From an uncultured Croceitalea sp. (GTDB taxonomy: Bacteria > Bacteroidota > Bacteroidia > Flavobacteriales > Flavobacteriaceae): a stretch of 64,000 bases of DNA. Every line of letters starts with the position of its first letter. Position 1 is the first letter of the stretch. The stretch is taken from NCBI GenBank assembly GCA_947503285.1, contig CANNDD010000005.1:372001-436000 (forward strand), given 5' to 3'. The translations under genes were made by a program, and so were the position numbers. The notes beneath the pieces are model-generated. The model did no database searches. It saw only the letters and a list, made by a program, of their open reading frames with translations, and was not told where the DNA came from. Shown piece after piece: positions 1 to 64,000 of the stretch.

Positions 1-752
1 TTCAGGTTATTTTCAGCGATATAGTCGTGTATTTTTCTCGCATAGCTTTTTTCTTGACCAACCAGAACCAGATGAAAAGTTGTTCTGTGTATTGCTTTCA
101 CCAATGACAAGGCATTTTTGCGTTCTTGTATCGTTCCAACATTGAGCACATAGTGTTCTGGCAGTTGAAATTTTTTTTGAATCGCTCTTTTTTCGACCTC
201 ATTGTATTCTTGCTTAAAAGCCTTGTTACAACCTTGATGTATCACGGTGATTTTTTTGGCATCAACATTCAAGAATTTGATGATGTCCGCTTTGGTCTGT
301 TCGCTTATCGCAATAATATGATCTGCGACACTTACCGCATATTGAAATTTTAGTTTGTATATGATACGATCGAAAAAATTGTAATATTTAGGATGACTTA
401 AAAAAATTAAATCATGGATGGTGACAATTTTCGGCACGTAGTTTTTTTTGAGTTGTATGGGTATTTCACCAGAAAGCCCGTGGTACCAATCTACGTTTGA
501 AGAGTTTATCTGTTTCCATTGCCCAATTAAGCGCCATAGCGAAGGAAACGTTTTCCAGAACCAGCCCTTAGGATATACTATGGTGGCTTTTTCTAGAGGT
601 ATTTGTTCTTCGTAATGTGATTTTTTGGTGTTGAACAAGAAAAAGTGTTCTACTAAAGACTGCGTGTTTAAGATTCTAACAATGTCACGTCCGTAATTTC
701 CAAGTCCCGTGTTGTTGTGAAAAATCCGTTTTGCGTCGTAGCCGATTCTCAT
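1..752 (-). CDS. Glycosyltransferase, GT4-like, C-terminus beyond window
   Basis: This is the first 250 residues of a GT-B glycosyltransferase that would transfer a sugar from a nucleotide sugar in surface polysaccharide or LPS assembly. The frame opens with MRIGYDAKRIFHNNTGLGNY, the glycine-rich N-terminal loop of GT4 enzymes, and contains VTIHDLIFLSHP and IIAISEQTKADIIKF, then the start of the donor-binding half (LNVGTIQERKN). The frame stays open to base 1, so the C-terminal nucleotide-sugar site is not visible. It follows two other glycosyltransferases on the same strand after a 58-bp gap, probably as one operon. The donor and acceptor cannot be told from the sequence. Confidence 0.85.
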   Translation of the reverse strand, partial: MRIGYDAKRIFHNNTGLGNYGRDIVRILNTQSLVEHFFLFNTKKSHYEEQIPLEKATIVYPKGWFWKTFPSLWRLIGQWKQINSSNVDWYHGLSGEIPIQLKKNYVPKIVTIHDLIFLSHPKYYNFFDRIIYKLKFQYAVSVADHIIAISEQTKADIIKFLNVDAKKITVIHQGCNKAFKQEYNEVEKRAIQKKFQLPEHYVLNVGTIQERKNALSLVKAIHRTTFHLVLVGQEKSYARKIHDYIAENNL

Positions 753-810
753 GGTGATAAAACTACATATTATTTCTTATAGTTTGATATTGCTTTTATC
801 AACTCTTTGC

Positions 811-1863
811 CTAATTATTGGTTACAAAATTTACGTACTTGTTCTTTTGATAGGTATATGCCCATTTTGTGCTGGTATATGCATTTTTATTGCTAAGAAC
901 GTTCCGGTGAATATTTGATATCAATGTTGGCAACCGGTTAGCATCGAAAAAATAACCGTTTTCTTGAAGATCTGGCAAGGTTTTGAAATAACCGTTACAG
1001 ATCAATGGTTTTTTATAGGCATAAGCAATGTTGAAACTTCCTGAGATTTTGTAGCGCAGATAATCTTCATTTTCTGAAAGAAGGGGCATGATGTAATCGC
1101 AACATTTTAAATAGGTGTGAAAGTCCTCATTGGCAATAAACCCGTCAAAAACGATAAAATGATCTTCAAGATTATTTATTTGGATGAGGTGCCATAATTT
1201 TTGACCTTCAGAAGATTTGTCATCCAATCTTCCCAGTAGCAAAAATTTGATGTTGGTTAAATCTGGTATCGCCTTCATGGCATCTATCAACAGGGTATAA
1301 TCCCTTCTTTTCCAATCAATTCTGCCGGGAATCCCAATCCATATCCCTGATTTCTTTTGTAAATCAACTTTTGCGAAGCCAGGAAAAAAAATGGGATAAA
1401 AACTATCGACTTGAAACCCTCTTTTTTGTTTGACCTCTTTAGCGATTTGATCACTGAGCACAAGGTATTTTTTGATTTTTAAGGAAATTATACGTTGGGT
1501 GAAACTGGAATTTAGTTTTCTGCCATTGTGAAGTATACCAATACAAGTAACCTTAAAGGGTTTTAAGAGCAATGCCAAATTGCGTACTGTTTTGCTAGAA
1601 CTTGCCGTATTGAAAACAACGACTTCATGGGCTCTTAGAATATCCGCTAATTTCCACTGCTGTTTTAATTTTTTGAAAGCCCCCGCTTTGATAGGGTCAA
1701 TAAAATGAATATGCTCACATAGGTTGGAATAGGTCTTTATTTGATTTTCAAGTGCCTTATTTAAGACAAGGGATACCGAATGGCCAGAGTCGGTCAAAAA
1801 TTTGACTTGACTATAAATACATTCTTCATGACTGGTGCTGATTTCAAACAACGCGATTTTCAT
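811..1863 (-). CDS. Glycosyltransferase (GT-B fold, divergent)
   Basis: A 350-residue protein with two Rossmann-like halves. The N-terminal half begins MKIALFEISTSHEECI and has an acceptor-side helix region; the C-terminal half has the nucleotide-sugar entry IWIGIPGRIDWKRRDY, a FLLLGRLDD strand, and a stretch around CCDYIMPLLSENEDY that sits where GT4 enzymes carry their donor-binding loop. The canonical EX7E motif is not obvious, so this is a divergent GT4-type enzyme. It lies between a GT2 gene (82 bp upstream) and another GT4 gene, which suggests a shared job in assembling a glycan. Confident at fold level, not on substrate. Confidence 0.7.
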   Translation of the reverse strand: MKIALFEISTSHEECIYSQVKFLTDSGHSVSLVLNKALENQIKTYSNLCEHIHFIDPIKAGAFKKLKQQWKLADILRAHEVVVFNTASSSKTVRNLALLLKPFKVTCIGILHNGRKLNSSFTQRIISLKIKKYLVLSDQIAKEVKQKRGFQVDSFYPIFFPGFAKVDLQKKSGIWIGIPGRIDWKRRDYTLLIDAMKAIPDLTNIKFLLLGRLDDKSSEGQKLWHLIQINNLEDHFIVFDGFIANEDFHTYLKCCDYIMPLLSENEDYLRYKISGSFNIAYAYKKPLICNGYFKTLPDLQENGYFFDANRLPTLISNIHRNVLSNKNAYTSTKWAYTYQKNKYVNFVTNN

Positions 1864-1945
1864 TGTTCAATATTACAGCTTTATGTTTAAATGTTGATTG
1901 GGGTATGCGAAGTTGTAGTATTCTTCAAAAAATAGGCGGTCAAGT

Positions 1946-2782
1946 TTAAGAAGCCAATCTTTTCTCGTCAAGTTGCAGTTCTCGGTGGGTCGTTAATTTG
2001 GTGTACACCGCAGGCTGTTTCGAGCGTTCTAAATTACTTAATTCAGCATATCTGGTATAGACACTTAATGCGTTTAGGTAACACACGTTAAACCCTTTTC
2101 TCAAATCTAAAAAGCCCAATCTAACAACAAAGTTGTAAAAGAATTTCCAGGCGGGTTTAATAATTAGTTTTAAATAATTGAATTTTTTACCTTTTAGAAG
2201 TTCTTCTTGTGCCCTCAACTTGCCGTAGTGAATCATTTTTGCCTTGTAATCCTGATAATTTTTAAAGCAATAATGAGTCAATTTGTTTGAAAAACATTGA
2301 GAGTTACCATTAATACGAAGCGTTTCATGAACAATCTTTTCATTGGTGAAACTTGCCTTACTTTTTCTGAAAAGACGATGGTTCTTATCTGTTTGCCAAC
2401 CACTAAAACCTAAGGGTTTATTTTGATACATAAACTTGCGATAGAACCAATAGGCTGCGGCAGTATCTTCAGATTGAATGGTTTTTAAAATTTCTTCCCG
2501 TAAACTTTTATTTACGATTTCATCTGCATCGATAAACAAAATCCAATCGTGTGATGCTTGCTTTAAGGCAAATGATTTTTGTGCAGTGAAGTTCTCAAAA
2601 GGGTGCTGAATGACCTTTACTTTTGAATGATTCCTCAAAAATTGAAAAGTTCCATCGGTGCTGAAAGAGTCTACCACAATGATTTCATCTGCAAATGAAA
2701 CGGATTCTATACATCTTTCGATGTACCCTATCTCATTGTAGGTAATAATCAATGCTGATATTTTTTGCCTTGGGGTGGTCAA
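1946..2782 (-). CDS. Glycosyltransferase family 2 (WaaE/KdtX-like)
   Basis: A 278-residue GT-A glycosyltransferase. The N-terminus KISALIITYNEIGYIERCI is the usual GT2 nucleotide-binding start; VVDSFSTDGT follows near residue 40, and LFIDADEIV carries the DxD-type metal-binding site near residue 85. The length and the mid-domain KNHRLFRKSK region resemble the LPS-core enzymes called WaaE or KdtX, which add a hexose to the inner core, but that assignment is inference. It is the first gene of the three-gene glycosyltransferase set on the minus strand, with a TACCTTTG box about 37 bp upstream of its ATG. There is no signal peptide, as expected for a cytoplasmic or membrane-associated enzyme. Confidence 0.82.
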   Translation of the reverse strand: MTTPRQKISALIITYNEIGYIERCIESVSFADEIIVVDSFSTDGTFQFLRNHSKVKVIQHPFENFTAQKSFALKQASHDWILFIDADEIVNKSLREEILKTIQSEDTAAAYWFYRKFMYQNKPLGFSGWQTDKNHRLFRKSKASFTNEKIVHETLRINGNSQCFSNKLTHYCFKNYQDYKAKMIHYGKLRAQEELLKGKKFNYLKLIIKPAWKFFYNFVVRLGFLDLRKGFNVCYLNALSVYTRYAELSNLERSKQPAVYTKLTTHRELQLDEKRLAS

Positions 2783-2818
2783 TACAGCGCGTTTTTTAGT
2801 TTATTCTTTTGGTCAGTA

Positions 2819-2826
2819 CAAAGGTA
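2819..2826 (-). promoter_or_regulatory. -7 box of the glycosyltransferase operon
   Basis: TACCTTTG on the minus strand matches the Bacteroidota -7 consensus TAnnTTTG and sits 37 bp before the GT2 start codon. No clear TTG lies at the right distance upstream, so this is a moderate call. Confidence 0.4.
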
Positions 2827-2947
2827 TAACAAGAAATTAAGGATTAAATTGTTTTATCACATAAATTTCTTACAAATACAAAACCCAAAAGAATACTCAA
2901 AAATACGTATGAAAGGATGTTTGTTTTAGCTATTTTCATGTAGCGTA

Positions 2948-3763
2948 TTAAACCGCAACGTCATATTCCCGCAAGGCATCATTCAATGATGTTTTCTTGT
3001 TGGTGCTCTCCTTTCTTTTTCCGATGATCAGTGCACAAGGCACTTGATAATCGCCAGCCTTGAAATTTTTGGTGTAGCTTCCTGGTATGACAACCGAACC
3101 AGATGGTACGATACCTTTTCGTTCAATAGGCTCGTGACCTGTAACATCAATGATTTTGGTTGAGGCGGTTAGTACCACATTCGCTCCTAAAACCGCTTCT
3201 TTTTCGACACGTACCCCTTCAACTACAATACATCTTGAGCCGATAAATGCATTGTCTTCAATGATGACCGGTGCGGCTTGTAAGGGTTCTAAGACCCCCC
3301 CGATACCAACGCCACCGCTTAGGTGGACATTTTTGCCTATTTGGGCGCAACTTCCGACTGTGGCCCAAGTATCTACCATGGTTCCCTCATCGACATAAGC
3401 ACCAATATTGACATAACTGGGCATTAGTATGGTGCCTGAAGAGATATAAGCTCCGTGACGCGCCACAGCATGGGGAACGACTCGAATACCTTTTGCCTGG
3501 TAGCCCGTCTTTAATGGAATCTTATCATGGTATTCAAAAATTCCGGCTTCTAGGGTCTCCATTTTTTGGATCGGAAAATAAAGTACGACCCCTTTTTTCA
3601 CCCACTCATTGATTTGCCAGCCATTTGAACTGGGCTCGGCACATCGTAACGCACCACTGTCAAGTAAATTGATAACTTCACGAATCGCGTTTTGTGTTTC
3701 CGGTTCTTTGAGAAGTTCACGATTATCCCAGGCATTTTCAATTAGTGTTTTAAGCGCTGTCAT
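2948..3763 (-). CDS. dapD: 2,3,4,5-tetrahydropyridine-2,6-dicarboxylate N-succinyltransferase
   Basis: DapD transfers succinyl from succinyl-CoA to tetrahydrodipicolinate in the succinylase branch of lysine and meso-diaminopimelate synthesis in the cytoplasm. The protein has the left-handed beta-helix of hexapeptide repeats (ISSGTILMPSYVNIGAYVDE and the following turns, roughly residues 105-230) and the characteristic GVGIGGVLEPLQAAPVIIED segment. I start it at ATG 3763 (MTALKTLIENAW), which gives 271 residues, the usual length; the in-frame ATG six codons upstream would overlap the -7 promoter region. It is divergent from ruvX and monocistronic as far as can be seen. Confidence 0.95.
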   Translation of the reverse strand: MTALKTLIENAWDNRELLKEPETQNAIREVINLLDSGALRCAEPSSNGWQINEWVKKGVVLYFPIQKMETLEAGIFEYHDKIPLKTGYQAKGIRVVPHAVARHGAYISSGTILMPSYVNIGAYVDEGTMVDTWATVGSCAQIGKNVHLSGGVGIGGVLEPLQAAPVIIEDNAFIGSRCIVVEGVRVEKEAVLGANVVLTASTKIIDVTGHEPIERKGIVPSGSVVIPGSYTKNFKAGDYQVPCALIIGKRKESTNKKTSLNDALREYDVAV

Positions 3764-3778
3764 TTTTCTGATTTTGCG

Positions 3779-3786
3779 CAAATATA
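3779..3786 (-). promoter_or_regulatory. -7 box of dapD
   Basis: TATATTTG on the minus strand, 15 bp before the preferred dapD ATG. Its position supports the shorter dapD start, because the upstream ATG at 3781 lies inside the box. Confidence 0.5.
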
Positions 3787-3839
3787 CCGCTACAAAGGTA
3801 ATTTCGATGACAAATTTAAATGCATAACATTTTTAGGTT

Positions 3840-3847
3840 TATTTTTG
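3840..3847 (+). promoter_or_regulatory. -7 box of ruvX
   Basis: TATTTTTG, 14 bp before the TTG at 3862. The ATG at 3820 lies upstream of this box and would not be on a transcript started here, which favours the TTG start of ruvX. Confidence 0.45.
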
Positions 3848-3861
3848 CCAAAACTTCTGTA

Positions 3862-4275
3862 TTGGCAAGAATTTTGGCATTGGATTTTGGAAAAGTTAGA
3901 ACAGGGGTAGCTGTAACCGACGAACTTCAACTTATAGCATCGGGATTGAAAACCGTACAAACCAGCAATTTGATTGCTTTCTTAAAAGATTACATTACAA
4001 CAGAAAATGTTGAATGTATCGTTATCGGTGAACCTAGGCAAATGGACGGTACGCCATCAGAATCGGAAGCCTTGATCGAACCATTTTTAAAAAAGTTAAA
4101 GCAACTTTTTCCTCAACTCGTTTTAGAACGTCAAGATGAACGTTTTACCTCAAAAATGGCCATTCAAAGCATGATAAGTGGCGGACTCAACAAAAAGAAA
4201 CGTCAAAATAAAGCCCTAGTCGACGAGATCAGCGCTACATTGATCTTACAGTCATTTCTTAACAAAAAACATTGA
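3862..4275 (+). CDS. ruvX: RuvX/YqgF family Holliday-junction resolvase-like protein
   Basis: An RNase H-fold nuclease family implicated in pre-16S rRNA 5' processing and proposed as a Holliday junction resolvase. Visible motifs are the first acidic strand ILALDFGKVRTGVAVTD, the central IVIGEPRQMDGTPSESE, the ERQDERFTSKMA strand and a C-terminal DEISATLILQSFL with the last catalytic Asp. Starting at TTG 3862 gives about 137 residues, the family length, with the conserved start (M)ARILALDFG; the in-frame ATG at 3820 would add 14 residues not seen in the family. Divergent from dapD. In many relatives ruvX is followed directly by def; here a DUF1919 gene is wedged between. Confidence 0.9.
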   Translation: MARILALDFGKVRTGVAVTDELQLIASGLKTVQTSNLIAFLKDYITTENVECIVIGEPRQMDGTPSESEALIEPFLKKLKQLFPQLVLERQDERFTSKMAIQSMISGGLNKKKRQNKALVDEISATLILQSFLNKKH

Positions 4276-4321
4276 TCGTATCAGAACGATAGAAGTCTAT
4301 ATCAGAAAAAAGGTTCGACAA

Positions 4322-4946
4322 TTGATTGCTTCTTGGCTTAAGAAAAAAGAGTTACGACGATTACTCCATAACGAATTTGTGATAATCAGTAATAATTGCT
4401 GGGGGGGTCAAGTATATCAATGGTTTCAGAAACCTTATCAAACCCCTTTTGTTGGGTTGTTTTTATATGGGCCCTGTTATATGAAGTTTCTACGCGATAT
4501 CGATTACTATCTTGCTAGCGAGTTGGTTTTTATACAAGCCTCTAAGTACAAAAAGCGGCCTAAAACGTATCCCATCGGTGTATTGGATGACATTGAAATT
4601 CATTTTACCCATTATAAAAGCGAAGAAGAAGCGCTCGAAAAGTGGATGCGTAGAAGCACGAATGCTTGACATATTAAAAGAGAAATGGCTACATATGATT
4701 TGTGATCGGGAATCTGTTACAAAAGAAATGATCCTGGATTTTCATAGTCTGTCTTTAAAATCAAAGATTTCTTTCGGAAATTTTGCCTTGCAAAATCAAG
4801 GTCATATCCAAATATTGGAGACCCCAAAAGGAAACCCGGCGTTCGTTCCGAACGGAAAACAATTATTCAAATTGAGTTTTTTATATTTTGATATTGTGCA
4901 TTGGCTTAATTTTGGCATTGTAAAAAGAACAAGATTTAAAGATTGA
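4322..4946 (+). pseudogene. DUF1919 protein, broken by a frameshift
   Basis: Two overlapping frames together make one DUF1919 protein, a family found in capsule and exopolysaccharide loci but without a defined activity. The first frame (4322-4669) has the hallmark VIISNNCWGGQVYQWF, VGLFLYGPCYMKFL, YPIGVLDDIEIHFTHYKS and EEEALEKWMRR, then hits a stop. The second frame (offset by one base) continues from about 4652 with ARMLDILKEKWLHMICDRES and the C-terminal half to 4946. The break lies just after the conserved EKWxRR, so one extra base near 4640-4660 would explain it. The first frame opens at a TTG; no ATG is available upstream. It may be a real pseudogene or a sequencing error. Its place between ruvX and def suggests a later insertion. 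Confidence 0.75.
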
Positions 4947-4950
4947 AGAC

Positions 4951-5541
4951 ATGATTTTACCTATTGTAGCTTATGGAGACCCGGTTTTAAGAAAAAAGGC
5001 AGGGGATGTTGCCAAAGATTATCCAAAGTTGAGTGAGCTAATTGAAAATATGTGGGCCACGATGTACAACGCTAGTGGAGTTGGTCTGGCCGCACCACAA
5101 ATAGGATTGCCCATAAGACTCTTTGTAATAGACGCTACCCCATTTGCCGATGACGAAGAGTTGTCACCAGAAGAGCAAAATAAATTAAAAGGATTCAAAA
5201 AAGTGTTCATAAACGCAAAGATCGAAGATGAGACCGGTGAAGATTGGGCATTCAATGAAGGATGTTTGAGTATTCCCGACATTCGTGAAGATGTTAATAG
5301 AAAGGATACCATCAAAATAACCTACACTGACGATAAGTTCAAAACGCATACCGAAGTCTATGACGGACTTTTGGCCCGGGTCATTCAGCATGAGTATGAT
5401 CATATAGAGGGTGTACTGTTTACCGATAAGCTTTCCTCGCTCAAAAAGAGGCTTTTGAAAAATAGATTGGACAAGATTTCAAAAGGGAAAATCAATGTAG
5501 ATTATAAAATGCGTTTTCCCAATCTTAAAAAAGGACGTTAA
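4951..5541 (+). CDS. def: Peptide deformylase
   Basis: Removes the formyl group from the N-terminal methionine of new proteins in the cytoplasm, a metalloenzyme. All three family motifs are present: GVGLAAPQIGL (near residue 44), EGCLSIPD (near 102, Cys is a metal ligand) and QHEYDHIEG (near 145, HExxH with the other two ligands and the catalytic Glu). At 196 residues it is typical of Bacteroidota, with the insertion after AAPQIG (DATPFADDEEL) common in this phylum. It begins 4 bp after the broken DUF1919 gene and is followed by the DUF5606 gene. Confidence 0.97.
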   Translation: MILPIVAYGDPVLRKKAGDVAKDYPKLSELIENMWATMYNASGVGLAAPQIGLPIRLFVIDATPFADDEELSPEEQNKLKGFKKVFINAKIEDETGEDWAFNEGCLSIPDIREDVNRKDTIKITYTDDKFKTHTEVYDGLLARVIQHEYDHIEGVLFTDKLSSLKKRLLKNRLDKISKGKINVDYKMRFPNLKKGR

Positions 5542-5545
5542 TCCA

Positions 5546-5574
5546 TTGATTCTTGGCTTAAAAACATAAATTTG
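5546..5574 (+). promoter_or_regulatory. Promoter of the DUF5606 gene
   Basis: TTG at 5546-5548 and TAAATTTG at 5567-5574 with 18 bp between, a close match to the Bacteroidota -33/-7 promoter. It ends 22 bp before the DUF5606 ATG, so this gene has its own promoter after def. Confidence 0.65.
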
Positions 5575-5596
5575 CACGCACAAAATTCAGTTGAAA

Positions 5597-6031
5597 ATGG
5601 CATTGGACAAAATTTTATCAATAGGGGGTAAACCAGGATTGTATAAACTATTGACCCAAACCCGTTCGGGGTTCGTGGGCGAATCGCTAATTGATGGTAA
5701 AAGGGTTACGGTCAGTTTGCGAAACAATGTAAGTGTTCTATCAGAGATTGCCATTTATACACTAGAAGAAGAAGTGCCCCTTGGTGAGGTTTTTCAAAAA
5801 ATAAAAGAGAAGGAAAAAGGGGCAAAGACATCCATTGGTCATAAAGAAGATAAGTTAAAGTTGGAAGAATACTTTTTTGAGGTACTTCCAAATTATGACG
5901 AGGATAGGGTCTACCCCAGCGATATCAAAAAAATCATTCAATGGTATAACATTCTCCATGAGAATGGCATAACTGATTTTTCAGAGGACAAGAAATCTGA
6001 AAAGACCAAGGTCAGTGACGAAGAAGAGTAG
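5597..6031 (+). CDS. DUF5606 domain protein
   Basis: A conserved Bacteroidota protein of unknown function, usually next to def. I start at ATG 5597 (MALDKILSIGGKPGLYKLL), giving 144 residues; a TTG two codons upstream is less likely. The N-terminal 60 residues look like a small SH3-like barrel (GLYKLLTQTRSGFVGESL, KRVTVSLRNNVSVLSEIAIY); a middle region (LEEYFFEVLPNYDEDRVYPS) and a helix IKKIIQWYNILHENGI follow; the C-terminus is charged and probably disordered. No catalytic motif is visible. The context, next to def and ruvX, hints at a link with translation or RNA, but this is only inference. Confidence 0.85.
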   Translation: MALDKILSIGGKPGLYKLLTQTRSGFVGESLIDGKRVTVSLRNNVSVLSEIAIYTLEEEVPLGEVFQKIKEKEKGAKTSIGHKEDKLKLEEYFFEVLPNYDEDRVYPSDIKKIIQWYNILHENGITDFSEDKKSEKTKVSDEEE

Positions 6032-6052
6032 TTGGTATGGTCTACCTGACCA

Positions 6053-7636
6053 TCATTTCTCCCAATTTACCAATGTGGTTCTATAAAAATTGATATCCAT
6101 ATAATTCATGTAGGCAACTTGGCCTACCAAACGCTTTTTATAGTCATTCCAGTCACGTAATTCGGCTGGGGTCCAGGCTAATTCGGCATATCCGATTGCC
6201 CTCGGGAAAGCTAAATACTCCAGTTCAAAACTATTGCTTATGGTTTCTGACCATAATGGGGCTTCGAGTCCCAGAATAGACGCTTTCGATAGACCTTCGA
6301 CATAAGATTCAGGATCCCAATTGTAGGCGTCGTCTACAGGAATGTACGCTGCCCAATGTAAACCGTGTTTTGAAAGGGAATCGTACTGCATATCCAAATA
6401 CGCTTTTTTTGCAGGTGACATGATGATTTTATTGCCATTTTCCGCTGCTTTAATGGCATTGTGCGGTTCGTTCCAGAATTGATTGACACTCGAAGGGCTT
6501 ATTTTGGCTTGTGCAATCTCGTTCCAACCCACCATAATTTTTCCATGTTTTTGAACGAGTTTTTCAACCTTTTCCACAAAATGGATGTAGTCACTTTTTT
6601 TAGTGGCATGACTTTCATCACCTCCGATATGAAAATAGGGGCTTGGTGATATCGCCGCAATTTCACGAATAACATCATCCAAAAACGAATACACCGTATC
6701 TTTTCGACTATCAAATGTGCTAAAACCTACATGAGTGCCCGTATATGCTTCAAGGGTCTTGCCATTACCATTTAAGATTGGGTAGCTAAATGAGGCCGCA
6801 TTGGTATGGCCTGGCATGTCTACTTCAGGAATGATCTGAATATGCCTTTGTGCGGCGTAAGCCACCAAGTCTTTGAATTCTTCTTGGGTGTAAAAGCCAC
6901 CAGCACCGCCCCCAACTTCGGTTTGACCTCCGATTTCGGTCAATTTTGGCCAAGATTTGATTTCAATGCGCCAGCCTTGATCGTCGGTCAAGTGCATATG
7001 AAAGGCATTGTATTTGTAATAGGCCAAAATATCTATGTATTTTTTAACCTCTTCCACGGTAAAGAAATGACGGGCTACATCGAGCATGGCCCCGCGATAT
7101 TCAAAGTTGGGGGCATCATCTATCTTTCCTGTCGGAATTAGCCACATTGGTTGTTCTGAAAGTGTATCGTTGGATTGTTCCGGAATTAACTGACGCAAGG
7201 TCTGAATGCCCCTAAAGGCACCAGCAGCAGTATTTGCATTCAATAGGATGGAGTCGCTTTTGATGTACAGTTGATAGGCCTCTGGTGCATCGGATTCCAA
7301 GGTGTCGGTTTGATGGATATAGATGATACGTTCAACGCTTACATCTGCGGTATTGTTTACGGGGATTTCAAGGTTTAAACGGGTTTTTATTTTGTTGGCT
7401 AAAAAGTCTCCGACCTCTTGAAAACCGTTATTGTTCTGGTCCGTATAAATCACGGTCTTACTATCCAATCCAAAAGCCGAATTAGTGGCAATCATTTTTA
7501 AGGGTTTAGGAATCAGTGCGCTTGTAGTGAGATCTGTTTTGGGATAGTCTATTTTTTTCTTGTCGGTACCACATGACAAAAAGAATACTAAACCGACTAA
7601 CAACATTGCACTTTTCAATACGATGGATTTTCTCAT
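6053..7636 (-). CDS. Beta-N-acetylhexosaminidase lipoprotein, GH20
   Basis: Exported glycoside hydrolase that cleaves terminal GlcNAc or GalNAc from glycans by substrate-assisted catalysis. The N-terminus has a lipoprotein signal ending LVFFLSCGT, so it is anchored in a membrane. Residues about 35-165 form the GH20b domain (ends in AAAGAFRGIQTLRQL), then the catalytic barrel starts at FEYRGAMLDVARHFF, with HMHLTDDQGWRIEI and the catalytic Asp-Glu pair in YFHIGGDESH near residue 340. A tryptophan-rich C-terminal lid (LWSETI, YAELAWTP) completes the active site. At 527 residues it is full length. Downstream on the same strand are an SGNH hydrolase, an esterase and a symporter gene farther upstream, all plausibly for glycan use. 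Confidence 0.95.
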   Translation of the reverse strand: MRKSIVLKSAMLLVGLVFFLSCGTDKKKIDYPKTDLTTSALIPKPLKMIATNSAFGLDSKTVIYTDQNNNGFQEVGDFLANKIKTRLNLEIPVNNTADVSVERIIYIHQTDTLESDAPEAYQLYIKSDSILLNANTAAGAFRGIQTLRQLIPEQSNDTLSEQPMWLIPTGKIDDAPNFEYRGAMLDVARHFFTVEEVKKYIDILAYYKYNAFHMHLTDDQGWRIEIKSWPKLTEIGGQTEVGGGAGGFYTQEEFKDLVAYAAQRHIQIIPEVDMPGHTNAASFSYPILNGNGKTLEAYTGTHVGFSTFDSRKDTVYSFLDDVIREIAAISPSPYFHIGGDESHATKKSDYIHFVEKVEKLVQKHGKIMVGWNEIAQAKISPSSVNQFWNEPHNAIKAAENGNKIIMSPAKKAYLDMQYDSLSKHGLHWAAYIPVDDAYNWDPESYVEGLSKASILGLEAPLWSETISNSFELEYLAFPRAIGYAELAWTPAELRDWNDYKKRLVGQVAYMNYMDINFYRTTLVNWEK

Positions 7637-7740
7637 AACGTTGGTATTTATTTTATCAAAACCCTAGAGCTTTTCAAAGATACAAGGGATTGCTATAAAA
7701 TTATCCGTACTATTTTTTCAAAATTAGATAGTATTGATAA

Positions 7741-7920
7741 TGAATTCGTTTAAACTTTTTCAATTGGCTAAAAAATCGCCATTTTTCCTCCACTTTTGTC
7801 TTTTTCATTCCGTAGCACTGCTATACAGCTCAAAAAAGTCTTCGAACGGGTAAAAAATTTCTGATTCCCGCCTGCCGGCGAGACAGGTTCGTTGCAATTC
7901 AAAAAGTTTAAACGAGTTCA
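7741..7920. mobile_element. MITE-like element with 26-bp terminal inverted repeats
   Basis: Bases 7741-7766 and 7895-7920 are inverted repeats that match at 24 of 26 positions (core TCGTTTAAACTTTTT). They bound a 180-bp non-coding stretch between the GH20 gene and the SGNH hydrolase gene. Inside, near 7869-7887, is a CCTGCCGGCGAGACAGG hairpin of a kind often repeated in flavobacterial genomes. No open frame is present, so it would be a non-autonomous element; no clear target-site duplication is visible. It could instead be a bidirectional structural element. Confidence 0.55.
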
Positions 7921-7926
7921 ATGGGT

Positions 7927-8568
7927 TTATGGTAAAAATGGTTTTATGCTCTCGTACCACAAATCGTAGCCCAAGCTATTCATATGTAGCCCATCTTCAA
8001 TAAAGATATCCTTTCTGACCTTTCTTCCCTTGAGCATGATATCCCATACGTTGACATAATCAATACGTTCACTTTGTAACGCTATGGTTGCGAAACTTTT
8101 ATTTAAACGTCTGTATTTACCCCTTAACCTCCATCTCGAAAGGCTTGGTTTTGCAGAAATAAGTACAATTTGCGTTTCAGGAAACCTACCCTTAATTTGC
8201 TGTACTACCTCGTTCATGTCCGCAATGATTTTTTTTCTTCTTTTTCGGGCATGAACATCATTGTCCCCTTCATAGATGAATATTTTTTTCGGATTATACC
8301 GCAGCACCAGTTTATCTAGAAAATACAATAAATCACTGGTTTGGGATCCCCCAAAGCCAGAATTCAATATCTGATAGTCTGGAAATCGTTCTTGTATGTC
8401 TGTCCAAAATCGAATACTTGAACTCCCTGTGAAAACAATGGTCTCTTTGGTACTGTCCCAAATGGAATCATTGCGTTTGACAATGGCATCCACTTCTTTT
8501 TGAAACCCCTGTTGGGCTATCAACTGGGTACAAAGAAGAAGATAAAAGAAGATAAATGGCTTTTTCAT
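7927..8568 (-). CDS. SGNH/GDSL-type secreted esterase
   Basis: A 213-residue hydrolase with a signal peptide (MKKPFIFFYLLLCTQLIAQQ). SGNH blocks are visible: block I is TIVFTGSSSIRFW with the nucleophile Ser in GSSS, block II is LNSGFGGSQTSDLLYFL with the oxyanion Gly, block III is YEGDNDV with the Asn, and block V is DGLHMNSLGY with the catalytic Asp and His. Such enzymes remove acetyl or acyl groups from sugars or lipids. The start overlaps the stop of the esterase gene 8565-9446 by 4 bp, so both are translated from one message. Substrate unknown; sugar deacetylation fits the neighbours. Confidence 0.88.
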   Translation of the reverse strand: MKKPFIFFYLLLCTQLIAQQGFQKEVDAIVKRNDSIWDSTKETIVFTGSSSIRFWTDIQERFPDYQILNSGFGGSQTSDLLYFLDKLVLRYNPKKIFIYEGDNDVHARKRRKKIIADMNEVVQQIKGRFPETQIVLISAKPSLSRWRLRGKYRRLNKSFATIALQSERIDYVNVWDIMLKGRKVRKDIFIEDGLHMNSLGYDLWYESIKPFLP

Positions 8569-9446
8569 TTCGTCTTTTTTTGTGTTAACCCCTCAGCTAA
8601 TGCCCAATCATAAAAACGGGAAATCCATGAATCGGATGGTAACCCATTCTTACGCATTCCAAAGCCATGACCTCCTTTTGAATACATGTGAAGGCCAATG
8701 GATTTGTTGGCCCCTAGCATTGAAGTGTATAACTCGACACTTCCTTTGGCAAGCCCTAACGGATCATCACTGGCGCATACAATGAGCATTGGGGGCGAAT
8801 CAATTTTCGGTTTTTGAATGGGCATGACATCCGTCCAAGGATAAACGGGTACCAGAAAATCCGGGCGAGAGGTTTTTTTATAATTGTAGGCTACCCCCAT
8901 AGTGACGGCACCACCTGCTGAGAAACCCATAAAACCAATTTTATTTGGATCTATGGCGTACATCTGTGCATTTTCACGCACATGAAGTATGGCGTTCAAC
9001 CCATCTTGAATGGAGTGGGGCAATACCGTGGCAACTCGCTCACCTATTTTTTGCGGATTGGTCTCTGCGAGTTGCGAAATATCGGCTACCCCATCTTCAC
9101 CCGTCGGAACCAATCTGTATTTTAATACGAAAGCCGTGATGCCTTTTTCAATCAGCCATTTGGCCACATCATTTCCCTCACTGTTGATACTATGTGCGAA
9201 AAGCCCGCCGCCAGGGGCAACAATTACCGCTGTGCCCGTATTATTTTCCGCCGATGGTCGAAATACTTGCATCGTTGGTTCAGAAACGTTGGTGACCACC
9301 TGGGTTTTCCAAATATCGGAATAGTATTCTTTTTCTGGATTCTTCCAAGAGACACCGTCTATACTTTCGTTCGGTAGTGTCACGATTTCTTGGGATGCCA
9401 CCACAGTGGCCAAAAAAAGAAAAAAGGGAATATATATATTTTTCAT
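8565..9446 (-). CDS. Alpha/beta hydrolase, acetyl-xylan-esterase-like
   Basis: A secreted 293-residue esterase of the BD-FAE/Aes group. It has a signal peptide ending VVASQE, the oxyanion-hole stretch AVIVAPGGGLFAHS, the nucleophile elbow IGFMGFSAGGAVTM (Ser near residue 176), a catalytic Asp in CASDDPLG and the catalytic His in YSKGGHGFGM. Family members de-esterify plant or algal polysaccharides or small sugar esters. It lies 25 bp after the symporter gene and overlaps the SGNH hydrolase gene, forming a symporter-esterase-SGNH operon that leads toward GH20 across the MITE-like element. Confidence 0.85.
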   Translation of the reverse strand: MKNIYIPFFLFLATVVASQEIVTLPNESIDGVSWKNPEKEYYSDIWKTQVVTNVSEPTMQVFRPSAENNTGTAVIVAPGGGLFAHSINSEGNDVAKWLIEKGITAFVLKYRLVPTGEDGVADISQLAETNPQKIGERVATVLPHSIQDGLNAILHVRENAQMYAIDPNKIGFMGFSAGGAVTMGVAYNYKKTSRPDFLVPVYPWTDVMPIQKPKIDSPPMLIVCASDDPLGLAKGSVELYTSMLGANKSIGLHMYSKGGHGFGMRKNGLPSDSWISRFYDWALAEGLTQKKTK

Positions 9447-9471
9447 AGTTCAAGGTATAAAGAAAAAGTAA

Positions 9472-10941
9472 TCAATGCGCCGTGGGCGTTCTGCGAATAC
9501 ACCACAATCCAAAAAATGTCAACAGCCCGTTTAAGGGTAATAATTCGTACCCGAGTTCATAGCCAAACAGGTATTCAGGTTTTAAACTCCCTAAAATAGC
9601 GATTAGAACCACGGCCAATACCGCAACCAACCATACCCATTTGTCGTTAATTTCGTGTTTAGTGAATATTCCGAAAGCGAACAGCCCTAATAAAGGCCCA
9701 TAAGTATACCCCGCAACGGTTAGTAAACTATCGATGATATTGCTGCTCAAGATATACTTGAAAATTATGATGACCAAAATAAGCACAAGGCTCATGACGA
9801 TATGGGTTCGTTTTCTAGTTTTTTTTTGTTCTGTAGTGGGTTGCTTTTCTAAATTTAAGAAATCGACACAAAAAGAGGTGGTCAATGAGGTCAGCGCACT
9901 ATCGGCACTGCTGTAGGCAGCTGCTATCAAACCAAGCATAAAAGTAATGGAAAGTGTAAGGCCCAATCCACTGTTCAACGCAATCTCAGGAAACAACAGA
10001 TCCGTTTTGGGCTTACCGTCCATCAAAGGTATCGCGATATCATTTTGGTTTGAATAAATGAAGAGTAATGCGCCCAATAACATAAAAAGAAAGGTTACCC
10101 CAACAAGAACGAAACTAAATGACACCATGTTTTTTTGCGCATCCTTCAGTGTTTTACATGTTAGGTTTTTTTGCATCATATCCTGATCTAGTCCGGTCAT
10201 GCATATCGTCACGAACATACCGCCCAAGAAAGATTTGATAAAATGATTTCGGGCCAAGATATCATCGGTAAAAAGAATGCGATTGTAGTTTTTCAATTCA
10301 TCTGAGGCTAAAAACCCACCAAAACTCCAATCAAGTTCTTTAGTTATGAAAATAATTGACAAAACTACTGCTGCGACCATAAAGGTAGTTTGTAGCGTAT
10401 CTGTCCATACGATGGTTTTGATTCCGCCGCGATTGGTGTATATCCAAATCAATAAAATGGATATGACGACCGTAATTTCAAATGGGATTCCGAAATCGTC
10501 AAACACAAATTGTTGTAGCACGATGGCTACGAGATAGAGCCTAAAGGCAGCACCCAAAACCCGTGATACAAAAAAGAAAAATGCCCCTGTTTTGTGGCTT
10601 ACGGCACCAAAACGATTCAAAAGGTATTCGTATATCGAAGTAAGATTTAGCTTGTAATAAATAGGAAGCAGTAAAAAAGCAACGACGAAATAGCCCACCA
10701 AATAACCTAAGACCACCTGAAAATAACCGAACTTGGAAGCTTCCACCCAACCAGGAACCGAAATGAAGGTCACACCAGATAGAGAGGCCCCGACCATGCC
10801 AAAGGCCACCAAGTACCATGGTGACTGTTTTCCGGCTTTGAAAAAATCCGTATTGGAGTCATTTTTTCCGGTAAAATATGAAATAAGTAGCAACAGTAAG
10901 AAATAGGCCCCTATCAGGATTAGAATTTGTGTCGAGGACAT
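9472..10941 (-). CDS. Sodium:solute symporter (SSS family)
   Basis: An inner-membrane Na+-coupled transporter of 489 residues with about 13 hydrophobic segments. Family features are [20 protein letters not shown] and [11 protein letters not shown]-type stretch in TM1, RNRGG-like [18 protein letters not shown] in the loop after TM5, and a [20 protein letters not shown] segment that lies at the sodium site. Members carry sugars, sialic acid, amino acids or carboxylates. The downstream esterase, SGNH hydrolase and hexosaminidase point to a sugar or sugar-acid substrate, but the sequence does not decide it. Divergent from recR. Confidence 0.9.
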
Positions 10942-11067
10942 ACGGCGATTTTATGCCGCAAAATACGAAAAGATTGTTTCTACGGCGATGGATACCGGCT
11001 TATTGACCTCATCCATTGTCTAGGGATTATTATTTAGTATGGTTTTTATAAATTGTAATTTTACAAA

Positions 11068-11688
11068 ATGGAGTATTCGTCAAAACTTTTGGGCAACGCA
11101 GTTAATGAAATCTCGCAACTGCCAGGTATAGGGCAACGTACGGCTTTGCGTCTGGCCCTTCACCTTTTGAAGCAGTCAGAATCACAGACCATACATTTAT
11201 CAGAGGCTTTGTTGCGTTTACGTACCGAAGTAAATTTTTGTAAATCGTGCCAAAATATCTCGGATACTGAAATCTGTGAAATCTGCGCCAATCCCAAAAG
11301 GGATAGGAGTCTGGTTTGTGTGGTGGAAGATATTAGGGATGTAATGGCTATCGAAAACACCTCGCAGTACCAAGGCCTTTACCATGTTTTAGGTGGAAAG
11401 ATCTCGCCAATGGAAGGTATTGGTCCGCAAGACCTGAATATTGTGCAATTGCTTAATAAAGTGAAGCAGGGAGAGGTAAAAGAGTTGATTTTTGCGTTGA
11501 GTTCCACCATGGAGGGCGATACCACCAATTTTTATATTTACAAACAATTGGAAGGTTACGAAGTTGCTACTTCAACGATAGCCAGGGGAATCTCGGTAGG
11601 GGATGAGTTAGAGTATGCCGATGAAGTGACCTTGGGTCGAAGCATTTTAAATCGAGTACCTTTTGAAAATTCAATGAAAGCCAATTGA
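11068..11688 (+). CDS. recR: Recombination mediator protein RecR
   Basis: RecR works with RecO (and RecF) to load RecA onto SSB-coated gaps. The 206-residue protein shows the N-terminal helix-hairpin-helix ([20 protein letters not shown]), the four-cysteine zinc finger [16 protein letters not shown] near residues 57-72, the Toprim domain opening [16 protein letters not shown], and the C-terminal [19 protein letters not shown] Walker-B-like end. All expected residues are intact. It starts at ATG 11068, transcribed away from the symporter gene, and is followed by the E2 gene with its own likely promoter. Confidence 0.97.
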
Positions 11689-11778
11689 AGCGATTAAAAT
11701 GCGTTAAAACTAAGAATAAGGTCTTTTTTGTATTATTTTTGCAAAATATAAGCCGTAATCGATACATTAATTAAGAAT

Positions 11779-13149
11779 ATGTCAAAATTCGAATTGAAAT
11801 TACCGCAAATGGGAGAGAGTGTGGCCGAGGCAACACTGACCACTTGGCTAAAAGAAGTAGGTGACACCATTGAAATGGACGAAGCTGTTTTTGAAATAGC
11901 GACCGATAAGGTAGATTCTGAAGTGCCTAGTGAAGTTGAAGGTAAACTTATCGAGAAAAGGTTTGATGTTGATGATATCATAAAAGTAGGTGAGGTGGTT
12001 GCGGTCATTGAAACTGCGGCAGGGATAGAAAAAGATGGTTCAGTATCAGCCGTAAATCCACTTAAGACCGAAAAACAAGTTGAGCAATCGATAGTGCAAT
12101 TGGAAGAACAACTTGTCAAAGCTGAGGAAGCTGTTGCCGTGCCTGTTCAAAATGTTTCAGGTTCAGAACGGTTTTATTCCCCATTGGTCAAGAATATTGC
12201 AAAACAAGAAGGTATTTCAGTTGCCGAACTTGATACCATAGCGGGAACGGGAAAAGAGGGGCGCGTAACGAAGAATGATATTTTAGCTTTTGTAGCGTAT
12301 AGAAAGAGAGGGGTAAATGATGCCCCTGAGCCTGAAAAGCCAGGGATTGCCGAACCGATAAAAGAAGTTTCGGAAAAAGAAGAACCCAATATCGAGGCCG
12401 AAAAGACCATTTCGAAACCGAGTAATGCCAATGTTGCGGATGGCGATGAGATTATTCCACTATCAAGAATGGGTAAATTAATCGCCCATCATATGGCGGA
12501 AAGTATTTCTACCTCTGCCCATGTTCAAAGTTTTATCGAAGTCGATGTCACCAATGTGGTCAACTGGAGGAATAAAACCAAAAAAGTATTTGAAGAAAGG
12601 GAGGGTGAAAAGTTGACTTTCACACCAATCTTTATGGAAGCGGTCGCAGTTGCCCTCAAAAAGCATCCAATGGTAAACATTTCGTTGGATGGTGACCAGG
12701 TGATCAAAAAGAAGAATATCAATATCGGAATGGCAGCTGCCCTACCAGATGGAAACCTGATCGTTCCCGTAATTAAGAATGCTGACCAACTTAATTTGGT
12801 CGGAATGGCCAAAACCGTAAATGATTTAGCAAGTCGTGCACGTAACAATGCACTAAAACCTGACGAGATCAAAGGTGGCACCTACACGGTAACCAACGTT
12901 GGTACTTTTGGCAGTGTGTTCGGTACACCGATTATCAATCAGCCCCAGGTAGGAATTTTGGCTTTGGGGGCCATTCGTAAAATGCCATCGGTAATCGAAA
13001 CACCAGAAGGTGATTTTATTGGTATCCGCAGTAAAATGTTCTTATCACATAGCTATGACCATAGGGTGGTCAATGGAGCTTTAGGCGGTATGTTCGTGAA
13101 AACAGTCGCTGATTATCTTGAAGGATGGGATGTAAATAGGGAAATATAG
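11779..13149 (+). CDS. 2-oxo acid dehydrogenase E2 (dihydrolipoamide acyltransferase)
   Basis: The E2 core of a pyruvate or branched-chain 2-oxo acid dehydrogenase, which moves acyl groups from lipoyl to CoA. Domains in order: a lipoyl domain at residues 1-80 with lipoylated Lys44 in ATDKVDSE; an acidic linker; the E1/E3-binding domain around SPLVKNIAKQEGISVAELD (132-170); a second linker; and the catalytic domain from about residue 220. The active-site stretch reads YDHRVVNGALGG, with Asn where most E2 enzymes have Asp, though His is kept. E1 and E3 genes are not adjacent. The length and single lipoyl domain fit branched-chain-type E2. A TATTTTTG box at 11734-11741 may be its promoter. Confidence 0.9.
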   Translation: MSKFELKLPQMGESVAEATLTTWLKEVGDTIEMDEAVFEIATDKVDSEVPSEVEGKLIEKRFDVDDIIKVGEVVAVIETAAGIEKDGSVSAVNPLKTEKQVEQSIVQLEEQLVKAEEAVAVPVQNVSGSERFYSPLVKNIAKQEGISVAELDTIAGTGKEGRVTKNDILAFVAYRKRGVNDAPEPEKPGIAEPIKEVSEKEEPNIEAEKTISKPSNANVADGDEIIPLSRMGKLIAHHMAESISTSAHVQSFIEVDVTNVVNWRNKTKKVFEEREGEKLTFTPIFMEAVAVALKKHPMVNISLDGDQVIKKKNINIGMAAALPDGNLIVPVIKNADQLNLVGMAKTVNDLASRARNNALKPDEIKGGTYTVTNVGTFGSVFGTPIINQPQVGILALGAIRKMPSVIETPEGDFIGIRSKMFLSHSYDHRVVNGALGGMFVKTVADYLEGWDVNREI

Positions 13150-13212
13150 GTTTTTACACTGCACAATAGCCCAGACTTTTCTAATTTAGGGGACGTTTTA
13201 ATTCGTCAATCA

Positions 13213-13986
13213 ATGAAACCGATCACCTTTGTCGTTATAACGTCGTGGCTGCTGTTTGTACCACTAAATGCACAAGAAACCCCTTTGTTCAAAAAGGAAG
13301 TGTTTGAGATGAACAGTGCGACCATGCCTTATCGAATATTGTTCCCTGAAGATTATGACACCCATAAAAAGTATCCCCTGATACTTGTATTGCATGGTTC
13401 TGGGGAAAGGGGTAATGATAATGAGATTCAACTTGTACACGGATCCGACCTGTTTTTGAAAAATAGGGATATGTACAGAGCCATAGTCGTTTTTCCGCAA
13501 TGCTCAGCAAACAGTAGTTGGGCCTCAATCAGTGTCAATAACCAAGGAAATGGACGTGAATTTGTTTTTTATGAAAAAGCTGAACCTACCAAAGATATGT
13601 TGTTGTTGGAAGGACTTTTGAAATACTTAAAAAAGACCTATGCCATCAATAAGCGGAAAATGTATGTAGGTGGCCTTTCCATGGGGGGCTTTGGTACTTT
13701 TGAAATAGTCAGAAGAAATCCTAAATTATTTGCAGCGGCATTTCCCATCTGTGGTGGTGCGAATACGGCAATCGCCAATCGAATTAAAAATGTAAAGTGG
13801 TGGGTGTTCCACGGTGCCGATGATAAAGTGGTACCCCCAAAATATTCGACAGCTATGGTCAATGCTCTCAAGGCGGTCAATGCCGATATACATTATTCAC
13901 TTTATCCTGGAGTAGGGCATAACAGTTGGGAGAACGCATTTTCTGAACCGGAGCTCTTACCTTGGTTATTCTCGTTTAAAAAATAA
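13213..13986 (+). CDS. Secreted alpha/beta hydrolase (PHB depolymerase/POP-like esterase)
   Basis: A 257-residue serine hydrolase with a signal peptide (WLLFVPLNAQ). The catalytic features are ILVLHGSGERGNDN (oxyanion loop), YVGGLSMGGFGTFEIV (nucleophile Ser near residue 156), the Asp in FHGADDKVVPP and the His in YPGVGHNSWENAF. The fold is like feruloyl/PHB depolymerase-type esterases, often annotated as prolyl oligopeptidase-family or phospholipase/carboxylesterase. The substrate is not clear. It follows the E2 gene by 63 bp and precedes the exonuclease gene by only 7 bp, so it may share a transcript with that gene. Confidence 0.85.
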   Translation: MKPITFVVITSWLLFVPLNAQETPLFKKEVFEMNSATMPYRILFPEDYDTHKKYPLILVLHGSGERGNDNEIQLVHGSDLFLKNRDMYRAIVVFPQCSANSSWASISVNNQGNGREFVFYEKAEPTKDMLLLEGLLKYLKKTYAINKRKMYVGGLSMGGFGTFEIVRRNPKLFAAAFPICGGANTAIANRIKNVKWWVFHGADDKVVPPKYSTAMVNALKAVNADIHYSLYPGVGHNSWENAFSEPELLPWLFSFKK

Positions 13987-13993
13987 GATATAT

Positions 13994-14770
13994 ATGCAGC
14001 TTAAACTTACAAAACCGATTTGCTTCTTCGATTTGGAAACAACAGGTACCAATGTTGCCAAAGACCGCATCGTCGAAATATCCATCTTGAAGATCCATCC
14101 CAACGGAAATAAAGAGAGTAAGACATGGTTGGTAAACCCAGAAATGGAAATACCGGCACAGGTTATCGCCGTACACGGTATCTCTAACGAAAAGGTAGCA
14201 AATGAGCCTACTTTTAAACAGCTCTCAAAAGAGGTCTATAAAATGATCAAAGACAGCGATTTGGGTGGTTTCAACTCTGATAGGTTCGATATTCCCCTTT
14301 TGGCAGAAGAAATGTTGAGGGCTGGGATTGATTTTGATATGAAGCATATGGTTTCTATTGATGTACAGACCATATTCCATAAAATGGAAAAGCGTACCCT
14401 AGGGGCGGCCTATCAATTTTATTGTGATAAAAACCTGGATGATGCCCATAGTGCCGAAGCGGATACCTTGGCAACTTACGAAGTACTCTTGGCTCAATTG
14501 GATCGATACCCAGAGCTTGAAAATAACGTAAAGAAGCTATCAGAGTTCACGACTAGAAAGCAATCCCTCGATTTTGCGGGCTTTATTGGGGTGAATGAAA
14601 ATGAGGAACCCATTTTTGCCTTTGGCAAGCATAAAGGTAAAACGGTCGATGAAGTGATGGAGAAGGAGCCCGGTTATTTTGGTTGGATCCTTAATGCGGA
14701 CTTTCCATTATATACCAAAAAGGTGTTGACACAATTGAAACTTAGCAAATTGAACAATAAACTTTTATAA
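13994..14770 (+). CDS. DnaQ-family 3'-5' exonuclease
   Basis: A 258-residue DEDDh exonuclease. Exo I is FFDLETTGTNVAKDRIVEIS with the metal-binding Asp and Glu; AVHGISNEK follows; Exo II is GGFNSDRFDIPLL with the third acid; Exo III is AHSAEADTLATYEVL with the His and last Asp. After residue 195 a short C-terminal module FAFGKHKGKTVDEVMEKEPG resembles the DUF3820-type putative quorum-sensing/DNA-binding tail found on many flavobacterial DnaQ homologues. It may proofread or repair DNA or degrade RNA, and it may not be the polymerase III epsilon subunit itself. Placed between the hydrolase and FAH genes with short gaps. Confidence 0.88.
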   Translation: MQLKLTKPICFFDLETTGTNVAKDRIVEISILKIHPNGNKESKTWLVNPEMEIPAQVIAVHGISNEKVANEPTFKQLSKEVYKMIKDSDLGGFNSDRFDIPLLAEEMLRAGIDFDMKHMVSIDVQTIFHKMEKRTLGAAYQFYCDKNLDDAHSAEADTLATYEVLLAQLDRYPELENNVKKLSEFTTRKQSLDFAGFIGVNENEEPIFAFGKHKGKTVDEVMEKEPGYFGWILNADFPLYTKKVLTQLKLSKLNNKLL

Positions 14771-14787
14771 CCCATAATATCCTTTTC

Positions 14788-15399
14788 ATGAAGTTGATCT
14801 GTATCGGTAGAAACTATGCGGCTCATATTGATGAGCTTGAGAATGAACGCCCAACAGAACCTGTTGTATTCATCAAACCCGATTCTGCCGTGCTTCCCAA
14901 AGAGCAGGATTTTTACATTCCGGGATTTTCGAAAGAGATACATTACGAAGTTGAGGTGCTCGTAAAGATCAAGAAAGTAGGTAAGCACATCTCGAAGGAG
15001 TTTGCACACAAGTACTATGATGAAATTGGCTTGGGAATCGATTTTACGGCGCGTGATGTTCAATCGCAATTAAAAGCAAAAGGATTGCCTTGGGAGAAGG
15101 CCAAAGGATTTGACGGAGCTGCGGTGATAGGTAAGTGGATAACCAAAAATAAGTACGAAAATTTAGACAAACTGGGGTTTTCATTGTTAAAAAATGGGGA
15201 AATCGCACAAAAAGGCGATACAGGCCTGATGCTGTGGAAGATAGATGAGTTGATTTCATACGTTTCCACCTATTTTATGCTTAAAAAGGGTGATATTCTG
15301 TTTACGGGTACACCTGCAGGTGTTGGAAAAGTAGCGACAAATGACTACCTTCAAGGAAGAATTGAAGGAGAAGAATTCTTTGCAATCCATATACGATAA
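14788..15399 (+). CDS. Fumarylacetoacetate hydrolase family protein
   Basis: A 203-residue protein of the short FAH type (FAHD1/YcgM-like), which act as acylpyruvate hydrolases or oxaloacetate decarboxylases with Mg2+. It starts MKLICIGRNYAAHIDEL and has VFIKPDSAVL, the metal-binding HYEVEVLVKI, the FTARDVQ stretch, KGFDGAAVIG and the C-terminal ILFTGTPAGVG loop. The core metal acids are present. Its stop overlaps the start of the Hpt gene (TAATG), so the two are cotranscribed. Exact reaction unknown. Confidence 0.9.
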   Translation: MKLICIGRNYAAHIDELENERPTEPVVFIKPDSAVLPKEQDFYIPGFSKEIHYEVEVLVKIKKVGKHISKEFAHKYYDEIGLGIDFTARDVQSQLKAKGLPWEKAKGFDGAAVIGKWITKNKYENLDKLGFSLLKNGEIAQKGDTGLMLWKIDELISYVSTYFMLKKGDILFTGTPAGVGKVATNDYLQGRIEGEEFFAIHIR

Positions 15400-15737
15400 T
15401 GATTTACAGTTTAGATAAAATAAATGAAATGGCAGAAGGTGATGAAGATTTTATCGTTTCCGTCGTTTCCGTTTTTTTAGAGGAAGTTCCCGCCGATTTA
15501 CTGTCTTTAGAAGAGGCCATTGCGAATAAGGATTACGAACAAACGTATAAGTTGGCCCATAAAATCAAGCCCAATGTAGATTTATTGGGTATGGAGCAAA
15601 CAAGGGCAAACGCCTTGGCCATTGAAACCTTAGGTAAGGCCGAGGGAGGTTTTGATGAGATAGAAACCAAGTTTCCACTTTTGAAAAAAGATATCGAACA
15701 AGTCGTGGCCGAACTTCATAAAGACTTCCAGTTATAA
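15399..15737 (+). CDS. Stand-alone Hpt phosphotransfer domain protein
   Basis: A 112-residue, all-helical histidine phosphotransfer protein. The phosphorylatable His is in TYKLAHKIKPNVDLLGM (near residue 52), which matches the HxxKxxxxxLG pattern of Hpt domains, and the rest is a four-helix bundle with no other domain. Hpt proteins carry phosphate between hybrid kinases and response regulators, yet no kinase or regulator lies nearby, so its partners must be elsewhere. The ATG overlaps the FAH stop by one base. The reason for this pairing with an FAH enzyme is unknown. Confidence 0.85.
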   Translation: MIYSLDKINEMAEGDEDFIVSVVSVFLEEVPADLLSLEEAIANKDYEQTYKLAHKIKPNVDLLGMEQTRANALAIETLGKAEGGFDEIETKFPLLKKDIEQVVAELHKDFQL

Positions 15738-15824
15738 CACGCGGCATTCGCCATTAAGATTCCGTATTTTTGAAAAGACGCAGTAATCCGTTTACGTGCG
15801 ACCCTAAATTGTATTCCATATTAT

Positions 15825-17072
15825 ATGCAAGCAGAAATCATTACCATCGGCGATGAGATACTCATCGGTCAAATCGTCGACTCCAATTCCGCATTTATAG
15901 CCAAGGAGTTGAACAAAATCGGAGTTTCGGTATATCAGATAACCTCTGTTCAAGATAGCCGAGGACATATTCTCGATGCTTTGCATGAGGCCAGTAAAAG
16001 ATCACAAGTGGTCATATTAACAGGTGGGTTGGGCCCTACTAACGACGATATAACCAAGCATACCCTATGTGAATTTTTTGAAGACGAAATGGAGCAGGAT
16101 GAAGTAGTGCTGCAACACATAGAGATGCTTTTTGAGAAATACATTTCAACACCAATATCCGATTTGAATCGTCTTCAGGCCCTCGTACCCAAGAAAGCGG
16201 ATGTATTGAAAAATAATTTCGGTACGGCCCCAGGTTTATGGATGGAAAGGAACGGGACTTCGTTCATCGCTTTGCCAGGTGTGCCTTTTGAGATGAAAAA
16301 CTTGATTCGCGACGCCGTAGTACCCAAGATCATAAGTTCTTATAAACGACCGTATATCATTCATAAGACCTTATTGACCTATGGCTTGGGCGAAAGTGCG
16401 ATTGCAAATAACATCGAAGATTGGGAAAACAACCTTCCCCCTGAAATAAAATTAGCCTATCTGCCCAGTCTAGGAAGGGTGCGATTACGTCTATCAGCTA
16501 AGGGACAGGATAAGGAACGGCTTCAACGTTTAGTTGAAACGGAAGCTGAAAAGTTGTATCCGCTCATTGGGGATATCATATATGGGGAAGAAGAAGAGGG
16601 TAGCCTAGAAGAGGTGATTGGAAGGGTATTGACTGAAAGGGGGCTAACCTTATCAACTGCCGAAAGCTTCACAGGTGGTAAAATTTCGCAGTACCTAACG
16701 GCAATACCCGGTGCATCGAACTATTTTAAAGGTAGTGTCGTCAGTTATGCCACCGAGACCAAAATAGAGGTGCTTGGGGTGCCGAAAAAACTCGTTGAGG
16801 AGCATTCCGTGGTTAGTGAACAAGTTGCCATGGCCATGGCAACAAATGTGAGGCAAATGTTGCAAAGCGATTTTGCCATTGCTACGACCGGTAATGCAGG
16901 CCCTACCAAAGGGGATTCAGAGGAGCCCGTTGGAACGGTATTTATAGCTATTAGCACCCCCAAACACACTTTTGCCAAAAAATTCACCATGGGAAATCAT
17001 AGGGAACGTATTGTACAAAAGTCGGTGAATAAGGCTTTTGAGTTACTTCAAAAAGAAATAGTAAATTTTTAG
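15825..17072 (+). CDS. cinA: CinA family protein (nicotinamide mononucleotide deamidase / competence-damage inducible)
   Basis: A 415-residue two-domain protein. The N-terminal MoCF-biosynthesis-like domain (AEIITIGDEILIGQIVDSNS, ILTGGLGPTNDDITK) belongs to the COG1058 family that has ADP-ribose pyrophosphatase activity in relatives; the C-terminal domain (STAESFTGGKISQYLTAIPG, ATTGNAGPTKGDSEEPVG) is the NMN deamidase-type PncC part. Both are complete. It acts in pyridine nucleotide recycling. It lies 87 bp after the Hpt gene and before the L28 operon, with an independent promoter for the latter. Confidence 0.95.
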   Translation: MQAEIITIGDEILIGQIVDSNSAFIAKELNKIGVSVYQITSVQDSRGHILDALHEASKRSQVVILTGGLGPTNDDITKHTLCEFFEDEMEQDEVVLQHIEMLFEKYISTPISDLNRLQALVPKKADVLKNNFGTAPGLWMERNGTSFIALPGVPFEMKNLIRDAVVPKIISSYKRPYIIHKTLLTYGLGESAIANNIEDWENNLPPEIKLAYLPSLGRVRLRLSAKGQDKERLQRLVETEAEKLYPLIGDIIYGEEEEGSLEEVIGRVLTERGLTLSTAESFTGGKISQYLTAIPGASNYFKGSVVSYATETKIEVLGVPKKLVEEHSVVSEQVAMAMATNVRQMLQSDFAIATTGNAGPTKGDSEEPVGTVFIAISTPKHTFAKKFTMGNHRERIVQKSVNKAFELLQKEIVNF

Positions 17073-17080
17073 TTCTGAAT

Positions 17081-17111
17081 TTTGTGTGTCTGAGAGAAAT
17101 ACCTAAATTTG
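17081..17111 (+). promoter_or_regulatory. Promoter of the rpmB-rpmG-DUF4295 operon
   Basis: TTTG at 17081-17084 and TAAATTTG at 17104-17111 with 19 bp between, one of the best Bacteroidota promoter matches in the window, as expected for a highly expressed ribosomal operon. It ends 33 bp before rpmB. Confidence 0.8.
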
Positions 17112-17144
17112 CACCCTCAATAAAATCACGCTAAAGTAAGGGAG

Positions 17145-17381
17145 ATGTCCAAAGTTTGTGAAGTTACAGGAAAAAAGGTGATGTTTGGTAACAACGTTTC
17201 TTTCTCTATCAATAAAACAAAGAGAAGGTTTGACGTTAATATTTCAAAAAAGAAATTCTACATCCCGGAAGAAGACAAGTGGGTTACCCTTAATGTTTCT
17301 TCTAAAGGAATTAAAATTATCAACAAAAAAGGTATCTCTGCTGTGTTGAAAGAAGCAAGGGCCAAAGGTTTGGTGAAGTAA
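17145..17381 (+). CDS. rpmB: 50S ribosomal protein L28
   Basis: A 78-residue basic protein of the large ribosomal subunit. It starts MSKVCEVTGKKVMFGNNVSF, the typical L28 start, with KTKRRFDVNISKKKFYIPEE in the middle and a KGISAVLKEARAKGLVK end. Only one cysteine is present, so no zinc finger is formed. It is first in a three-gene operon with L33 and the DUF4295 protein; this order is standard in Bacteroidota. Confidence 0.98.
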   Translation: MSKVCEVTGKKVMFGNNVSFSINKTKRRFDVNISKKKFYIPEEDKWVTLNVSSKGIKIINKKGISAVLKEARAKGLVK

Positions 17382-17393
17382 AAGCATTAGAAA

Positions 17394-17576
17394 ATGGCAA
17401 AAAAAGGCAACAGAATACAAGTTATATTGGAATGTACCGAGCATAAAGAGTCAGGTAAGCCCGGCACATCGCGTTACATTACCACAAAAAACAAGAAGAA
17501 CACGCCAGATAGATTGGAGATCAAAAAATTCAATCCTATTTTAAAGCGTATGACCGTTCATAAAGAAATCAAATAA
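17394..17576 (+). CDS. rpmG: 50S ribosomal protein L33
   Basis: A 60-residue large-subunit protein. The sequence [20 protein letters not shown] followed by [20 protein letters not shown] is diagnostic of L33. It has a single Cys and lacks the two CxxC pairs, so it is the zinc-free (C-) form. It lies 12 bp after rpmB and 9 bp before the DUF4295 gene. Confidence 0.98.
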
Positions 17577-17585
17577 GATTTAGTC

Positions 17586-17738
17586 ATGGCAAAGAAAACC
17601 GTAGCAACTTTACAAGGAAGTTCGAAAAGATTGACAAAAGCGATCAAAATGGTAAAATCACCTAAAACGGGTGCTTACACGTTTGTGGAATCCGTCATGT
17701 CACCAGAATTGGTAAATGATTGGTTGTCGAAGCGATAA
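17586..17738 (+). CDS. DUF4295 small basic protein
   Basis: A 50-residue basic protein, MAKKTVATLQGSSKRLTKAI followed by KMVKSPKTGAYTFVESVMSP and ending LSKR. It is found in nearly all Bacteroidota directly after L33, so it is probably a ribosome-associated or ribosomal component, though the function is not shown by the sequence. It is followed by a strong terminator at 17761, so it is the last gene of the operon. Confidence 0.92.
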   Translation: MAKKTVATLQGSSKRLTKAIKMVKSPKTGAYTFVESVMSPELVNDWLSKR

Positions 17739-17760
17739 CCTTTTACGAGAACACCATATA

Positions 17761-17788
17761 AAAAGCCGCTTTTAAGCGGTTTTTTTTG
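17761..17788 (+). terminator. Rho-independent terminator of the rpmB operon
   Basis: A CCGCTT-TT-AAGCGG hairpin (17766-17779) followed by nine T residues, 22 bp after the DUF4295 stop. Confidence 0.85.
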
Positions 17789-17797
17789 TTTCTACCT

Positions 17798-17851
17798 GTT
17801 TTCTAATCTGCCAGGTTTTCTAATTTGTCAGGCTGAGCGCAGTCGAAGCCC
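17798..17851. repeat. Tandem 17-bp repeat plus a dispersed-type repeat
   Basis: GTTTTCTAATCTGCCAGG (17798-17815) is followed by GTTTTCTAATTTGTCAGG (17815-17832), a 17-bp-period tandem pair with 16 of 18 positions the same. It runs into GGCTGAGCGCAGTCGAAGCC (17831-17850), a motif of the CTGAGCGCAGTCGAAG type that I recall as dispersed in many Bacteroidota genomes. It lies between the terminator and the ftsY promoter and has no coding potential. Confidence 0.5.
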
Positions 17852-17931
17852 TTACTAGAAACTGTTGACCTTTCAATCTCATTAAGACTGTAAATGCGAA
17901 ACGAACTTTAACAAAACTCCCCTTACTTTCC

Positions 17932-17939
17932 TATCTTTG
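17932..17939 (+). promoter_or_regulatory. -7 box of ftsY
   Basis: TATCTTTG, 14 bp before the first ATG of ftsY. No TTG lies at the right distance upstream. Confidence 0.45.
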
Positions 17940-17953
17940 ATTTACAACTAAGA

Positions 17954-18916
17954 ATGCGTATGGGGCTCTTCAAAAATATATTCTCAAAAGAGAAGAAAGA
18001 AACGTTGGATAAAGGCTTGGAAAAGTCTAAAAACAGTTTTTTTGGTAAACTCGGCAAAGCCGTTGCCGGTAAATCAAAAGTCGATGATGAAGTACTTGAT
18101 AACTTAGAGGAGGTGTTGGTCACTTCTGATGTGGGAGTGGATACCACCCTGAAAATTATCGACCGAATTGAGGCTAGGGTATCAAAAGATAAGTATTTAG
18201 GTACCGATGAGTTGAACCAAATCCTTCGTGAGGAAATTGCAGGGTTGCTCTCTGAGACCCATGTGGGTGAAGAAAAAGAATTTTCCATTCCTTCTGACAA
18301 GAAACCCTACGTCATTATGGTCGTAGGCGTTAATGGCGTAGGTAAGACGACGACCATTGGTAAATTGGCGAAGCAATTCAAAAATCAAGGTCTGAAAGTG
18401 GTATTGGGCGCTGGTGATACGTTTAGGGCCGCTGCCATTGACCAATTACAGGTATGGGCAGCGCGTGTTGACGTCCCCATCATTAAACAGAAAATGGGTA
18501 GTGACCCCGCTTCGGTTGCTTTTGATACATTGAATTCAGCTGTCGCCGAAAATGCAGATGTGGTCTTGATCGATACTGCGGGCCGATTGCATAATAAAGT
18601 AAATCTAATGAACGAACTTTCAAAGGTGAAACGGGTGATGCAAAAAGTGGTGCCAGACGCACCACATGATGTTTTATTGGTTTTGGATGGTTCTACAGGC
18701 CAAAATGCCTTTGAACAGGCCAAACAGTTCACAAAAGCTACGGAAGTAACTTCATTGGCCGTCACAAAATTGGATGGAACCGCAAAAGGCGGTGTCGTCA
18801 TTGGCATTTCAGATCAATTTCAAATTCCGGTCAAATATATTGGTGTTGGGGAAGGTATTGATGACCTACAGGTCTTTAATAAGTATGAGTTTGTGGATTC
18901 GTTTTTTAAGCTTTAA
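17954..18916 (+). CDS. ftsY: Signal recognition particle receptor FtsY
   Basis: The membrane-linked SRP GTPase that receives ribosome-nascent-chain-SRP complexes for insertion by SecYEG. The 320-residue protein has a short charged N-terminus instead of a long acidic A domain, the N domain helices (DEVLDNLEEVLVTSDVGVD), the G domain with P-loop GVNGVGKTTTIGK (near residue 124), the DTFRAAAIDQL switch, DTAGRLHN and TKLDGTAKGG. Start may be 17954 or the ATG two codons on (MGLFKNIFSK), which is the more family-like start. The gene lies downstream of a repeat region and is followed at 1 bp by the DUF2911 gene. Confidence 0.97.
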   Translation: MRMGLFKNIFSKEKKETLDKGLEKSKNSFFGKLGKAVAGKSKVDDEVLDNLEEVLVTSDVGVDTTLKIIDRIEARVSKDKYLGTDELNQILREEIAGLLSETHVGEEKEFSIPSDKKPYVIMVVGVNGVGKTTTIGKLAKQFKNQGLKVVLGAGDTFRAAAIDQLQVWAARVDVPIIKQKMGSDPASVAFDTLNSAVAENADVVLIDTAGRLHNKVNLMNELSKVKRVMQKVVPDAPHDVLLVLDGSTGQNAFEQAKQFTKATEVTSLAVTKLDGTAKGGVVIGISDQFQIPVKYIGVGEGIDDLQVFNKYEFVDSFFKL

Positions 18917-18917
18917 G

Positions 18918-19793
18918 ATGTCCCCAATAGTAAAACAGGCGCTGTTCTTTTTAATTCTTCTCGATGCTCTAATAGTATGCTCACAAATCACCCACCCTAA
19001 AGCGAGTCCGTTTTCGCGAGTAGAACAAGAAATTGGTTTGTCCAAAATCAGTGTGGCGTACTCACGACCAGCGGCAAGAGGGCGTACGATTTTTGGCGGA
19101 TTGGTGCCCTATGGGCGCATATGGCGGGTTGGTGCAAATGAAAGTACTAAAATCACCGTGGATACCGACATGACCGTTCTAGGTCATAATTTACCAAAAG
19201 GTACGTATGCGCTATACGCATTTCCTGAAAAAGAAGAGTGGCAGATTACCTTTCATACCAACACGCAACATTGGGGTGATGGTCGTAAAAATTACGATTC
19301 GAATGAAGATTTGTTTCGAATTAAGGTAGCACCCAAAAGCATACCATATCACCAAGAAAATTTTTTAGTAAACTTCGATTTCATCACCCACAATGCGGCC
19401 AATCTGAACTTGATTTGGGCAGATACGATGGTTTCCATCCCCATTCTAGTAGATACCCATGGCCAAATGCAATTGGAAATTGCAAAGCAGCTCAACGAAA
19501 ACCCAACTGCACAAACCTATTATGAGGCCGCCCGTTACCTTCAAGAACAGGGTACTGATTTTAAAACGGCTTTGGGGTACTTGAACAAAGCGCTTGAATT
19601 AGGCGGGGATACCTATTACTTTCATCGCGTAAAAAGTTTGATTGAAGCGGAGTTAGGCGATTATAAGGCTGCCATTACCTCCGCCAAGGAGTCGCTTCGG
19701 ATTGCCACTAAGCTTGAAAAGGACGAATTTGTGCGAATGAATACAATTAATATTAAGAAGTGGGGCGCGTTGGTAACGGGTAAGGGGAACTAA
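18918..19793 (+). CDS. Secreted DUF2911 protein with TPR-like tail
   Basis: A 291-residue exported protein. It opens with a hydrophobic signal segment (FFLILLDALIVCSQ), then the DUF2911 domain with VEQEIGLSKISVAYSRPAAR, GGLVPYGRIWRVGANESTKI and the barrel-like LPKGTYALYAFPEKEEW; DUF2911 function is unknown. After about residue 190 the protein has helical repeats (YYEAARYLQEQG, ALGYLNKALELGGD, YKAAITSAKESLRI) like TPRs. It starts 1 bp after ftsY and I take ATG 18918 as start, since earlier in-frame ATGs lie inside ftsY. Probably periplasmic. Confidence 0.88.
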   Translation: MSPIVKQALFFLILLDALIVCSQITHPKASPFSRVEQEIGLSKISVAYSRPAARGRTIFGGLVPYGRIWRVGANESTKITVDTDMTVLGHNLPKGTYALYAFPEKEEWQITFHTNTQHWGDGRKNYDSNEDLFRIKVAPKSIPYHQENFLVNFDFITHNAANLNLIWADTMVSIPILVDTHGQMQLEIAKQLNENPTAQTYYEAARYLQEQGTDFKTALGYLNKALELGGDTYYFHRVKSLIEAELGDYKAAITSAKESLRIATKLEKDEFVRMNTINIKKWGALVTGKGN

Positions 19794-19871
19794 TGTCGAG
19801 TGGCTTTAGCAAGATGAAAAGTCGAGCCTAAGTTCCTATAGACAGAGGTTATTCCAAATAACAGTGCCAAA

Positions 19872-20966
19872 TCAATTGATAAATTCGTTGATTTTTCCCC
19901 ACAATTCATTGTCAAAACTTGAAGGCCCAAGTAGGTCTTCGCCTGAGTCTTCCCCCATCCTGATGACCACCAATCCTTTGCTGGGCACCACATAAAGCTT
20001 TTGGTCATTTTTTCCGAGACCACCATACATATCCGAAGGTGCGTTTTCGACTAATGGCCCGCTAAATTCCAACTGTGAAGCGGGTGCACGGTAACTTGAC
20101 TTTCCGTTCAACCACCATAAATATCCATAGGCCCGGTTTAGATTTTGCGAAGTACTTTTCATGGAGTTTAAATATTCGGTATCGGCCAAAATGGTTTCTC
20201 CGTCCCAGACACCATTATTTAGATTTAAAAGTCCGAAACGCGCCATACTTCTTGCGGAACTGAAGTAAACATTATTTAGGTCATCTGTTGAGAACCAAAA
20301 ACCATCCATTCCAATTTTATCCCGAAGACTTTGATTGAAATAGTCTGACCATTCCGTTTCAGTGGCATTGGCGACTACCTTTTGTAACAAGGTATAGGGC
20401 CCATTGTGATAGGCCCATCTGCTGCCCGCATCGGCTACGTATGTTAGGCATTCAGGTGTAATACAATCAAATTGTTGATCGTTTAACCCCGTGGTCATCG
20501 TCAATTGATGTTTGACCGTTATTAGGGCCTCCTTATCCGCTTCCAGTGCCGTCCATCCTGTTTCGAGATAACCTGAGGTTTTGTCATCGCTATTCAAAAA
20601 ACCATTTTCCTGTGCCAGGCCGACCGTAAATGCCGTCAAGGTTTTTCCGGCAGAGGCCCAATACCAACTCGTATTTTGGGTGTGTTCATTCAAGTACCAT
20701 TCTACGGCAATTCTTCCGTCTTTTAAGATAATGAACGCTTTTGTGCCGTTGTTTTCCAAAAAGGTGCGCAATTCTTGTTCATTTTCAGTGTTCCAACCAA
20801 GTTCTGAAGTAGTTATGGTCGCCCATTCCGCCGATTGGCTTGGTGGAAAATAGAGATTTGCGACTATCGGTGTTTCTTCTTGTTGAATTACAGGGGCTTC
20901 ATCAGCAGTAGTTGAGCACCCAACGAAAATCAAACTCCAAATTATTAAAATGAACAGCGGTTTCAT
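19872..20966 (-). CDS. Serine hydrolase lipoprotein, class C beta-lactamase-like
   Basis: A 364-residue exported lipoprotein (lipobox LIFVGCST). It belongs to the penicillin-binding-type serine hydrolases: the nucleophile motif SxxK is SAGK in YWASAGKTLTAFTVG (near residue 105), and the second motif YxN is YHN in WAYHNGPYTLLQKV. The third (KTG/HxG) region is less clear, around GGLGKNDQKLYVVP. Such enzymes range from esterases to D-peptidases, so true beta-lactamase activity cannot be assumed. It converges with the DUF2911 gene. Confidence 0.85.
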   Translation of the reverse strand: MKPLFILIIWSLIFVGCSTTADEAPVIQQEETPIVANLYFPPSQSAEWATITTSELGWNTENEQELRTFLENNGTKAFIILKDGRIAVEWYLNEHTQNTSWYWASAGKTLTAFTVGLAQENGFLNSDDKTSGYLETGWTALEADKEALITVKHQLTMTTGLNDQQFDCITPECLTYVADAGSRWAYHNGPYTLLQKVVANATETEWSDYFNQSLRDKIGMDGFWFSTDDLNNVYFSSARSMARFGLLNLNNGVWDGETILADTEYLNSMKSTSQNLNRAYGYLWWLNGKSSYRAPASQLEFSGPLVENAPSDMYGGLGKNDQKLYVVPSKGLVVIRMGEDSGEDLLGPSSFDNELWGKINEFIN

Positions 20967-21065
20967 GAACTTACTTTTTCTTGTAGGACGATGTGGTCCT
21001 TTATTGGTTTAACGCGGTCTTTAAAGAATTATGCATTAAAATCGACCAATTGCAACAGGGTGTTG

Positions 21066-21073
21066 TATTTTTG
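21066..21073 (+). promoter_or_regulatory. -7 box of rimO
   Basis: TATTTTTG, 18 bp before the rimO ATG at 21092. It lies downstream of earlier in-frame ATGs, which argues for the later start. Confidence 0.5.
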
Positions 21074-21091
21074 CCATCCATTCAAAAAAAT

Positions 21092-22399
21092 ATGCGTACA
21101 AAATCCCTTAAAAAGAATAAAATCAATGTAGTAACCTTAGGTTGTAGCAAGAACATCTATGATTCTGAGGTTTTAATGGGGCAACTTCGGGCAAATAATA
21201 AGGAAGTGGTTCATGAGGAAGAAGGTAATGTAGTTGTGATCAATACTTGTGGATTTATTGCCAATGCGAAAGAAGAGAGCGTTAATACGATTTTGGAGTA
21301 CGTTGAAAAGAAAGAAGCAGGTGATGTTGATAAGGTTTTTGTTACCGGATGTTTAAGTGAACGCTATAAGCCAGATTTAGAGAAAGAGATTCCGAATGTA
21401 GATGAATATTTTGGTACCAGTGATCTACCCAATTTGTTGAAAGCCCTAGGTGCTGATTATAAACACGAACTTATTGGTGAGCGGTTGACGACGACCCCAA
21501 AAAACTATGCCTATTTAAAAATTGCGGAAGGTTGTGACCGACCTTGTTCGTTCTGCGCCATTCCATTGATGCGGGGCAAACATAAAAGTAAGCCCATGGA
21601 AGCGTTGGTCGAAGAAGCCGAAAAATTGGCAGCCAATGGGGTCAAAGAATTGATTTTGATTGCCCAAGACTTGACCTATTACGGTTTGGACCTATACAAA
21701 AAACGAAATCTTGCCGAACTATTGGAAAAATTGGCGCAGGTGTTGGGAATTGAGTGGATCCGCCTGCATTATGCCTTTCCCACAGGTTTTCCAATGGACG
21801 TCTTGGAGGTAATGAAAAAAGAACCTAAAATCTGTAATTATATCGATATTCCCTTACAGCATATTGCCGACCCGATTTTAAAGAGTATGCGTCGGGGAAC
21901 CACAAAGGCAAAGACTACAAAATTGTTGGAGGACTTTAGGGCCGAGGTCCCAGGGATGGCGATTCGAACTACGTTGATTGTCGGTTACCCCGGTGAGACC
22001 GAAGAAGATTTTCAAACCCTAAAAGATTGGGTGGTCGCTATGCGTTTTGAACGTTTGGGATGCTTTACGTACAGTCATGAAGAAAACACCCATGCGTTCC
22101 ATTTGGTCGATGATGTTCCCGAAGAAGTCAAACAGCAACGCGCCAATGGGATTATGGAGGTTCAGGCACAGATTTCATGGGAATTGAATCAAGAACGGAT
22201 AGGGAAAACGTACCGATGTATCATTGATCGAAAAGAGGGCACCCATTTTATTGGCCGAACGGAATTCGATTCACCGGATGTCGATAATGAAGTACTTATC
22301 GATGCCACAAAGCACTATGTGAAAATCGGGGATTTTACCGACATTAAAATAATCGAGGCTTCCGACTTTGACCTGTATGGAGAGCCCGCTATAGCGTAA
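21092..22399 (+). CDS. rimO: Ribosomal protein S12 methylthiotransferase RimO
   Basis: A radical-SAM enzyme that adds a methylthio group to Asp of ribosomal protein S12. The 435-residue protein has the N-terminal UPF0004 domain (NVVTLGCSKNIYDSEVLMGQ, VINTCGFI, VTGCLSERY, with the three Cys of the auxiliary cluster), the radical-SAM motif GCDRPCSFCAIP (CxxxCxxC) near residue 147, and a C-terminal TRAM domain. The start at 21092 (MRTKSLKKNKINVV) is preferred to 20993 because the upstream part is not family-like and precedes a -7 box. Its end overlaps the convergent anti-sigma gene by 11 bp. Confidence 0.96.
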   Translation: MRTKSLKKNKINVVTLGCSKNIYDSEVLMGQLRANNKEVVHEEEGNVVVINTCGFIANAKEESVNTILEYVEKKEAGDVDKVFVTGCLSERYKPDLEKEIPNVDEYFGTSDLPNLLKALGADYKHELIGERLTTTPKNYAYLKIAEGCDRPCSFCAIPLMRGKHKSKPMEALVEEAEKLAANGVKELILIAQDLTYYGLDLYKKRNLAELLEKLAQVLGIEWIRLHYAFPTGFPMDVLEVMKKEPKICNYIDIPLQHIADPILKSMRRGTTKAKTTKLLEDFRAEVPGMAIRTTLIVGYPGETEEDFQTLKDWVVAMRFERLGCFTYSHEENTHAFHLVDDVPEEVKQQRANGIMEVQAQISWELNQERIGKTYRCIIDRKEGTHFIGRTEFDSPDVDNEVLIDATKHYVKIGDFTDIKIIEASDFDLYGEPAIA

Positions 22400-23144
22400 C
22401 GTAGGCAATCAACTTCTCAACGGTCGGGTGGTCATTACCGCCTGCAGGTTCTATGGTAATATTCAAAGACTCGGCCTTGTCAATGTATTTTAGGGTAATC
22501 AATTCTTCATCGGTTGGCAACAATCCCATATCGATCATTTCGCCATCTACATCACTCCACATTTGATAGGTACTGTGATCTGGAAGTTCTGGCAAACCCT
22601 GCGCATTGACCATAACGATCCTTCTGTCATGGTTCACATAGGCCACGGCCCTAGAATTGGGCGCCAAGTTGTTGCCATCAAGAATCAACGGAATGGTTTT
22701 TGGGCCATTTATGGTTTTTAAACGCCGATTGGTGAGCAAATAGTCTTCTTCTAAAGCATTTAAACGTTCTTGCAATGAAATGGTTTGTTCTTGTAGGATT
22801 TCAAAATCATTTTTTGAATTTTGCCAACGATTGAACATCCAGAAAGCAGAAAGTACAAATAAGATCGTCAAACTTGCAGCCGCGTAGCGCCAACTTTTTG
22901 GCATGGGTATCACCTTTGATTCCCCCAATCTTTTTTGTAGTCTGATTTTAATATGTCCAGGCGGTGCAATTGCATTCTCAAAAGCCATTTTTTCAAAATC
23001 TTCTTCTAAGGCTTCGAATTGTTTTTTTAAACCTTCATCATTTGCAATAATTGAACTTAATTGCTGACTTTCTGCCGCTGAAAGTTCATCCAATATGTAT
23101 TTCTCCAATAATCCCTCTTCCAATATTTTCTTTCTATCCATCAT
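22389..23144 (-). CDS. Anti-sigma factor, RskA-type
   Basis: A 251-residue single-pass membrane protein. The N-terminal cytoplasmic part (EKYILDELSAAESQQLSSII) is the zinc-less anti-sigma domain; a membrane helix YAAASLTILFVLSAFWMF lies near residues 90-110; a coiled region follows; and the periplasmic RskA C-terminal domain (VNAQGLPELPDHSTYQMW, DEELITLKYIDKAES) ends it. The ATG overlaps the stop of the sigma factor gene (TGATG). It should hold the ECF sigma factor inactive at the membrane until a signal arrives. It converges with rimO with an 11-bp overlap. Confidence 0.88.
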   Translation of the reverse strand: MMDRKKILEEGLLEKYILDELSAAESQQLSSIIANDEGLKKQFEALEEDFEKMAFENAIAPPGHIKIRLQKRLGESKVIPMPKSWRYAAASLTILFVLSAFWMFNRWQNSKNDFEILQEQTISLQERLNALEEDYLLTNRRLKTINGPKTIPLILDGNNLAPNSRAVAYVNHDRRIVMVNAQGLPELPDHSTYQMWSDVDGEMIDMGLLPTDEELITLKYIDKAESLNITIEPAGGNDHPTVEKLIAYVTL

Positions 23145-23704
23145 CAAAAAGTTTCTAATAGTAACCAAATGATCAGCAGTTCATGCTTATAGCTCTCACG
23201 CAACAATTGTAGTGCTTGGCGTATGAAAGATTTGAAAGTGCCCAAGGGCACGCCCATTTCCTCATAGGCCTCGCGATGGGTGTATCCCCTAAAATAAACC
23301 AATGAAATCGCTTCTTGATGATGCGGTTCCAACCTACTTATAGCGCCATTGAGCTCGGTAAAGTCAGGTTCTGGTTCTAATATTGTTTTAGTAGTATCTA
23401 CACGTAATTCTTCGTTTTGGATGAGTAAATCGGGTTTTCGTAAAGAATTTAAAGTAACATTCTTTGCAATTCGGTAGGCCCAAGTGTAGAATTTACCTTT
23501 TGAGGCATCATAAGTATCGATTTTTTGCCAAATCTTAACAAAGGTTTCCTGCAGTAAATCTTCGGCCAGAACTTGATTTCGACACATTCTTAAGATCACG
23601 CCATATAAGGCACCCGAGTACTTATCATATAATAGGTACAGGGCTTTTTTATCCTTTTGGGACAGGCGGTCGATTATTTCAATGTCATCTTGATGATGTG
23701 ACAT
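23144..23704 (-). CDS. ECF RNA polymerase sigma factor
   Basis: A 186-residue sigma-70 family factor of the extracytoplasmic-function type. Region 2 is seen in LLYDKYSGALYGVILRMC and QNEELR-preceding LAEDLLQETFVKIWQKID, with FYTWAYRIAKNVTLNSLRK; region 4 is seen in LEPHHQEAISLVYFRGYTHR and the HTH VPLGTFKSFIRQALQLLRES. It is cotranscribed with the anti-sigma gene through a 1-bp overlap. The divergent fasciclin gene begins 122 bp away and is a natural candidate target, though that is inferred from position. Confidence 0.93.
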   Translation of the reverse strand: MSHHQDDIEIIDRLSQKDKKALYLLYDKYSGALYGVILRMCRNQVLAEDLLQETFVKIWQKIDTYDASKGKFYTWAYRIAKNVTLNSLRKPDLLIQNEELRVDTTKTILEPEPDFTELNGAISRLEPHHQEAISLVYFRGYTHREAYEEMGVPLGTFKSFIRQALQLLRESYKHELLIIWLLLETF

Positions 23705-23825
23705 AAGCTATGTTAAAGATATGATAAAATCGGTAGGAACTCATCCAACACATTTTTTAGGGTGTACATAGTAACAAATAACATTGAAAAATTAATCATT
23801 CTATTAAACAATTAAAACACAAAAA

Positions 23826-24344
23826 ATGAAAAAAGTAATTTTTATCCTTTCAACGATTGCATTGACCCTTTTCACACAAACGACTACTGCTCAAAAATCC
23901 CAAGATATTGTGGATATCGCTGTTTCGGTTGATGATTTCTCAACACTGGTCACCGCTTTAAAAGCAGCGGATTTGGTCGGGGCATTGAAAGGTGATGGGC
24001 CATTTACGGTATTCGCACCGGTAAATTCAGGATTTGCCAAAATTGATGCCAACACCCTAAATTCTTTGTTGAAACCAGAAAACAAAGAAAAGCTATCCGC
24101 AATTTTAACGTATCATGTAGTCGCAGGTAAGCTGGCGGCATCCGATGTTGCGGCAGCTTTGGAAAAAGGTAACGGTAAAGCTGAATTGACTACGTTGAAT
24201 GGTGGTAAGATAACTGCCGTTAGTAAAGATGGTGGTATCTTTTTGATGGACGCCAATGGCAACTACAGCAAAATCGCAAAAACCGACGTGATGGCTTCCA
24301 ATGGTGTGATCCATATTATTGAAGACGTGGTAATGCCATTATAG
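23826..24344 (+). CDS. Secreted fasciclin (FAS1) domain protein
   Basis: A 172-residue exported protein with a signal peptide (ALTLFTQTTTAQ) and one FAS1 domain covering nearly all the rest: DFSTLVTALKAADLVGALKG, GPFTVFAPVNSGFAKID, LTYHVVAGKL and GVIHIIEDVVMPL are the conserved FAS1 H1 and H2 regions. FAS1 domains mediate adhesion or protein binding. The gene is transcribed away from the ECF sigma/anti-sigma operon and ends in a strong hairpin shared with the next gene. Confidence 0.92.
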   Translation: MKKVIFILSTIALTLFTQTTTAQKSQDIVDIAVSVDDFSTLVTALKAADLVGALKGDGPFTVFAPVNSGFAKIDANTLNSLLKPENKEKLSAILTYHVVAGKLAASDVAAALEKGNGKAELTTLNGGKITAVSKDGGIFLMDANGNYSKIAKTDVMASNGVIHIIEDVVMPL

Positions 24345-24370
24345 GCTCACCCATTCGGTTAATAATGGAT

Positions 24371-24399
24371 AAAGGCATCACTTTGATAGTGATGCCTTT
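24371..24399. terminator. Bidirectional terminator between the fasciclin and class A-like genes
   Basis: AAAGGCATCACT (24371-24382) and AGTGATGCCTTT (24388-24399) are perfect 12-bp inverted repeats around a 5-base loop, with T-rich flanks on both sides. It separates two convergent genes and reaches the stop of the minus-strand one. Confidence 0.85.
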
Positions 24400-25534
24400 A
24401 TTTATTTGATTCCAATTCATAATGATACAGTTCCCTACCCAATTGCGCCAAAAAGGGAATGCCGATTTCGTCATATTCGTAATTATCATTATTGAATATA
24501 CCGTCTTTATTGACCAATATAGTTGCAGTGACCATAAAGTCGATTTTGTTTTTCTCATCCATGATATAGGCACAATCGGTCAACGTGCCATAGGCATAAC
24601 CGACTTTATTGAAGATTTTGATATGATCGGGAATAACATCCTCTGAATCACCATACATGAAAAACTTTCCATAACTATCATAATATTCCTTCGCATCATA
24701 ACCTGCATTCTTTGGCAAGGTATGCATGGCTTTCAACAAAAAAGTACGTTGCTCCTTACTTAGATTGAAACGTTTTTCTTTTGGGAATTGATTCGGGAAA
24801 ATCACTCGTTTCAAAAGTTCATGCTGTGCATGGATGGGATAGTAATTTTTTAGCCCAAAATCGAAGGGCTCCGAATATAATGAATCGCCCGAAAGAAAGC
24901 CCTTCCCTTTTTTTATGTGCTTCAATTGCAATGGGGTCGCACTTGCACTTATGATACTGGCCGTAGTGGCCGTAGTACTATCATTTAGATAGATTATTAA
25001 AGGTTTCGTAACGATATCATCAGCATTTGCCGTCGACAGGCGATGCGAAATACGAATCGGTCGAACACCGCGGTTCCTTATCATTTTGTTCAGATTATCT
25101 TGACCGATAAATTCAATAAGCCTATTGTTGGCCGCATTGTCACTGACCGCAAAAATTTCTTCTATTGCCCTTGCGAATGTTGTCTTGATGGAGTCCCCTT
25201 CAACATAAAACAAGGTATTTCTACTTAGGGTATCGATCTCATTTAATTTTTCAAGGGCCGTAACAGTAGCAGGAAACTTTACGGTACTTGCGGGGTAAAA
25301 ATATTTGGATTCATCTACTTGAAAATCGAAATCGTTAAAAATGACACTGTCGTTTCTTCGATCTATCTTGGTATAGCGTATTTGAACCTCGTATTGGTCA
25401 ATACTATCCATAACCCTTTTGATGCGATCATCTTTCGATGAGAGTACTGCCTCTAAAGGATTAGCGGGCCCCTGTTCTGAACATGAGATTTGAAGCCCAA
25501 TAAGCACTATTAAAAAATAATTCTGATAACGCAT
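24398..25534 (-). CDS. Serine hydrolase lipoprotein, class A beta-lactamase-like
   Basis: A 378-residue lipoprotein (lipobox LQISCS). It has the class A fold motifs: SxxK in YPASTVKFPAT (near residue 81), SDN in FAVSDNAANNRLIEF, and KTG-like KVG in FNKVGYAYGTLTDCAYI. Members include broad beta-lactamases and non-lactamase D,D-peptidase or esterase-like proteins; the loose third motif and long insertions leave its action open. It converges with the fasciclin gene, and the small unknown gene lies upstream by 9 bp. Confidence 0.85.
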   Translation of the reverse strand: MRYQNYFLIVLIGLQISCSEQGPANPLEAVLSSKDDRIKRVMDSIDQYEVQIRYTKIDRRNDSVIFNDFDFQVDESKYFYPASTVKFPATVTALEKLNEIDTLSRNTLFYVEGDSIKTTFARAIEEIFAVSDNAANNRLIEFIGQDNLNKMIRNRGVRPIRISHRLSTANADDIVTKPLIIYLNDSTTATTASIISASATPLQLKHIKKGKGFLSGDSLYSEPFDFGLKNYYPIHAQHELLKRVIFPNQFPKEKRFNLSKEQRTFLLKAMHTLPKNAGYDAKEYYDSYGKFFMYGDSEDVIPDHIKIFNKVGYAYGTLTDCAYIMDEKNKIDFMVTATILVNKDGIFNNDNYEYDEIGIPFLAQLGRELYHYELESNK

Positions 25535-25543
25535 AGGTTCGAG

Positions 25544-25804
25544 TTATTGGTCTTCCGTTTTGTATATTTCGCCCCTATGGGGTCTCAGGTCATCTCGAGC
25601 TTGGATCATTTCAAACTCTGCGACCACTAGAAAAGCGATACTATGCATATCACTTAAATGTTTATGGCCCGTTGTATCGAATTTCAATTCTTCATTAAAA
25701 ATATATTCCTGCAAGTGTTTCTCATAGTGTTCTGCCGTTTTAGCCGCGGCGGGTCCTTTAAAATCCCAAATAAGTTTGATTTTTCGATCTAGTATTTTTT
25801 CCAT
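25544..25804 (-). CDS. Small conserved-looking protein of unknown function
   Basis: I do not recognise this 86-residue protein. It starts MEKILDRKIKLIWDFKGPAA and has EHYEKHLQEYIFNEELKFDT and MHSIAFLVVAEFEMIQARDD. It has no signal peptide or membrane segment; the pattern suggests an alpha-helical cytoplasmic protein with several His residues. It is the first gene before the class A-like lipoprotein gene, 9 bp away, on the same strand. Good codon use and compact spacing support it as real. Confidence 0.7.
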   Translation of the reverse strand: MEKILDRKIKLIWDFKGPAAAKTAEHYEKHLQEYIFNEELKFDTTGHKHLSDMHSIAFLVVAEFEMIQARDDLRPHRGEIYKTEDQ

Positions 25805-25926
25805 GCTATGCTACTTCTTATAAAAACTACTTCCTTATCTTTCAACCCGTTCGAGGCGCAACGAAAATAGTAAAATAATCAACTCAGTAAGGCTGCTAAA
25901 AATGTGTTAATCCATTTTATCACAGC

Positions 25927-25956
25927 TTGTATGCCTAGAAGTAATTGTTATTTTTG
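25927..25956 (+). promoter_or_regulatory. Promoter of the peptidyl-prolyl isomerase operon, leaderless type
   Basis: TTG at 25927-25929 and TATTTTTG at 25949-25956 with 19 bp between, an excellent match. The ATG at 25961 comes only 4 bp after the box, so the transcript would start at or just next to the start codon. Confidence 0.7.
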
Positions 25957-25960
25957 CGCA

Positions 25961-26842
25961 ATGCCCTTGCGAAAAAACCTTATTGAAAAGTGTGTATTGC
26001 TCGTAGTACTGCTGGTCGCTACTGCATGCGGGTCTTTTATAAAAGATGACGATGAAGTCAAGCCAATAGCACGGGTCGGCGAATCCTATTTATATCCTAA
26101 TGATATTCAATCTTACATAACGAGTGAAATGTCTGCTCAAGACAGCGCTGCTTTTGTGGTAAACTATATCAACAAATGGGCGTCAAAACAATTGTTGTTG
26201 TCAAAATCCAAGATCAACCTCTCTGAAGAACAGTTGCAGGAATTCGATCGTTTGGTAAGTGATTACCGTACTGATTTGTACACTAGGGCCTATATAGAAG
26301 CTTTGGTGGGTTCGGCAAATGATACTGTTGTCAACCAACAGCAATTGACCGATTTTTATGGAAAACAGAAAGAAAACTTCAAGTTGAATGAAAAATTGGT
26401 GCAGTTGCGCTTTGTGGTATTGCCAAACCAATTTTTGGACCAAGAGGAAGTAGTGGCAAAACTCAAGTCGTTTAAAGAACAGGATAAAGCCTATCTAGAC
26501 TCCATAGCCGTCCAATTTAAAAAAATACATTTCAATGATTCCATTTGGGTAAGCGCCTCACGGGTGATGACCGAAATCACCCCATTGAACTATGGTAATC
26601 AAGAAAAGTACCTAAAGAAATCACAATTTTTTGAGTTGCAAGATTCATTGGGGGTATATTTGGGTAAAGTAACTGATGTTCTTGAGGTTAACGATATAGC
26701 TCCACTGAACTATATTATACCGGATATCAAGAGGATAATTTTGAACCGTAGGCGATTGAAATACGTTCAAAAATTGGAGACCGAAATTATTGATGAAGCA
26801 ATTAAGGAAAATGAGTTTGAAATTTATGAAAATCAAGATTAG
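25961..26842 (+). CDS. Periplasmic SurA-N-like / PpiC-related lipoprotein
   Basis: A 293-residue lipoprotein (signal with lipobox LVATACGS). After the lipobox the helix-rich region (VNYINKWASKQLLLSKSKIN, EEQLQEFDRLVSDYRTDLYT, YIEALVG) resembles SurA N-terminal domains, and a later part (LVQLRFVVLPNQFLDQEEVV) suits a degenerate parvulin domain. It lies just before a true SurA-like gene and overlaps it by 17 bp, so the two are a translationally coupled outer-membrane-protein chaperone pair. I start at ATG 25961; upstream ATG 25904 lies before the promoter. Exact activity uncertain. Confidence 0.8.
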   Translation: MPLRKNLIEKCVLLVVLLVATACGSFIKDDDEVKPIARVGESYLYPNDIQSYITSEMSAQDSAAFVVNYINKWASKQLLLSKSKINLSEEQLQEFDRLVSDYRTDLYTRAYIEALVGSANDTVVNQQQLTDFYGKQKENFKLNEKLVQLRFVVLPNQFLDQEEVVAKLKSFKEQDKAYLDSIAVQFKKIHFNDSIWVSASRVMTEITPLNYGNQEKYLKKSQFFELQDSLGVYLGKVTDVLEVNDIAPLNYIIPDIKRIILNRRRLKYVQKLETEIIDEAIKENEFEIYENQD

Positions 26843-28244
26843 TATATTTTTTTTAGGATTGGTTTGTTCCCTTTCCGCACAAAACAATGAAGATACAAGC
26901 GGGGTATCTATGGAAACCGCTGAGGTGCAAAAAGATACCGTTAACAACGCGAATAAGATAAAGTTAGATGGTATCGCAGCGGTCATAGGCGACTATGTTA
27001 TTCTTGATTCTGATGTCGAGAAAACACTGATCGATTTAAAGAACCAAGGTGCTTCCACCGAGGATATTACCAAGTGCCAGCTTTTAGGTAAGTTGATGGA
27101 AGATAGGTTATATGCCCATCAAGCCGTTCAAGATAGTTTATTGGTGTCTGACGACCAGGTAAATGCACAGAGTGATAGGCAGATTCAGCAATTGTCTACC
27201 CAAATCGGGAGTATCGAAAAAATGTTAAAGTACTATAAAAAGCCTGATTTAGAAAGTTTTAGGGCCGAGTTGTTCGAAATCAATAAGTTGCGTATGCTTT
27301 CAGAGAAGATGCAAGGAAAAATCGTTCAAGAAATTGAGGTTACCCCAGAAGAGGTCAGGCAGTTTTTCTATAATATTCCAGAAGAAGAACGCCCTGTTTT
27401 CGGTGCCGAACTTGAAATCTCACAAATCGTGAAGCAACCAGAGCCATCTGATGTAGAAAAGCAAAAAGTCATCGATAGGCTTAATGGCATCAAACAAGAT
27501 GTCGAAGAGAACGATGCCAGTTTCAACGTAAAGGCCATTTTGTATTCACAAGATCCCGGTTCAAAACCTAGGGGCGGACTTTATACAGGGGTGACGAAAA
27601 ATAGTGGCTATGTGAAAGAATTCAAAGATGTCGCTTTTAGCTTGAGGGAAGGCGAAATTTCAGAACCATTTGAAACGATGTTCGGCTACCACCTTATGAA
27701 AATAGAAAAGGTAAGGGGACAAGAAGTGGATTTGAGGCATATTTTGATGATACCCGAAGTATCGGAAGAAGCTTTGAAGAAAGCGGCAACGGAATTGGAT
27801 ACCATACGTCAACAAATTCTTGATGGAAAATACTCTTTTGCAGAGGCCGCTTTGAACTTTTCCGACGAAAAAGAAACCAAGTTTGACGGGGGGCTGTTGC
27901 GAAATCCGATAAATTTCGATTCTAAGTTCGAGCTTACCAAAATGGACCCATCGCTTTACAATCAAGTCAGGAATATCAAAGATAACGAGATTTCAAGGCC
28001 TATACGTGAAGATGACCCGAGAGGGGGAGCCCCCAAGTTCAAAATCATGCAGATTACGAATCGATATGATGAGCATAAGGCCGATTTTGCCCGTGATTAT
28101 ATCAAAATACAAGAGCTTGCCTTGCGCGAAAAACAGTTCAAAGCAGTACAAAAATGGATGAAGGAGAAAATCGAGGATGTTTACATTCAGGTAGGTTATG
28201 AGAACAAAGACTGTGATTTTGCTAATAATTGGGTAAAAAACTAA
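26826..28244 (+). CDS. SurA-like peptidyl-prolyl cis-trans isomerase
   Basis: A 472-residue periplasmic chaperone and parvulin-type prolyl isomerase that helps fold outer-membrane proteins. The signal peptide ends LVCSLSAQ. The N-terminal SurA helices (KIKLDGIAAVIGDYVILDSD, QIQQLSTQIGSIEKML) precede two parvulin modules: the first around GAELEISQIVKQPEPS to FETMFGYHLMKIEKV, the second around VDLRHILMIPEVSEEAL to FSDEKETKFDGG. I start at ATG 26826 (MKIKISIFFLGLVC), 17 bp inside the upstream gene; earlier ATGs at 26790-26811 give a poorer signal peptide. The MoxR gene starts 1 bp after the stop. Confidence 0.92.
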   Translation: MKIKISIFFLGLVCSLSAQNNEDTSGVSMETAEVQKDTVNNANKIKLDGIAAVIGDYVILDSDVEKTLIDLKNQGASTEDITKCQLLGKLMEDRLYAHQAVQDSLLVSDDQVNAQSDRQIQQLSTQIGSIEKMLKYYKKPDLESFRAELFEINKLRMLSEKMQGKIVQEIEVTPEEVRQFFYNIPEEERPVFGAELEISQIVKQPEPSDVEKQKVIDRLNGIKQDVEENDASFNVKAILYSQDPGSKPRGGLYTGVTKNSGYVKEFKDVAFSLREGEISEPFETMFGYHLMKIEKVRGQEVDLRHILMIPEVSEEALKKAATELDTIRQQILDGKYSFAEAALNFSDEKETKFDGGLLRNPINFDSKFELTKMDPSLYNQVRNIKDNEISRPIREDDPRGGAPKFKIMQITNRYDEHKADFARDYIKIQELALREKQFKAVQKWMKEKIEDVYIQVGYENKDCDFANNWVKN

Positions 28245-28245
28245 T

Positions 28246-29199
28246 ATGTCAGACGTAACTGCGATTGAAAACCTTGTTGAAAAGCACAAAGCCCTAAAAA
28301 ACGAGATTTCTAAAGTAATTATCGGTCAAGAAGAGGTAATAGACCAGATTTTACTATCCATTTATACTGGCGGTCACTCATTACTCATAGGGGTCCCTGG
28401 TTTGGCAAAAACATTAATGGTCAATACCATTGCCCAAACTTTAGGATTGGATTTCAAGCGTATTCAATTTACCCCTGATTTGATGCCGAGCGATATTTTA
28501 GGTTCAGAGGTCTTAGATCAGAATCGGAATTTTAAATTTATCAAGGGACCTATTTTTGCCAACATAATCTTGGCTGACGAAATCAACCGTACCCCACCAA
28601 AAACCCAAGCTGCCCTGCTTGAGGCAATGCAAGAGCGTTCGGTAACCATAGCCGGGCAACAACATAAGTTGGAGCGGCCCTATTTTGTTTTGGCTACACA
28701 AAACCCCATAGAACAAGAAGGTACCTATCCTTTACCTGAGGCGCAATTAGATCGATTCATGTTTGCGATTCGATTGACCTATCCATCAATAGCCGAAGAA
28801 ATCGATATTGTCAAGGCAACCACGGCCGATAAATCGGTTATCCTGAATACCCTTTTTAGTGCTGACGCAATCAACGAAGTGCAAAGTTTGGTTCGAAGGA
28901 TCCCGGTACCTGACAATGTAGTGGATTATACTGTTAGGCTGGTGAACAAAACAAGGCCGAATCTTGAGGGAGCGAGCGAATATATTAAAAATTATGTCGA
29001 TTGGGGCGCTGGTCCAAGGGCATCACAGAACTTGATTTTAGCGGCCAAGGCCCATGCAGCGGTAAATGGTAAATATGCCCCCGATATTGAAGATGTTCAG
29101 GCAATCGCAAAAGGAATTTTGAGGCATCGTATTTTAAAAAATTACAAGGCTGAAGCCGAAGGCATATCCGAAGACCTGATCATACAAGAATTGTTCTAA
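28246..29199 (+). CDS. MoxR family AAA+ ATPase
   Basis: A 317-residue AAA+ ATPase of the MoxR group, which usually help assemble or activate large protein complexes with VWA-domain partners. Walker A is LIGVPGLAKTLMVNTI (near residue 48), Walker B is NIILADEINRTPPKTQAALL, the sensor 1 region is FVLATQNPIEQEGTYPLPE, and the C-terminal lid domain includes RASQNLILAAKAHAAVNGK. It is cotranscribed with the SurA-like gene. A VWA/DUF58 partner, often adjacent, is not found here, so its client is not clear. Confidence 0.93.
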   Translation: MSDVTAIENLVEKHKALKNEISKVIIGQEEVIDQILLSIYTGGHSLLIGVPGLAKTLMVNTIAQTLGLDFKRIQFTPDLMPSDILGSEVLDQNRNFKFIKGPIFANIILADEINRTPPKTQAALLEAMQERSVTIAGQQHKLERPYFVLATQNPIEQEGTYPLPEAQLDRFMFAIRLTYPSIAEEIDIVKATTADKSVILNTLFSADAINEVQSLVRRIPVPDNVVDYTVRLVNKTRPNLEGASEYIKNYVDWGAGPRASQNLILAAKAHAAVNGKYAPDIEDVQAIAKGILRHRILKNYKAEAEGISEDLIIQELF

Positions 29200-29359
29200 G
29201 CTCCCACTCCGAAAAATAAGGCTATCGTATCGCATGTCGTTGCATAATTCGTTCTAACTTTTGTTAAAGAAAAGTCTTAGGATTAGTTAAGGTATTGTTT
29301 TATTCCCGACTACATTTTTGTAATTTTAACGAATTCAATCCTAAAAACAACTTTGCACA

Positions 29360-31630
29360 ATGGCGTTTGATATTGACATGATTAAAAAAGTCTATGCTAC
29401 TATGGGAGAAAGAGTAGCCGTAGCAAGAGAACTAGTTGGTAAACCATTGACATTATCTGAAAAAATACTGTATTCACATCTATGGGACGGTAATCCTACC
29501 AAGGTCTTTAAGAGAGCGAAGGATTATGTCGATTTTGCACCTGACCGTATCGCATGCCAAGATGCGACCGCCCAAATGGCCTTACTGCAATTTATGCAAG
29601 CTGGTAAGCCAAAGGTCGCCGTACCAACTACCGTTCATTGTGATCATTTAATTCAAGCCAAAAGTGGCGCAGCTGCCGATTTAAAGTCAGCGAACACGAC
29701 CAGTGCCGAGGTTTTTGATTTTTTAGAATCCGTTTCCAATAAATATGGAATCGGTTTTTGGAAACCTGGTGCGGGTATTATCCATCAGGTAGTATTGGAA
29801 AATTATGCATTTCCTGGTGGGATGATGATAGGAACGGACTCCCATACGGTAAATGCAGGTGGATTGGGAATGGTGGCAATCGGGGTAGGTGGAGCCGATG
29901 CCGTTGATGTGATGGCAGGTATGCCATGGGAATTGAAATTTCCAAAATTGATAGGGGTAAAGTTGACCGGTACCATTTCAGGATGGACGGCTCCAAAAGA
30001 TGTTATATTAAAAGTTGCTGAAATACTTACCGTAAAGGGTGGAACCGGGGCAATCGTAGAATATTTTGGTCCTGGTGCCAAAGCGTTGTCATGTACCGGT
30101 AAAGGAACCATATGTAATATGGGTGCTGAAATAGGAGCAACTACCTCGACATTTGGTTATGATGAGTCCATGGAACGTTATTTGCGTGCCACTGAGAGGG
30201 CTGATGTAGCCGATGCTGCCAATGAAGTTAAAGAGCACTTGACCGCTGATGATGAGGTTTACGCAAATCCTGAGCAATATTTCGATCAGGTAATTGAAAT
30301 TAACTTATCAGAATTAGGGCCACTCTTGAATGGTCCTTTTACACCGGATCTATCAACTCAGGTTGGAAACGAAATGACCGAAAAGGCCACAGAGAACGAG
30401 TGGCCAATTCAAGTGGAATGGGGATTGATAGGTTCTTGTACGAATTCATCCTATGAAGATTTATCCAGGGCATCATCCATTGCACAACAGGCATTGGATA
30501 AGGGTTTGAAGATGAAAGCTGAATTAGGGATCAATCCAGGTTCCGAACAAGTGCGGTACACCGCTGAACGAGATGGCATCCTTGGTATTTTCGAAAAATT
30601 GGATGCGAAGATATTCACAAATGCCTGTGGACCGTGCATTGGACAATGGGCTAGATACAGCGACCCCAAGAACGCACCAAAAAACAGTATAGTACACTCT
30701 TTCAATAGAAACTTTGCGAAACGGGCCGATGGTAATCCGAATACGCACGCTTTTGTCGCCTCACCTGAAATAACGGCTGCAATAGCCGTTGCTGGAAGGT
30801 TGGATTTCAATCCTTTGACCGATACATTGATCAATGAGAATGGGGAAGAGGTGAAATTCGAAGAACCTACCGGTTGGGAACTACCACCGAAAGGTTTTGA
30901 GGTAGAAGATGCCGGTTTTATACCCCCCATGGAAAACGGTAGTGGGGTTCAAGTCGTGGTATCGCCAACATCTGAACGATTACAATTGTTAGACCCATTT
31001 GTACCGATACAACACGAAGAGTTAAAAGGCGTGAAATTGCTGATAAAGGCCTTTGGAAAATGTACTACCGACCATATTTCGATGGCTGGCCCTTGGTTAC
31101 GCTACCGTGGTCATCTTGACAATATTGCCAATAATACCTTAATCGGTGCGGTAAATGCCTATAATAAGAAAACGAATTTTGTCAAGAATCAGTTGACCGG
31201 CGAATATGGGGGGGTGCCTGATACGCAAAGGGCCTACAAAGCTGCAGGAATTCGGTCTATTGTCGTTGGTGACCATAATTATGGAGAAGGTTCTTCTAGG
31301 GAGCATGCAGCAATGCAGCCACGTCATTTGGGTGTAGCTGCGGTTTTGGTAAAATCATTTGCACGAATACATGAGACCAACCTTAAAAAACAAGGTATGT
31401 TGGGACTTACCTTTGCCAATGAGAATGACTATGATTTGATTCAAGAAGACGATACCTTTAATTTTGTGGATATTGAGGGCTTTGCACCTGACACACCTCT
31501 AACCATTGAAGTCGTTCATGCTGATGGAAGTACCGATACCATAGTGGCCAATCATACTTACAATGAAGCTCAGATCAATTGGTTTAAAGAAGGCTCTGCC
31601 TTGAATGTAATCAAAAAAGAAAATGCTTAA
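29360..31630 (+). CDS. acn: Aconitate hydratase
   Basis: A 756-residue [4Fe-4S] enzyme that isomerises citrate to isocitrate in the TCA cycle. The cluster cysteines are visible in [11 protein letters not shown] (near residue 357) and [12 protein letters not shown] (near 423). The substrate-binding [20 protein letters not shown] and [20 protein letters not shown] are intact, and the C-terminal swivel domain has [20 protein letters not shown]. The length and organisation are those of the mitochondrial-like aconitases common in Bacteroidota. The gene stands alone with a clear terminator after it; its promoter is not sharp. Confidence 0.97.
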
Positions 31631-31650
31631 TCAGCAATTCAAGAACATAA

Positions 31651-31676
31651 GGGCCCTTGATTATCAAGGGCCTTTT
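31651..31676 (+). terminator. Terminator of the aconitase gene
   Basis: GGCCCTTGA-TTA-TCAAGGGCC hairpin (31652-31672) followed by TTTT, 21 bp after the aconitase stop. Confidence 0.8.
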
Positions 31677-31696
31677 CGTTTTAATCCAAACTATCT

Positions 31697-32260
31697 ATGG
31701 CGGTAAAGAAAAAGACTGTTCTTAACATTGTTGTCATTCTTTTTATACTCTCCTTTTTTGTGACCCCTTTAGGGCATTATGGTAAACTTTTTTTGAATAG
31801 GATATTTTCATTCTCACCTTACGTGGTGGCTGAGGCCAATAGAAAGAAGATCACGGACTATGATTGGCGTCTAAAAGATGCCGATTGGAATTTCTTTAAT
31901 TTTCAAAAATCACAGGGGAGGGTTATTCTGGTGAATTTTTGGGCCTCATGGCGATTACCCAGTGAGGCTGAATTAAGCAGTATCCAGAAATTGTATGACA
32001 CTTATAAGGACAAAATGGACTTCTATATCATTACCAATGAAGATCGCCCCCCCGTCGAAGAGTTCATTGCTAAACAAGGATACACTTTTCCTGTTACCTA
32101 TTTGATCATCGGAGATAAATCAGCAGTTAAGATACCTGAGAAACCGCCATATTCTTACCTTATAGACAAAGACGGCTATATTGTTGTTGAACAAGATGGA
32201 ATAGCCAACTGGAATACTGCAACGGTAAAGAAAATTGTGGATGACCTGCTAGCAGAATAG
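31697..32260 (+). CDS. TlpA/ResA-like thioredoxin-fold protein without its CxxC
   Basis: A 187-residue membrane-anchored protein with an N-terminal uncleaved helix (VVILFILSFFVTPLGH) and a TlpA-like thioredoxin domain. The family strand VILVNFWASW is followed by RLPSEAEL where active relatives have CxxC, so both redox cysteines (positions 86 and 89) are Arg and Ser; the Pro between is kept. The rest of the fold (TFPVTYLIIGD, PYSYLIDKDGYIVVEQDG) looks sound. It is therefore not a disulfide oxidoreductase but may bind partners. It ends 1 bp before the crtA-like gene, so the two could be one transcript. Confidence 0.85.
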   Translation: MAVKKKTVLNIVVILFILSFFVTPLGHYGKLFLNRIFSFSPYVVAEANRKKITDYDWRLKDADWNFFNFQKSQGRVILVNFWASWRLPSEAELSSIQKLYDTYKDKMDFYIITNEDRPPVEEFIAKQGYTFPVTYLIIGDKSAVKIPEKPPYSYLIDKDGYIVVEQDGIANWNTATVKKIVDDLLAE

Positions 32261-32261
32261 G

Positions 32262-32960
32262 ATGTCCCAAATAACTACGATATCATTTTTCAGGTTTACT
32301 TCATTTCATACAAAATTATGGGCGTTCTCTATGATGCAATTTGCCCAAGCCGCTTTTTCAAATGCGAAGGGACAAGAGTTCTATAAACTTCTTGGAACGG
32401 GGCGGGATGGTTTTGACCCAAAACCTGACTTTGGGGTTTATGCCGTTTTACAGGTTTGGAAAAGTGAGGAAGCAGCCAATGATTTTTTCAATAATGCCCG
32501 AATCATAAAGAAATACCGAAAGAAAGCTGCGGAATGCTATCAAATCTTTATGCGAAATATCGTAGCGAGGGGGAAATGGGATGGGCAAAATCCTTTTAGA
32601 AAAAGTGATGACCTAGATGATACACTTACTTATGCGGTTATCACCAGAGCGACAATAAAAACAAGGTTTTTATTGAGGTTTTGGGGTTTCGTACCTAAAT
32701 CACAACAAGATTTGAAAACAAATACAGGCTTATTATTTACTAAGGGAATTGGCGAAATACCATTTAAGAATATGGCCACTTTTAGTCTATGGAAGGATTT
32801 GGACTCTTTAAACAAATTTGCCTATCAAACTGAAGGGCATGTGAAGGCCATTGGCAAGACACGTGAATTAGGATGGTATTCTGAGGAGCTATTTTCGCGC
32901 TTTCAACCCTATCGTTCCTCTGGATCCTGGTTTGGTGGTAATCCGTTGGAGAAGGTCTAG
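32262..32960 (+). CDS. crtA: CrtA-like carotenoid oxygenase (spheroidene monooxygenase family)
   Basis: A 232-residue protein of the spheroidene monooxygenase family, recognisable by the N-terminal ITTISFFRFTSFHTKLWAFS, the FYKLLGTGRDGFDPKPDFGV stretch and the C-terminal TRELGWYSEELFSRF. CrtA in purple bacteria adds keto groups at C-2 of acyclic carotenoids; I recall a CrtA-related enzyme in a marine Flavobacterium acting as 2'-hydroxylase in myxol synthesis. That reading fits here, since the adjacent operon has CruF- and CrtD-like genes. It runs toward the crt operon and overlaps the CruF gene by 4 bp at the 3' ends. Confidence 0.85.
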   Translation: MSQITTISFFRFTSFHTKLWAFSMMQFAQAAFSNAKGQEFYKLLGTGRDGFDPKPDFGVYAVLQVWKSEEAANDFFNNARIIKKYRKKAAECYQIFMRNIVARGKWDGQNPFRKSDDLDDTLTYAVITRATIKTRFLLRFWGFVPKSQQDLKTNTGLLFTKGIGEIPFKNMATFSLWKDLDSLNKFAYQTEGHVKAIGKTRELGWYSEELFSRFQPYRSSGSWFGGNPLEKV

Positions 32961-33607
32961 TGCAATGGGAAGAGATAGAAAAAAGCAAAAAATAGCAATT
33001 GGGCCAAGTATAAATGTATAGCAATAGCTTTGTTCCCCTTTGTCCTGGCCTTATGCAGAATGGTTTGCAAGAGCAGGCCTATACCAAACCATGCGAGGTA
33101 ATTGTCTATGGGTACTGCCCCCTTGAATTCCCAAAAGTCAAAAACCGGGGCATTCTTTTCCATTAAAAAATCGAGACCTACCATCAGCGCGGCAGCCACA
33201 ACAATTTTCAACCTTTTTGAAAAACCTATTTTTTTCGAAACTTCAGCAGTGATAAAGGTCAATAAGGCCCAATACGTTCCTATTAAGAAAGGTACGCCAT
33301 CAAATTTAGGCCCTAAATTACGACCATAGGTATAATCGCCGAACAAGATACCATAATTAACACCCAACCACTCCGAAAACATTCCAATGAAAAAAAAGAT
33401 GGCAAATAGTGACCATTGTTTTTTTGTCTTTAATGGAAATAGCCATATGAAGATCAATAGACTTACCGTAAGGTTCAAAGGCGATTTAGTGATGAACCAG
33501 TCTTGATTGCCAAAATAGATTCCGATCACACCTGATACATGGAATAGCCAGATCATGAATATTCCAAGCTTGGTGTTCGCGATTCTTTTGAGGTCTATGT
33601 TAAGCAT
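32957..33607 (-). CDS. cruF: CruF-like carotenoid 1',2'-hydratase
   Basis: A 216-residue integral membrane protein with about seven hydrophobic segments, of the carotenoid biosynthesis family PF04240 (DUF422). Conserved features are FSEWLGVNYGILFGDYTYGR and GVPFLIGTYWALLTFITAEV. CruF adds water to the psi end of gamma-carotene or lycopene to give a 1'-hydroxy group. It is the last gene of the crt operon; its ATG overlaps the CrtD-like stop by 8 bp. Assignment to CruF, and not another member of the family, is inferred from cluster content. Confidence 0.8.
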   Translation of the reverse strand: MLNIDLKRIANTKLGIFMIWLFHVSGVIGIYFGNQDWFITKSPLNLTVSLLIFIWLFPLKTKKQWSLFAIFFFIGMFSEWLGVNYGILFGDYTYGRNLGPKFDGVPFLIGTYWALLTFITAEVSKKIGFSKRLKIVVAAALMVGLDFLMEKNAPVFDFWEFKGAVPIDNYLAWFGIGLLLQTILHKARTKGNKAIAIHLYLAQLLFFAFFYLFPLH

Positions 33608-35069
33608 TCGGTACGAGGTCGTTCACAATTTTAGAAGATAAAAGGCAAAGTGGTATGCCACCCCCAGGATGTACTGAACCTCCGCAAAAATAGAGGTTCT
33701 TGGTTTTAGAACTGAAATTGGGATGCCTTAAGAAAGCAGCGAATTTTGAGTTGCTCGCCGCACCGTACAAGGCCCCACGATAGGAGCTGGTATTTTGCTC
33801 GATCTCAATGGGGTCCAATACAAACTCGGTCTCAATATATTCCTCAATATCCGTGTTCAGGATGGTATTTATTTTTCTTATGACGGATTTTCTTGCCATA
33901 GCTGCCAATTTTCCCCAATCTTGCCCATGGTTTGCCGGAGCATTGATCATCACAAACCAATTTTCACAGCCTTCCGGGGCATCTTCCCGATTTTCTTTAC
34001 TTGTTACGTTGATGTAGACCGTAGTATCTTCAAAGAGGCTTTTCTTGTTGAAAATATGGTCGAACTCCTTTTTATAGTCTTCACTGAACATGATATTGTG
34101 CAAATCGAGCTCAGGAAATGTTTTTGCTATTCCCCAATAAAAGATCAAAGCCGAACTAGAACGTTCTTGGTTTAGTATCTTTCTGGGGTGTTTTATTTCA
34201 GGCAATAGTTTTTTATAGGTCGGATAGACATCCATATTACTGATAACCATATCACCAAATACGGTTTCGGTCCGTAACCGTAGCCCTATTGCTTTTTTGT
34301 TTTCAATTAGTATTTCATCAACGTTGCTATTAAAATGGAACACTATTCCTACATCTAGGGCCAACTGATAAAGTGATTTTGTGATGTTATGCATACCCCC
34401 CTTTGGAAAATAGGTGCCCAAATCCATTTCAAGATGCGGTATCATTGACATAATACCCGGCGTTCGATATGGTGAAGAGCCGTTATACGTGGCGTATCTG
34501 TTAAAAAGTTGAATCAACTTCGGATTTTGAAAATACTGCATGTTGGTGTTATTCATCGTGTTTTGAATACCCATGCCACCTATTCTTAGCAATGCTTTTA
34601 CGGTTTTTTTCGAGAGATAGGTCTGAACTTTGTGCAATGATTTTTCAAGAAAAATGGAGCTTGTCAATTCATATTTTTTCTTATTATCATCAAGATACCT
34701 TTTTATTTGCTTGGCATCTTCGCCGAATAAGATAGCCGCCTTCTCGATAAAATCCTCCTTATCCGATTTTACGGTAAATCGTGTATGGTCTTCCCAAAAG
34801 TAATTGCAGATGGTTTCTTTTTTAATGTATTCAAAATAGGTATCCGGTCTTTTTCCATGCAATTCGAACAATTCGGTTACAAGCCATGGCATGGTGAATA
34901 GGGATGGGCCTAAATCAAATCTATACCCGTTGACTTTTTTTGAGTTTAGCTTTCCACCGGGATAAGAATTTTTTTCGAAAACAAGAACATGATACCCCTT
35001 GGCTTTTAATCGTAGGGCCGTAGCGAGGCCGGCTATTCCGGAACCAATGACCAATGCTGTTTTGGGCAT
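33600..35069 (-). CDS. crtD: CrtI-family desaturase, probably CrtD-like 3',4'-desaturase
   Basis: A 489-residue FAD-dependent carotenoid desaturase. It starts at MPKTALVIGSGIAGLATALR with the dinucleotide-binding fold, has FEKNSYPGGKLNSKKVNGYR and FDLGPSLFTMPWLV, and ends with the family C-terminal NLYFCGGSVHPGGGIPLC. It is the second CrtI-type enzyme in the operon, and in relatives that make saproxanthin or myxol the second copy dehydrogenates 1'-hydroxy carotenoids at 3',4', which fits the downstream CruF gene. The upstream frame to 35114 lies inside crtZ, so I start at 35069, where TAATG couples it to the crtZ stop. Confidence 0.85.
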   Translation of the reverse strand: MPKTALVIGSGIAGLATALRLKAKGYHVLVFEKNSYPGGKLNSKKVNGYRFDLGPSLFTMPWLVTELFELHGKRPDTYFEYIKKETICNYFWEDHTRFTVKSDKEDFIEKAAILFGEDAKQIKRYLDDNKKKYELTSSIFLEKSLHKVQTYLSKKTVKALLRIGGMGIQNTMNNTNMQYFQNPKLIQLFNRYATYNGSSPYRTPGIMSMIPHLEMDLGTYFPKGGMHNITKSLYQLALDVGIVFHFNSNVDEILIENKKAIGLRLRTETVFGDMVISNMDVYPTYKKLLPEIKHPRKILNQERSSSALIFYWGIAKTFPELDLHNIMFSEDYKKEFDHIFNKKSLFEDTTVYINVTSKENREDAPEGCENWFVMINAPANHGQDWGKLAAMARKSVIRKINTILNTDIEEYIETEFVLDPIEIEQNTSSYRGALYGAASNSKFAAFLRHPNFSSKTKNLYFCGGSVHPGGGIPLCLLSSKIVNDLVPNA

Positions 35070-35518
35070 TATTTTTTGAAGTACTTGAATGGAACGAACA
35101 ACATGCCAAAACACTCACCGTCTGTTTTACCGAGATGTTTATGATGCATTTTGTGCGCACGCCTTACCCCTTTGGCATACCAATTATTGGCGTTTCTTAA
35201 AAACTTAAACCGTTGGTGTATAAAAATATCATGAACGAAAAAATATGCAATTCCGTAAGCCAAAATACCAAAGCCCAGTGGCCAACCGTACCAAAAATCA
35301 GTAGTATTGCCAATCATGATCAATGACATACTGACCACCGCATAAAATAGAAAGAAGGCATCGTTGCGTTCAAACCAAGAGTCATGGTCCTTTTTATGAT
35401 GGTCTTTATGCAGGCTCCATAAAAAACCATGCATGATATATTTATGTGTAAACCATGCCATAAACTCCATAATACAAAACGTAGCCAAGAATATGACTAT
35501 CCAAAGAAAAATCTTCAT
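35069..35518 (-). CDS. crtZ: Beta-carotene hydroxylase
   Basis: A 149-residue membrane di-iron hydroxylase that adds 3-hydroxyl groups to beta rings of carotenoids, as in zeaxanthin. Its histidine clusters are complete: THKYIMH (H25, H30), HKDHH (H37, H40, H41), HDIFIH (H96, H101) and HKMHH (H122, H125, H126). Four hydrophobic segments are present. It lies 4 bp after crtB and overlaps the CrtD-like gene start by 1 base. Confidence 0.93.
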   Translation of the reverse strand: MKIFLWIVIFLATFCIMEFMAWFTHKYIMHGFLWSLHKDHHKKDHDSWFERNDAFFLFYAVVSMSLIMIGNTTDFWYGWPLGFGILAYGIAYFFVHDIFIHQRFKFLRNANNWYAKGVRRAHKMHHKHLGKTDGECFGMLFVPFKYFKK

Positions 35519-35522
35519 TCCT

Positions 35523-36362
35523 TTATACCAATTGTAGTTTATAGTTTACATATGATTTGGCCAAGAGCCCGAACTTTTGGTAATTGGGCACCCGAATCCT
35601 TGTATTCTTGATTTCCAATGGTGGCGTTTTTTGGAGTTTTTGCAAGAGCTTATTGTAATATTTATACGCCGTATAGACACCAAATTTTGCTTCACTTGGC
35701 AGTTTTTCGATTCCTTCCAAACCAGAGGCAAAATCGGCCTTTATTTCATCGACTATCCTTTTCTTTGAAGCTTCATCCAATTCCAATAAATTAGTGTTCG
35801 GGAAGTAAGAGCGTTCCAATAGTTCAAAATCAGCTTTTAAATCGCGAAGAAAATTTACTTTTTGAAAGGCTGAGCCCAAGGCCATGGCCGATTCCTTAAG
35901 GGACTCATATTTTTCTTTATCTCCCTTTACAAATACACATAAGCACATAAGCCCTACCACATCTGCAGAACCGTAGATATATTCCTTATACTCAGCAGTG
36001 GTGTTGTATTGTTTTTTTATCAAATCCATACGCATGCTTTTCATAAAGGCGGCTACGAGTTCGAAGGGTATATCATATTGATGGAAAGTCTGTTGAAACG
36101 AATTCAAGATCGGATTCAAACTGATTTTGTACTCAATGGAATTGTGTAGATCTTGCTCGAAGTCGTTGAAAAGTTTCTCTTTGTCATAATCATGAAAAGT
36201 ATCTACGATTTCATCGGCAAATCTTACAAAGCCATAAATGTTATAGATATCCCTTCTAATTGAGGAGCCCAACATTTTAGTCGCCAGGGCGAAAGAAGTA
36301 CTGTACGACTCCGTAACTATTTTACTACAATTATAAGATACCGTATCAAAAATAGATTTCAT
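35523..36362 (-). CDS. crtB: Phytoene synthase
   Basis: A 279-residue prenyltransferase that joins two geranylgeranyl diphosphates to make phytoene, the first committed carotenoid step. Both aspartate-rich Mg2+-binding motifs are present: FADEIVD (residues 49-54) and RDLKADF (173-179), with the SxSF-like STSFALATK near residue 21. Its ATG follows the crtI stop by 1 bp. It could in principle be a squalene synthase relative, but its neighbours make phytoene synthase clear. Confidence 0.94.
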   Translation of the reverse strand: MKSIFDTVSYNCSKIVTESYSTSFALATKMLGSSIRRDIYNIYGFVRFADEIVDTFHDYDKEKLFNDFEQDLHNSIEYKISLNPILNSFQQTFHQYDIPFELVAAFMKSMRMDLIKKQYNTTAEYKEYIYGSADVVGLMCLCVFVKGDKEKYESLKESAMALGSAFQKVNFLRDLKADFELLERSYFPNTNLLELDEASKKRIVDEIKADFASGLEGIEKLPSEAKFGVYTAYKYYNKLLQKLQKTPPLEIKNTRIRVPNYQKFGLLAKSYVNYKLQLV

Positions 36363-36363
36363 T

Positions 36364-37821
36364 TTAAGCGTATTTTTTAATAATCAAATCAGAGACCAAC
36401 TTACCCGAGATCAATGACGGGGGAACACCTGGTCCCGGCACGGTCAGTTGTCCGGTGAAATAAAGATCGTTTACTTTCTTGCTTTTCAGGCCAGGCCTTA
36501 AAAAAGCGGTTTGTGTTAGTGTATTGGCCATGCCATAGGCATTACCCTTGTACGAATTGTATTGTTCCACAAAATCGTTGACACAAAAGCTTTCCTTAAA
36601 TATAATATTATTTCTGACCTCTTGCCCGGTTCTTTTCTCAAATCGGTTCATAATAATATCAAAATATTGATTTCTCAATGCCTCGGTGTCTTCTAAATCT
36701 GGGGCTATGGGGATTAGAAAAAAGCCCGTTTCAAAACCGGGGGGCGCCATACTTTCATCCGTTATTGATGGAAAGTTGGCATAGAATAAGGGTTCTGTCG
36801 GCCACTGGGGCTCATCATATATTTCTTCGGCATGCTTTTCAAAATCCGTGTCAAAAAAAAGATTATGATGTTGAATGTTTTTTAATTTCTTGTCAAAGCC
36901 AACATAAAATAATAGTGAAGACGGGGCGTAGGTCTTTTTATCCCAGTATTTTTCAGAGTACTGGCGGTATTTTTGATCGAGTAATGTTTCTGAATGGTGA
37001 TAATCGGCCCCACTGATCACAATATCGGCTGCAATACTCTTTCCATTACATTCAATTCCCGTTGTTTTTCCATTCACAACCTCGATTTTCTCCACAGGGG
37101 AATCCACGTTTATTTGAACACCCAACTCCCCTGCAAGTTTGGCCATGGCTTTGATGATTTCATACATGCCACCTTTGGGGTGCCATGTACCGAGGCCAAA
37201 ATCGGCAAAATTCATGAAGCTATAAAAAGATGGGGTTTTACTTGGTTTCGCCCCCAAAAACAACACAGGGAATTCAAGTGTCGAAATCAGCTTAGGGTTA
37301 TCAAATCGTTTTCGTACCTCTTGACTTATACTTTTAAAAAATTGGTCAACTCGCATAACGGTTTCCTTTGTTACCAATTCAAGTGGCGAAAGGCCAGGTC
37401 GCAAAACGATTTTGTTGATGGCAATGTCGTAGTTTTGCTGTGCCTTATCGATAAAATCCCTCAAATGGGCACCGCTCCCAGATTCTATGCGTTCAAACTC
37501 ATTGCATATTTTTGACATGGAGTCACCAATAGTGATTACATCGTCTGAGAAGAATATTTTATAAGCAGGGTCGAGTTTGTCGAGTTGGTAAAAATCTGAT
37601 GTCTTTTTATTGAAATCATTGAAAAATTTTTCAAAGATGTCGGGCATCCAATACCAGCTCGGGCCAATATCAAAAGTAAACCCTTCTTTTTTAAGCTGTC
37701 TAGCCCTGCCACCAACAGTGGGGTTTTTTTCGTAAATGGCTACATCATAACCCGCATTGGCAAGATAGCATGCCACTGACAATGATGAAAAGCCTGAACC
37801 GATTACGACTATTTTTTTCAT
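36364..37821 (-). CDS. crtI: Phytoene desaturase
   Basis: A 485-residue FAD-dependent enzyme that turns phytoene into lycopene through several desaturations. The start MKKIVVIGSGFSSLSVACYL shows the dinucleotide-binding fold, with YEKNPTVGGRARQLKKEGFT, FDIGPSWYWMPD, and the C-terminal LYFTGQLTVPGPGVPPSLIS being CrtI-family hallmarks. A start at 37821 is used because the frame upstream runs inside the regulator gene and shows no family similarity. It follows the regulator by 14 bp and crtB by 1 bp, so all are in one operon. Confidence 0.95.
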   Translation of the reverse strand: MKKIVVIGSGFSSLSVACYLANAGYDVAIYEKNPTVGGRARQLKKEGFTFDIGPSWYWMPDIFEKFFNDFNKKTSDFYQLDKLDPAYKIFFSDDVITIGDSMSKICNEFERIESGSGAHLRDFIDKAQQNYDIAINKIVLRPGLSPLELVTKETVMRVDQFFKSISQEVRKRFDNPKLISTLEFPVLFLGAKPSKTPSFYSFMNFADFGLGTWHPKGGMYEIIKAMAKLAGELGVQINVDSPVEKIEVVNGKTTGIECNGKSIAADIVISGADYHHSETLLDQKYRQYSEKYWDKKTYAPSSLLFYVGFDKKLKNIQHHNLFFDTDFEKHAEEIYDEPQWPTEPLFYANFPSITDESMAPPGFETGFFLIPIAPDLEDTEALRNQYFDIIMNRFEKRTGQEVRNNIIFKESFCVNDFVEQYNSYKGNAYGMANTLTQTAFLRPGLKSKKVNDLYFTGQLTVPGPGVPPSLISGKLVSDLIIKKYA

Positions 37822-37835
37822 ACCAGTATAGCCTA

Positions 37836-38738
37836 TCAGCCTAGAATATTTGTAAGTTTTTCGATAGAACTGAATGTTCTGACTTGTTCTGGAAGGCTTT
37901 CTTGGCCAAGATGTTGTACTTGATGACCCAAAATCCAAAGATGTGAATTGCCAGCTTCATTTAAAGTCTTGGTAAATGTTTTGATATACTTCCCAATTTC
38001 GTCTTTCGTCGGAGAGACCGTGAAATAGGAAATAAAGTGTAAATTATCGTAATATTTCAGTAAGTCGACAAGGTTTTCTATAGGCATTGTCTGGCCCAAA
38101 TAAATGGATTTATACCCTTTCAGGATAATCTCGTAATTTAAATACAGCAGCCCCAGTTCGTGGATTTCATTTTCGGGTAAGAACAAAACGAATACCTTAT
38201 CTTTTCTCGTGGGCTCGATGATCTGTAACTTTTCAGTATTAATATAGATTTTTTGTTTGATCAAATTGGTTATGAAGTGCTCGTGCGATGGGCTGATCGT
38301 GTCTGTTTGCCATAACAGGCCTAGTTCATTTAAAAGCGGTATAAACACTTCGTTGAAAATATCGCGAAACGACCTTTCCGCTAGAAGACTGTTGTACGTA
38401 TTAAAGAACAATGTTTGATCGAAGTTGATCATTGAAAGTTTGAATGCATTGATAGCATGACTTTTTTCACTGTTTTTCGCCACAATTTCCCTTACGATAA
38501 CCGGTATTTCGCTTTCTGGAAGTTTTGCGATTTTTGAGATCTTGTAACCATTGTGATACAACAAGGTGATGTTCAATAGCTTTTGAAGACTCTTTAAACT
38601 ATAGGTTCTGATGTTGGTCGATGTTCTTTCTGGTGAGAACAAGCTGTATCTTTTCTCCCAAATACGTATGGTGTGTGCTTTGATTCCGGATAGATTTTCC
38701 ATATCCCGAATACTGAATAATTTTTTTACATTGTTCAT
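37836..38738 (-). CDS. MerR-type regulator with B12-binding photoreceptor domain (CarH/LitR-like)
   Basis: A 300-residue regulator in two parts. The N-terminal MerR HTH (LFSIRDMENLSGIKAHTIRI, WEKRYSLFSPERT) binds DNA; the C-terminal part has a helical bundle and a Rossmann-like cobalamin domain. In CarH photoreceptors adenosylcobalamin is capped by a Wx9EH motif and held by ExHxxG; both are here: W143 to E153-H154, and E191-I-H193-E-L-G196. As I recall, the His right after the Trp is the upper ligand after light exposure in Thermus CarH; here it is Gln144. It is the first gene of the crt operon and is likely its repressor, relieved by light. Confidence 0.87.
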   Translation of the reverse strand: MNNVKKLFSIRDMENLSGIKAHTIRIWEKRYSLFSPERTSTNIRTYSLKSLQKLLNITLLYHNGYKISKIAKLPESEIPVIVREIVAKNSEKSHAINAFKLSMINFDQTLFFNTYNSLLAERSFRDIFNEVFIPLLNELGLLWQTDTISPSHEHFITNLIKQKIYINTEKLQIIEPTRKDKVFVLFLPENEIHELGLLYLNYEIILKGYKSIYLGQTMPIENLVDLLKYYDNLHFISYFTVSPTKDEIGKYIKTFTKTLNEAGNSHLWILGHQVQHLGQESLPEQVRTFSSIEKLTNILG

Positions 38739-38759
38739 TTTTTCAGTAAAATCATTAAA

Positions 38760-38767
38760 CAAATTTA
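38760..38767 (-). promoter_or_regulatory. -7 box of the crt operon
   Basis: TAAATTTG on the minus strand, 21 bp before the regulator ATG at 38738. The longer start at 38762 falls inside the box, so the shorter protein is preferred. A TTG at normal distance is missing, as may be expected for a regulated promoter. Confidence 0.5.
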
Positions 38768-38840
38768 CAATTAATATCGTAGCATAGGTATAAGCAACAG
38801 TTAAAATTTATAGAATGGACCTTAATTCTGTTTGGCGCAT

Positions 38841-38870
38841 AAAAAAACCCCTTACAATACATGTAAGGGG
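38841..38870 (-). terminator. Terminator of tRNA-Leu
   Basis: On the minus strand CCCCTTAC (38863-38870) pairs with GTAAGGGG (38848-38855) and is followed by seven T residues (38847-38841), just after the tRNA end. It separates the tRNA from the crt operon. Confidence 0.85.
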
Positions 38871-38875
38871 CTTTG

Positions 38876-38959
38876 TGCCCACGACTGGAGTCGAACCAGC
38901 ACGTTCTTGCGAACACTACCCCCTCAAGGTAGCGTGTCTACCAATTCCACCACGTGGGC
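38876..38959 (-). tRNA. tRNA-Leu (anticodon GAG)
   Basis: An 84-base cloverleaf. The acceptor stem is GCCCACG/CGTGGGC, the anticodon stem CTACC/GGTAG encloses loop TTGAGGG with anticodon GAG, and the TPsiC arm reads CTGGTTCGACTCCAG. A variable arm of class II size (TGTTCGCAAGAACG) is present, as in tRNA-Leu. CCA is not encoded. It is followed by a terminator and preceded by a -7 box. Confidence 0.95.
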
Positions 38960-38971
38960 AAGAAGCGGCTG

Positions 38972-38979
38972 CAAAAATA
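38972..38979 (-). promoter_or_regulatory. -7 box of tRNA-Leu
   Basis: TATTTTTG on the minus strand, 12 bp before the tRNA 5' end, followed by CAGCCGCTT. The same CAGCCGCTT follows the -7 box of tRNA-Lys in this window. Confidence 0.55.
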
Positions 38980-39036
38980 ATCAAAAATACGGTTATGTTT
39001 AAAGTTTTCTTGAGTGTCGCATCGTGATTTCATAAC

Positions 39037-39075
39037 AAAAAGCCGGTGAAATAGTACTCGTACTATTCACCGGCC
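39037..39075 (-). terminator. Terminator after the SIMPL-like gene
   Basis: GCCGGTGAATAGTA and TACTATTTCACCGGC (minus-strand sense) form a 14-bp hairpin with one bulge, followed by five T residues at 39041-39037. It ends the minus-strand gene whose stop is at 39098. Confidence 0.8.
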
Positions 39076-39097
39076 AACTAACCAACCAATCAAATTT

Positions 39098-39706
39098 TCA
39101 GTCTAGGCGATAGGTTACGTAAATGGTAGCATACTCTTCATAATTGTAATTGTGCGAATTCCAAATACTTTGATTTACCGTGTTATCCACTATCGAAACA
39201 ATGGCCCCAAGTTTTTTATTGGAGACCTTACCTATTTTTGAAGCATTGGTATGGGCATTATCAAATGCTTCTTTTAGAAGTTTTTCATAATCGGCTTCGG
39301 TAATCTCAGCCTTAAATTGGTAAGTAGTACTGATACCTGGCATTTTAATTTGGGATAAGGTCTTGATCTTATCCAAAGATGTTGTTTCCAGTTCCAACAC
39401 TGTTCCATCCCTTTGATATCCGTATGCCAAGAATTCCATTTTATTCTCTTTAAACTCCAAACTATCAATACCTTTCTCGTCCAACTTGGCGAAATACTTC
39501 GCTTTGAAGGTTTCCAGACTAGTACATTGCGGATTTGAATAATAGACCTGTTCCATGTTCAGCGATACCTTGGCCTTGTAGCGTGTTATCGTTCTTTTTA
39601 CTATTGCACGCCCAGTTACGGAGACCGTATTTGGCGCAATTTCCTTAGTTTGTCCTTGTCCAATACATGAAACAAGTAGTAATATGACGAAAAATATCTT
39701 TTTCAT
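39098..39706 (-). CDS. Secreted SIMPL (DUF541)-like protein
   Basis: A 202-residue exported protein with a signal peptide (FFVILLLVSCIGQGQ; it may be lipidated at the Cys). Its start after the signal, NTVSVTGRAIVKRTITRYKA, is the first strand of SIMPL/DUF541 domains, and later parts (YEKLLKEAFDNAHTNASKIG, GAIVSIVDNT) match the helix and turn of the fold. DUF541 proteins are periplasmic or outer-membrane oligomers of unclear function. It lies 15 bp after the membrane protein gene 39722-40147 and ends at a terminator. Confidence 0.75.
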   Translation of the reverse strand: MKKIFFVILLLVSCIGQGQTKEIAPNTVSVTGRAIVKRTITRYKAKVSLNMEQVYYSNPQCTSLETFKAKYFAKLDEKGIDSLEFKENKMEFLAYGYQRDGTVLELETTSLDKIKTLSQIKMPGISTTYQFKAEITEADYEKLLKEAFDNAHTNASKIGKVSNKKLGAIVSIVDNTVNQSIWNSHNYNYEEYATIYVTYRLD

Positions 39707-39721
39707 AATGTCGGTTTTTGA

Positions 39722-40147
39722 TTAACTGATAGTGAATAGAAAAGAGGCTACGATCATCCAAATGCCGACCGCGATTCCTAAAATGCCGAGTTTACCTTGC
39801 TTGGGTGCGATACGGTTGCGTAATTCAGCAGCTTTTTCTTTTGCCCTTTCATTATTTCCAATAACAAGTTTGTTGATCAGGCCAAAACCAAGCATAAAGC
39901 CCAAGGTGGCTTCAACAATGCTTCCAGCCAACAGGCTAATCCACCAAATGGGCGAGCTGGTCAACCACCCAATGTTCAGAATACTGGTGATGATGCCCCA
40001 AACCCCAAAAATGCAAAATACGAGACCTATCCAACCTTGATAAGGCTCGATTTTCTCTAATAACTCTTTGGCATTCGGTTTTTTTGACAATACTAAAGAA
40101 GGTACTGCGATAATACTTAATAAGACTAAAGTGATTCCGTAAATCAT
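39722..40147 (-). CDS. Small integral membrane protein of unknown function
   Basis: A 141-residue protein with about four membrane helices ([71 protein letters not shown]) and charged loops with [17 protein letters not shown] and [18 protein letters not shown], which look like an internal duplication: both halves carry a KxGxLGI/YQGWIGL-type turn before a helix. I do not recognise a family. It is likely cotranscribed with the SIMPL-like gene. Confidence 0.75.
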
Positions 40148-40204
40148 AATAAAGGTTTTAAATTGTCTGATAACAAATTTCAGTCGTTCAAACCTTGATA
40201 ACAG

Positions 40205-40256
40205 CCCAATTTTCAGTGGAAATACATACCCTGAAAACAGGGGTGCTTGAATTGGG
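40205..40256. other. Nested inverted repeat
   Basis: CCCAATT (40205-40211) pairs with AATTGGG (40250-40256), and inside it TTTTCAG (40210-40216) pairs with CTGAAAA (40231-40237). It lies in the 140-bp gap between the response regulator stop and the membrane protein gene and may be a terminator, operator or 5' UTR structure; there is no long T run. Confidence 0.4.
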
Positions 40257-40287
40257 ATTCATTGGAATCGTAGTGGATAATGTATCG

Positions 40288-40938
40288 TTATTCGTCTACT
40301 AAACCTAATTTTAGCGCATGTTTGGTAAGGCCTGCCAAATTTCTTACCTCAAGTTTTGAGATAAGGTTTTTGCGATAACTTTCAATAGTGTGTTTACTCA
40401 AGAAAAGTTTGTCGGCTATTTCTTGGGTTGTGTATTCTTGGGCAATTAACTTCAAAACTTCTTTCTCCCTTTTTGAAAGGGATTCGTGCAGTGATTTTTC
40501 ATTGGAAAACATTCCCTTTAAATAAACATCCTTTATGCTTTGTGAAAAATACTTTTCTCCATCAAGTATGGTGGTTATGGCATGTATCAATTCGGCCTTT
40601 TCGGCATTTTTTGGCACATAACCGTCTACATTGTCTTGGGTCAAGGTTTGCACGGTCTGTGCATCATGAAGCATGCTAACGACCAAGGTCTTTACTTTAG
40701 GGTGTTTATTTTTTATGTGTCGATTGAGTTCAATGCCATTCAAATCGGGCATGTTCACATCAGTAATCACAAGGTCAATCGATTCGTTATCATTATTGAT
40801 GTCAAGGTATTTTGCCACATTTTTTCCACTATTTGCGGTAAGGATGATTTCGTATTCTTTTTTTGAGGCAAGAATGCTTAATAGACCATCTAAGAACATT
40901 TTATGGTCATCTGCTATAATCAACTTGTAGTTTTTCAC
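40288..40938 (-). CDS. LuxR/NarL-type response regulator
   Basis: A 216-residue two-domain regulator. The receiver domain has LIIADDHKMFLDGLLS with the acidic pair, phospho-acceptor Asp60 in DLVITDVNMPDLNGIEL, and the Lys in YVPKNAEKAEL. The C-terminal LuxR HTH is LSKREKEVLKLIAQEYTTQE and ADKLFLSKHTIESYRKNLIS. Its ATG overlaps the stop of the adjacent histidine kinase gene by 4 bp, so they form a pair. Targets are not clear. Confidence 0.95.
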   Translation of the reverse strand: MKNYKLIIADDHKMFLDGLLSILASKKEYEIILTANSGKNVAKYLDINNDNESIDLVITDVNMPDLNGIELNRHIKNKHPKVKTLVVSMLHDAQTVQTLTQDNVDGYVPKNAEKAELIHAITTILDGEKYFSQSIKDVYLKGMFSNEKSLHESLSKREKEVLKLIAQEYTTQEIADKLFLSKHTIESYRKNLISKLEVRNLAGLTKHALKLGLVDE

Positions 40939-42854
40939 GGGTTCTTTTTTAATGGAATTTCAATGGTTATGGCGGTACCTCTTTGCAAGGCACTATCCAA
41001 TACGATGTTTGCGGCCAATTGCCTTAACCTACTTTCAATATTTTGTAATCCAATGCCTTTTTTAAGTTTGGTGGTCTCGAAACCGATACCGTCATCTTCA
41101 TATAGTAATTGTAATACCCCCTCTAGCAGACTTAAATGTATTTCAATAGTAGTTGCATTGGCATGCTTAATGGTATTGGTAAAGAGCTCTTGTATGATTT
41201 GATAAAGCGCTATTTTCAAAGGTTCTGGTAAATTGTTGATTTTGTCTTCAGGATACGCGGAAAATGAAACGTTTAACGCCGAGTTACTTTTAATCTTTTC
41301 AATGTATTCTTCAAGCAAGAGCACAAAGGCATTTTGAACGAATTTCTTAGGCACCAAGTTGTGCGAGATATCACGCACGAGTTCGTAGGTTTCGTTTACT
41401 TGCTCAATAATGGTGGTATTGAAATGCGCAGTTGGTTCGCTATTGGCCAATTGAAGTTTGATGCCTGCCAGGTTACCCCCAATACTGTCGTGTAATTGTT
41501 CGGCGATTCGCCGTCGTTCATTTTGTTGTGCTTTTAACGAAGCCTTTGTCAAGTTTAATTCTTGTTCGTTCAAGAGGGAGGCTATTTTTTGTGAGTTTAA
41601 TTCCTTTTCTTGGGTATTCAATTTACTTTGGGCCTGTAACTTTTGATAATAAACGAATAATAGCGCAACTATAGGAATCAATACTACCAAAAAACCATAT
41701 AAAAATGCCCTTTTAATGGTTTTCTGGCGTTCAATTTCGCTTTGCTTTGCCAGTTGCTGCTCTTTTAATTCGAAGATTTGATTTTCTTTCTTGAGGGTTT
41801 GGTATTTTACCTCGAGCTCTCGTATCGCTTCACTGTTCTGTTGTTTTGTAATTTCATCGGAAACTGAAACGTAGTGGGTCATGAGATTGTAAGCGTTCTC
41901 GTAGTCCCCTTTCGCCTGGTAGGTCAGTCGCAGGCTGTTGATGATCTCTTTTTGAATTTCAAGTCGGTTCCATTGTATGGCATTTGTGTAGGCCATCGCC
42001 AGGGTCATTTCAGCGACCTCATATCGTTCGAGTTTTGTGCATAGTCTTCCATAATCAAGTACTGCTTCGGTATACGTGTCATAATACTTGTTGTGAAGGG
42101 TTTTTTCTATAACGTTAGCATAAATCGATAGGGCTTTATCGTTGTCATTTTCTTTTTCCAACAAACGGCCTAGGCTTAGGTCGATTTCGAGTGCGGGTTT
42201 TTGATCATTCGTGTTGTCGAGAATTGATTTCGCATCATTGAAATAAACTTTTGCCCGTTGAAGGTCATTCTGCTGAAAAGCGATTTGGCCTAGATAAAAA
42301 TTGGCTTTCGCCATGGTTTCTCCGGTAACTTTGGTAACCAAAATTTGAGAGAGCAATAATCGTGCTTCATGATATTCCCTTCGTTGTAGATATACCTTCG
42401 CCAACCCCAAATTCAAAAGTGATACTTCGTTTGAATCAATATTGTTCTTGGCAATTGAAAGACCGTCAATATATAATTTCAAAGCTTCGTCTTGCAACCC
42501 TTTCATAAACTTGGCATCACCTGCCAAGCGGTAGGTATTCAGGCGATATGACAAAGAATCCCCATTGTTTGATCTTACGATCAATTCTGATATATTTTGA
42601 ACGTAATAAAGTACGGAATCGGCATTGCCATGTCGAAGATAGGCATCTGCAATATGCGATAGTGCGCTTAGTTTTGCATTGATGTCTTTGGCCTTGTTTA
42701 AGTCATGATATAGGGAATCATCGATACTTTCAGGCATATGGCCAAAAGCCTTGAATTCAATTTTTTCTTGTGCAATTAACAGGTGTGGACACAGTACGAG
42801 TATGACAAGAAATATGCTGAAGAAATACTGTACTTGTGATTTATGGTGATTCAT
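40935..42854 (-). CDS. TPR-containing sensor histidine kinase (HisKA_3)
   Basis: A 639-residue kinase. A signal-like start is followed by about 330 residues of TPR repeats (DEALKLYIDGLSIAKNNID, EARLLLSQILVTK, DLQRAKVYFNDAKSI), then a long helix, one membrane helix (FLYGFLVVLIPIVALLFVYY), a coiled coil, the HisKA_3 box with the phospho-His in RRIAEQLHDSIGGNLAGIK, and an HATPase domain (ELFTNTIKHANATTIEIHL, YEDDGIGFE, GIGLQNIESRLRQL). The TPR part should be periplasmic and sense a protein or ligand. The ATG at 42854 is preferred over a TTG seven codons earlier. It pairs with the response regulator. Confidence 0.94.
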   Translation of the reverse strand: MNHHKSQVQYFFSIFLVILVLCPHLLIAQEKIEFKAFGHMPESIDDSLYHDLNKAKDINAKLSALSHIADAYLRHGNADSVLYYVQNISELIVRSNNGDSLSYRLNTYRLAGDAKFMKGLQDEALKLYIDGLSIAKNNIDSNEVSLLNLGLAKVYLQRREYHEARLLLSQILVTKVTGETMAKANFYLGQIAFQQNDLQRAKVYFNDAKSILDNTNDQKPALEIDLSLGRLLEKENDNDKALSIYANVIEKTLHNKYYDTYTEAVLDYGRLCTKLERYEVAEMTLAMAYTNAIQWNRLEIQKEIINSLRLTYQAKGDYENAYNLMTHYVSVSDEITKQQNSEAIRELEVKYQTLKKENQIFELKEQQLAKQSEIERQKTIKRAFLYGFLVVLIPIVALLFVYYQKLQAQSKLNTQEKELNSQKIASLLNEQELNLTKASLKAQQNERRRIAEQLHDSIGGNLAGIKLQLANSEPTAHFNTTIIEQVNETYELVRDISHNLVPKKFVQNAFVLLLEEYIEKIKSNSALNVSFSAYPEDKINNLPEPLKIALYQIIQELFTNTIKHANATTIEIHLSLLEGVLQLLYEDDGIGFETTKLKKGIGLQNIESRLRQLAANIVLDSALQRGTAITIEIPLKKNP

Positions 42855-43051
42855 GGCAATCAGGAAATATCTCAATGGATAAAAATACTATTTTTCACTA
42901 GGTGTACGCCCCCTGTTTACAGTGAGTTTTAAGCTATCGGGGTTTGCTACGATTCCCTAATGATTTAAATAGGGCCGATTAGGTGTCAATGGGAACATTA
43001 GCACTCTTGATGATTGATTAAAAGTTATTTTTACCAAAAGTATCTTGTTCC

Positions 43052-44170
43052 ATGTCTTCTTTAAGTTTTCTCGATTTGATATTGTTCTTGGGTATTAGCC
43101 AGGGAATATTCCTTTCCATTTCCCTGCAGCTGATTCATGATCGAAACAAAGCTGCCAATAAAATACTTTCTTTATTGCTTCTTATAGCTGCGGTAATGCT
43201 TTTTGGTCGTGTCGCGGCTTTTCGTATTCCAGAAGCTTGGGTATGGCGATTTGGGATTTTCATAGATACCACGATTTTTTTGTTTGGCCCCTTGCTATAT
43301 CTTTACGTGAGAAGGTTGTTGTTTAGCGAAAGACCTTCATTTTTGCTGAAATGGTTCCATTATGTACCTGCAGCACTTCACTTTTGCTACTATATTGCCA
43401 CATTGACCATACCTGTCAAAGGGTTCAATGAGCTTTATTTTTCGGGTAAGTTGAACCTCATGTTCTTCATAGTTGAGGCGCTAGGATTACTTTCCTTTAT
43501 TGGCTATTGGTTCAAACTGTTCTCTTTGGTCAATGCTTATAACGCCAAAGAAGAATCCGAATTTTCTTTCAAACAATCCGTTCAAACCTTTGTGAAGTTC
43601 TTAATAGGGGTCTTGGCATTGTTTATCGTATTATGGTCGATCAGCTTTACAAGCGCCCATTTTTTTTACACTCCTTTTGGCTATTTCAGTTATGAGATTA
43701 TGTGGATTTCAATACCTGTTTTCGTTTATGTCATCGGTTATTTCAGCCTTCGACAACCCGCTATTTTCAGGATTCCTGATAAGCCAAAATCAAAGAGCGA
43801 TAAGCAGCGTTTAAAACCCGATGAGATTCAAACATTACAAAAACGTTTGAAGTATTATATCGTTGAGGAAAAAGTGTATTTACAATCTGATATTACCTTA
43901 AAAGTACTTGCAGATAAGCTGGAAACCTCTTCGAATAACCTATCTTGGTTATTGAACCAAGTATATCAAACGTCTTTTTATGATTATATCAATGAACATA
44001 GAATACAAGAATTTCTTAAGAAGATCGATCATGAAGAGCACTCCAACCATACCTTTTTAGCCTTGGCTATGGATGTAGGGTTCAATTCAAAGTCTACATT
44101 CAATCGCGTATTTAAATCGGTCATGGGCACAACGCCAAGAAACTATCTGAAAGATAAAAATGTTGCCTAG
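43052..44170 (+). CDS. Membrane-anchored AraC family regulator
   Basis: A 372-residue protein. The N-terminal two thirds has about seven membrane helices (SFLDLILFLGISQGIFLSIS, ILSLLLLIAAVMLFGRVAAF, FIDTTIFLFGPLLYLYVRRL and others), and the C-terminus is an AraC/XylS HTH pair (LKVLADKLETSSNNLSWLLN, ALAMDVGFNSKSTFNRVFKS). Such proteins sense a signal at the membrane and act on DNA while attached. It lies 84 bp upstream of the SMP-30-like gene on the same strand, a plausible target. Divergent from the two-component genes. Confidence 0.9.
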   Translation: MSSLSFLDLILFLGISQGIFLSISLQLIHDRNKAANKILSLLLLIAAVMLFGRVAAFRIPEAWVWRFGIFIDTTIFLFGPLLYLYVRRLLFSERPSFLLKWFHYVPAALHFCYYIATLTIPVKGFNELYFSGKLNLMFFIVEALGLLSFIGYWFKLFSLVNAYNAKEESEFSFKQSVQTFVKFLIGVLALFIVLWSISFTSAHFFYTPFGYFSYEIMWISIPVFVYVIGYFSLRQPAIFRIPDKPKSKSDKQRLKPDEIQTLQKRLKYYIVEEKVYLQSDITLKVLADKLETSSNNLSWLLNQVYQTSFYDYINEHRIQEFLKKIDHEEHSNHTFLALAMDVGFNSKSTFNRVFKSVMGTTPRNYLKDKNVA

Positions 44171-44253
44171 AAAAGTATCAATGTGTACAAAACGTCGATA
44201 CCATGAAACCCCTAGCATAGTTTTGGGTAATTATTAATCAAAACTTATATCAA

Positions 44254-45192
44254 ATGAAAAATCAAAAATTGCCATCAAAACTGATGGCGACCTTATTGTT
44301 TTGTGGGTTGTTATCATTGAGTTCTTGTGTTGACGATTTCGTAGGTGGAAAATCAAAAGCAAAAAAAGTCAGAACGGTTATTGGAGAAGACTTTCCTGCG
44401 AATGATGGTCTTTACGTTGCTCCAAACGGCTCTTTATTTGCCTCAGATTTTGGGGTGTTCGACCCAGGGTTGAACAAATACAACGGAACGCAGGTGTTCA
44501 AATTATCGCGAAACGGAAAAATCAGCGTAAAGGCAGATGGTTTTGAAGCTCCAATGGGTGGGGTTATGGATAGTAAGGGTAATTTTTACTTTACAAACGA
44601 GAACAATAATGACTTGGTATCGGGTGTACTTGTTAAAGTGGCTCCGGACGGGACTACCTCTGAAGTTGGGGAAATTGCCGGTTGGCCCTCTGGTTTGACC
44701 ATTGACGCCGATGATAATATTTACGCTGCCAATTTTGTTTTGCCAGTAATCAACAAGATAACGCCTGATGGCACCATCTCGGAATTTGCAAACGATAGCC
44801 GATTGGCAGGTTGTGTTGGTATAGCTATGGATGCCGAAGGAAATGTGGTTACGGCGAATTTTGCCACTGCGGATATTTTAAGTGTAAGTCCAGATGCCAA
44901 TGTGTCTTTGATTACAACCATACCAGATGTGACTTTTGGTTTTGCCATCGGTTATATGACCATTTTCAAAGGGGCTATTTATGCTACCGGAATCAATGAA
45001 AATGTAATTTATAAAGTGGGTTTTGACGGTACCACCGAAATTTTTGCGGGTACCGGTGAAAATGGTAGCACTGATGGTAAACTCAATGAGGCAACATTTT
45101 CCAATCCAAATGGTATCGCAGGTGATGAACGTAGGGAAATATTGTACATATCGCAGTTTGGTACCCCTGGTCTACGGGCCATAAAGTTTTAG
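44254..45192 (+). CDS. NHL/SMP-30-like beta-propeller lipoprotein
   Basis: A 312-residue exported lipoprotein (lipobox LSLSSCVD). The body is a beta-propeller of the SMP-30/gluconolactonase or NHL type: repeats with GLYVAPNGSLFASDFGVF, GGVMDSKGNFYFTNENNND, SGLTIDADDNIYAANFVLP, GIAMDAEGNVVTANFATAD and PNGIAGDERREILYIS. Enzymes of this fold can be lactonases, but no catalytic metal-site residues can be confirmed here. It is downstream of the AraC-type regulator. It may act as a binding or hydrolytic protein at the cell surface. Confidence 0.85.
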   Translation: MKNQKLPSKLMATLLFCGLLSLSSCVDDFVGGKSKAKKVRTVIGEDFPANDGLYVAPNGSLFASDFGVFDPGLNKYNGTQVFKLSRNGKISVKADGFEAPMGGVMDSKGNFYFTNENNNDLVSGVLVKVAPDGTTSEVGEIAGWPSGLTIDADDNIYAANFVLPVINKITPDGTISEFANDSRLAGCVGIAMDAEGNVVTANFATADILSVSPDANVSLITTIPDVTFGFAIGYMTIFKGAIYATGINENVIYKVGFDGTTEIFAGTGENGSTDGKLNEATFSNPNGIAGDERREILYISQFGTPGLRAIKF

Positions 45193-45523
45193 TCCATTCA
45201 ATGAAGGCAAATATCATTCTATTGTAAGAAGATTTTCTAGGTTTTCTTTACTCCAATGAGCGATAAATTGATGAAGCTTATATTTTTTGGTTCGAACCGA
45301 GAAAATTTCAATTCGATATTTTCAATTTCCGAAGGTTTGACAAATGGTAAATCCAGTATTTAATTCAGGTGGTCGAATTTCAATACGACCGCCTGAATTA
45401 ATATGGAAAATCAAATAGCCTTAACCATGTTTCAATATATTACTATTTTGCATTTTTAATTATGTCATTTTAGTGGCATATATTACTTTCAATTTATCTT
45501 GAATGATTAACCAAAATATAGCA
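45193..45523. other. Intergenic gap with a long hairpin
   Basis: 331 bases with no gene. The only structure I see is a 16-bp stem, TTAATTCAGGTGGTCG (45360-45375) with CGACCGCCTGAATTAA (45386-45401), 15 of 16 bases paired, around a 10-base loop. No T run follows it, so it need not be a terminator. The rest is AT-rich with no clear open frame. Confidence 0.6.
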
Positions 45524-46789
45524 ATGAAAAAGAACTTGATTTATTTGTTTGTTAGCTTTATCATTTTGTCTTGTGCACAAAAGAAAACCTCAAAAGAAAA
45601 TACCTCTTTTGCGCAGTTTGAAAGCCTTAATGACTCTTTAACCGTTGATTTGAAAACGTTACACGAACAAGGCGGTATCAAAGGATTTTCCGTGGCCATA
45701 GTAAATCAAGATACGATACTTTATGAAAAAGGTTTTGGGTTTTCCGATGTTGGAAAAAAAATAGACCATACCGAGCATACGGTTCAAAATATAGCATCCG
45801 TTTCGAAAACCTTGATCGGAGTGGCTTTGTTGAAAGCACAAGAAATGGGAAAATTGAAACTTGAAGATCCAGTGAATAAGTACCTGCCTTTTGAGGTTTA
45901 TAATCCCTATTATCCTGAAGATAGCATTACCATAAAGCATTTGGCGACCCATACCTCGGCAATACAAGACAGCGACCTTTACAGTGAAAAGTCATACATT
46001 GTTAAAAATGTCGATGAACTTGAGTTGGCTAAATCGATACCGAGTTCTGAAGAATTCAATGCTCCTGATTCGGCAATGCCTCTTGAAGACTTTTTGAAGA
46101 ACTTTTTGTCAGAAGGGGGGGCTTGGTACCAAAAAGGGAATTATTTGAATAAAAGGCCAGGGGCCTTATATGAGTATACCAATGTGGGAGCCACATTGGC
46201 AGCCTATATTATTGAGGTCTCCACCGGAAAAACATATGCCGAATTCACCAAGGAACATATTTTAAGTCCTTTGAAGATGACTTCTTCAGGTTGGACCTAT
46301 GATGACATCGATATGTCAAAATACACCAAACTTTATACCGTTGATGGAAAAGAAATTCCATACTACACTTTAGTCACTTATCCAGATGGGGGGTTAATGA
46401 CCTCTATGGCCGACATGGGCAAATACCTATCAGAGTTGATTCGCGGATATTCTGGAGAAGGAAAATTGTTGTCTAAGGAAAGTTATGCCCAGATTTTTTC
46501 AGAACTGCTTTCTGAAGATAATTTTGAAGAAGAACGGGATACGGACAGGGACTTTGATGATGAATATAATTCTGGGCTTTTTATAGGCTATACCCCAATT
46601 GGGTACATAGGCCATATGGGTGGTGACCCCGGGGTCTCGACCTTTATGTTTTTTAACCCAAAGACCAAAATTGGCAAACTACTCTTTGTAAATACAGACC
46701 TTGACCAAAAAGGGGCAGACCAGTTTTATGAGGTCTGGGATAAACTTGGGGAGTATGAGGTCAGGTTGGATCAAAGTTTCCCAGAATAA
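45524..46789 (+). CDS. Serine hydrolase lipoprotein (class C beta-lactamase/PBP-type) 1
   Basis: A 421-residue exported lipoprotein (lipobox FIILSCAQ). It has the serine hydrolase motifs: SxxK is SVSK in NIASVSKTLIGVALLK, YxN is YTN in YEYTNVGATLAAYIIE, and the third is HMGG in GHMGGDPGVSTFMFFN. Its start is taken at ATG 45524, where the signal peptide begins; the frame upstream to 45503 does not add signal features. The next gene, of the same family, begins 2 bp after its stop, so both are one operon. True substrate unknown. Confidence 0.88.
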   Translation: MKKNLIYLFVSFIILSCAQKKTSKENTSFAQFESLNDSLTVDLKTLHEQGGIKGFSVAIVNQDTILYEKGFGFSDVGKKIDHTEHTVQNIASVSKTLIGVALLKAQEMGKLKLEDPVNKYLPFEVYNPYYPEDSITIKHLATHTSAIQDSDLYSEKSYIVKNVDELELAKSIPSSEEFNAPDSAMPLEDFLKNFLSEGGAWYQKGNYLNKRPGALYEYTNVGATLAAYIIEVSTGKTYAEFTKEHILSPLKMTSSGWTYDDIDMSKYTKLYTVDGKEIPYYTLVTYPDGGLMTSMADMGKYLSELIRGYSGEGKLLSKESYAQIFSELLSEDNFEEERDTDRDFDDEYNSGLFIGYTPIGYIGHMGGDPGVSTFMFFNPKTKIGKLLFVNTDLDQKGADQFYEVWDKLGEYEVRLDQSFPE

Positions 46790-46791
46790 GT

Positions 46792-48330
46792 ATGTTGAAC
46801 AAAGCATGCTACATCGTTTTTGTTTTTATAGTTGCTTGCAGTACCCTATTTGCACAAGATTACGGGCGTTTAGAGGGAATTGGAACAGAATTGAATAGCA
46901 TTCTTAGAGTGACTAAAGCCCCTGGCTTTGCCGTTGCCGTTGTTAAAGGGGAGAAGGTTATCTATGCGCAAGGCTTTGGATATCGACATTGGGAAGATAA
47001 AATGCCAATGGACGCAAATACCTTATTTCCGGTGGGTTCTACCACTAAGGCATTCACCAGTGCCTTGTTGGGTCAGTTAAGGGACGAAGGCAAACTTTCT
47101 TTTGCCGACAGCCCGATTAAACATATTCAGGAACTCGAATTCTATACAGAAGCACTAAATGGAATGATCAACATCAAAGATTTGATGACCCATCAGACCG
47201 GTATTCCAAGACATGATGAGTCTTGGTATTTATTTCCTACACCTAACAAAGACAGTTTAATACGTCGTATAAAATACCATGAACCCTTCACAGGAATTCG
47301 TCAACAATGGCATTACAATAATTTCATGTTCCTGATCCAAGGTGTTCTAGGGGAACGCTTGACCGGAAAAAGTTGGGAGCAAAATATAAGGGAACGCTTT
47401 TTTGTGCCTTTGGATATGCAAAGATCCAATACCTCACTTTCTGAGCTCAAGAAAAGCACCAATGTGGCCTTAGGATATGAACTGAAACAGGATACACTTA
47501 TCAAAAAGATGGATTATTTCAACTTGGCCGGTATGGCACCCGCGGGTAGTATCAACAGTAGTGCAAACGAGATGGCCAAATGGTTGATAGTTTGGTTGAA
47601 TAAGGGAAGATACCAACAAAAACAAATCCTACCGCAAGTTTATGTAGAAGAAGCCATGAGTTCCCAAGCGGTGACCAGTGCATCCTTACCTGACGAAGAC
47701 TTTCCAGATATGCATCTGTCCACTTACGGTTACGGTTGGTTTATTTCTTCCTATCGTGGGCATTATAGAGTGCAACATGAAGGAAATATCGATGGCTTTT
47801 CAGCTAATGTTTCCTTTTTTCCTAGTGATGGCCTTGGTATCGTTGTGCTAACCAATCAAAATGGTTCATCCATAACATCAATGGTGCGGAATACCATAGC
47901 CGATAGAATGTTGCATACCGAAAGAACCGATTGGGTAAAAGATTTTATCATAACACAAGAAAAAGCCAAAAAAGAAAGAAAAGGGAATGAAGAAATAGCA
48001 AGGCCCAATATAAAAACTGCAGACAACCCCCTACATGCGCTTAATAGTTATACAGGTTATTACGGCAATAAGGGCTACGGACAGTTCAAGATAGTGAAGG
48101 AAAAAGATTCGCTTTTTGCGCAATTCAAACTGCAAAAATATTATCTAAAACACCTGCATCATCATGTATTTGCTCCCTTTGAAGCTACTGATATGGGTAT
48201 TGATTTAAGTAAGGTTTGGCCGATACAATTTAATTTTAGAACCGATGATGATGGTGAAATTGTTTGTGTTGGAGTGAATTTAGAGGGTATGCTTAAAGAC
48301 CCTATACTATTCGCTCGAAAAGTCAATTGA
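46792..48330 (+). CDS. Serine hydrolase (beta-lactamase family) with C-terminal DUF3471-like domain 2
   Basis: A 512-residue secreted protein with a signal peptide (VFIVACSTLFAQ). The catalytic domain has SxxK as STTK in PVGSTTKAFTSALLGQ, YxN as YNN in WHYNNFMFLIQGVLGE and HxG in VQHEGNIDGFSANVSF. After residue about 400 a DUF3471-like domain follows (LHALNSYTGYYGNKGYGQFK, FRTDDDGEIVCVGVNLEG), as often seen in Bacteroidota members. It starts 2 bp after the preceding serine hydrolase gene. No clear substrate. Confidence 0.9.
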   Translation: MLNKACYIVFVFIVACSTLFAQDYGRLEGIGTELNSILRVTKAPGFAVAVVKGEKVIYAQGFGYRHWEDKMPMDANTLFPVGSTTKAFTSALLGQLRDEGKLSFADSPIKHIQELEFYTEALNGMINIKDLMTHQTGIPRHDESWYLFPTPNKDSLIRRIKYHEPFTGIRQQWHYNNFMFLIQGVLGERLTGKSWEQNIRERFFVPLDMQRSNTSLSELKKSTNVALGYELKQDTLIKKMDYFNLAGMAPAGSINSSANEMAKWLIVWLNKGRYQQKQILPQVYVEEAMSSQAVTSASLPDEDFPDMHLSTYGYGWFISSYRGHYRVQHEGNIDGFSANVSFFPSDGLGIVVLTNQNGSSITSMVRNTIADRMLHTERTDWVKDFIITQEKAKKERKGNEEIARPNIKTADNPLHALNSYTGYYGNKGYGQFKIVKEKDSLFAQFKLQKYYLKHLHHHVFAPFEATDMGIDLSKVWPIQFNFRTDDDGEIVCVGVNLEGMLKDPILFARKVN

Positions 48331-48417
48331 GGCGTTTTGCAAATGGTAATTAGTAGTTGTTCAAGATGATTATTGCACAACTCAGATATTGCTTATATCC
48401 CCCTCAACGAAATTTTA

Positions 48418-49815
48418 TTACTGCGATACTTCGGTACCCGTAATCAGAAATTGGGGGAGTTTATCAATGGTCAACCAACCTCCGGTAATGTTGTTCGTGA
48501 AAAATACAAAGCCCATATCCAATTCTGGGTAGTACCTGAAATTACTCACGAAATCCCTGGTGACACCACTATGGCCATAAAAATATCCGGTTTTATCTTT
48601 TCTTAATGCCAAACCAAGCCCCCAAGATATTCCGTCTTCAACCAAAACTTGCTCTTTGAACCACGCTTCGTAAGTCGCTGATTTGAGCCCTATCCGATTC
48701 CTTAAAGCAAAAGCAAAGGTTGAAAAATCTTTGGCATTGGTCATAAGGCTATAAGCTGCCATGGGTTTTTCAATAGTACGTGTTTTGGCCGGTTTACCAT
48801 GATAAAAACCATCAGAAGCTTGAATTTTCACTTCATCTGTTGTCTGAAAATAAAAGTTTTTTAATTCCAATGGAGCGATAAGTTCTTCTTGTAGTAGGGT
48901 TTCAATATCCTTGTTGGTGATATGCTCTAATACCCGCTTAAGATATTCAAAGCCCTCACCAGAATAGCCATATTTTGTTCCTGGTGTAAATAGCAGCTCA
49001 AAGTGCCCTTTTTTATCTTTCTTTGCCCAGTTCGGAAAACCGGTTTGATGACTTAGAACATGTCTCGCAGTGATTAATTTATGCCTTTTGTCATGGGCAA
49101 TTGCCTCAAAAATTAAATCCTTGTAAAGTGGTCTGTCTAAATCTAATATCCCTTTTTCTACCAAGCGCATTACGGCAAAGGAAAATACAAGCTTTGTAAT
49201 TGAGCCTGCCTCAAACAATGTTTTCTCATTTATTGCTTCTTTGGTAATGGGGTTTTTGAACCCGTACGATTTTTGATAAATCATCTCACCGCCTTTAAAT
49301 AAGGCCAACGAAGCCCCAGGTACTTGAAAATAGTCTAGATTATAGTGGATAAAATCATCTAAAAATTGGGTTTTTTCGCTGTCAAGATCATGCAAGATTC
49401 CCTGTTCAGGTATTTGATCGGCAATTCCTATGGTGTCTAGAATCAAAGGTTGCACTATCGCTTCGCCTACAGAATCGATGGTGATTTGAATTTTAGAGTT
49501 TTCTTCATTGATCCGTATAAATCTTTGACCCCAATCGCGTTGCCAATGGTATTTTATAGCCGGTTCTACAACATACTGACCGGGAGCGATAACTGTATTG
49601 AAATGACCTAAGGAATCTACGTCTATAAAAGAGATTTGAAACGGATCATATTTGGAAGTGATCTTCACTTTTGAGGGGTACCTGTTTATAGCGGTATCTT
49701 TCCATTGTAATTGGCCATTTAGCCGTACTTCGGTAACCTTATCTTGTGCTTGTACGGTCGCTACGCCAAAATAAAACGCGCACAGTAACCATACGATTAT
49801 ACGTAAAAGTTGCAT
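48418..49815 (-). CDS. Serine hydrolase (beta-lactamase family) 3, in bla-type operon
   Basis: A 465-residue secreted enzyme with a signal peptide ending FGVATVQAQ. An N-terminal domain of roughly 120 residues (VRLNGQLQWKDTAINRYPSK and on) resembles a carboxypeptidase-regulatory-like beta sandwich. The catalytic part has SxxK in EAGSITKLVFSFAVMR, the YxN site as YSG in YGYSGEGFEYLKRV, and HxG in FYGHSGVTRDFVSNF. It follows the BlaR1-like gene by 28 bp, so it is plausibly regulated by BlaI/BlaR1, like true beta-lactamase genes. It could be a D,D-peptidase-like or other hydrolase. Confidence 0.88.
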   Translation of the reverse strand: MQLLRIIVWLLCAFYFGVATVQAQDKVTEVRLNGQLQWKDTAINRYPSKVKITSKYDPFQISFIDVDSLGHFNTVIAPGQYVVEPAIKYHWQRDWGQRFIRINEENSKIQITIDSVGEAIVQPLILDTIGIADQIPEQGILHDLDSEKTQFLDDFIHYNLDYFQVPGASLALFKGGEMIYQKSYGFKNPITKEAINEKTLFEAGSITKLVFSFAVMRLVEKGILDLDRPLYKDLIFEAIAHDKRHKLITARHVLSHQTGFPNWAKKDKKGHFELLFTPGTKYGYSGEGFEYLKRVLEHITNKDIETLLQEELIAPLELKNFYFQTTDEVKIQASDGFYHGKPAKTRTIEKPMAAYSLMTNAKDFSTFAFALRNRIGLKSATYEAWFKEQVLVEDGISWGLGLALRKDKTGYFYGHSGVTRDFVSNFRYYPELDMGFVFFTNNITGGWLTIDKLPQFLITGTEVSQ

Positions 49816-49843
49816 TTCAAATTTATTTATGTATGGTAATCGA

Positions 49844-51088
49844 CTATTGAATCGTAGTAGTTATTTCTACGGCCCCTTTTTTTGCTTTAGGGCCATATTT
49901 TAGAACCCCGTCATCAGAGCTGAGCTTAAGCACCGTACACTTCATTCCAGCAATGTTTATGGCCTGGTCTTTTGGCGCTTCTTTACCGTTAAAAATAAAG
50001 TAATGTACCTCCCCTAGATAAGAAGCCCTACCCCGTAAGTTGAAATTGTTGTCCCCGTGCTGTATTCGCACTTTTTCACCTCGTATATACACTTTGCCAT
50101 CTTCACTTGACCAAATCAAATTATTTCCATAAATGACTCCCGGATTTTCAAGGAGTTCATCGTGTTGGGTCTGTGCTAAAGGGTTGGAAGGTAAAAGGCT
50201 TGTTTCGTCAAAAGCAGTACTGATGAATAGCAAAATAAGCACAGGTATAAGTAGTAGCAAACGATATGACCTTGGTTGTTTTTCTTGAAATTTTGATAGC
50301 ATAATAAGTCTATTTTTAATAGTTGAATGATTGTTGAATGCACTGGCAAAACCAGCTATTTTGTGCGGAAAGGAGTAGTTCAGTAATTGGTTGGCATAGT
50401 CTTTTGAATTCGCGCCACATCGCAACACAAAATCATCTGATAAGTACTCATGATTGACTTTTACCCTTCGTTTGAATAAATAGACGAATGGATTGAACCA
50501 GAATACGATTTGTAAAAGCTCAATAAATACAATATCGATGGAATGCCATTGGTATTTATGGGCAATTTCATGAATCAAGAGTTCTTTCTCGAGTTTATCG
50601 TTTTCGTATTCCGTTTTGTTCACGAATATGGTTTGAAAAAAAGTGAAAGGAGGAATATCTTCGGTAATAAGTGATAATGGGTGCCCTTTATGATTTACCT
50701 TTTCCGCAGTACGCCATTTGAGCAAAAGTGTTCGTAAATGAAAAACGAACCGCAACAAAAATACGATTGCAACAACGGCATATATAAAAGTAACTGTAGC
50801 AAGAATATCTAAATATCCATTTGCATTAGGGGGGGGTATTAGGCCGTCACTTGTGGGCAGGTAAGTGGAAATAGGCAAAATTTGAAAGACGGGGGTACCT
50901 GTACCATACGATTGTACAGGTAAAGAATCAATAGAAATACTAACCAAAGGTACTAAGAACGAAAATAAAAGGGAGAATAGTAGTATAAACCTATTCAGGC
51001 TATAATTGGTAGTGTTTTTGAAAAAAAACTCAAACACCAAAAATAAAATAGCGAAGCAGAGGGTGGATTCAATCAAATACTCAATCAT
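49844..51088 (-). CDS. BlaR1/MecR1-like M56 metallopeptidase
   Basis: A 414-residue membrane metalloprotease. Four membrane helices alternate with a cytoplasmic loop holding the zinc site HEIAHKYQWH (near residues 173-182), the M56 signature HExxH. In staphylococci BlaR1 senses penicillin by an extracellular domain and signals to cleave the BlaI repressor. Here that penicillin-binding domain is absent; the C-terminal extracellular part is short and ends GAVEITTTIQ, like a TonB-dependent receptor plug end. It overlaps the BlaI-like gene by 8 bp. Confidence 0.9.
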   Translation of the reverse strand: MIEYLIESTLCFAILFLVFEFFFKNTTNYSLNRFILLFSLLFSFLVPLVSISIDSLPVQSYGTGTPVFQILPISTYLPTSDGLIPPPNANGYLDILATVTFIYAVVAIVFLLRFVFHLRTLLLKWRTAEKVNHKGHPLSLITEDIPPFTFFQTIFVNKTEYENDKLEKELLIHEIAHKYQWHSIDIVFIELLQIVFWFNPFVYLFKRRVKVNHEYLSDDFVLRCGANSKDYANQLLNYSFPHKIAGFASAFNNHSTIKNRLIMLSKFQEKQPRSYRLLLLIPVLILLFISTAFDETSLLPSNPLAQTQHDELLENPGVIYGNNLIWSSEDGKVYIRGEKVRIQHGDNNFNLRGRASYLGEVHYFIFNGKEAPKDQAINIAGMKCTVLKLSSDDGVLKYGPKAKKGAVEITTTIQ

Positions 51089-51455
51089 TTGGTCTTGATT
51101 TTATTTTTTCATCTACGATTTTCCTCAACTTCTTTAAATCCTTATCAGAGATGTCCATTTCTTTGGTGAAAAAAGAGCCGAACTGTTCAACTGAATTATT
51201 AAAGAAGTTTTTGAGCAAGCCTTTCATGTGTTTGGAAAAATAGTGCTCTTTGCTTACTAACGGGTAATATTTTCTGCTGTTACCGTGCAACTCATAATCA
51301 ACAAAACCTTTTTCAATCAACTTTTTCAAAAATGTATTTATTGTGGTGGTGGCAGGTTTGGGGTCTGGGTATGCTTCCTTTAATTCTTTAAAAAAAGCTT
51401 TTTCCATCTTCCAGAGATAGGTCATTAACTGTTCTTCTGATTTTGTCAATTGCAT
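51081..51455 (-). CDS. BlaI/MecI family transcriptional repressor
   Basis: A 124-residue winged-helix repressor. It starts MQLTKSEEQLMTYLWKMEKA, the usual BlaI beginning, with KPATTTINTFLKKLIEKGFV as the recognition part and HYFSKHMKGLLKNFFNNSVE as the dimer end with the usual proteolysis area. The frame upstream to 51497 is out of the family and includes the promoter region, so I start at 51455. It is first in the operon with the BlaR1-like and serine hydrolase genes, and is likely autoregulated through an inverted repeat just upstream. Confidence 0.9.
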   Translation of the reverse strand: MQLTKSEEQLMTYLWKMEKAFFKELKEAYPDPKPATTTINTFLKKLIEKGFVDYELHGNSRKYYPLVSKEHYFSKHMKGLLKNFFNNSVEQFGSFFTKEMDISDKDLKKLRKIVDEKIKSRPND

Positions 51456-51478
51456 CAACTCTATTTTATTAGTTTTAA

Positions 51479-51502
51479 CTCTAAAAGTATAGAGCAAATA
51501 TA
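51479..51502 (-). promoter_or_regulatory. -7 box and candidate BlaI operator
   Basis: CTCTA-N6-TAGAG, a perfect 5-bp inverted repeat at 51479-51494, sits directly downstream of a TATATTTG -7 box (51495-51502, minus strand). It overlaps the expected transcription start, so a repressor bound here would block it. BlaI binding at this site is inferred. Confidence 0.5.
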
Positions 51503-51653
51503 AATAAAAAAATCAAATATCCTAAAAATTGAAAGTTGGTAATGGTTTAAACTAGGTGCCTAAACTCTTTATCTAGGCACTTATTCTAAGAGTAAATGAT
51601 GTATAGTAATGTAAGTAATCGGCAGGAATAAGGCTTTAAAATTGTAGCCAAAT

Positions 51654-51680
51654 AAAAACCCCTTAAGAAAGGGGTTTTTT
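51654..51680 (-). terminator. Terminator of tRNA-Lys
   Basis: CCCC and GGGG with A/T extensions form an AAAACCCC-loop-GGGGTTTT hairpin, 4 bp after the 3' end of tRNA-Lys, with a T run on the minus strand. Confidence 0.75.
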
Positions 51681-51683
51681 AAG

Positions 51684-51756
51684 TGACCTGACTGGGGCTC
51701 GAACCCAGGACCCTCTCCTTAAAAGGGAGATGCTCTACCAACTGAGCTATCAGGTC
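51684..51756 (-). tRNA. tRNA-Lys (anticodon TTT)
   Basis: A 73-base cloverleaf. The acceptor stem is GACCTGA/TCAGGTC, the D arm GCTCAGTTGGTAGAGC, the anticodon stem TCTCC/GGAGA encloses loop CTTTTAA with anticodon TTT, and the T arm is CTGGGTTCGAGCCCCAG. CCA is not encoded. Confidence 0.97.
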
Positions 51757-51794
51757 ATACTTTCGACAAGAAAAAATCTTATCGTAAGCGGCTG

Positions 51795-51824
51795 CAAATA
51801 TAATATCAAATATTAATTTATCAA
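51795..51824 (-). promoter_or_regulatory. Promoter of tRNA-Lys
   Basis: On the minus strand TTG (51824-51822) and TATATTTG (51802-51795) with 19 bp between, followed by CAGCCGCTTACG. A strong Bacteroidota promoter match that sits 38 bp before the tRNA. Confidence 0.75.
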
Positions 51825-51837
51825 GGCGATTTAATAA

Positions 51838-51845
51838 TAAATTTG
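51838..51845 (+). promoter_or_regulatory. -7 box of aroK
   Basis: TAAATTTG, 18 bp before the aroK ATG. It lies within 45 bp of the divergent tRNA-Lys promoter. Confidence 0.5.
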
Positions 51846-51863
51846 TCATTTTAAAATTACAAA

Positions 51864-52391
51864 ATGGCTAAAAACTTGAAAGTAGTGCTGTTAGGTTATA
51901 TGGCGAGTGGAAAATCAACCGTTGGAAGGGTGCTGGCCGAACGGTTGGGCATCGATTTTATTGATTTGGATGATGAGATTCAAAAGAACGTGAACAAATC
52001 GATACCTCAAATATTTACAGAAAAAGGAGAGCTTTTTTTCAGAAAAAAGGAATCAGAGGTCTTGAATGCCATTTTAGACCGTGAAGTTGACTTTGTGTTG
52101 TCTTTAGGGGGTGGCACACCTTGTTATGGCAGCAACATGGATGACATCTCTTCTAAGACCCAAAATTCAATTTATTTGAAGCTCAATGTAGGAAGTTTGG
52201 CAAATCGCATCGCTGCAGATAGGGAACAGCGTCCTCTGGTGGCCAAGATTTCACCTGATGACCTACCTGAATTTGTGGGGAAGCATTTATTTGAAAGGGC
52301 CCCTTTTTACCTTCGGGCGAACCACACCATAACATGCGATACCAAAACTATTGATGAAGTGGTCAATGAAGTAACCGCAATATTACTCTAA
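51864..52391 (+). CDS. aroK: Shikimate kinase
   Basis: Phosphorylates shikimate with ATP in the aromatic amino acid pathway. The 175-residue protein has the Walker A GYMASGKSTVGRVLAER, the shikimate-binding DFIDLDDEIQ, the catalytic-lid GLSLGGGTP-like VLSLGGGTPCYG, and the adenine-site/lid REQRPLVAK. Full length and complete. It ends within the 3' end of the convergent phosphoribosyltransferase gene (9-bp overlap). Confidence 0.95.
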   Translation: MAKNLKVVLLGYMASGKSTVGRVLAERLGIDFIDLDDEIQKNVNKSIPQIFTEKGELFFRKKESEVLNAILDREVDFVLSLGGGTPCYGSNMDDISSKTQNSIYLKLNVGSLANRIAADREQRPLVAKISPDDLPEFVGKHLFERAPFYLRANHTITCDTKTIDEVVNEVTAILL

Positions 52392-52880
52392 AAATACGGC
52401 GTCACTCTTCGATTTGAATTCCACACGAATATGTTCGTGCAAGGAAGTGGAAAGCGAGATACCCTTATAATCGGCTTTTACGGGGTACTTTTTGTGGTTT
52501 CTATTGACCAAAACGGCAGTCTTCAACTGTTTTAAAGGTGTCTTTAAAAAATGATGTACCCCATAAATCAAAGTAGTACCTGAATTCAAGACATCATCCA
52601 CCAAAACAATTGATTTGTCTTGATAATTTTCTTGCTTTAGCGATGTGCTAACGCCACTGTTCAAAGGATTTTTTTTATCCATTAGCACCTTGCAAAGTGT
52701 GATTTTTGAATCCGTTATTTTTTCAAGTACAGTGCTGATTTTTTTTGCGAATTTTAGTCCTCCACCTTCAATACCCGCGATAATAATCTCGGTTTCTTGA
52801 ACATTGGCCTCATATATTTGATAGGCAATACGTTTTATTTTGTGTTCTATTTCCTTATGGGTAAGAATTTGATTGACCAT
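52383..52880 (-). CDS. Type I phosphoribosyltransferase (PyrR-like)
   Basis: A 165-residue phosphoribosyltransferase. The PRPP loop is SIVLVDDVLNSGTTLIYGVH near residue 95, and a further site around IIAGIEGGGLKFAKKI binds the pyrophosphate. The length and order fit PyrR-like or hypoxanthine-type enzymes; a nucleobase specificity cannot be chosen from the sequence. Next gene upstream is the S4 protein, 30 bp away on the same strand. Confidence 0.85.
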   Translation of the reverse strand: MVNQILTHKEIEHKIKRIAYQIYEANVQETEIIIAGIEGGGLKFAKKISTVLEKITDSKITLCKVLMDKKNPLNSGVSTSLKQENYQDKSIVLVDDVLNSGTTLIYGVHHFLKTPLKQLKTAVLVNRNHKKYPVKADYKGISLSTSLHEHIRVEFKSKSDAVFLE

Positions 52881-52910
52881 ATCAAATGATTTTCACAAAG
52901 ATAAAATAGA

Positions 52911-53282
52911 TTATTCTGATTCATCGATATAATCATCAATATCACGTCGGTCTTTTTTTGTAGGCCGACCCATGCCTTTTTTACGATAATGATCCTTCGC
53001 ATATTTTAAGAGCTCGTTGTTTTCAAAAGCTTCTTTCGGCGTGGTATCTTTTCGATAAACGTTGACCAATTTTGCCCCGACACGACTCGTAGGCAGGTCT
53101 AAGACAGTAAGCTGATAATTGATTTGATTTTTTCGAACCACGAGTTTGTCCATTGGGTAAACCTCCCGAGAAGGCTTCACCACGGTATCATTTACCTTGA
53201 CATGGCCTTTTTTACAGGCTGTTGTGGCAATATTTCTCGTTTTAAAGTAACGGGTACACCATAAGAATTTATCGATGCGCAT
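52911..53282 (-). CDS. S4-domain RNA-binding protein (Hsp15-like)
   Basis: A 123-residue protein. The S4 domain fills the first 60 residues: MRIDKFLWCTRYFKTRNIAT, CKKGHVKVNDTVVKPSREVY and PMDKLVVRKNQINYQLTVLD. The rest is basic (YRKKGMGRPTKKDRRDIDDY), like Hsp15 proteins that bind stalled 50S subunits with nascent chains. It lies 30 bp before the phosphoribosyltransferase gene on the same strand. Confidence 0.9.
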   Translation of the reverse strand: MRIDKFLWCTRYFKTRNIATTACKKGHVKVNDTVVKPSREVYPMDKLVVRKNQINYQLTVLDLPTSRVGAKLVNVYRKDTTPKEAFENNELLKYAKDHYRKKGMGRPTKKDRRDIDDYIDESE

Positions 53283-53367
53283 GAAGGGTACAAATCTTTG
53301 TTAAGGCAAGAAACAAAAATAGTGGAAAATTGTATCTTGCGCGCCTTAAAGGTAATTTGGTTATTCT

Positions 53368-54354
53368 ATGAAAAATTTTCTCGTACTTATTGGTATTGGA
53401 TTAGTATTGGTCAGCTGTGGTGATGATGATGTTGGCGGAATTCCTGGTGAATCCCTGCCACCAAGGCCTCTTGCTGAGGTAGCTGCTGAGAACGATGCCG
53501 AAATACAAGAGTATTTGAGTACACATTTCTACAATTATGATGAATTTCAAAATCCGCCAGCGGATTTTGATTTTAGGATAGTTATAGACACCATTGCTGG
53601 CGAGAATAGTGATAGAACCCCACTGCTGGAACAAGTTTCCTCCGCAACGGTAAATGTATCTTCTTTTGAGTTCAGGCTTAGCGATGAACAATTGGATGTG
53701 CCACATACATTTTATTATTTAGAGGCCGATGAGGGCATCGGGGTTTCGCCGACTATTGCAGATTCAACCTTTGTGCAGTTTGAAGGTTCTTTATTGAACG
53801 GAACGGTTTTCTCAGGAATCAATAATAATGGTGAGTGGTTTGATCTGGCCCGTATTCAAGCACCGCTTCAAGGTTTAAGGGGGTTTGCAGAAGGTATGGT
53901 GAAATTACAATCAGGAGGGGCTATCATAACAAATCCTGATGGAACTTTCAATGTAGACCAGCCTGGGATTGGGTTGGTTATTTTCCCTTCAGGATTAGGG
54001 GCATTTAACTCCAATGTGGCTGCAATTCCCAACAGTCAGTTCAATCCGGTAATTTTTAGACTTAAATTACTTTTGGTCAATCCAACAGATCACGATAACG
54101 ACGGCATACCTTCAATTGACGAAGATTTAAATGGAAATGGTTATTTGTTTGACGATAACTCAGATGAGGAAAGCGAAATCGAATTAGGTGGTAACAATGC
54201 ACCTTTGGTTTCTGACTTTCAAGATTTTGATGATGATAACGACGGAGTATCAACAAGGGATGAAATATCAGACGAAGATGGAAATATCATATTTCCTTAT
54301 CCAGACTCGAATAATGATGGAATACCCGATTATTTAGATCCAGATACAAATTAA
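53368..54354 (+). CDS. FKBP-type-like lipoprotein with Ca2+-binding repeat tail
   Basis: A 328-residue exported lipoprotein (lipobox GLVLVSCGD). The middle region has FKBP-type peptidyl-prolyl isomerase features: DSTFVQFEGSLLNGTVFSG, LQGLRGFAEGMVKLQSGG and LVIFPSGLGAFNSNVAAIPN. After residue 235 it has acidic repeats of thrombospondin type 3/EF-hand-like kind (DHDNDGIPSIDEDLNGNGYL, DFDDDNDGVSTRDEISDEDG, DSNNDGIPDYLDPDTN), which likely bind calcium and often occur in Bacteroidota surface proteins. It ends at a terminator shared with the opposing gene. Confidence 0.88.
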   Translation: MKNFLVLIGIGLVLVSCGDDDVGGIPGESLPPRPLAEVAAENDAEIQEYLSTHFYNYDEFQNPPADFDFRIVIDTIAGENSDRTPLLEQVSSATVNVSSFEFRLSDEQLDVPHTFYYLEADEGIGVSPTIADSTFVQFEGSLLNGTVFSGINNNGEWFDLARIQAPLQGLRGFAEGMVKLQSGGAIITNPDGTFNVDQPGIGLVIFPSGLGAFNSNVAAIPNSQFNPVIFRLKLLLVNPTDHDNDGIPSIDEDLNGNGYLFDDNSDEESEIELGGNNAPLVSDFQDFDDDNDGVSTRDEISDEDGNIIFPYPDSNNDGIPDYLDPDTN

Positions 54355-54380
54355 AAAAAGCCCCAGTTCGGGGCTTTTTT
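54353..54380. terminator. Bidirectional terminator between the FKBP-like and beta-barrel genes
   Basis: AAAAAGCCCC-AGTTC-GGGGCTTTTTT hairpin (54355-54380) with A and T runs on both sides, between convergent genes. Confidence 0.85.
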
Positions 54381-54383
54381 ATT

Positions 54384-54971
54384 TTATAGTTTCAATGAAA
54401 AACTTAAGATCAATTGATCTGGTCTGGTATCCACCCGATCACCATCTAGGGTGGTAATGTTCGAATTGATAAAACTGACCTCATTCTCACTGAACCCACG
54501 TTCATAACGTAGGTCAATACCAAACTTACCAAGGTTTACCCCGACACCAAGATTAAGGCCTACCGAAAAATCATTTTCAACATCATCAAAGGTGATACCG
54601 TCAAATTCAGTATCCAATAAGTATTGAAATGCTGGTCCGATGAAAGCGTGCAATGGTCCTATGACCTTCGTACCGACAAGAATGGGAACATCCAATTTCT
54701 GGATTTTTAGATCACCTTCATCATACCCCGAACTCGTATTGGTATAAACCAATTCAGGACGAACGTAGATACGATTGCCCAACTTGCCATAAACACCAAT
54801 GTGAAAACCGGCATTTCTATCAGGGTTTTCAAAGGCGTTTTGCGCATCATCGAAATAATCACCATTACCGTTGTAATTCAACCCTGCTTTAATACCAAAA
54901 CCTGATCCTGACTGAGAAAAAGCTGTAACACTACAAAGCGCTAGTGTCAAAACTAAAAGCGTTTTTTTCAT
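54384..54971 (-). CDS. Outer-membrane beta-barrel protein (PorT/OmpX-like)
   Basis: A 195-residue outer-membrane protein with a signal peptide (LTLALCSVTAFSQ) and eight or so beta strands of alternating pattern: GFGIKAGLNYNGNG, AGFHIGVYGKLGNRIYVRPE, HAFIGPAFQYLLD, FSVGLNLGVGVNLGKFGID and LILSFSLKL with the terminal aromatic or Leu residue needed for barrel assembly. It is of the small porin-like barrel type (PF13568) common in Bacteroidota. Function not known. Confidence 0.9.
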   Translation of the reverse strand: MKKTLLVLTLALCSVTAFSQSGSGFGIKAGLNYNGNGDYFDDAQNAFENPDRNAGFHIGVYGKLGNRIYVRPELVYTNTSSGYDEGDLKIQKLDVPILVGTKVIGPLHAFIGPAFQYLLDTEFDGITFDDVENDFSVGLNLGVGVNLGKFGIDLRYERGFSENEVSFINSNITTLDGDRVDTRPDQLILSFSLKL

Positions 54972-55076
54972 TTTTTCATTTTTTAGCCTATGAAATTTGA
55001 TAAGGCCTTATCAAACCCATAAGGTGTTCGTTTATCTAGTTACGAAGAAAACATAGGTCGAGGATGACCTATGGAT

Positions 55077-56030
55077 TTATTTTCTCTTCATTACTTTTAA
55101 AACGGCAGCTTCTATGGCTTTATTGTTAAGGCCATACTTATCCATCAATTGTTCTGGTGTTCCGCTTTCCCCAAAAGTATCTTGGGTGGCAACGAATTCT
55201 TGTGGTGCAGGGTGATGGGTAGCGAGGGTTCTTGATACGCTTTCGCCAAGTCCACCTAAATAATTATGTTCTTCCGCGGTGACTACACAGCCTGTTTTTT
55301 TAACAGAATCCAAAATGGCTTTTTCATCTAGTGGTTTTATAGTGTGTATATTGATTACTTCACATGAAACCCCCTGATTTTCCAAAGTTTCGGCAGCTAT
55401 AAGTGCTTGCCATACCAAGTGGCCCGTGGCGATAATGGTCACATCGGTACCTTCACTTAATAATAATGCCTTTCCGATTTCAAATTTTTGGTCAACAGGC
55501 GTAAAGTTGGCCACTTTTGGTCTTCCGAATCGAAGGTATACAGGGCCATGGTATTCTGCTATTGCCAGGGTAGCCGCTTTTGTTTGATTGAAATCACAAG
55601 GATTGATAACGGTCATGCCAGGCAGCATTTTCATTAAACCGATATCTTCAAGGATCTGATGCGTGGCCCCATCTTCACCTAGTGTAATTCCGGCATGCGA
55701 GGCACAGATTTTTACATTCTTATCAGAATAGGCAATAGACTGTCGAATTTGATCGTAAACACGGCCGGTGGCAAAATTGGCAAACGTACTTGCAAATGGA
55801 ATTTTTCCACCTATGGTAAGTCCTGCCGCAATACCCATCATATTGGCCTCGGCAATTCCAATTTGGAAAAATCGCTCAGGACTTTCTTTGATGAAAGTTT
55901 CAATTTTAAGAGATCCAACTAAATCGGCACAAAGTGCTACCACATTAGGGTTGGTTCTTCCCAACTCGGTCATTCCAGCTCCGTAACCACTTCGTGTATC
56001 TTGTTTTCCTTGATCTGTATATGTTGTCAT
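55077..56030 (-). CDS. Transketolase, C-terminal subunit
   Basis: The pyrimidine-binding and C-terminal domain half of a split transketolase, 317 residues. Family features are GYGAGMTELGRTNPNVVALC, RFFQIGIAEANMMGIAAGLT (with the TPP-activating Glu) and HAGITLGEDGATHQILEDIG, then the C-terminal domain VTAEEHNYLGGLGESVSRTL. It pairs with the N-terminal subunit 45 bp upstream. Together they work in the pentose phosphate pathway. A 1-deoxyxylulose synthase is excluded by the split form and by the motifs. Confidence 0.93.
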   Translation of the reverse strand: MTTYTDQGKQDTRSGYGAGMTELGRTNPNVVALCADLVGSLKIETFIKESPERFFQIGIAEANMMGIAAGLTIGGKIPFASTFANFATGRVYDQIRQSIAYSDKNVKICASHAGITLGEDGATHQILEDIGLMKMLPGMTVINPCDFNQTKAATLAIAEYHGPVYLRFGRPKVANFTPVDQKFEIGKALLLSEGTDVTIIATGHLVWQALIAAETLENQGVSCEVINIHTIKPLDEKAILDSVKKTGCVVTAEEHNYLGGLGESVSRTLATHHPAPQEFVATQDTFGESGTPEQLMDKYGLNNKAIEAAVLKVMKRK

Positions 56031-56075
56031 TTGAGTAATATTTGTTATCGTTTGTAATAGGAAATCAACTTGGGT

Positions 56076-56921
56076 TTAATAATCACCGAGCGTTTCTGGA
56101 TTTTGGGCCAATGCATTTTCCAATTGCTCGTCGTTGGGCGCTTTGCCATGCCATGCATGTGTATGCATCATAAAATCAACTCCGTTACCCATTACGGTAT
56201 TCAGTATGATACAAACTGGTTTTCCTTTACCAGTTCTACGCTTCGCTTCATTGAGTCCGTCAATGACTTGTTGAAGATCGTTTCCATCCTCAACTTCCAA
56301 AACGTCCCAACCGAAGACCCTGAATTTTTCGGCAACGTCACCTAAAGGAAGAACATCTTCGGTGCCACCATCTATCTGTTGCCTATTACGGTCGACCGTG
56401 GAAATTAAATTGTCTACCTTATTACCTGCGGCGTACATGATCGCCTCCCAATTCTGACCCTCTTGTAATTCGCCATCCCCATGTAGGCTGAAAACCAAAT
56501 GATCATCCCCGTTGAGTTTTTTTGCCAACGCGGCACCAATGGCAACGGACATACCTTGTCCTAAAGAACCGGATGCTACTCGAATTCCAGGTAAACCTTC
56601 ATGGGTGGTCGGGTGACCTTGAAGTCGGGAGTCAATCAATCTGAACGTGTTCAACTCGTCAACCGGAAAATAGCCTTTTCGCGCCAGAACACTATAAAAA
56701 ACGGGAGAAATGTGGCCGTTTGATAAAAAGAAAATATCCTCGTTTGAACCATCCATATCAAACCCTTCCTTTAAGTCCATTATCTCGTTGTACAGAGCCA
56801 CAAAAAATTCCGTACAGCCCAACGATGCACCAGGGTGTCCAGAACTGACCTTATGAACCATTCGAACAATATCACGTCTAACTTGAGAGACTAAATCATT
56901 TAATTCTTTGTTATTTGCCAT
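56076..56921 (-). CDS. Transketolase, N-terminal (TPP-binding) subunit
   Basis: The thiamine diphosphate-binding half of a split transketolase, 281 residues. The TPP/Mg2+ site is VFSLHGDGELQEGQNWEAIM (GDG...N), and HPGASLGCTEFFVALYNEIM, LSNGHISPVFYSVLARKGYF and GSLGQGMSVAIGAALAKKL are transketolase hallmarks with the catalytic His residues. It is the first gene of the two-gene unit; the C-terminal subunit follows. Confidence 0.94.
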   Translation of the reverse strand: MANNKELNDLVSQVRRDIVRMVHKVSSGHPGASLGCTEFFVALYNEIMDLKEGFDMDGSNEDIFFLSNGHISPVFYSVLARKGYFPVDELNTFRLIDSRLQGHPTTHEGLPGIRVASGSLGQGMSVAIGAALAKKLNGDDHLVFSLHGDGELQEGQNWEAIMYAAGNKVDNLISTVDRNRQQIDGGTEDVLPLGDVAEKFRVFGWDVLEVEDGNDLQQVIDGLNEAKRRTGKGKPVCIILNTVMGNGVDFMMHTHAWHGKAPNDEQLENALAQNPETLGDY

Positions 56922-56995
56922 AGTTTTATTTTTTCACTATCAAATTTAGTCGCATTCCTGAGCTAAAACAAACTTTAGGTTGAGATAATTCTTGA

Positions 56996-57026
56996 AGGTT
57001 TTCAACAGGGGTAGGTTTTCAACAGG
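56996..57026. repeat. Two 14-bp direct repeats, 17-bp period
   Basis: AGGTTTTCAACAGG occurs at 56996-57009 and 57013-57026. The pair is upstream of the tgt promoter and in the divergent region with the transketolase genes. Each carries TTTTCAACA, one base off a DnaA-box-like pattern. It could be a regulator site. Confidence 0.55.
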
Positions 57027-57053
57027 TAGTAACTTTATTTTTTTCTTAAGGAG

Positions 57054-57080
57054 TTGATGCTATTGAGATTCCTATATTTG
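57054..57080 (+). promoter_or_regulatory. Promoter of the tgt operon
   Basis: TTG (57054-57056) and TATATTTG (57073-57080) with 16 bp between, slightly short spacing. The tgt TTG start codon follows 17 bp after the box. Confidence 0.55.
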
Positions 57081-57097
57081 CCATCCAAAAGTACTAC

Positions 57098-58228
57098 TTG
57101 AAATATACCATTGAACATAAGGATGTCGCTACCAAGGCCAGGGCCGCAACATTAAGTACGGACCATGGTACCATCAAGACCCCGATTTTCATGCCAGTGG
57201 GTACGGTAGCCTCGGTCAAAGGGGTGCACCAACGTGAACTAAAAGAAGATATTGACCCCGATATCATACTTGGTAATACCTATCATTTATATCTCAGGCC
57301 GGGTATCGATATATTGGAAAAGGCCGGTGGCTTACACCGATTTATGGGATGGGACCGAAATATCTTGACAGATAGCGGGGGGTATCAGGTGTATTCCCTT
57401 TCGGGTACTAGAAAAATAAAGGAAGAAGGGGTGAATTTCAAGTCACACATCGACGGTTCAAATCATTTTTTCTCACCTGAAAGTGTGATGGAAGTGCAAC
57501 GTTCAATTGGTGCGGACATTATCATGGCCTTTGATGAGTGCACGCCTTACCCCTGTGATTATGCCTATGCAAAAAAATCAATGCATATGACCCATCGCTG
57601 GTTGGACAGGTGCATTGCCCATCTAGAAAAATCACCTGTAAAGTATGGGTATGACCAAGCATTTTTTCCCATAGTCCAAGGTTCTACCTATAAAGACCTA
57701 AGAAAGCAGTCTGCAGAATATATCGCTGAGGCTGGGGCAGTCGGTAACGCTATCGGGGGGCTTTCAGTTGGCGAGCCTGCCGAGGAATTGTATGCGATGA
57801 GCGAAATAGTATGTGGTATCTTGCCAGAGGATAAACCACGATATCTAATGGGGGTAGGTACGCCCATTAACATTCTTGAGAATATAGCACTTGGTGTTGA
57901 CATGTTCGATTGCGTGATGCCTACTCGAAATGCAAGAAATGGCATGTTATTTACCGCCCATGGAACTATAAACATTAAGAATAAGAAATGGGAAGATGAT
58001 TTTTCCCCCATCGATGAAATGGGAATTACATTTGTAGATACGGAATATTCAAAGGCATACTTACGTCATCTTTTTGCAGCGAATGAATATTTGGGCAAAC
58101 AAATCGCTACGATTCATAACTTGGGGTTTTACCTTTGGTTGACAAGACAGGCACGGCAACACATTATCGCAGGGGATTTTGCCGCCTGGAAAGATAAAAT
58201 GGTAAAACAAATGGATAAAAGGTTGTAA
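57098..58228 (+). CDS. tgt: tRNA-guanine transglycosylase, zinc cysteines missing
   Basis: Exchanges guanine at tRNA position 34 for preQ1 in queuosine formation. The 376-residue protein has NILTDSGGYQVYSLSGTRK with the substrate-binding Asp, ADIIMAFDECTPYP, GLSVGEPAEELYAM, and MFDCVMPTRNARNG with the catalytic Asp. The place of the usual CxCxxC zinc cysteines (about residues 307-316) reads MGITFVDTEYSKAY, so the zinc site is lost, as I recall for other Bacteroidota. It starts at TTG 57098, which gives the normal length. The permease gene overlaps its stop by 1 base. Confidence 0.93.
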   Translation: MKYTIEHKDVATKARAATLSTDHGTIKTPIFMPVGTVASVKGVHQRELKEDIDPDIILGNTYHLYLRPGIDILEKAGGLHRFMGWDRNILTDSGGYQVYSLSGTRKIKEEGVNFKSHIDGSNHFFSPESVMEVQRSIGADIIMAFDECTPYPCDYAYAKKSMHMTHRWLDRCIAHLEKSPVKYGYDQAFFPIVQGSTYKDLRKQSAEYIAEAGAVGNAIGGLSVGEPAEELYAMSEIVCGILPEDKPRYLMGVGTPINILENIALGVDMFDCVMPTRNARNGMLFTAHGTINIKNKKWEDDFSPIDEMGITFVDTEYSKAYLRHLFAANEYLGKQIATIHNLGFYLWLTRQARQHIIAGDFAAWKDKMVKQMDKRL

Positions 58229-59310
58229 TGCTGACCATTCTTGATAAGTACATACTAAAACGCTACTTGGTAACCTTTTTAGGGATGTTGCTACTGTTCG
58301 TACCCATTGGGATCATGGCCAACCTAGCTGAGAAAATTGGCAAGATCATCGACAATGAGGCACCGCTATCGGAAGTCATTGTCTTTTACGGTAATTTTAC
58401 TTTGGTAATTGGCAATCTGCTCTTACCCATATTCTTATTCCTTTCCATTATTTTCTTTACCTCGAAACTTGCCAGTAATACGGAGATTGTCGCCATTTTA
58501 AGTTCTGGGGTGTCATATTGGCGCTTTTTAAGACCTTATATGATAGGCGCGGCATTAGTGGCAATCCTTATCTTTTTTATGGGGATGTTCATTGTTCCCA
58601 ATGCCAGTATCGGGTTTAATGAATTTGAATACAAGTACTTTAAGAAAGGGAAGCAAAATCGGCAAACCACAAATATATTCACTCAGCTCAATGAGAATGA
58701 CTTCATTTATGTGAGCAGTTTCGATCCAGATAGACAAATAGGGTACAATTTTACCTATGAGCATTTTGGGGAAGGGGAGCAGCTCAAATGGAAGATCGCG
58801 GCACAAAATATCAGATGGGTTGAAAAGGATAGTTTGTATCGATTGACCTCCTATACAAAACGTAAGGTAAAAGATGGCTATGAACTGTTGGAAACGAAAC
58901 GAAAATTGGATACCGTATTTTCCTTTCAAATTAACGATTTGACACCCGTTTCCTATGTGGCAGATACCAAGAATCTTTTTGAGCTCAATGAATTTATCGA
59001 AGATCAGAAGCGAAAAGGCGCCTCAAATATCAATACCTATGTTCTGGTAAAATATAAAAGATGGGCTTTGCCCATAGCAGCTTTTGTTTTGACCATTATT
59101 GCCGTTGCGGTCTCTTCCGTAAAGCGAAGGGGTGGAATGGGCGTAAACTTGGCATTTGGTATCGGGGTGGCCTTTATCTACATCTTTTTTGATAAAGTAT
59201 TCGGTACTATGGCCGAACAATCTGGATTTTCGCCTTTACTGGCGGTCATTCTACCAAATGTGATCTTCGGGGTGTTGGGTATCTACCTGTTACAGAAAGC
59301 AAAACGTTAA
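58228..59310 (+). CDS. LptF/LptG family permease
   Basis: A 360-residue inner-membrane part of the LPS export ABC system. Six membrane helices are present, three at the start (KRYLVTFLGMLLLFVPIGIM; GNLLLPIFLFLSIIFFTS; FLRPYMIGAALVAILIFF) and three at the end (WALPIAAFVLTIIAVAVSSV; VNLAFGIGVAFIYIFFD; FSPLLAVILPNVIFGVLG), with a beta-rich periplasmic middle of about 150 residues. That is the LptF/G plan. It is coupled to tgt by TAATG. F or G cannot be told from this alone. Confidence 0.9.
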   Translation: MLTILDKYILKRYLVTFLGMLLLFVPIGIMANLAEKIGKIIDNEAPLSEVIVFYGNFTLVIGNLLLPIFLFLSIIFFTSKLASNTEIVAILSSGVSYWRFLRPYMIGAALVAILIFFMGMFIVPNASIGFNEFEYKYFKKGKQNRQTTNIFTQLNENDFIYVSSFDPDRQIGYNFTYEHFGEGEQLKWKIAAQNIRWVEKDSLYRLTSYTKRKVKDGYELLETKRKLDTVFSFQINDLTPVSYVADTKNLFELNEFIEDQKRKGASNINTYVLVKYKRWALPIAAFVLTIIAVAVSSVKRRGGMGVNLAFGIGVAFIYIFFDKVFGTMAEQSGFSPLLAVILPNVIFGVLGIYLLQKAKR

Positions 59311-59339
59311 TAAGAAGCTTGGCATATTGATCTATGGTG

Positions 59340-59369
59340 TTGAAGTATTTCAGACATTATATATATTTG
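59340..59369 (+). promoter_or_regulatory. Promoter of accA
   Basis: TTG (59340-59342) and TATATTTG (59362-59369) with 19 bp between, a near-perfect match, 54 bp before the accA ATG. Confidence 0.75.
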
Positions 59370-59423
59370 CGTACCGAACAGAACAAATTCATTTAACCAA
59401 CTCGACTTACAACAAACACTTAT

Positions 59424-60377
59424 ATGGAATATTTGGAATTTGAACTTCCCATTAAAGAACTTGAAGATCAGCTTCAAAAATGTATGATAATAGGGGAAGA
59501 AAGCGATGTTGACGTTACTGAAACGTGCCAACAAATCGAAAAGAAGCTAGCCGACACGAAAAAAGGTATTTATAAAAACTTAACGGCATGGCAACGGGTA
59601 CAACTGTCAAGACACCCAAATAGGCCTTACACCATGGATTACATCAATGCCATTTGCGGTGATACTTTTTTAGAATTGCATGGTGATAGAACCGTTGGTG
59701 ATGATAAGGCGATGATAGGTGGCCTAGGCAAGATAGGGGACCAAAGTTATATGTTCATAGGGCAACAGAAAGGGTACAACACAAAAACAAGGCAATATCG
59801 AAATTTTGGAATGGCAAACCCAGAAGGGTATCGAAAGGCATTGCGATTGATGAAGTCTGCGGAAAAATTCAACATTCCGGTGGTATGTTTTATAGACACC
59901 CCTGGCGCTTATCCTGGAATTGAAGCAGAAGAACGGGGCCAAGGTGAGGCGATTGCAAGAAACATACTTGAAATGACCCGTTTAAAAGTACCCATCATTG
60001 TGGTTATTATCGGTGAAGGTGCATCTGGAGGAGCTTTGGGTATTGGTGTAGGGGATAAGGTATTGATGTTGGAAAACACATGGTATTCCGTAATTTCCCC
60101 AGAGTCATGTTCTTCGATCCTATGGCGAAGTTGGGAGTATAAAGAGCAAGCTGCCGAAGCCTTGAAATTGACCGCGCCTGACATGAAAAAGTTGAAGTTG
60201 ATCGATGAAATCGTTCGAGAACCTTTGGGCGGTGCACACACCAATAGAGAAAAGACCTTTGAAACCGTAAAAAATAAGATTTCAGTTCATTTTGAAGAAT
60301 TAAAAAAGTTATCACCAAAAGAATTGGTCAATACGAGAATGGATAAATATGCCAATATGGGTGTTTTTAACGGCTGA
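59424..60377 (+). CDS. accA: Acetyl-CoA carboxylase carboxyltransferase subunit alpha
   Basis: The alpha half of the carboxyltransferase that moves CO2 from biotin to acetyl-CoA in fatty acid synthesis. The 317-residue protein has the N-terminal helix region [80 protein letters not shown] and [20 protein letters not shown], all AccA hallmarks. The gene is separate from accD, with its own promoter. Confidence 0.97.
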
Positions 60378-60545
60378 CCCTGATTTTTTCGTTTTTGACA
60401 AAGACCTGCCTGTAATTCTTTTCTTATTTATTCGTGTTGTTAACAGATTTTACAAGTTATCAACAGTACTTTTGTTGAGTAACTGTGAATATCGAGGCGG
60501 TTTAAATTAATATTAACTAAAGGTTAATTCCATACTTTCGCACCC

Positions 60546-62090
60546 ATGGACAAACCCAACCCAATAATAGGTCGCAAGATCGACAAATCTACCATAATAA
60601 ATTTAGAGCGAGGAAAAATACCCCCGCAAGCAGTTGATTTAGAGGAGGTTGTGCTTGGTGCAATGATGATTGATAAAAAAGGGGTCGATGAAGTTATTGA
60701 TATTCTGCATCCTGAGGTTTTTTATAAGGATGCGCACCGATTTGTTTATGAATCCATCTTCAAATTGTTCGAATCCTCAGAACCTGTTGACTTATTAACC
60801 GTTTCATCACAATTAAAGAAAGACGGTCATTTAGAGGCGGTTGGGGGTGATTTTTACCTTATTAAATTAACCCAAAAAGTAGCTTCTTCGGCACATATAG
60901 AGTTCCATGCCCGTATTATTCTTCAAAAATACATCCAGCGTAGTTTGATTAAAATCTCAAATGAGATTATTGAAGATGCCTACAATGAGGGAACGGATGT
61001 TTTTGACCTATTGGACAATGCCGAGGCCAAATTATATGAGGTCACCCAAGGTAACTTGAAACGTTCCGCAGAAACTGCCCAAAACTTGGTGATACAAGCT
61101 AAAAAGCGTATCGAGGAGATTGCGAACAAAGAAGGGCTTAGTGGTATCCCTTCGGGGTTCGATAAACTAGATAAATTAACATCGGGCTGGCAACCCAGTG
61201 ATTTGGTAATCGTTGCTGCAAGACCTGGTATGGGTAAAACGGCGCTGACCTTATCCATGGCTCGAAATATTGCTGTCAATGCAGAAATACCCGTCGCGTT
61301 CTTTTCATTGGAGATGTCTTCGGTGCAGCTGATAACACGACTGATTTCTTCAGAAACTGGGTTGTCCTCTGAAAAACTAAGAACAGGTCGTCTAGAAAAG
61401 CATGAATGGGAACAACTTAACGTTAAAGTCAAAACCTTAGAGAAAGCACCTTTGTTCATTGATGACACCCCTTCGTTATCAATTTTTGATCTTAGGGCAA
61501 AGGCAAGGCGATTGGCCTCACAGCACGGTATTAAAATGATCATTATAGATTATTTGCAATTAATGACCGCCGGCGGAAGCCAAAAAGGGGGTAATCGTGA
61601 ACAAGAGATTTCTACCATTTCTAGAAACTTAAAAGCACTTGCAAAAGAGTTGAATGTCCCCGTAATTGCGTTGTCCCAGCTTTCTCGGGCAGTTGAGACA
61701 CGTGGTGGTAGCAAGCGTCCAATTTTATCCGATTTGAGGGAATCTGGGGCTATTGAACAAGATGCCGATATCGTATCGTTTATTTATAGACCTGAATATT
61801 ATAAAATTGATGAATGGGATGATGAAGAAAGAACACCAACCCAAGGTCAGGCAGAATTCATAGTGGCCAAACATCGAAATGGCGGGTTGGATAATATTAG
61901 GTTAAAGTTCATCGGGGCATTGGGTAAATTTGATAACTTAGATGACTTTGACTCACCATTTGAGTTTCAATCTAAGATGAATGATAATGACGAAAATCCG
62001 TTTGCAACTCCTAATTTGCCAAGTACAGACCAAGCTTTCGGTAGCACTTTCAATGATGAGGGCAATCAAGATGACGATGTACCCTTCTAA
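60546..62090 (+). CDS. dnaB: Replicative DNA helicase DnaB
   Basis: The hexameric helicase at the replication fork. The 514-residue protein has the N-terminal domain (PPQAVDLEEVVLGAMMIDKK, FYKDAHRFVYESIFKLFE), then the RecA-like domain: Walker A VAARPGMGKTALTLSMARN (near residue 227), FFSLEMSSVQL, Walker B MIIIDYLQLM and SQLSRAVETRGG plus the arginine-finger part of SDLRESGAIEQDADIVSFIY. No intein is present. The C-terminus is acidic. It overlaps the next gene by 20 bp. Confidence 0.97.
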   Translation: MDKPNPIIGRKIDKSTIINLERGKIPPQAVDLEEVVLGAMMIDKKGVDEVIDILHPEVFYKDAHRFVYESIFKLFESSEPVDLLTVSSQLKKDGHLEAVGGDFYLIKLTQKVASSAHIEFHARIILQKYIQRSLIKISNEIIEDAYNEGTDVFDLLDNAEAKLYEVTQGNLKRSAETAQNLVIQAKKRIEEIANKEGLSGIPSGFDKLDKLTSGWQPSDLVIVAARPGMGKTALTLSMARNIAVNAEIPVAFFSLEMSSVQLITRLISSETGLSSEKLRTGRLEKHEWEQLNVKVKTLEKAPLFIDDTPSLSIFDLRAKARRLASQHGIKMIIIDYLQLMTAGGSQKGGNREQEISTISRNLKALAKELNVPVIALSQLSRAVETRGGSKRPILSDLRESGAIEQDADIVSFIYRPEYYKIDEWDDEERTPTQGQAEFIVAKHRNGGLDNIRLKFIGALGKFDNLDDFDSPFEFQSKMNDNDENPFATPNLPSTDQAFGSTFNDEGNQDDDVPF

Positions 62091-63366
62091 AACGGGTTTC
62101 GCATTGAAACACTTCAAAAGCTATGCAGCACTCTTTTTATTAGTTTCCTTTAGCTCTTATGGTTCGGTAGTTTTGATTCCTATGGACGCGGAGTCTCAAG
62201 AAAATCATTTGAAGGCTTACGGTATTACGTACTGGGTACTTAATAAACAACAAAAAGTGCAATGGCTTCTAAACTATAGGGGTGGTTCATTTTTATTGCC
62301 TGATGGGGATCTTATTCGCAAAGAATGCCAGATCAGGGGAGTGTCTTTTGAAATATTATCCGATAGCGAGGCAAAAACCATATTGGATGACATCGGCAGC
62401 CCTTCACAAAACCAAGATGCCGTAATATTGGAAAAAGCACCTAAAATAGCAGTTTATTCCCCTAAAGATAATCAACCTTGGGACGATGCGGTAACCATGG
62501 TGCTGACATACGCCGAAATACCCTATGTTACCATTTACGATGAAGAGGTGTTAGATGATAAATTGGCTTTATATGATTGGTTGCATCTGCACCATGAAGA
62601 CTTCACGGGGCAATATGGCAAGTTTTATGGAGCCTATCGCGCGGCACCTTGGTACATTGAAGGAAAGCGTTTGGCGGAAGAACGCGCGGACAAATTAGGT
62701 TTTGCTAAAGTATCTGAGGAAAAAGGGGCAGTTGCTGAAAAAATTAGACGTTACGTTATTGGGGGTGGCTTTATGTTCGCCATGTGTTCGGCTACGGATA
62801 GTTTTGATATTGCTTTGGCTGCGAACAGTGTCGATATATGTGAACCCATGTTCGATGGAGACCCATCAGATGCCAATTATCAAGGCCAACTCGACTTCAC
62901 CAGAACTTTCGCTTTTCAGAATTTTGTGCTCGAACGAAACCCCTTGCGCTATGAATTTTCATCCATTGATATGACGGCGAAACGCCAGGTGCCTAAAGAG
63001 TCAGATTATTTTTCTTTGATGGAGTTTTCTGCAAAATGGGATCCCGTGCCAACAATGTTGACCCAGAACCATACTACCTTGGTAAAGGGGTTTATGGGGC
63101 AAACAACTTCTTTCACCCCTGATGAGGTAAAGCCAACTGTTATGGTATTGGGTGAGTGTAAATTGAACGGTGAGGCCAGATACATTCATGGAGTGAAGGG
63201 AAAAGGCTTTTTTACTTTCTACGGCGGCCACGATCCCGAAGATTACCAACATAGGGTCGGGGATCCAAAAACCGAATTGGAATTACACCCTACCTCCCCT
63301 GGGTATCGCCTGATATTAAATAATGTTTTGTTTCCTGCGGCTAGAAAGAAGAAGCAAAAAACATGA
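62071..63366 (+). CDS. Secreted protein usually labelled asparagine synthetase B (true role unknown)
   Basis: A 431-residue protein with a signal peptide (ALFLLVSFSSYGS). Its body is conserved in Bacteroidota under the name asparagine synthetase B, yet it has no N-terminal Cys for a glutaminase domain and no PPi-binding SGGxDS loop. Parts such as KIAVYSPKDNQPWDDAVTMV, YDWLHLHHEDFTGQYGKF, GGGFMFAMCSATDSFDIALA and FTFYGGHDPEDYQH look like a class I glutamine amidotransferase-like or ThuA-like fold with Cys and His residues. Start is ATG 62071 or 62077, just inside the dnaB end. Probably periplasmic. Confidence 0.8.
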   Translation: MTMYPSKTGFALKHFKSYAALFLLVSFSSYGSVVLIPMDAESQENHLKAYGITYWVLNKQQKVQWLLNYRGGSFLLPDGDLIRKECQIRGVSFEILSDSEAKTILDDIGSPSQNQDAVILEKAPKIAVYSPKDNQPWDDAVTMVLTYAEIPYVTIYDEEVLDDKLALYDWLHLHHEDFTGQYGKFYGAYRAAPWYIEGKRLAEERADKLGFAKVSEEKGAVAEKIRRYVIGGGFMFAMCSATDSFDIALAANSVDICEPMFDGDPSDANYQGQLDFTRTFAFQNFVLERNPLRYEFSSIDMTAKRQVPKESDYFSLMEFSAKWDPVPTMLTQNHTTLVKGFMGQTTSFTPDEVKPTVMVLGECKLNGEARYIHGVKGKGFFTFYGGHDPEDYQHRVGDPKTELELHPTSPGYRLILNNVLFPAARKKKQKT

Positions 63367-63373
63367 CAGCTTC

Positions 63374-64000
63374 TTAATGCAGAAGTTTTTCTAAAACTGC
63401 CTCAACCCCAAATTCATCATTACTTCGAGTTTCAAATTTGGCGACTTTTTTAACGTCCGGATGGGCATTGGCCATGGCGAAACTATAATTTGATAGTTCT
63501 AGCATTTCGAGATCGTTGTTGTAATCACCAAAAACAAGTATTTCATCAGACGTAATAGCATACTCGCGCATGACCATCTCAAGGGCATAACCCTTATGTG
63601 CGTTTACGTGTGAAACATCTACCCAGTTTGAACCGGATACTTTAACCTTTAAGGTATTTTCCAAGTGTCGTACTGCCGGATAAATAAATCTTTCTGAGCT
63701 TTCAAAATGGTAAATAGCAATTTTCAGTACGTCATCATTGACTTGGTGTTGGTCGTCAACTTCTTGAAATTCCGTATAATACTCCTTAAGTAATGTCAAA
63801 AAGTTTTGTGAAGTTCCATTGACATAGGCCTTTTCTGAGCTACATAAAACAGGATGTGCATTTTTGATGGGTCTTACGGCATCAAGAATGGTGCTAATGT
63901 GCTTTTTGGCTAAGGGCGTCGTCAATAATACCTGGCCTTGTTTTTTGATTAGCGCCCCATTTTCGGCAATAAAAAGCATATCATTTTTTACACGCCCCAG
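63374..64000 (-). CDS. Cof-type HAD phosphatase, N-terminus beyond window
   Basis: The C-terminal part of a HAD-superfamily hydrolase of the Cof/IIB type, which dephosphorylate sugar phosphates or cofactors. Visible are the cap-domain entry MLFIAENGALIKKQG, the cap, then the conserved NAHKGYALEMVMREYAITSD, VFGDYNNDLEMLELSNYSFA (motif IV acids) and MANAHPDVKKVAKFETRSND. Motif I with the catalytic Asp lies beyond base 64000; the frame stays open to the edge, so the ATG at 63979 is unlikely to be the start. It converges with the preceding gene. Confidence 0.88.
   Translation of the reverse strand: MGRVKNDMLFIAENGALIKKQGQVLLTTPLAKKHISTILDAVRPIKNAHPVLCSSEKAYVNGTSQNFLTLLKEYYTEFQEVDDQHQVNDDVLKIAIYHFESSERFIYPAVRHLENTLKVKVSGSNWVDVSHVNAHKGYALEMVMREYAITSDEILVFGDYNNDLEMLELSNYSFAMANAHPDVKKVAKFETRSNDEFGVEAVLEKLLH

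Follow-up and report, generated by a model that had tools for sequence, protein, structure and literature searches.

A carotenoid gene cluster at one locus

We analysed a window of 64,000 nucleotides from an uncultured Croceitalea sp. On its minus strand, positions 32957-38738 carry a MerR regulator gene, crtI, crtB, crtZ, crtD and cruF, in that order. The first gene codes for a CarH/LitR-like MerR regulator with a B12-binding domain (37836-38738). It is followed by genes assigned to a phytoene desaturase (crtI, 36364-37821), a phytoene synthase (crtB, 35523-36362), a beta-ring 3-hydroxylase (crtZ, 35069-35518), a 1'-hydroxycarotenoid 3',4'-desaturase (crtD, 33600-35069) and a carotenoid 1',2'-hydratase (cruF, 32957-33607). 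By their coordinates, the regulator gene and crtI are 14 bp apart, crtI and crtB 1 bp, and crtB and crtZ 4 bp; crtZ overlaps crtD by 1 bp and crtD overlaps cruF by 8 bp. A CrtA-family gene assigned to a psi-end 2'-hydroxylase (crtA-OH, 32262-32960, plus strand) faces the operon, tail to tail with cruF and overlapping it by 4 bp. A reading-frame check showed all seven genes to be open throughout, each with an ATG at its start and only one stop, at its end. The layout thus agrees with an earlier note on this DNA, which had described a tight minus-strand operon with crtA facing it.

Clustered in this way, crtI, crtB, crtZ, crtD, cruF and crtA-OH represent the gene content of the flavobacterial myxol set. 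In Nonlabens spongiae, a cluster that has these genes and crtY in addition was characterised one gene at a time and gave myxol and some zeaxanthin (PMC11855829). The N. spongiae pigment is reported to absorb at 449, 473 and 504 nm and to give [M+H-H2O]+ near m/z 567.4 for myxol. N. spongiae JCM 13191 and Flavobacterium sp. P99-3 share the enzyme set found here, with crtA-OH reversed and crtE outside the cluster (PMC11855829). The N. spongiae-type cluster includes crtY, whereas our genome has crtY on a different contig, next to a candidate crtE. The earlier note was silent on the lycopene cyclase, which is needed to form any ring. No ORF at the locus matches CrtY, ruling out a cyclase hidden within the operon.

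The enzyme assignments draw on family models and on homologues from Nonlabens xiamenensis. CrtI scored 397 bits against TIGR02734 (CrtI family, cut-off 238) and 733 bits against NF058655. Its NCBIfam label, matched above the cut-off, is "bifunctional phytoene desaturase/3,4-desaturase", and given this label CrtD may not be the sole 3',4'-desaturase. CrtD scored 789 bits against the CrtD model NF042421 (curated cut-off 500) and 643 bits against PDB 4REP, "Gamma-carotene desaturase". In a tree of CrtI-type proteins, CrtI and CrtD fell into separate clades with one N. xiamenensis member in each; the two desaturases do not both group with phytoene desaturases, in line with the earlier note's reading of the second one as CrtD-like. 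CrtB matched Pfam SQS_PSY with 160 bits, above the cut-off, as the only member of that family in the genome, and is 67% identical to N. xiamenensis CrtB. For CrtZ, no Pfam or NCBIfam model matched at E 0.001. The protein contains the His boxes, is 70% identical to its N. xiamenensis homologue, and aligned with 92 bits to the product of a Pantoea ananatis gene located after crtB, which is annotated as sterol desaturase family and which we take to be CrtZ. CruF matched Pfam PF04240 with 83 bits (cut-off 25) and is the sole CruF match in the genome. It is 40% identical to N. xiamenensis CruF and stayed below all three NCBIfam CruF equivalog cut-offs that it matched (best 55 bits against 155). A genome search for a CrtC hydratase gave no match; as the control search likewise gave none, absence of CrtC does not follow from this.

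The facing crtA-OH gene

The CrtA protein is the genome's one CrtA match. His193 is invariant across 15 sequences, Roseobacter CrtA among them. The predicted structure is a tandem alpha+beta barrel. Among the 50 Foldseek rows listed for this model, aldoxime dehydratases gave the top TM-scores (0.52-0.62); the 20 top rows by E-value stand above them in the list and have query TM-scores of only 0.34-0.43.

CrtA enzymes of purple bacteria act as 2'-ketolases, and the family membership of our protein, with its 38% identity to Roseobacter CrtA, would be compatible with that activity and a 2'-oxo carotenoid product. We regard this as highly improbable. The protein scored 219 bits against the spheroidene monooxygenase model NF045923, below the equivalog cut-off of 300. 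It is closer to Nonlabens CrtA (55% identity to the N. xiamenensis protein), and the N. spongiae form yielded hydroxylated deoxymyxol (PMC11855829).

A thioredoxin-like gene (31697-32260, plus strand; Redoxin/ResA-like matches) ends 1 bp before crtA-OH, and the two genes are likely on the same transcript. Because of this spacing, crtA-OH probably belongs to a transcription unit other than the operon's. The thioredoxin-like protein lacks the CxxC cysteines and reads WASWRLPS where WCxxC is expected. The order aconitase-thioredoxin-crtA was seen in many relatives. A terminator-like hairpin (31649-31675, plus strand) lies after the aconitase gene and before the thioredoxin-crtA pair; taken as a whole, terminator-like sites are about as frequent as in shuffled sequence (10 versus 9.1).

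As a gene of another transcription unit, convergent with the operon, crtA-OH could be weakly used, and saproxanthin, the product expected if crtA were absent, would then predominate. This outcome seems very improbable for an intact gene with a 55% identical N. xiamenensis homologue, and N. spongiae, in which crtA-OH is likewise reversed, contains about 90 mol% myxol (PMC11855829). The earlier note had named saproxanthin and myxol together; with crtA present, we retain myxol as the expected product and saproxanthin only for the case without crtA. That case may be represented by G086 (L094), which has the same operon from the MerR gene to cruF, gives no CrtA match and has cruF directly beside thioredoxin genes. 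Its gene set is predicted to be of the saproxanthin type, and the two genomes form a natural pair for testing CrtA-OH.

Lycopene cyclase and the number of rings

A whole-genome search identified one clear, strong lycopene cyclase gene. This crtY lies on another contig (G000:C2:87491-88627), tail to tail with a polyprenyl synthase gene, our candidate for crtE (GGPP synthase). Two other PF05834 matches were weak (22.8 and 20 bits, below the cut-off). The polyprenyl synthase fell below every NCBIfam cut-off and its product is predicted. The genome therefore contains both a candidate GGPP synthase and a lycopene cyclase, each encoded outside the cluster. A CrtYc/d-type cyclase (PF18916) was rejected, with no match in the genome and positives in 3 of 14 control genomes by the same search.

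CrtY scored below the NCBIfam equivalog cut-off and shares just 32% identity with its in-cluster counterpart from N. xiamenensis, the species used for this comparison in place of N. spongiae. It is 58-59% identical to CrtY of G201 and G236, both without a CruF match, but likewise 56-59% identical to CrtY of the CruF-bearing genomes G229, G026, G056 and G126. On the first two comparisons, a two-ring product could be large. The genome also encodes a proteorhodopsin adjoining a gene for a retinal-forming (Blh-type) dioxygenase, and because of this pair it needs two-ring beta-carotene as well. Other carotenoid-modifying enzymes were sought in the genome. CrtW belongs to PF00487, and no CrtW-like ketolase was seen: the two PF00487 proteins are presumably lipid-desaturase-like (366 aa) and AlkB-like (349 aa). 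No CrtO candidate emerged either; apart from CrtD and CrtI themselves, a CrtD search of the genome returned just one weak N-terminal match.

We surveyed 299 genomes of the family. CrtA was found in 45, all of which have CruF and 44 of which have CrtY; the exception, G166, has CrtA and CruF and no CrtY match. CruF occurs in 52 of the 299. The co-occurrence of CrtA and CruF has a probability of 2e-46 under independence of genomes, which does not hold. Among the 45 CrtA genomes, 8 have crtY no more than 5 kb from crtA or cruF, 36 have it elsewhere, and in 1 it was not found; in three genomes it sits between cruF and crtA. The gene order without crtY is kept in 15 of the 45, our genome included (one of the 15 has crtD in two reading frames), so the order is more than chance. 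Croceitalea dokdonensis, Maribacter, Flagellimonas, Muriicola and Croceivirga show the identical order without crtY, in a comparison of the best 80 of 260 loci that partly overlaps the family survey. Some of these relatives retain a second, canonical thioredoxin before crtA.

These data bear on whether zeaxanthin could be the main pigment, with CrtY outpacing CruF and closing both ends, and the psi-end genes serving a minor branch. CrtY matches occur in 147 of the 299 genomes, and 99 of these 147 lack a CruF match; the Blh and rhodopsin genes call for beta-carotene, and N. marinus is reported to have zeaxanthin at 58 mol% and myxol at 40% (PMC11855829). Many genomes nevertheless keep the whole psi-end gene set, and N. 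spongiae CrtY in E. coli produced mainly beta-carotene alone and mainly 1'-hydroxy-gamma-carotene with CruF (PMC11855829). On balance we consider a zeaxanthin-dominated pigment unlikely.

A proposed pathway to myxol

We consider it very likely that the operon serves myxol biosynthesis and is controlled by its CarH-like regulator, that crtA-OH converges on it from a separate unit, and that the lycopene cyclase and a candidate GGPP synthase are supplied from other sites in the genome. The cluster adds one more example to a pathway that is already described. In N. spongiae, CrtB and CrtI account for lycopene, and CruF (1',2'-hydration), CrtD (3',4'-desaturation), CrtA-OH (2'-hydroxylation) and CrtZ (ring hydroxylation) lead to myxol (PMC11855829). 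Expression of that set likewise favours the earlier note's proposal that CruF, CrtD, CrtZ and a CrtA-like enzyme would together give monocyclic, myxol-type xanthophylls. By analogy, we infer the same activities for the homologues in our genome, and myxol is most likely the main product.

In the proposed pathway, the polyprenyl synthase next to crtY would supply GGPP, which CrtB would convert to phytoene and CrtI to lycopene. CrtY would form a beta-ring at one end; at the other, hydration by CruF would prevent a second ring. CrtD would then introduce the 3',4' double bond, CrtA-OH would add the 2'-hydroxyl, and hydroxylation of C3 of the ring by CrtZ would complete myxol. Lycopene escaping CruF would become beta-carotene and then zeaxanthin, or be cleaved by the Blh-type enzyme to retinal for proteorhodopsin. 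As crtY is apart from crtA and cruF in 36 of 45 CrtA genomes, the choice between one and two rings may be set by CruF acting against a cyclase made elsewhere.

A CarH-like regulator and upstream elements

The regulator matched Pfam MerR_1 and B12-binding_2, and Thermus CarH takes the top 22 places in the list of 50 PDB rows given for its AlphaFold model. It resembles Thermus CarH (PDB 5C8D) in its predicted fold and in the Wx9EH and ExHxxG motifs, and differs in having Gln in place of His132, with the rest of the B12 motif partly kept. His132 of Thermus CarH binds cobalt after light. We collected 60 MerR loci and left L185 (162 bits) out of the motif counts; the remaining 59 include five genomes fetched twice, giving 54 distinct sequences. 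All 54 have Gln at the His132 position. The full CarH motif, ExHx2G-x41-SxV/T-x22-27-GG, does not occur in our regulator. ExHxxG is present in 53 of 54 sequences, and Ser occurs at x40 as S[YF][FL]T[VI] in 50, the pattern missing 4. The second Gly of the GG was seen in 0 of 54. ATG 38738 is a likelier start of the regulator than an upstream TTG, because, of the 59 loci scoring over 250 bits, 52 have M and then NNVK or NNIK there. Alignment A3 contains 33 rows chosen from loci sharing this common start.

A light response of the operon would follow from the resemblance to CarH. Other light-responsive proteins are reported that also lack His at this position (PMC11796333), and the genome has an adenosyltransferase (PF01923). 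We tentatively suggest that the Flavobacteriaceae myxol operon is under a CarH-like branch, with Gln for His132 and a degenerate GG tail, that acts either as a light sensor with other cobalt chemistry or as a pure B12 sensor, possibly linking a pigment that may partner rhodopsin to light or vitamin supply. With the regulator placed among CarH variants without His132, the need for a bis-His state becomes testable. Light-induced zeaxanthin is reported for a Chryseobacterium, with a LitR-like regulator offered as speculation (PMC7064467). A literature search on CarH/MerR cobalamin control of carotenoids in Bacteroidetes, covering mainly non-subscription journals, returned no paper.

Upstream of the regulator gene, TAAATTTG (38760-38767, minus strand) probably serves as the operon's -7 promoter element. 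It fits TAnnTTTG, presumably the Bacteroidota promoter consensus. All 50 of 50 sequences compared have this motif ahead of the MerR gene, and in 46 of them the spacing is identical; shuffling the bases gave a mean of 3.3 and a maximum of 8. The 50 are the upstream sequences of MerR matches above 440 bits, with five genomes counted twice. A sigma-70-type promoter scan was set aside (24 sites against 28.7 in shuffles). The upstream-region alignment also revealed a conserved repeat, AAATTTTAAC (38800-38809, minus strand), a possible regulator site with related forms in 32 of the 50 sequences.

A carotenoid cluster of a published kind

Seven genes occupy window positions 32262-38738. The MerR-type regulator, crtI, crtB, crtZ, crtD and cruF follow one another on the minus strand; the first three junctions are gaps (14, 1 and 4 bp) and the last two are overlaps (1 and 8 bp). 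crtA runs in the opposite direction, and its end has 4 bp in common with the end of cruF. All seven genes read from ATG to a single stop in an uninterrupted frame. An earlier note had described a tight minus-strand operon with crtA converging on it and had read this as a carotenoid cluster fitting saproxanthin/myxol synthesis. The coordinates, junctions and intact frames bear out that arrangement, and we find the cluster to be real and its reading essentially right. It is a further instance of a kind already published. Our reference for the one-ring carotenoid myxol was the Nonlabens spongiae cluster; according to PMC11855829, the enzymes were assayed in E. coli, crtE by complementation, and the strain's carotenoids were ~90 mol% myxol with some zeaxanthin. 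The window genome comprises 4.34 Mb in 29 contigs. One genome of our Flavobacteriaceae survey, G176, belongs to the same genus, and the window CrtI and CrtB are 84% and 90% identical to those of Croceitalea dokdonensis DOKDO 023.

Identities of the pathway enzymes

CrtD scored above the CrtD equivalog cut-off and reached 643 bits against PDB 4REP, which is listed as gamma-carotene desaturase. CrtI exceeded two cut-offs, the one for the CrtI family and the one for a model called bifunctional phytoene desaturase/3,4-desaturase; this label leaves open some overlap between the activities of CrtI and CrtD. The earlier note had proposed a phylogeny of these two CrtI-type proteins. In a maximum-likelihood tree with 37 rows, of which two came from the window and the rest from fetched loci and Roseobacter, Pantoea and Halocatena records, they fell into separate flavobacterial groups, one of CrtI and one of CrtD, with Nonlabens xiamenensis represented in both. 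The Roseobacter and Pantoea rows had long branches, and their placement is unsure. CruF passed the cut-off for Pfam PF04240 only, and CrtA fell below the ketolase cut-off. CrtZ had no match among Pfam or NCBIfam models; it is similar to the gene that follows crtB in Pantoea, and its His boxes are present. For CrtA-OH and CrtD of strain P99-3, PMC11855829 refers to Rahlert 2009 and Teramoto 2004.

A lycopene cyclase outside the operon

The operon contains no lycopene cyclase. The window genome encodes one clear CrtY (PF05834, 171 bits) at C2:87491-88627, on another contig; its gene converges with that of a polyprenyl synthase, and the overlap at the crtY stop codon is 4 bp (locus L002:1489-3629). 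In survey genomes G077 and G288, too, crtY faces a converging crtE homologue. No CrtYc/d-type cyclase was found in the window genome; for Algoriphagus, PMC10784355 predicts that cruF and crtD act together with a CrtYcd cyclase in making flexixanthin, a one-ring pigment. The window-genome CrtY was 58-59% identical to CrtY of two genomes without a CruF match (G201, G236) and 56-59% to that of CruF-bearing G229, G026, G056 and G126. Identity was 34-40% to CrtY encoded between cruF and crtA (G174, G010, G242) and 37-53% to CrtY from different layouts in which its gene adjoins crtA or cruF (G149, G009, G069, G220, G283, G177, G288, G077). We infer that this CrtY is a general cyclase, probably a two-ring one, and CruF would divert part of the flow into one-ring products.

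Because a Blh-type beta-carotene dioxygenase gene stands beside the rhodopsin gene, the organism probably makes beta-carotene as well. The two genes are divergent (L009:1477-3212, contig C8), and this rhodopsin is the single match in the window genome. Read by eye, its helix F has the sequence YMAGTT, which is close to the KR1 pattern given in PMC12308411 for 3-hydroxy carotenoid-binding rhodopsins. The protein matched PDB 9jou/9jov, named proteorhodopsin, at 417 bits. PMC11855829 refers to a preprint on carotenoids that accelerate the rhodopsin photocycle. Any connection of myxol with the rhodopsin described here is a lead only.

Distribution across the Flavobacteriaceae

Among 299 family genomes, CrtA was present in 45, CruF in 52 and CrtY in 147. 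Every CrtA genome (45/45) also had CruF, and 44 of the 45 had CrtY, the exception being G166. Seven genomes had CruF without CrtA (G077, G086, G092, G129, G177, G288 and G295). In 8 of the 45 CrtA genomes crtY was no more than 5 kb from crtA or cruF; in 36 it lay elsewhere. A cyclase outside the operon counts among the less ordinary features of the cluster; in this sample it is the more frequent arrangement in genomes that have CrtA.

The exact window gene order recurred in 14 of the 45 CrtA neighbourhoods, the window included; G150 is a fifteenth case, its CrtD lying in two frames. Three neighbourhoods had crtY between cruF and crtA, and the remaining 27 had other layouts or CrtA apart. Of 80 named loci, the best 80 of 260 found, 36 had the window order; one further locus had it with CrtD in two frames, and one was cut by a contig end. 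The crtD gene is split over two reading frames in two relatives, L057:6672-8155 and L161:11333-12817, which may reflect real breaks or sequencing errors. Several small-genome family members (e.g. L061, L063, L065, L068) carry crtA-crtD-cruF on one strand, often near crtI.

CrtA and its thioredoxin-like neighbour

The predicted structure of the window CrtA (13 sequences, mean pLDDT 84.7) is a tandem alpha+beta barrel. Among the 50 matches listed, the top TM-scores (0.52-0.62) belonged to aldoxime dehydratases, which we take to be heme enzymes, and the 20 best-E-value matches had query TM-scores of 0.34-0.43. His193 was unchanged in 15/15 sequences, Roseobacter included, and is a candidate heme ligand. 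An extract of PMC10604819 describes purple-bacterial CrtA as a five-coordinated heme protein, not a P450, derived from flavobacterial crtA-OH. A CrtA-like gene annotated as hypothetical sits on a Deinococcus taeanensis plasmid (L121:7833-8618); over the 16.6 kb displayed there, no gene carries a carotenoid name.

A thioredoxin-like protein with WASWRLPS in place of WCxxC is encoded 1 bp before crtA (31697-32260). In many relatives the stretch from aconitase to crtA holds both a WCxxC-less copy and a canonical WCPPC one. G086 has the same operon as the window; unlike the window it lacks crtA, and its cruF adjoins the thioredoxin genes, of which both copies are kept.

A CarH-like regulator

The MerR regulator (37836-38738, minus strand) has a B12-binding_2 domain. 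Its predicted structure (33 sequences, mean pLDDT 82.9) had Thermus CarH as the first 22 of the matches listed, and matches to the CarH cobalamin-binding domain alone had target TM-scores of ~0.7. In an extract of PMC8156234, CarH homologues are defined by Wx9EH and the full motif ExHx2G-x41-SxV/T-x22-27-GG. We counted these motifs in 54 distinct relatives above 250 bits. Wx9EH occurred in 53 (EQ in the remaining one), as did ExHxxG (ExHxxS in the other). The rest of the B12 motif was degenerate, the second Gly of GG occurring in 0/54, so by the published definition the regulator is CarH-like and not a clear CarH.

All 54 relatives have Gln after the Trp, where the alignment puts His132 of Thermus CarH. 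A CarH-like regulator lacking the bis-His ligand is a less ordinary feature of the cluster. An extract of PMC10442372 reports that Thermus CarH H132A mostly remains tetrameric in light and mentions an earlier report of its dissociating. In an extract of PMC11796333, CtMerR has Arg at this position and still dissociates in light, and SasPcob has Gln; Gln is therefore compatible with a light response. The motif TAnnTTTG stood upstream of the regulator in 50/50 sequences (3.3 in base shuffles), 46 of them with it equally far from the start. A AAATTTTAAC-like repeat lies above it in 32 of the 50.
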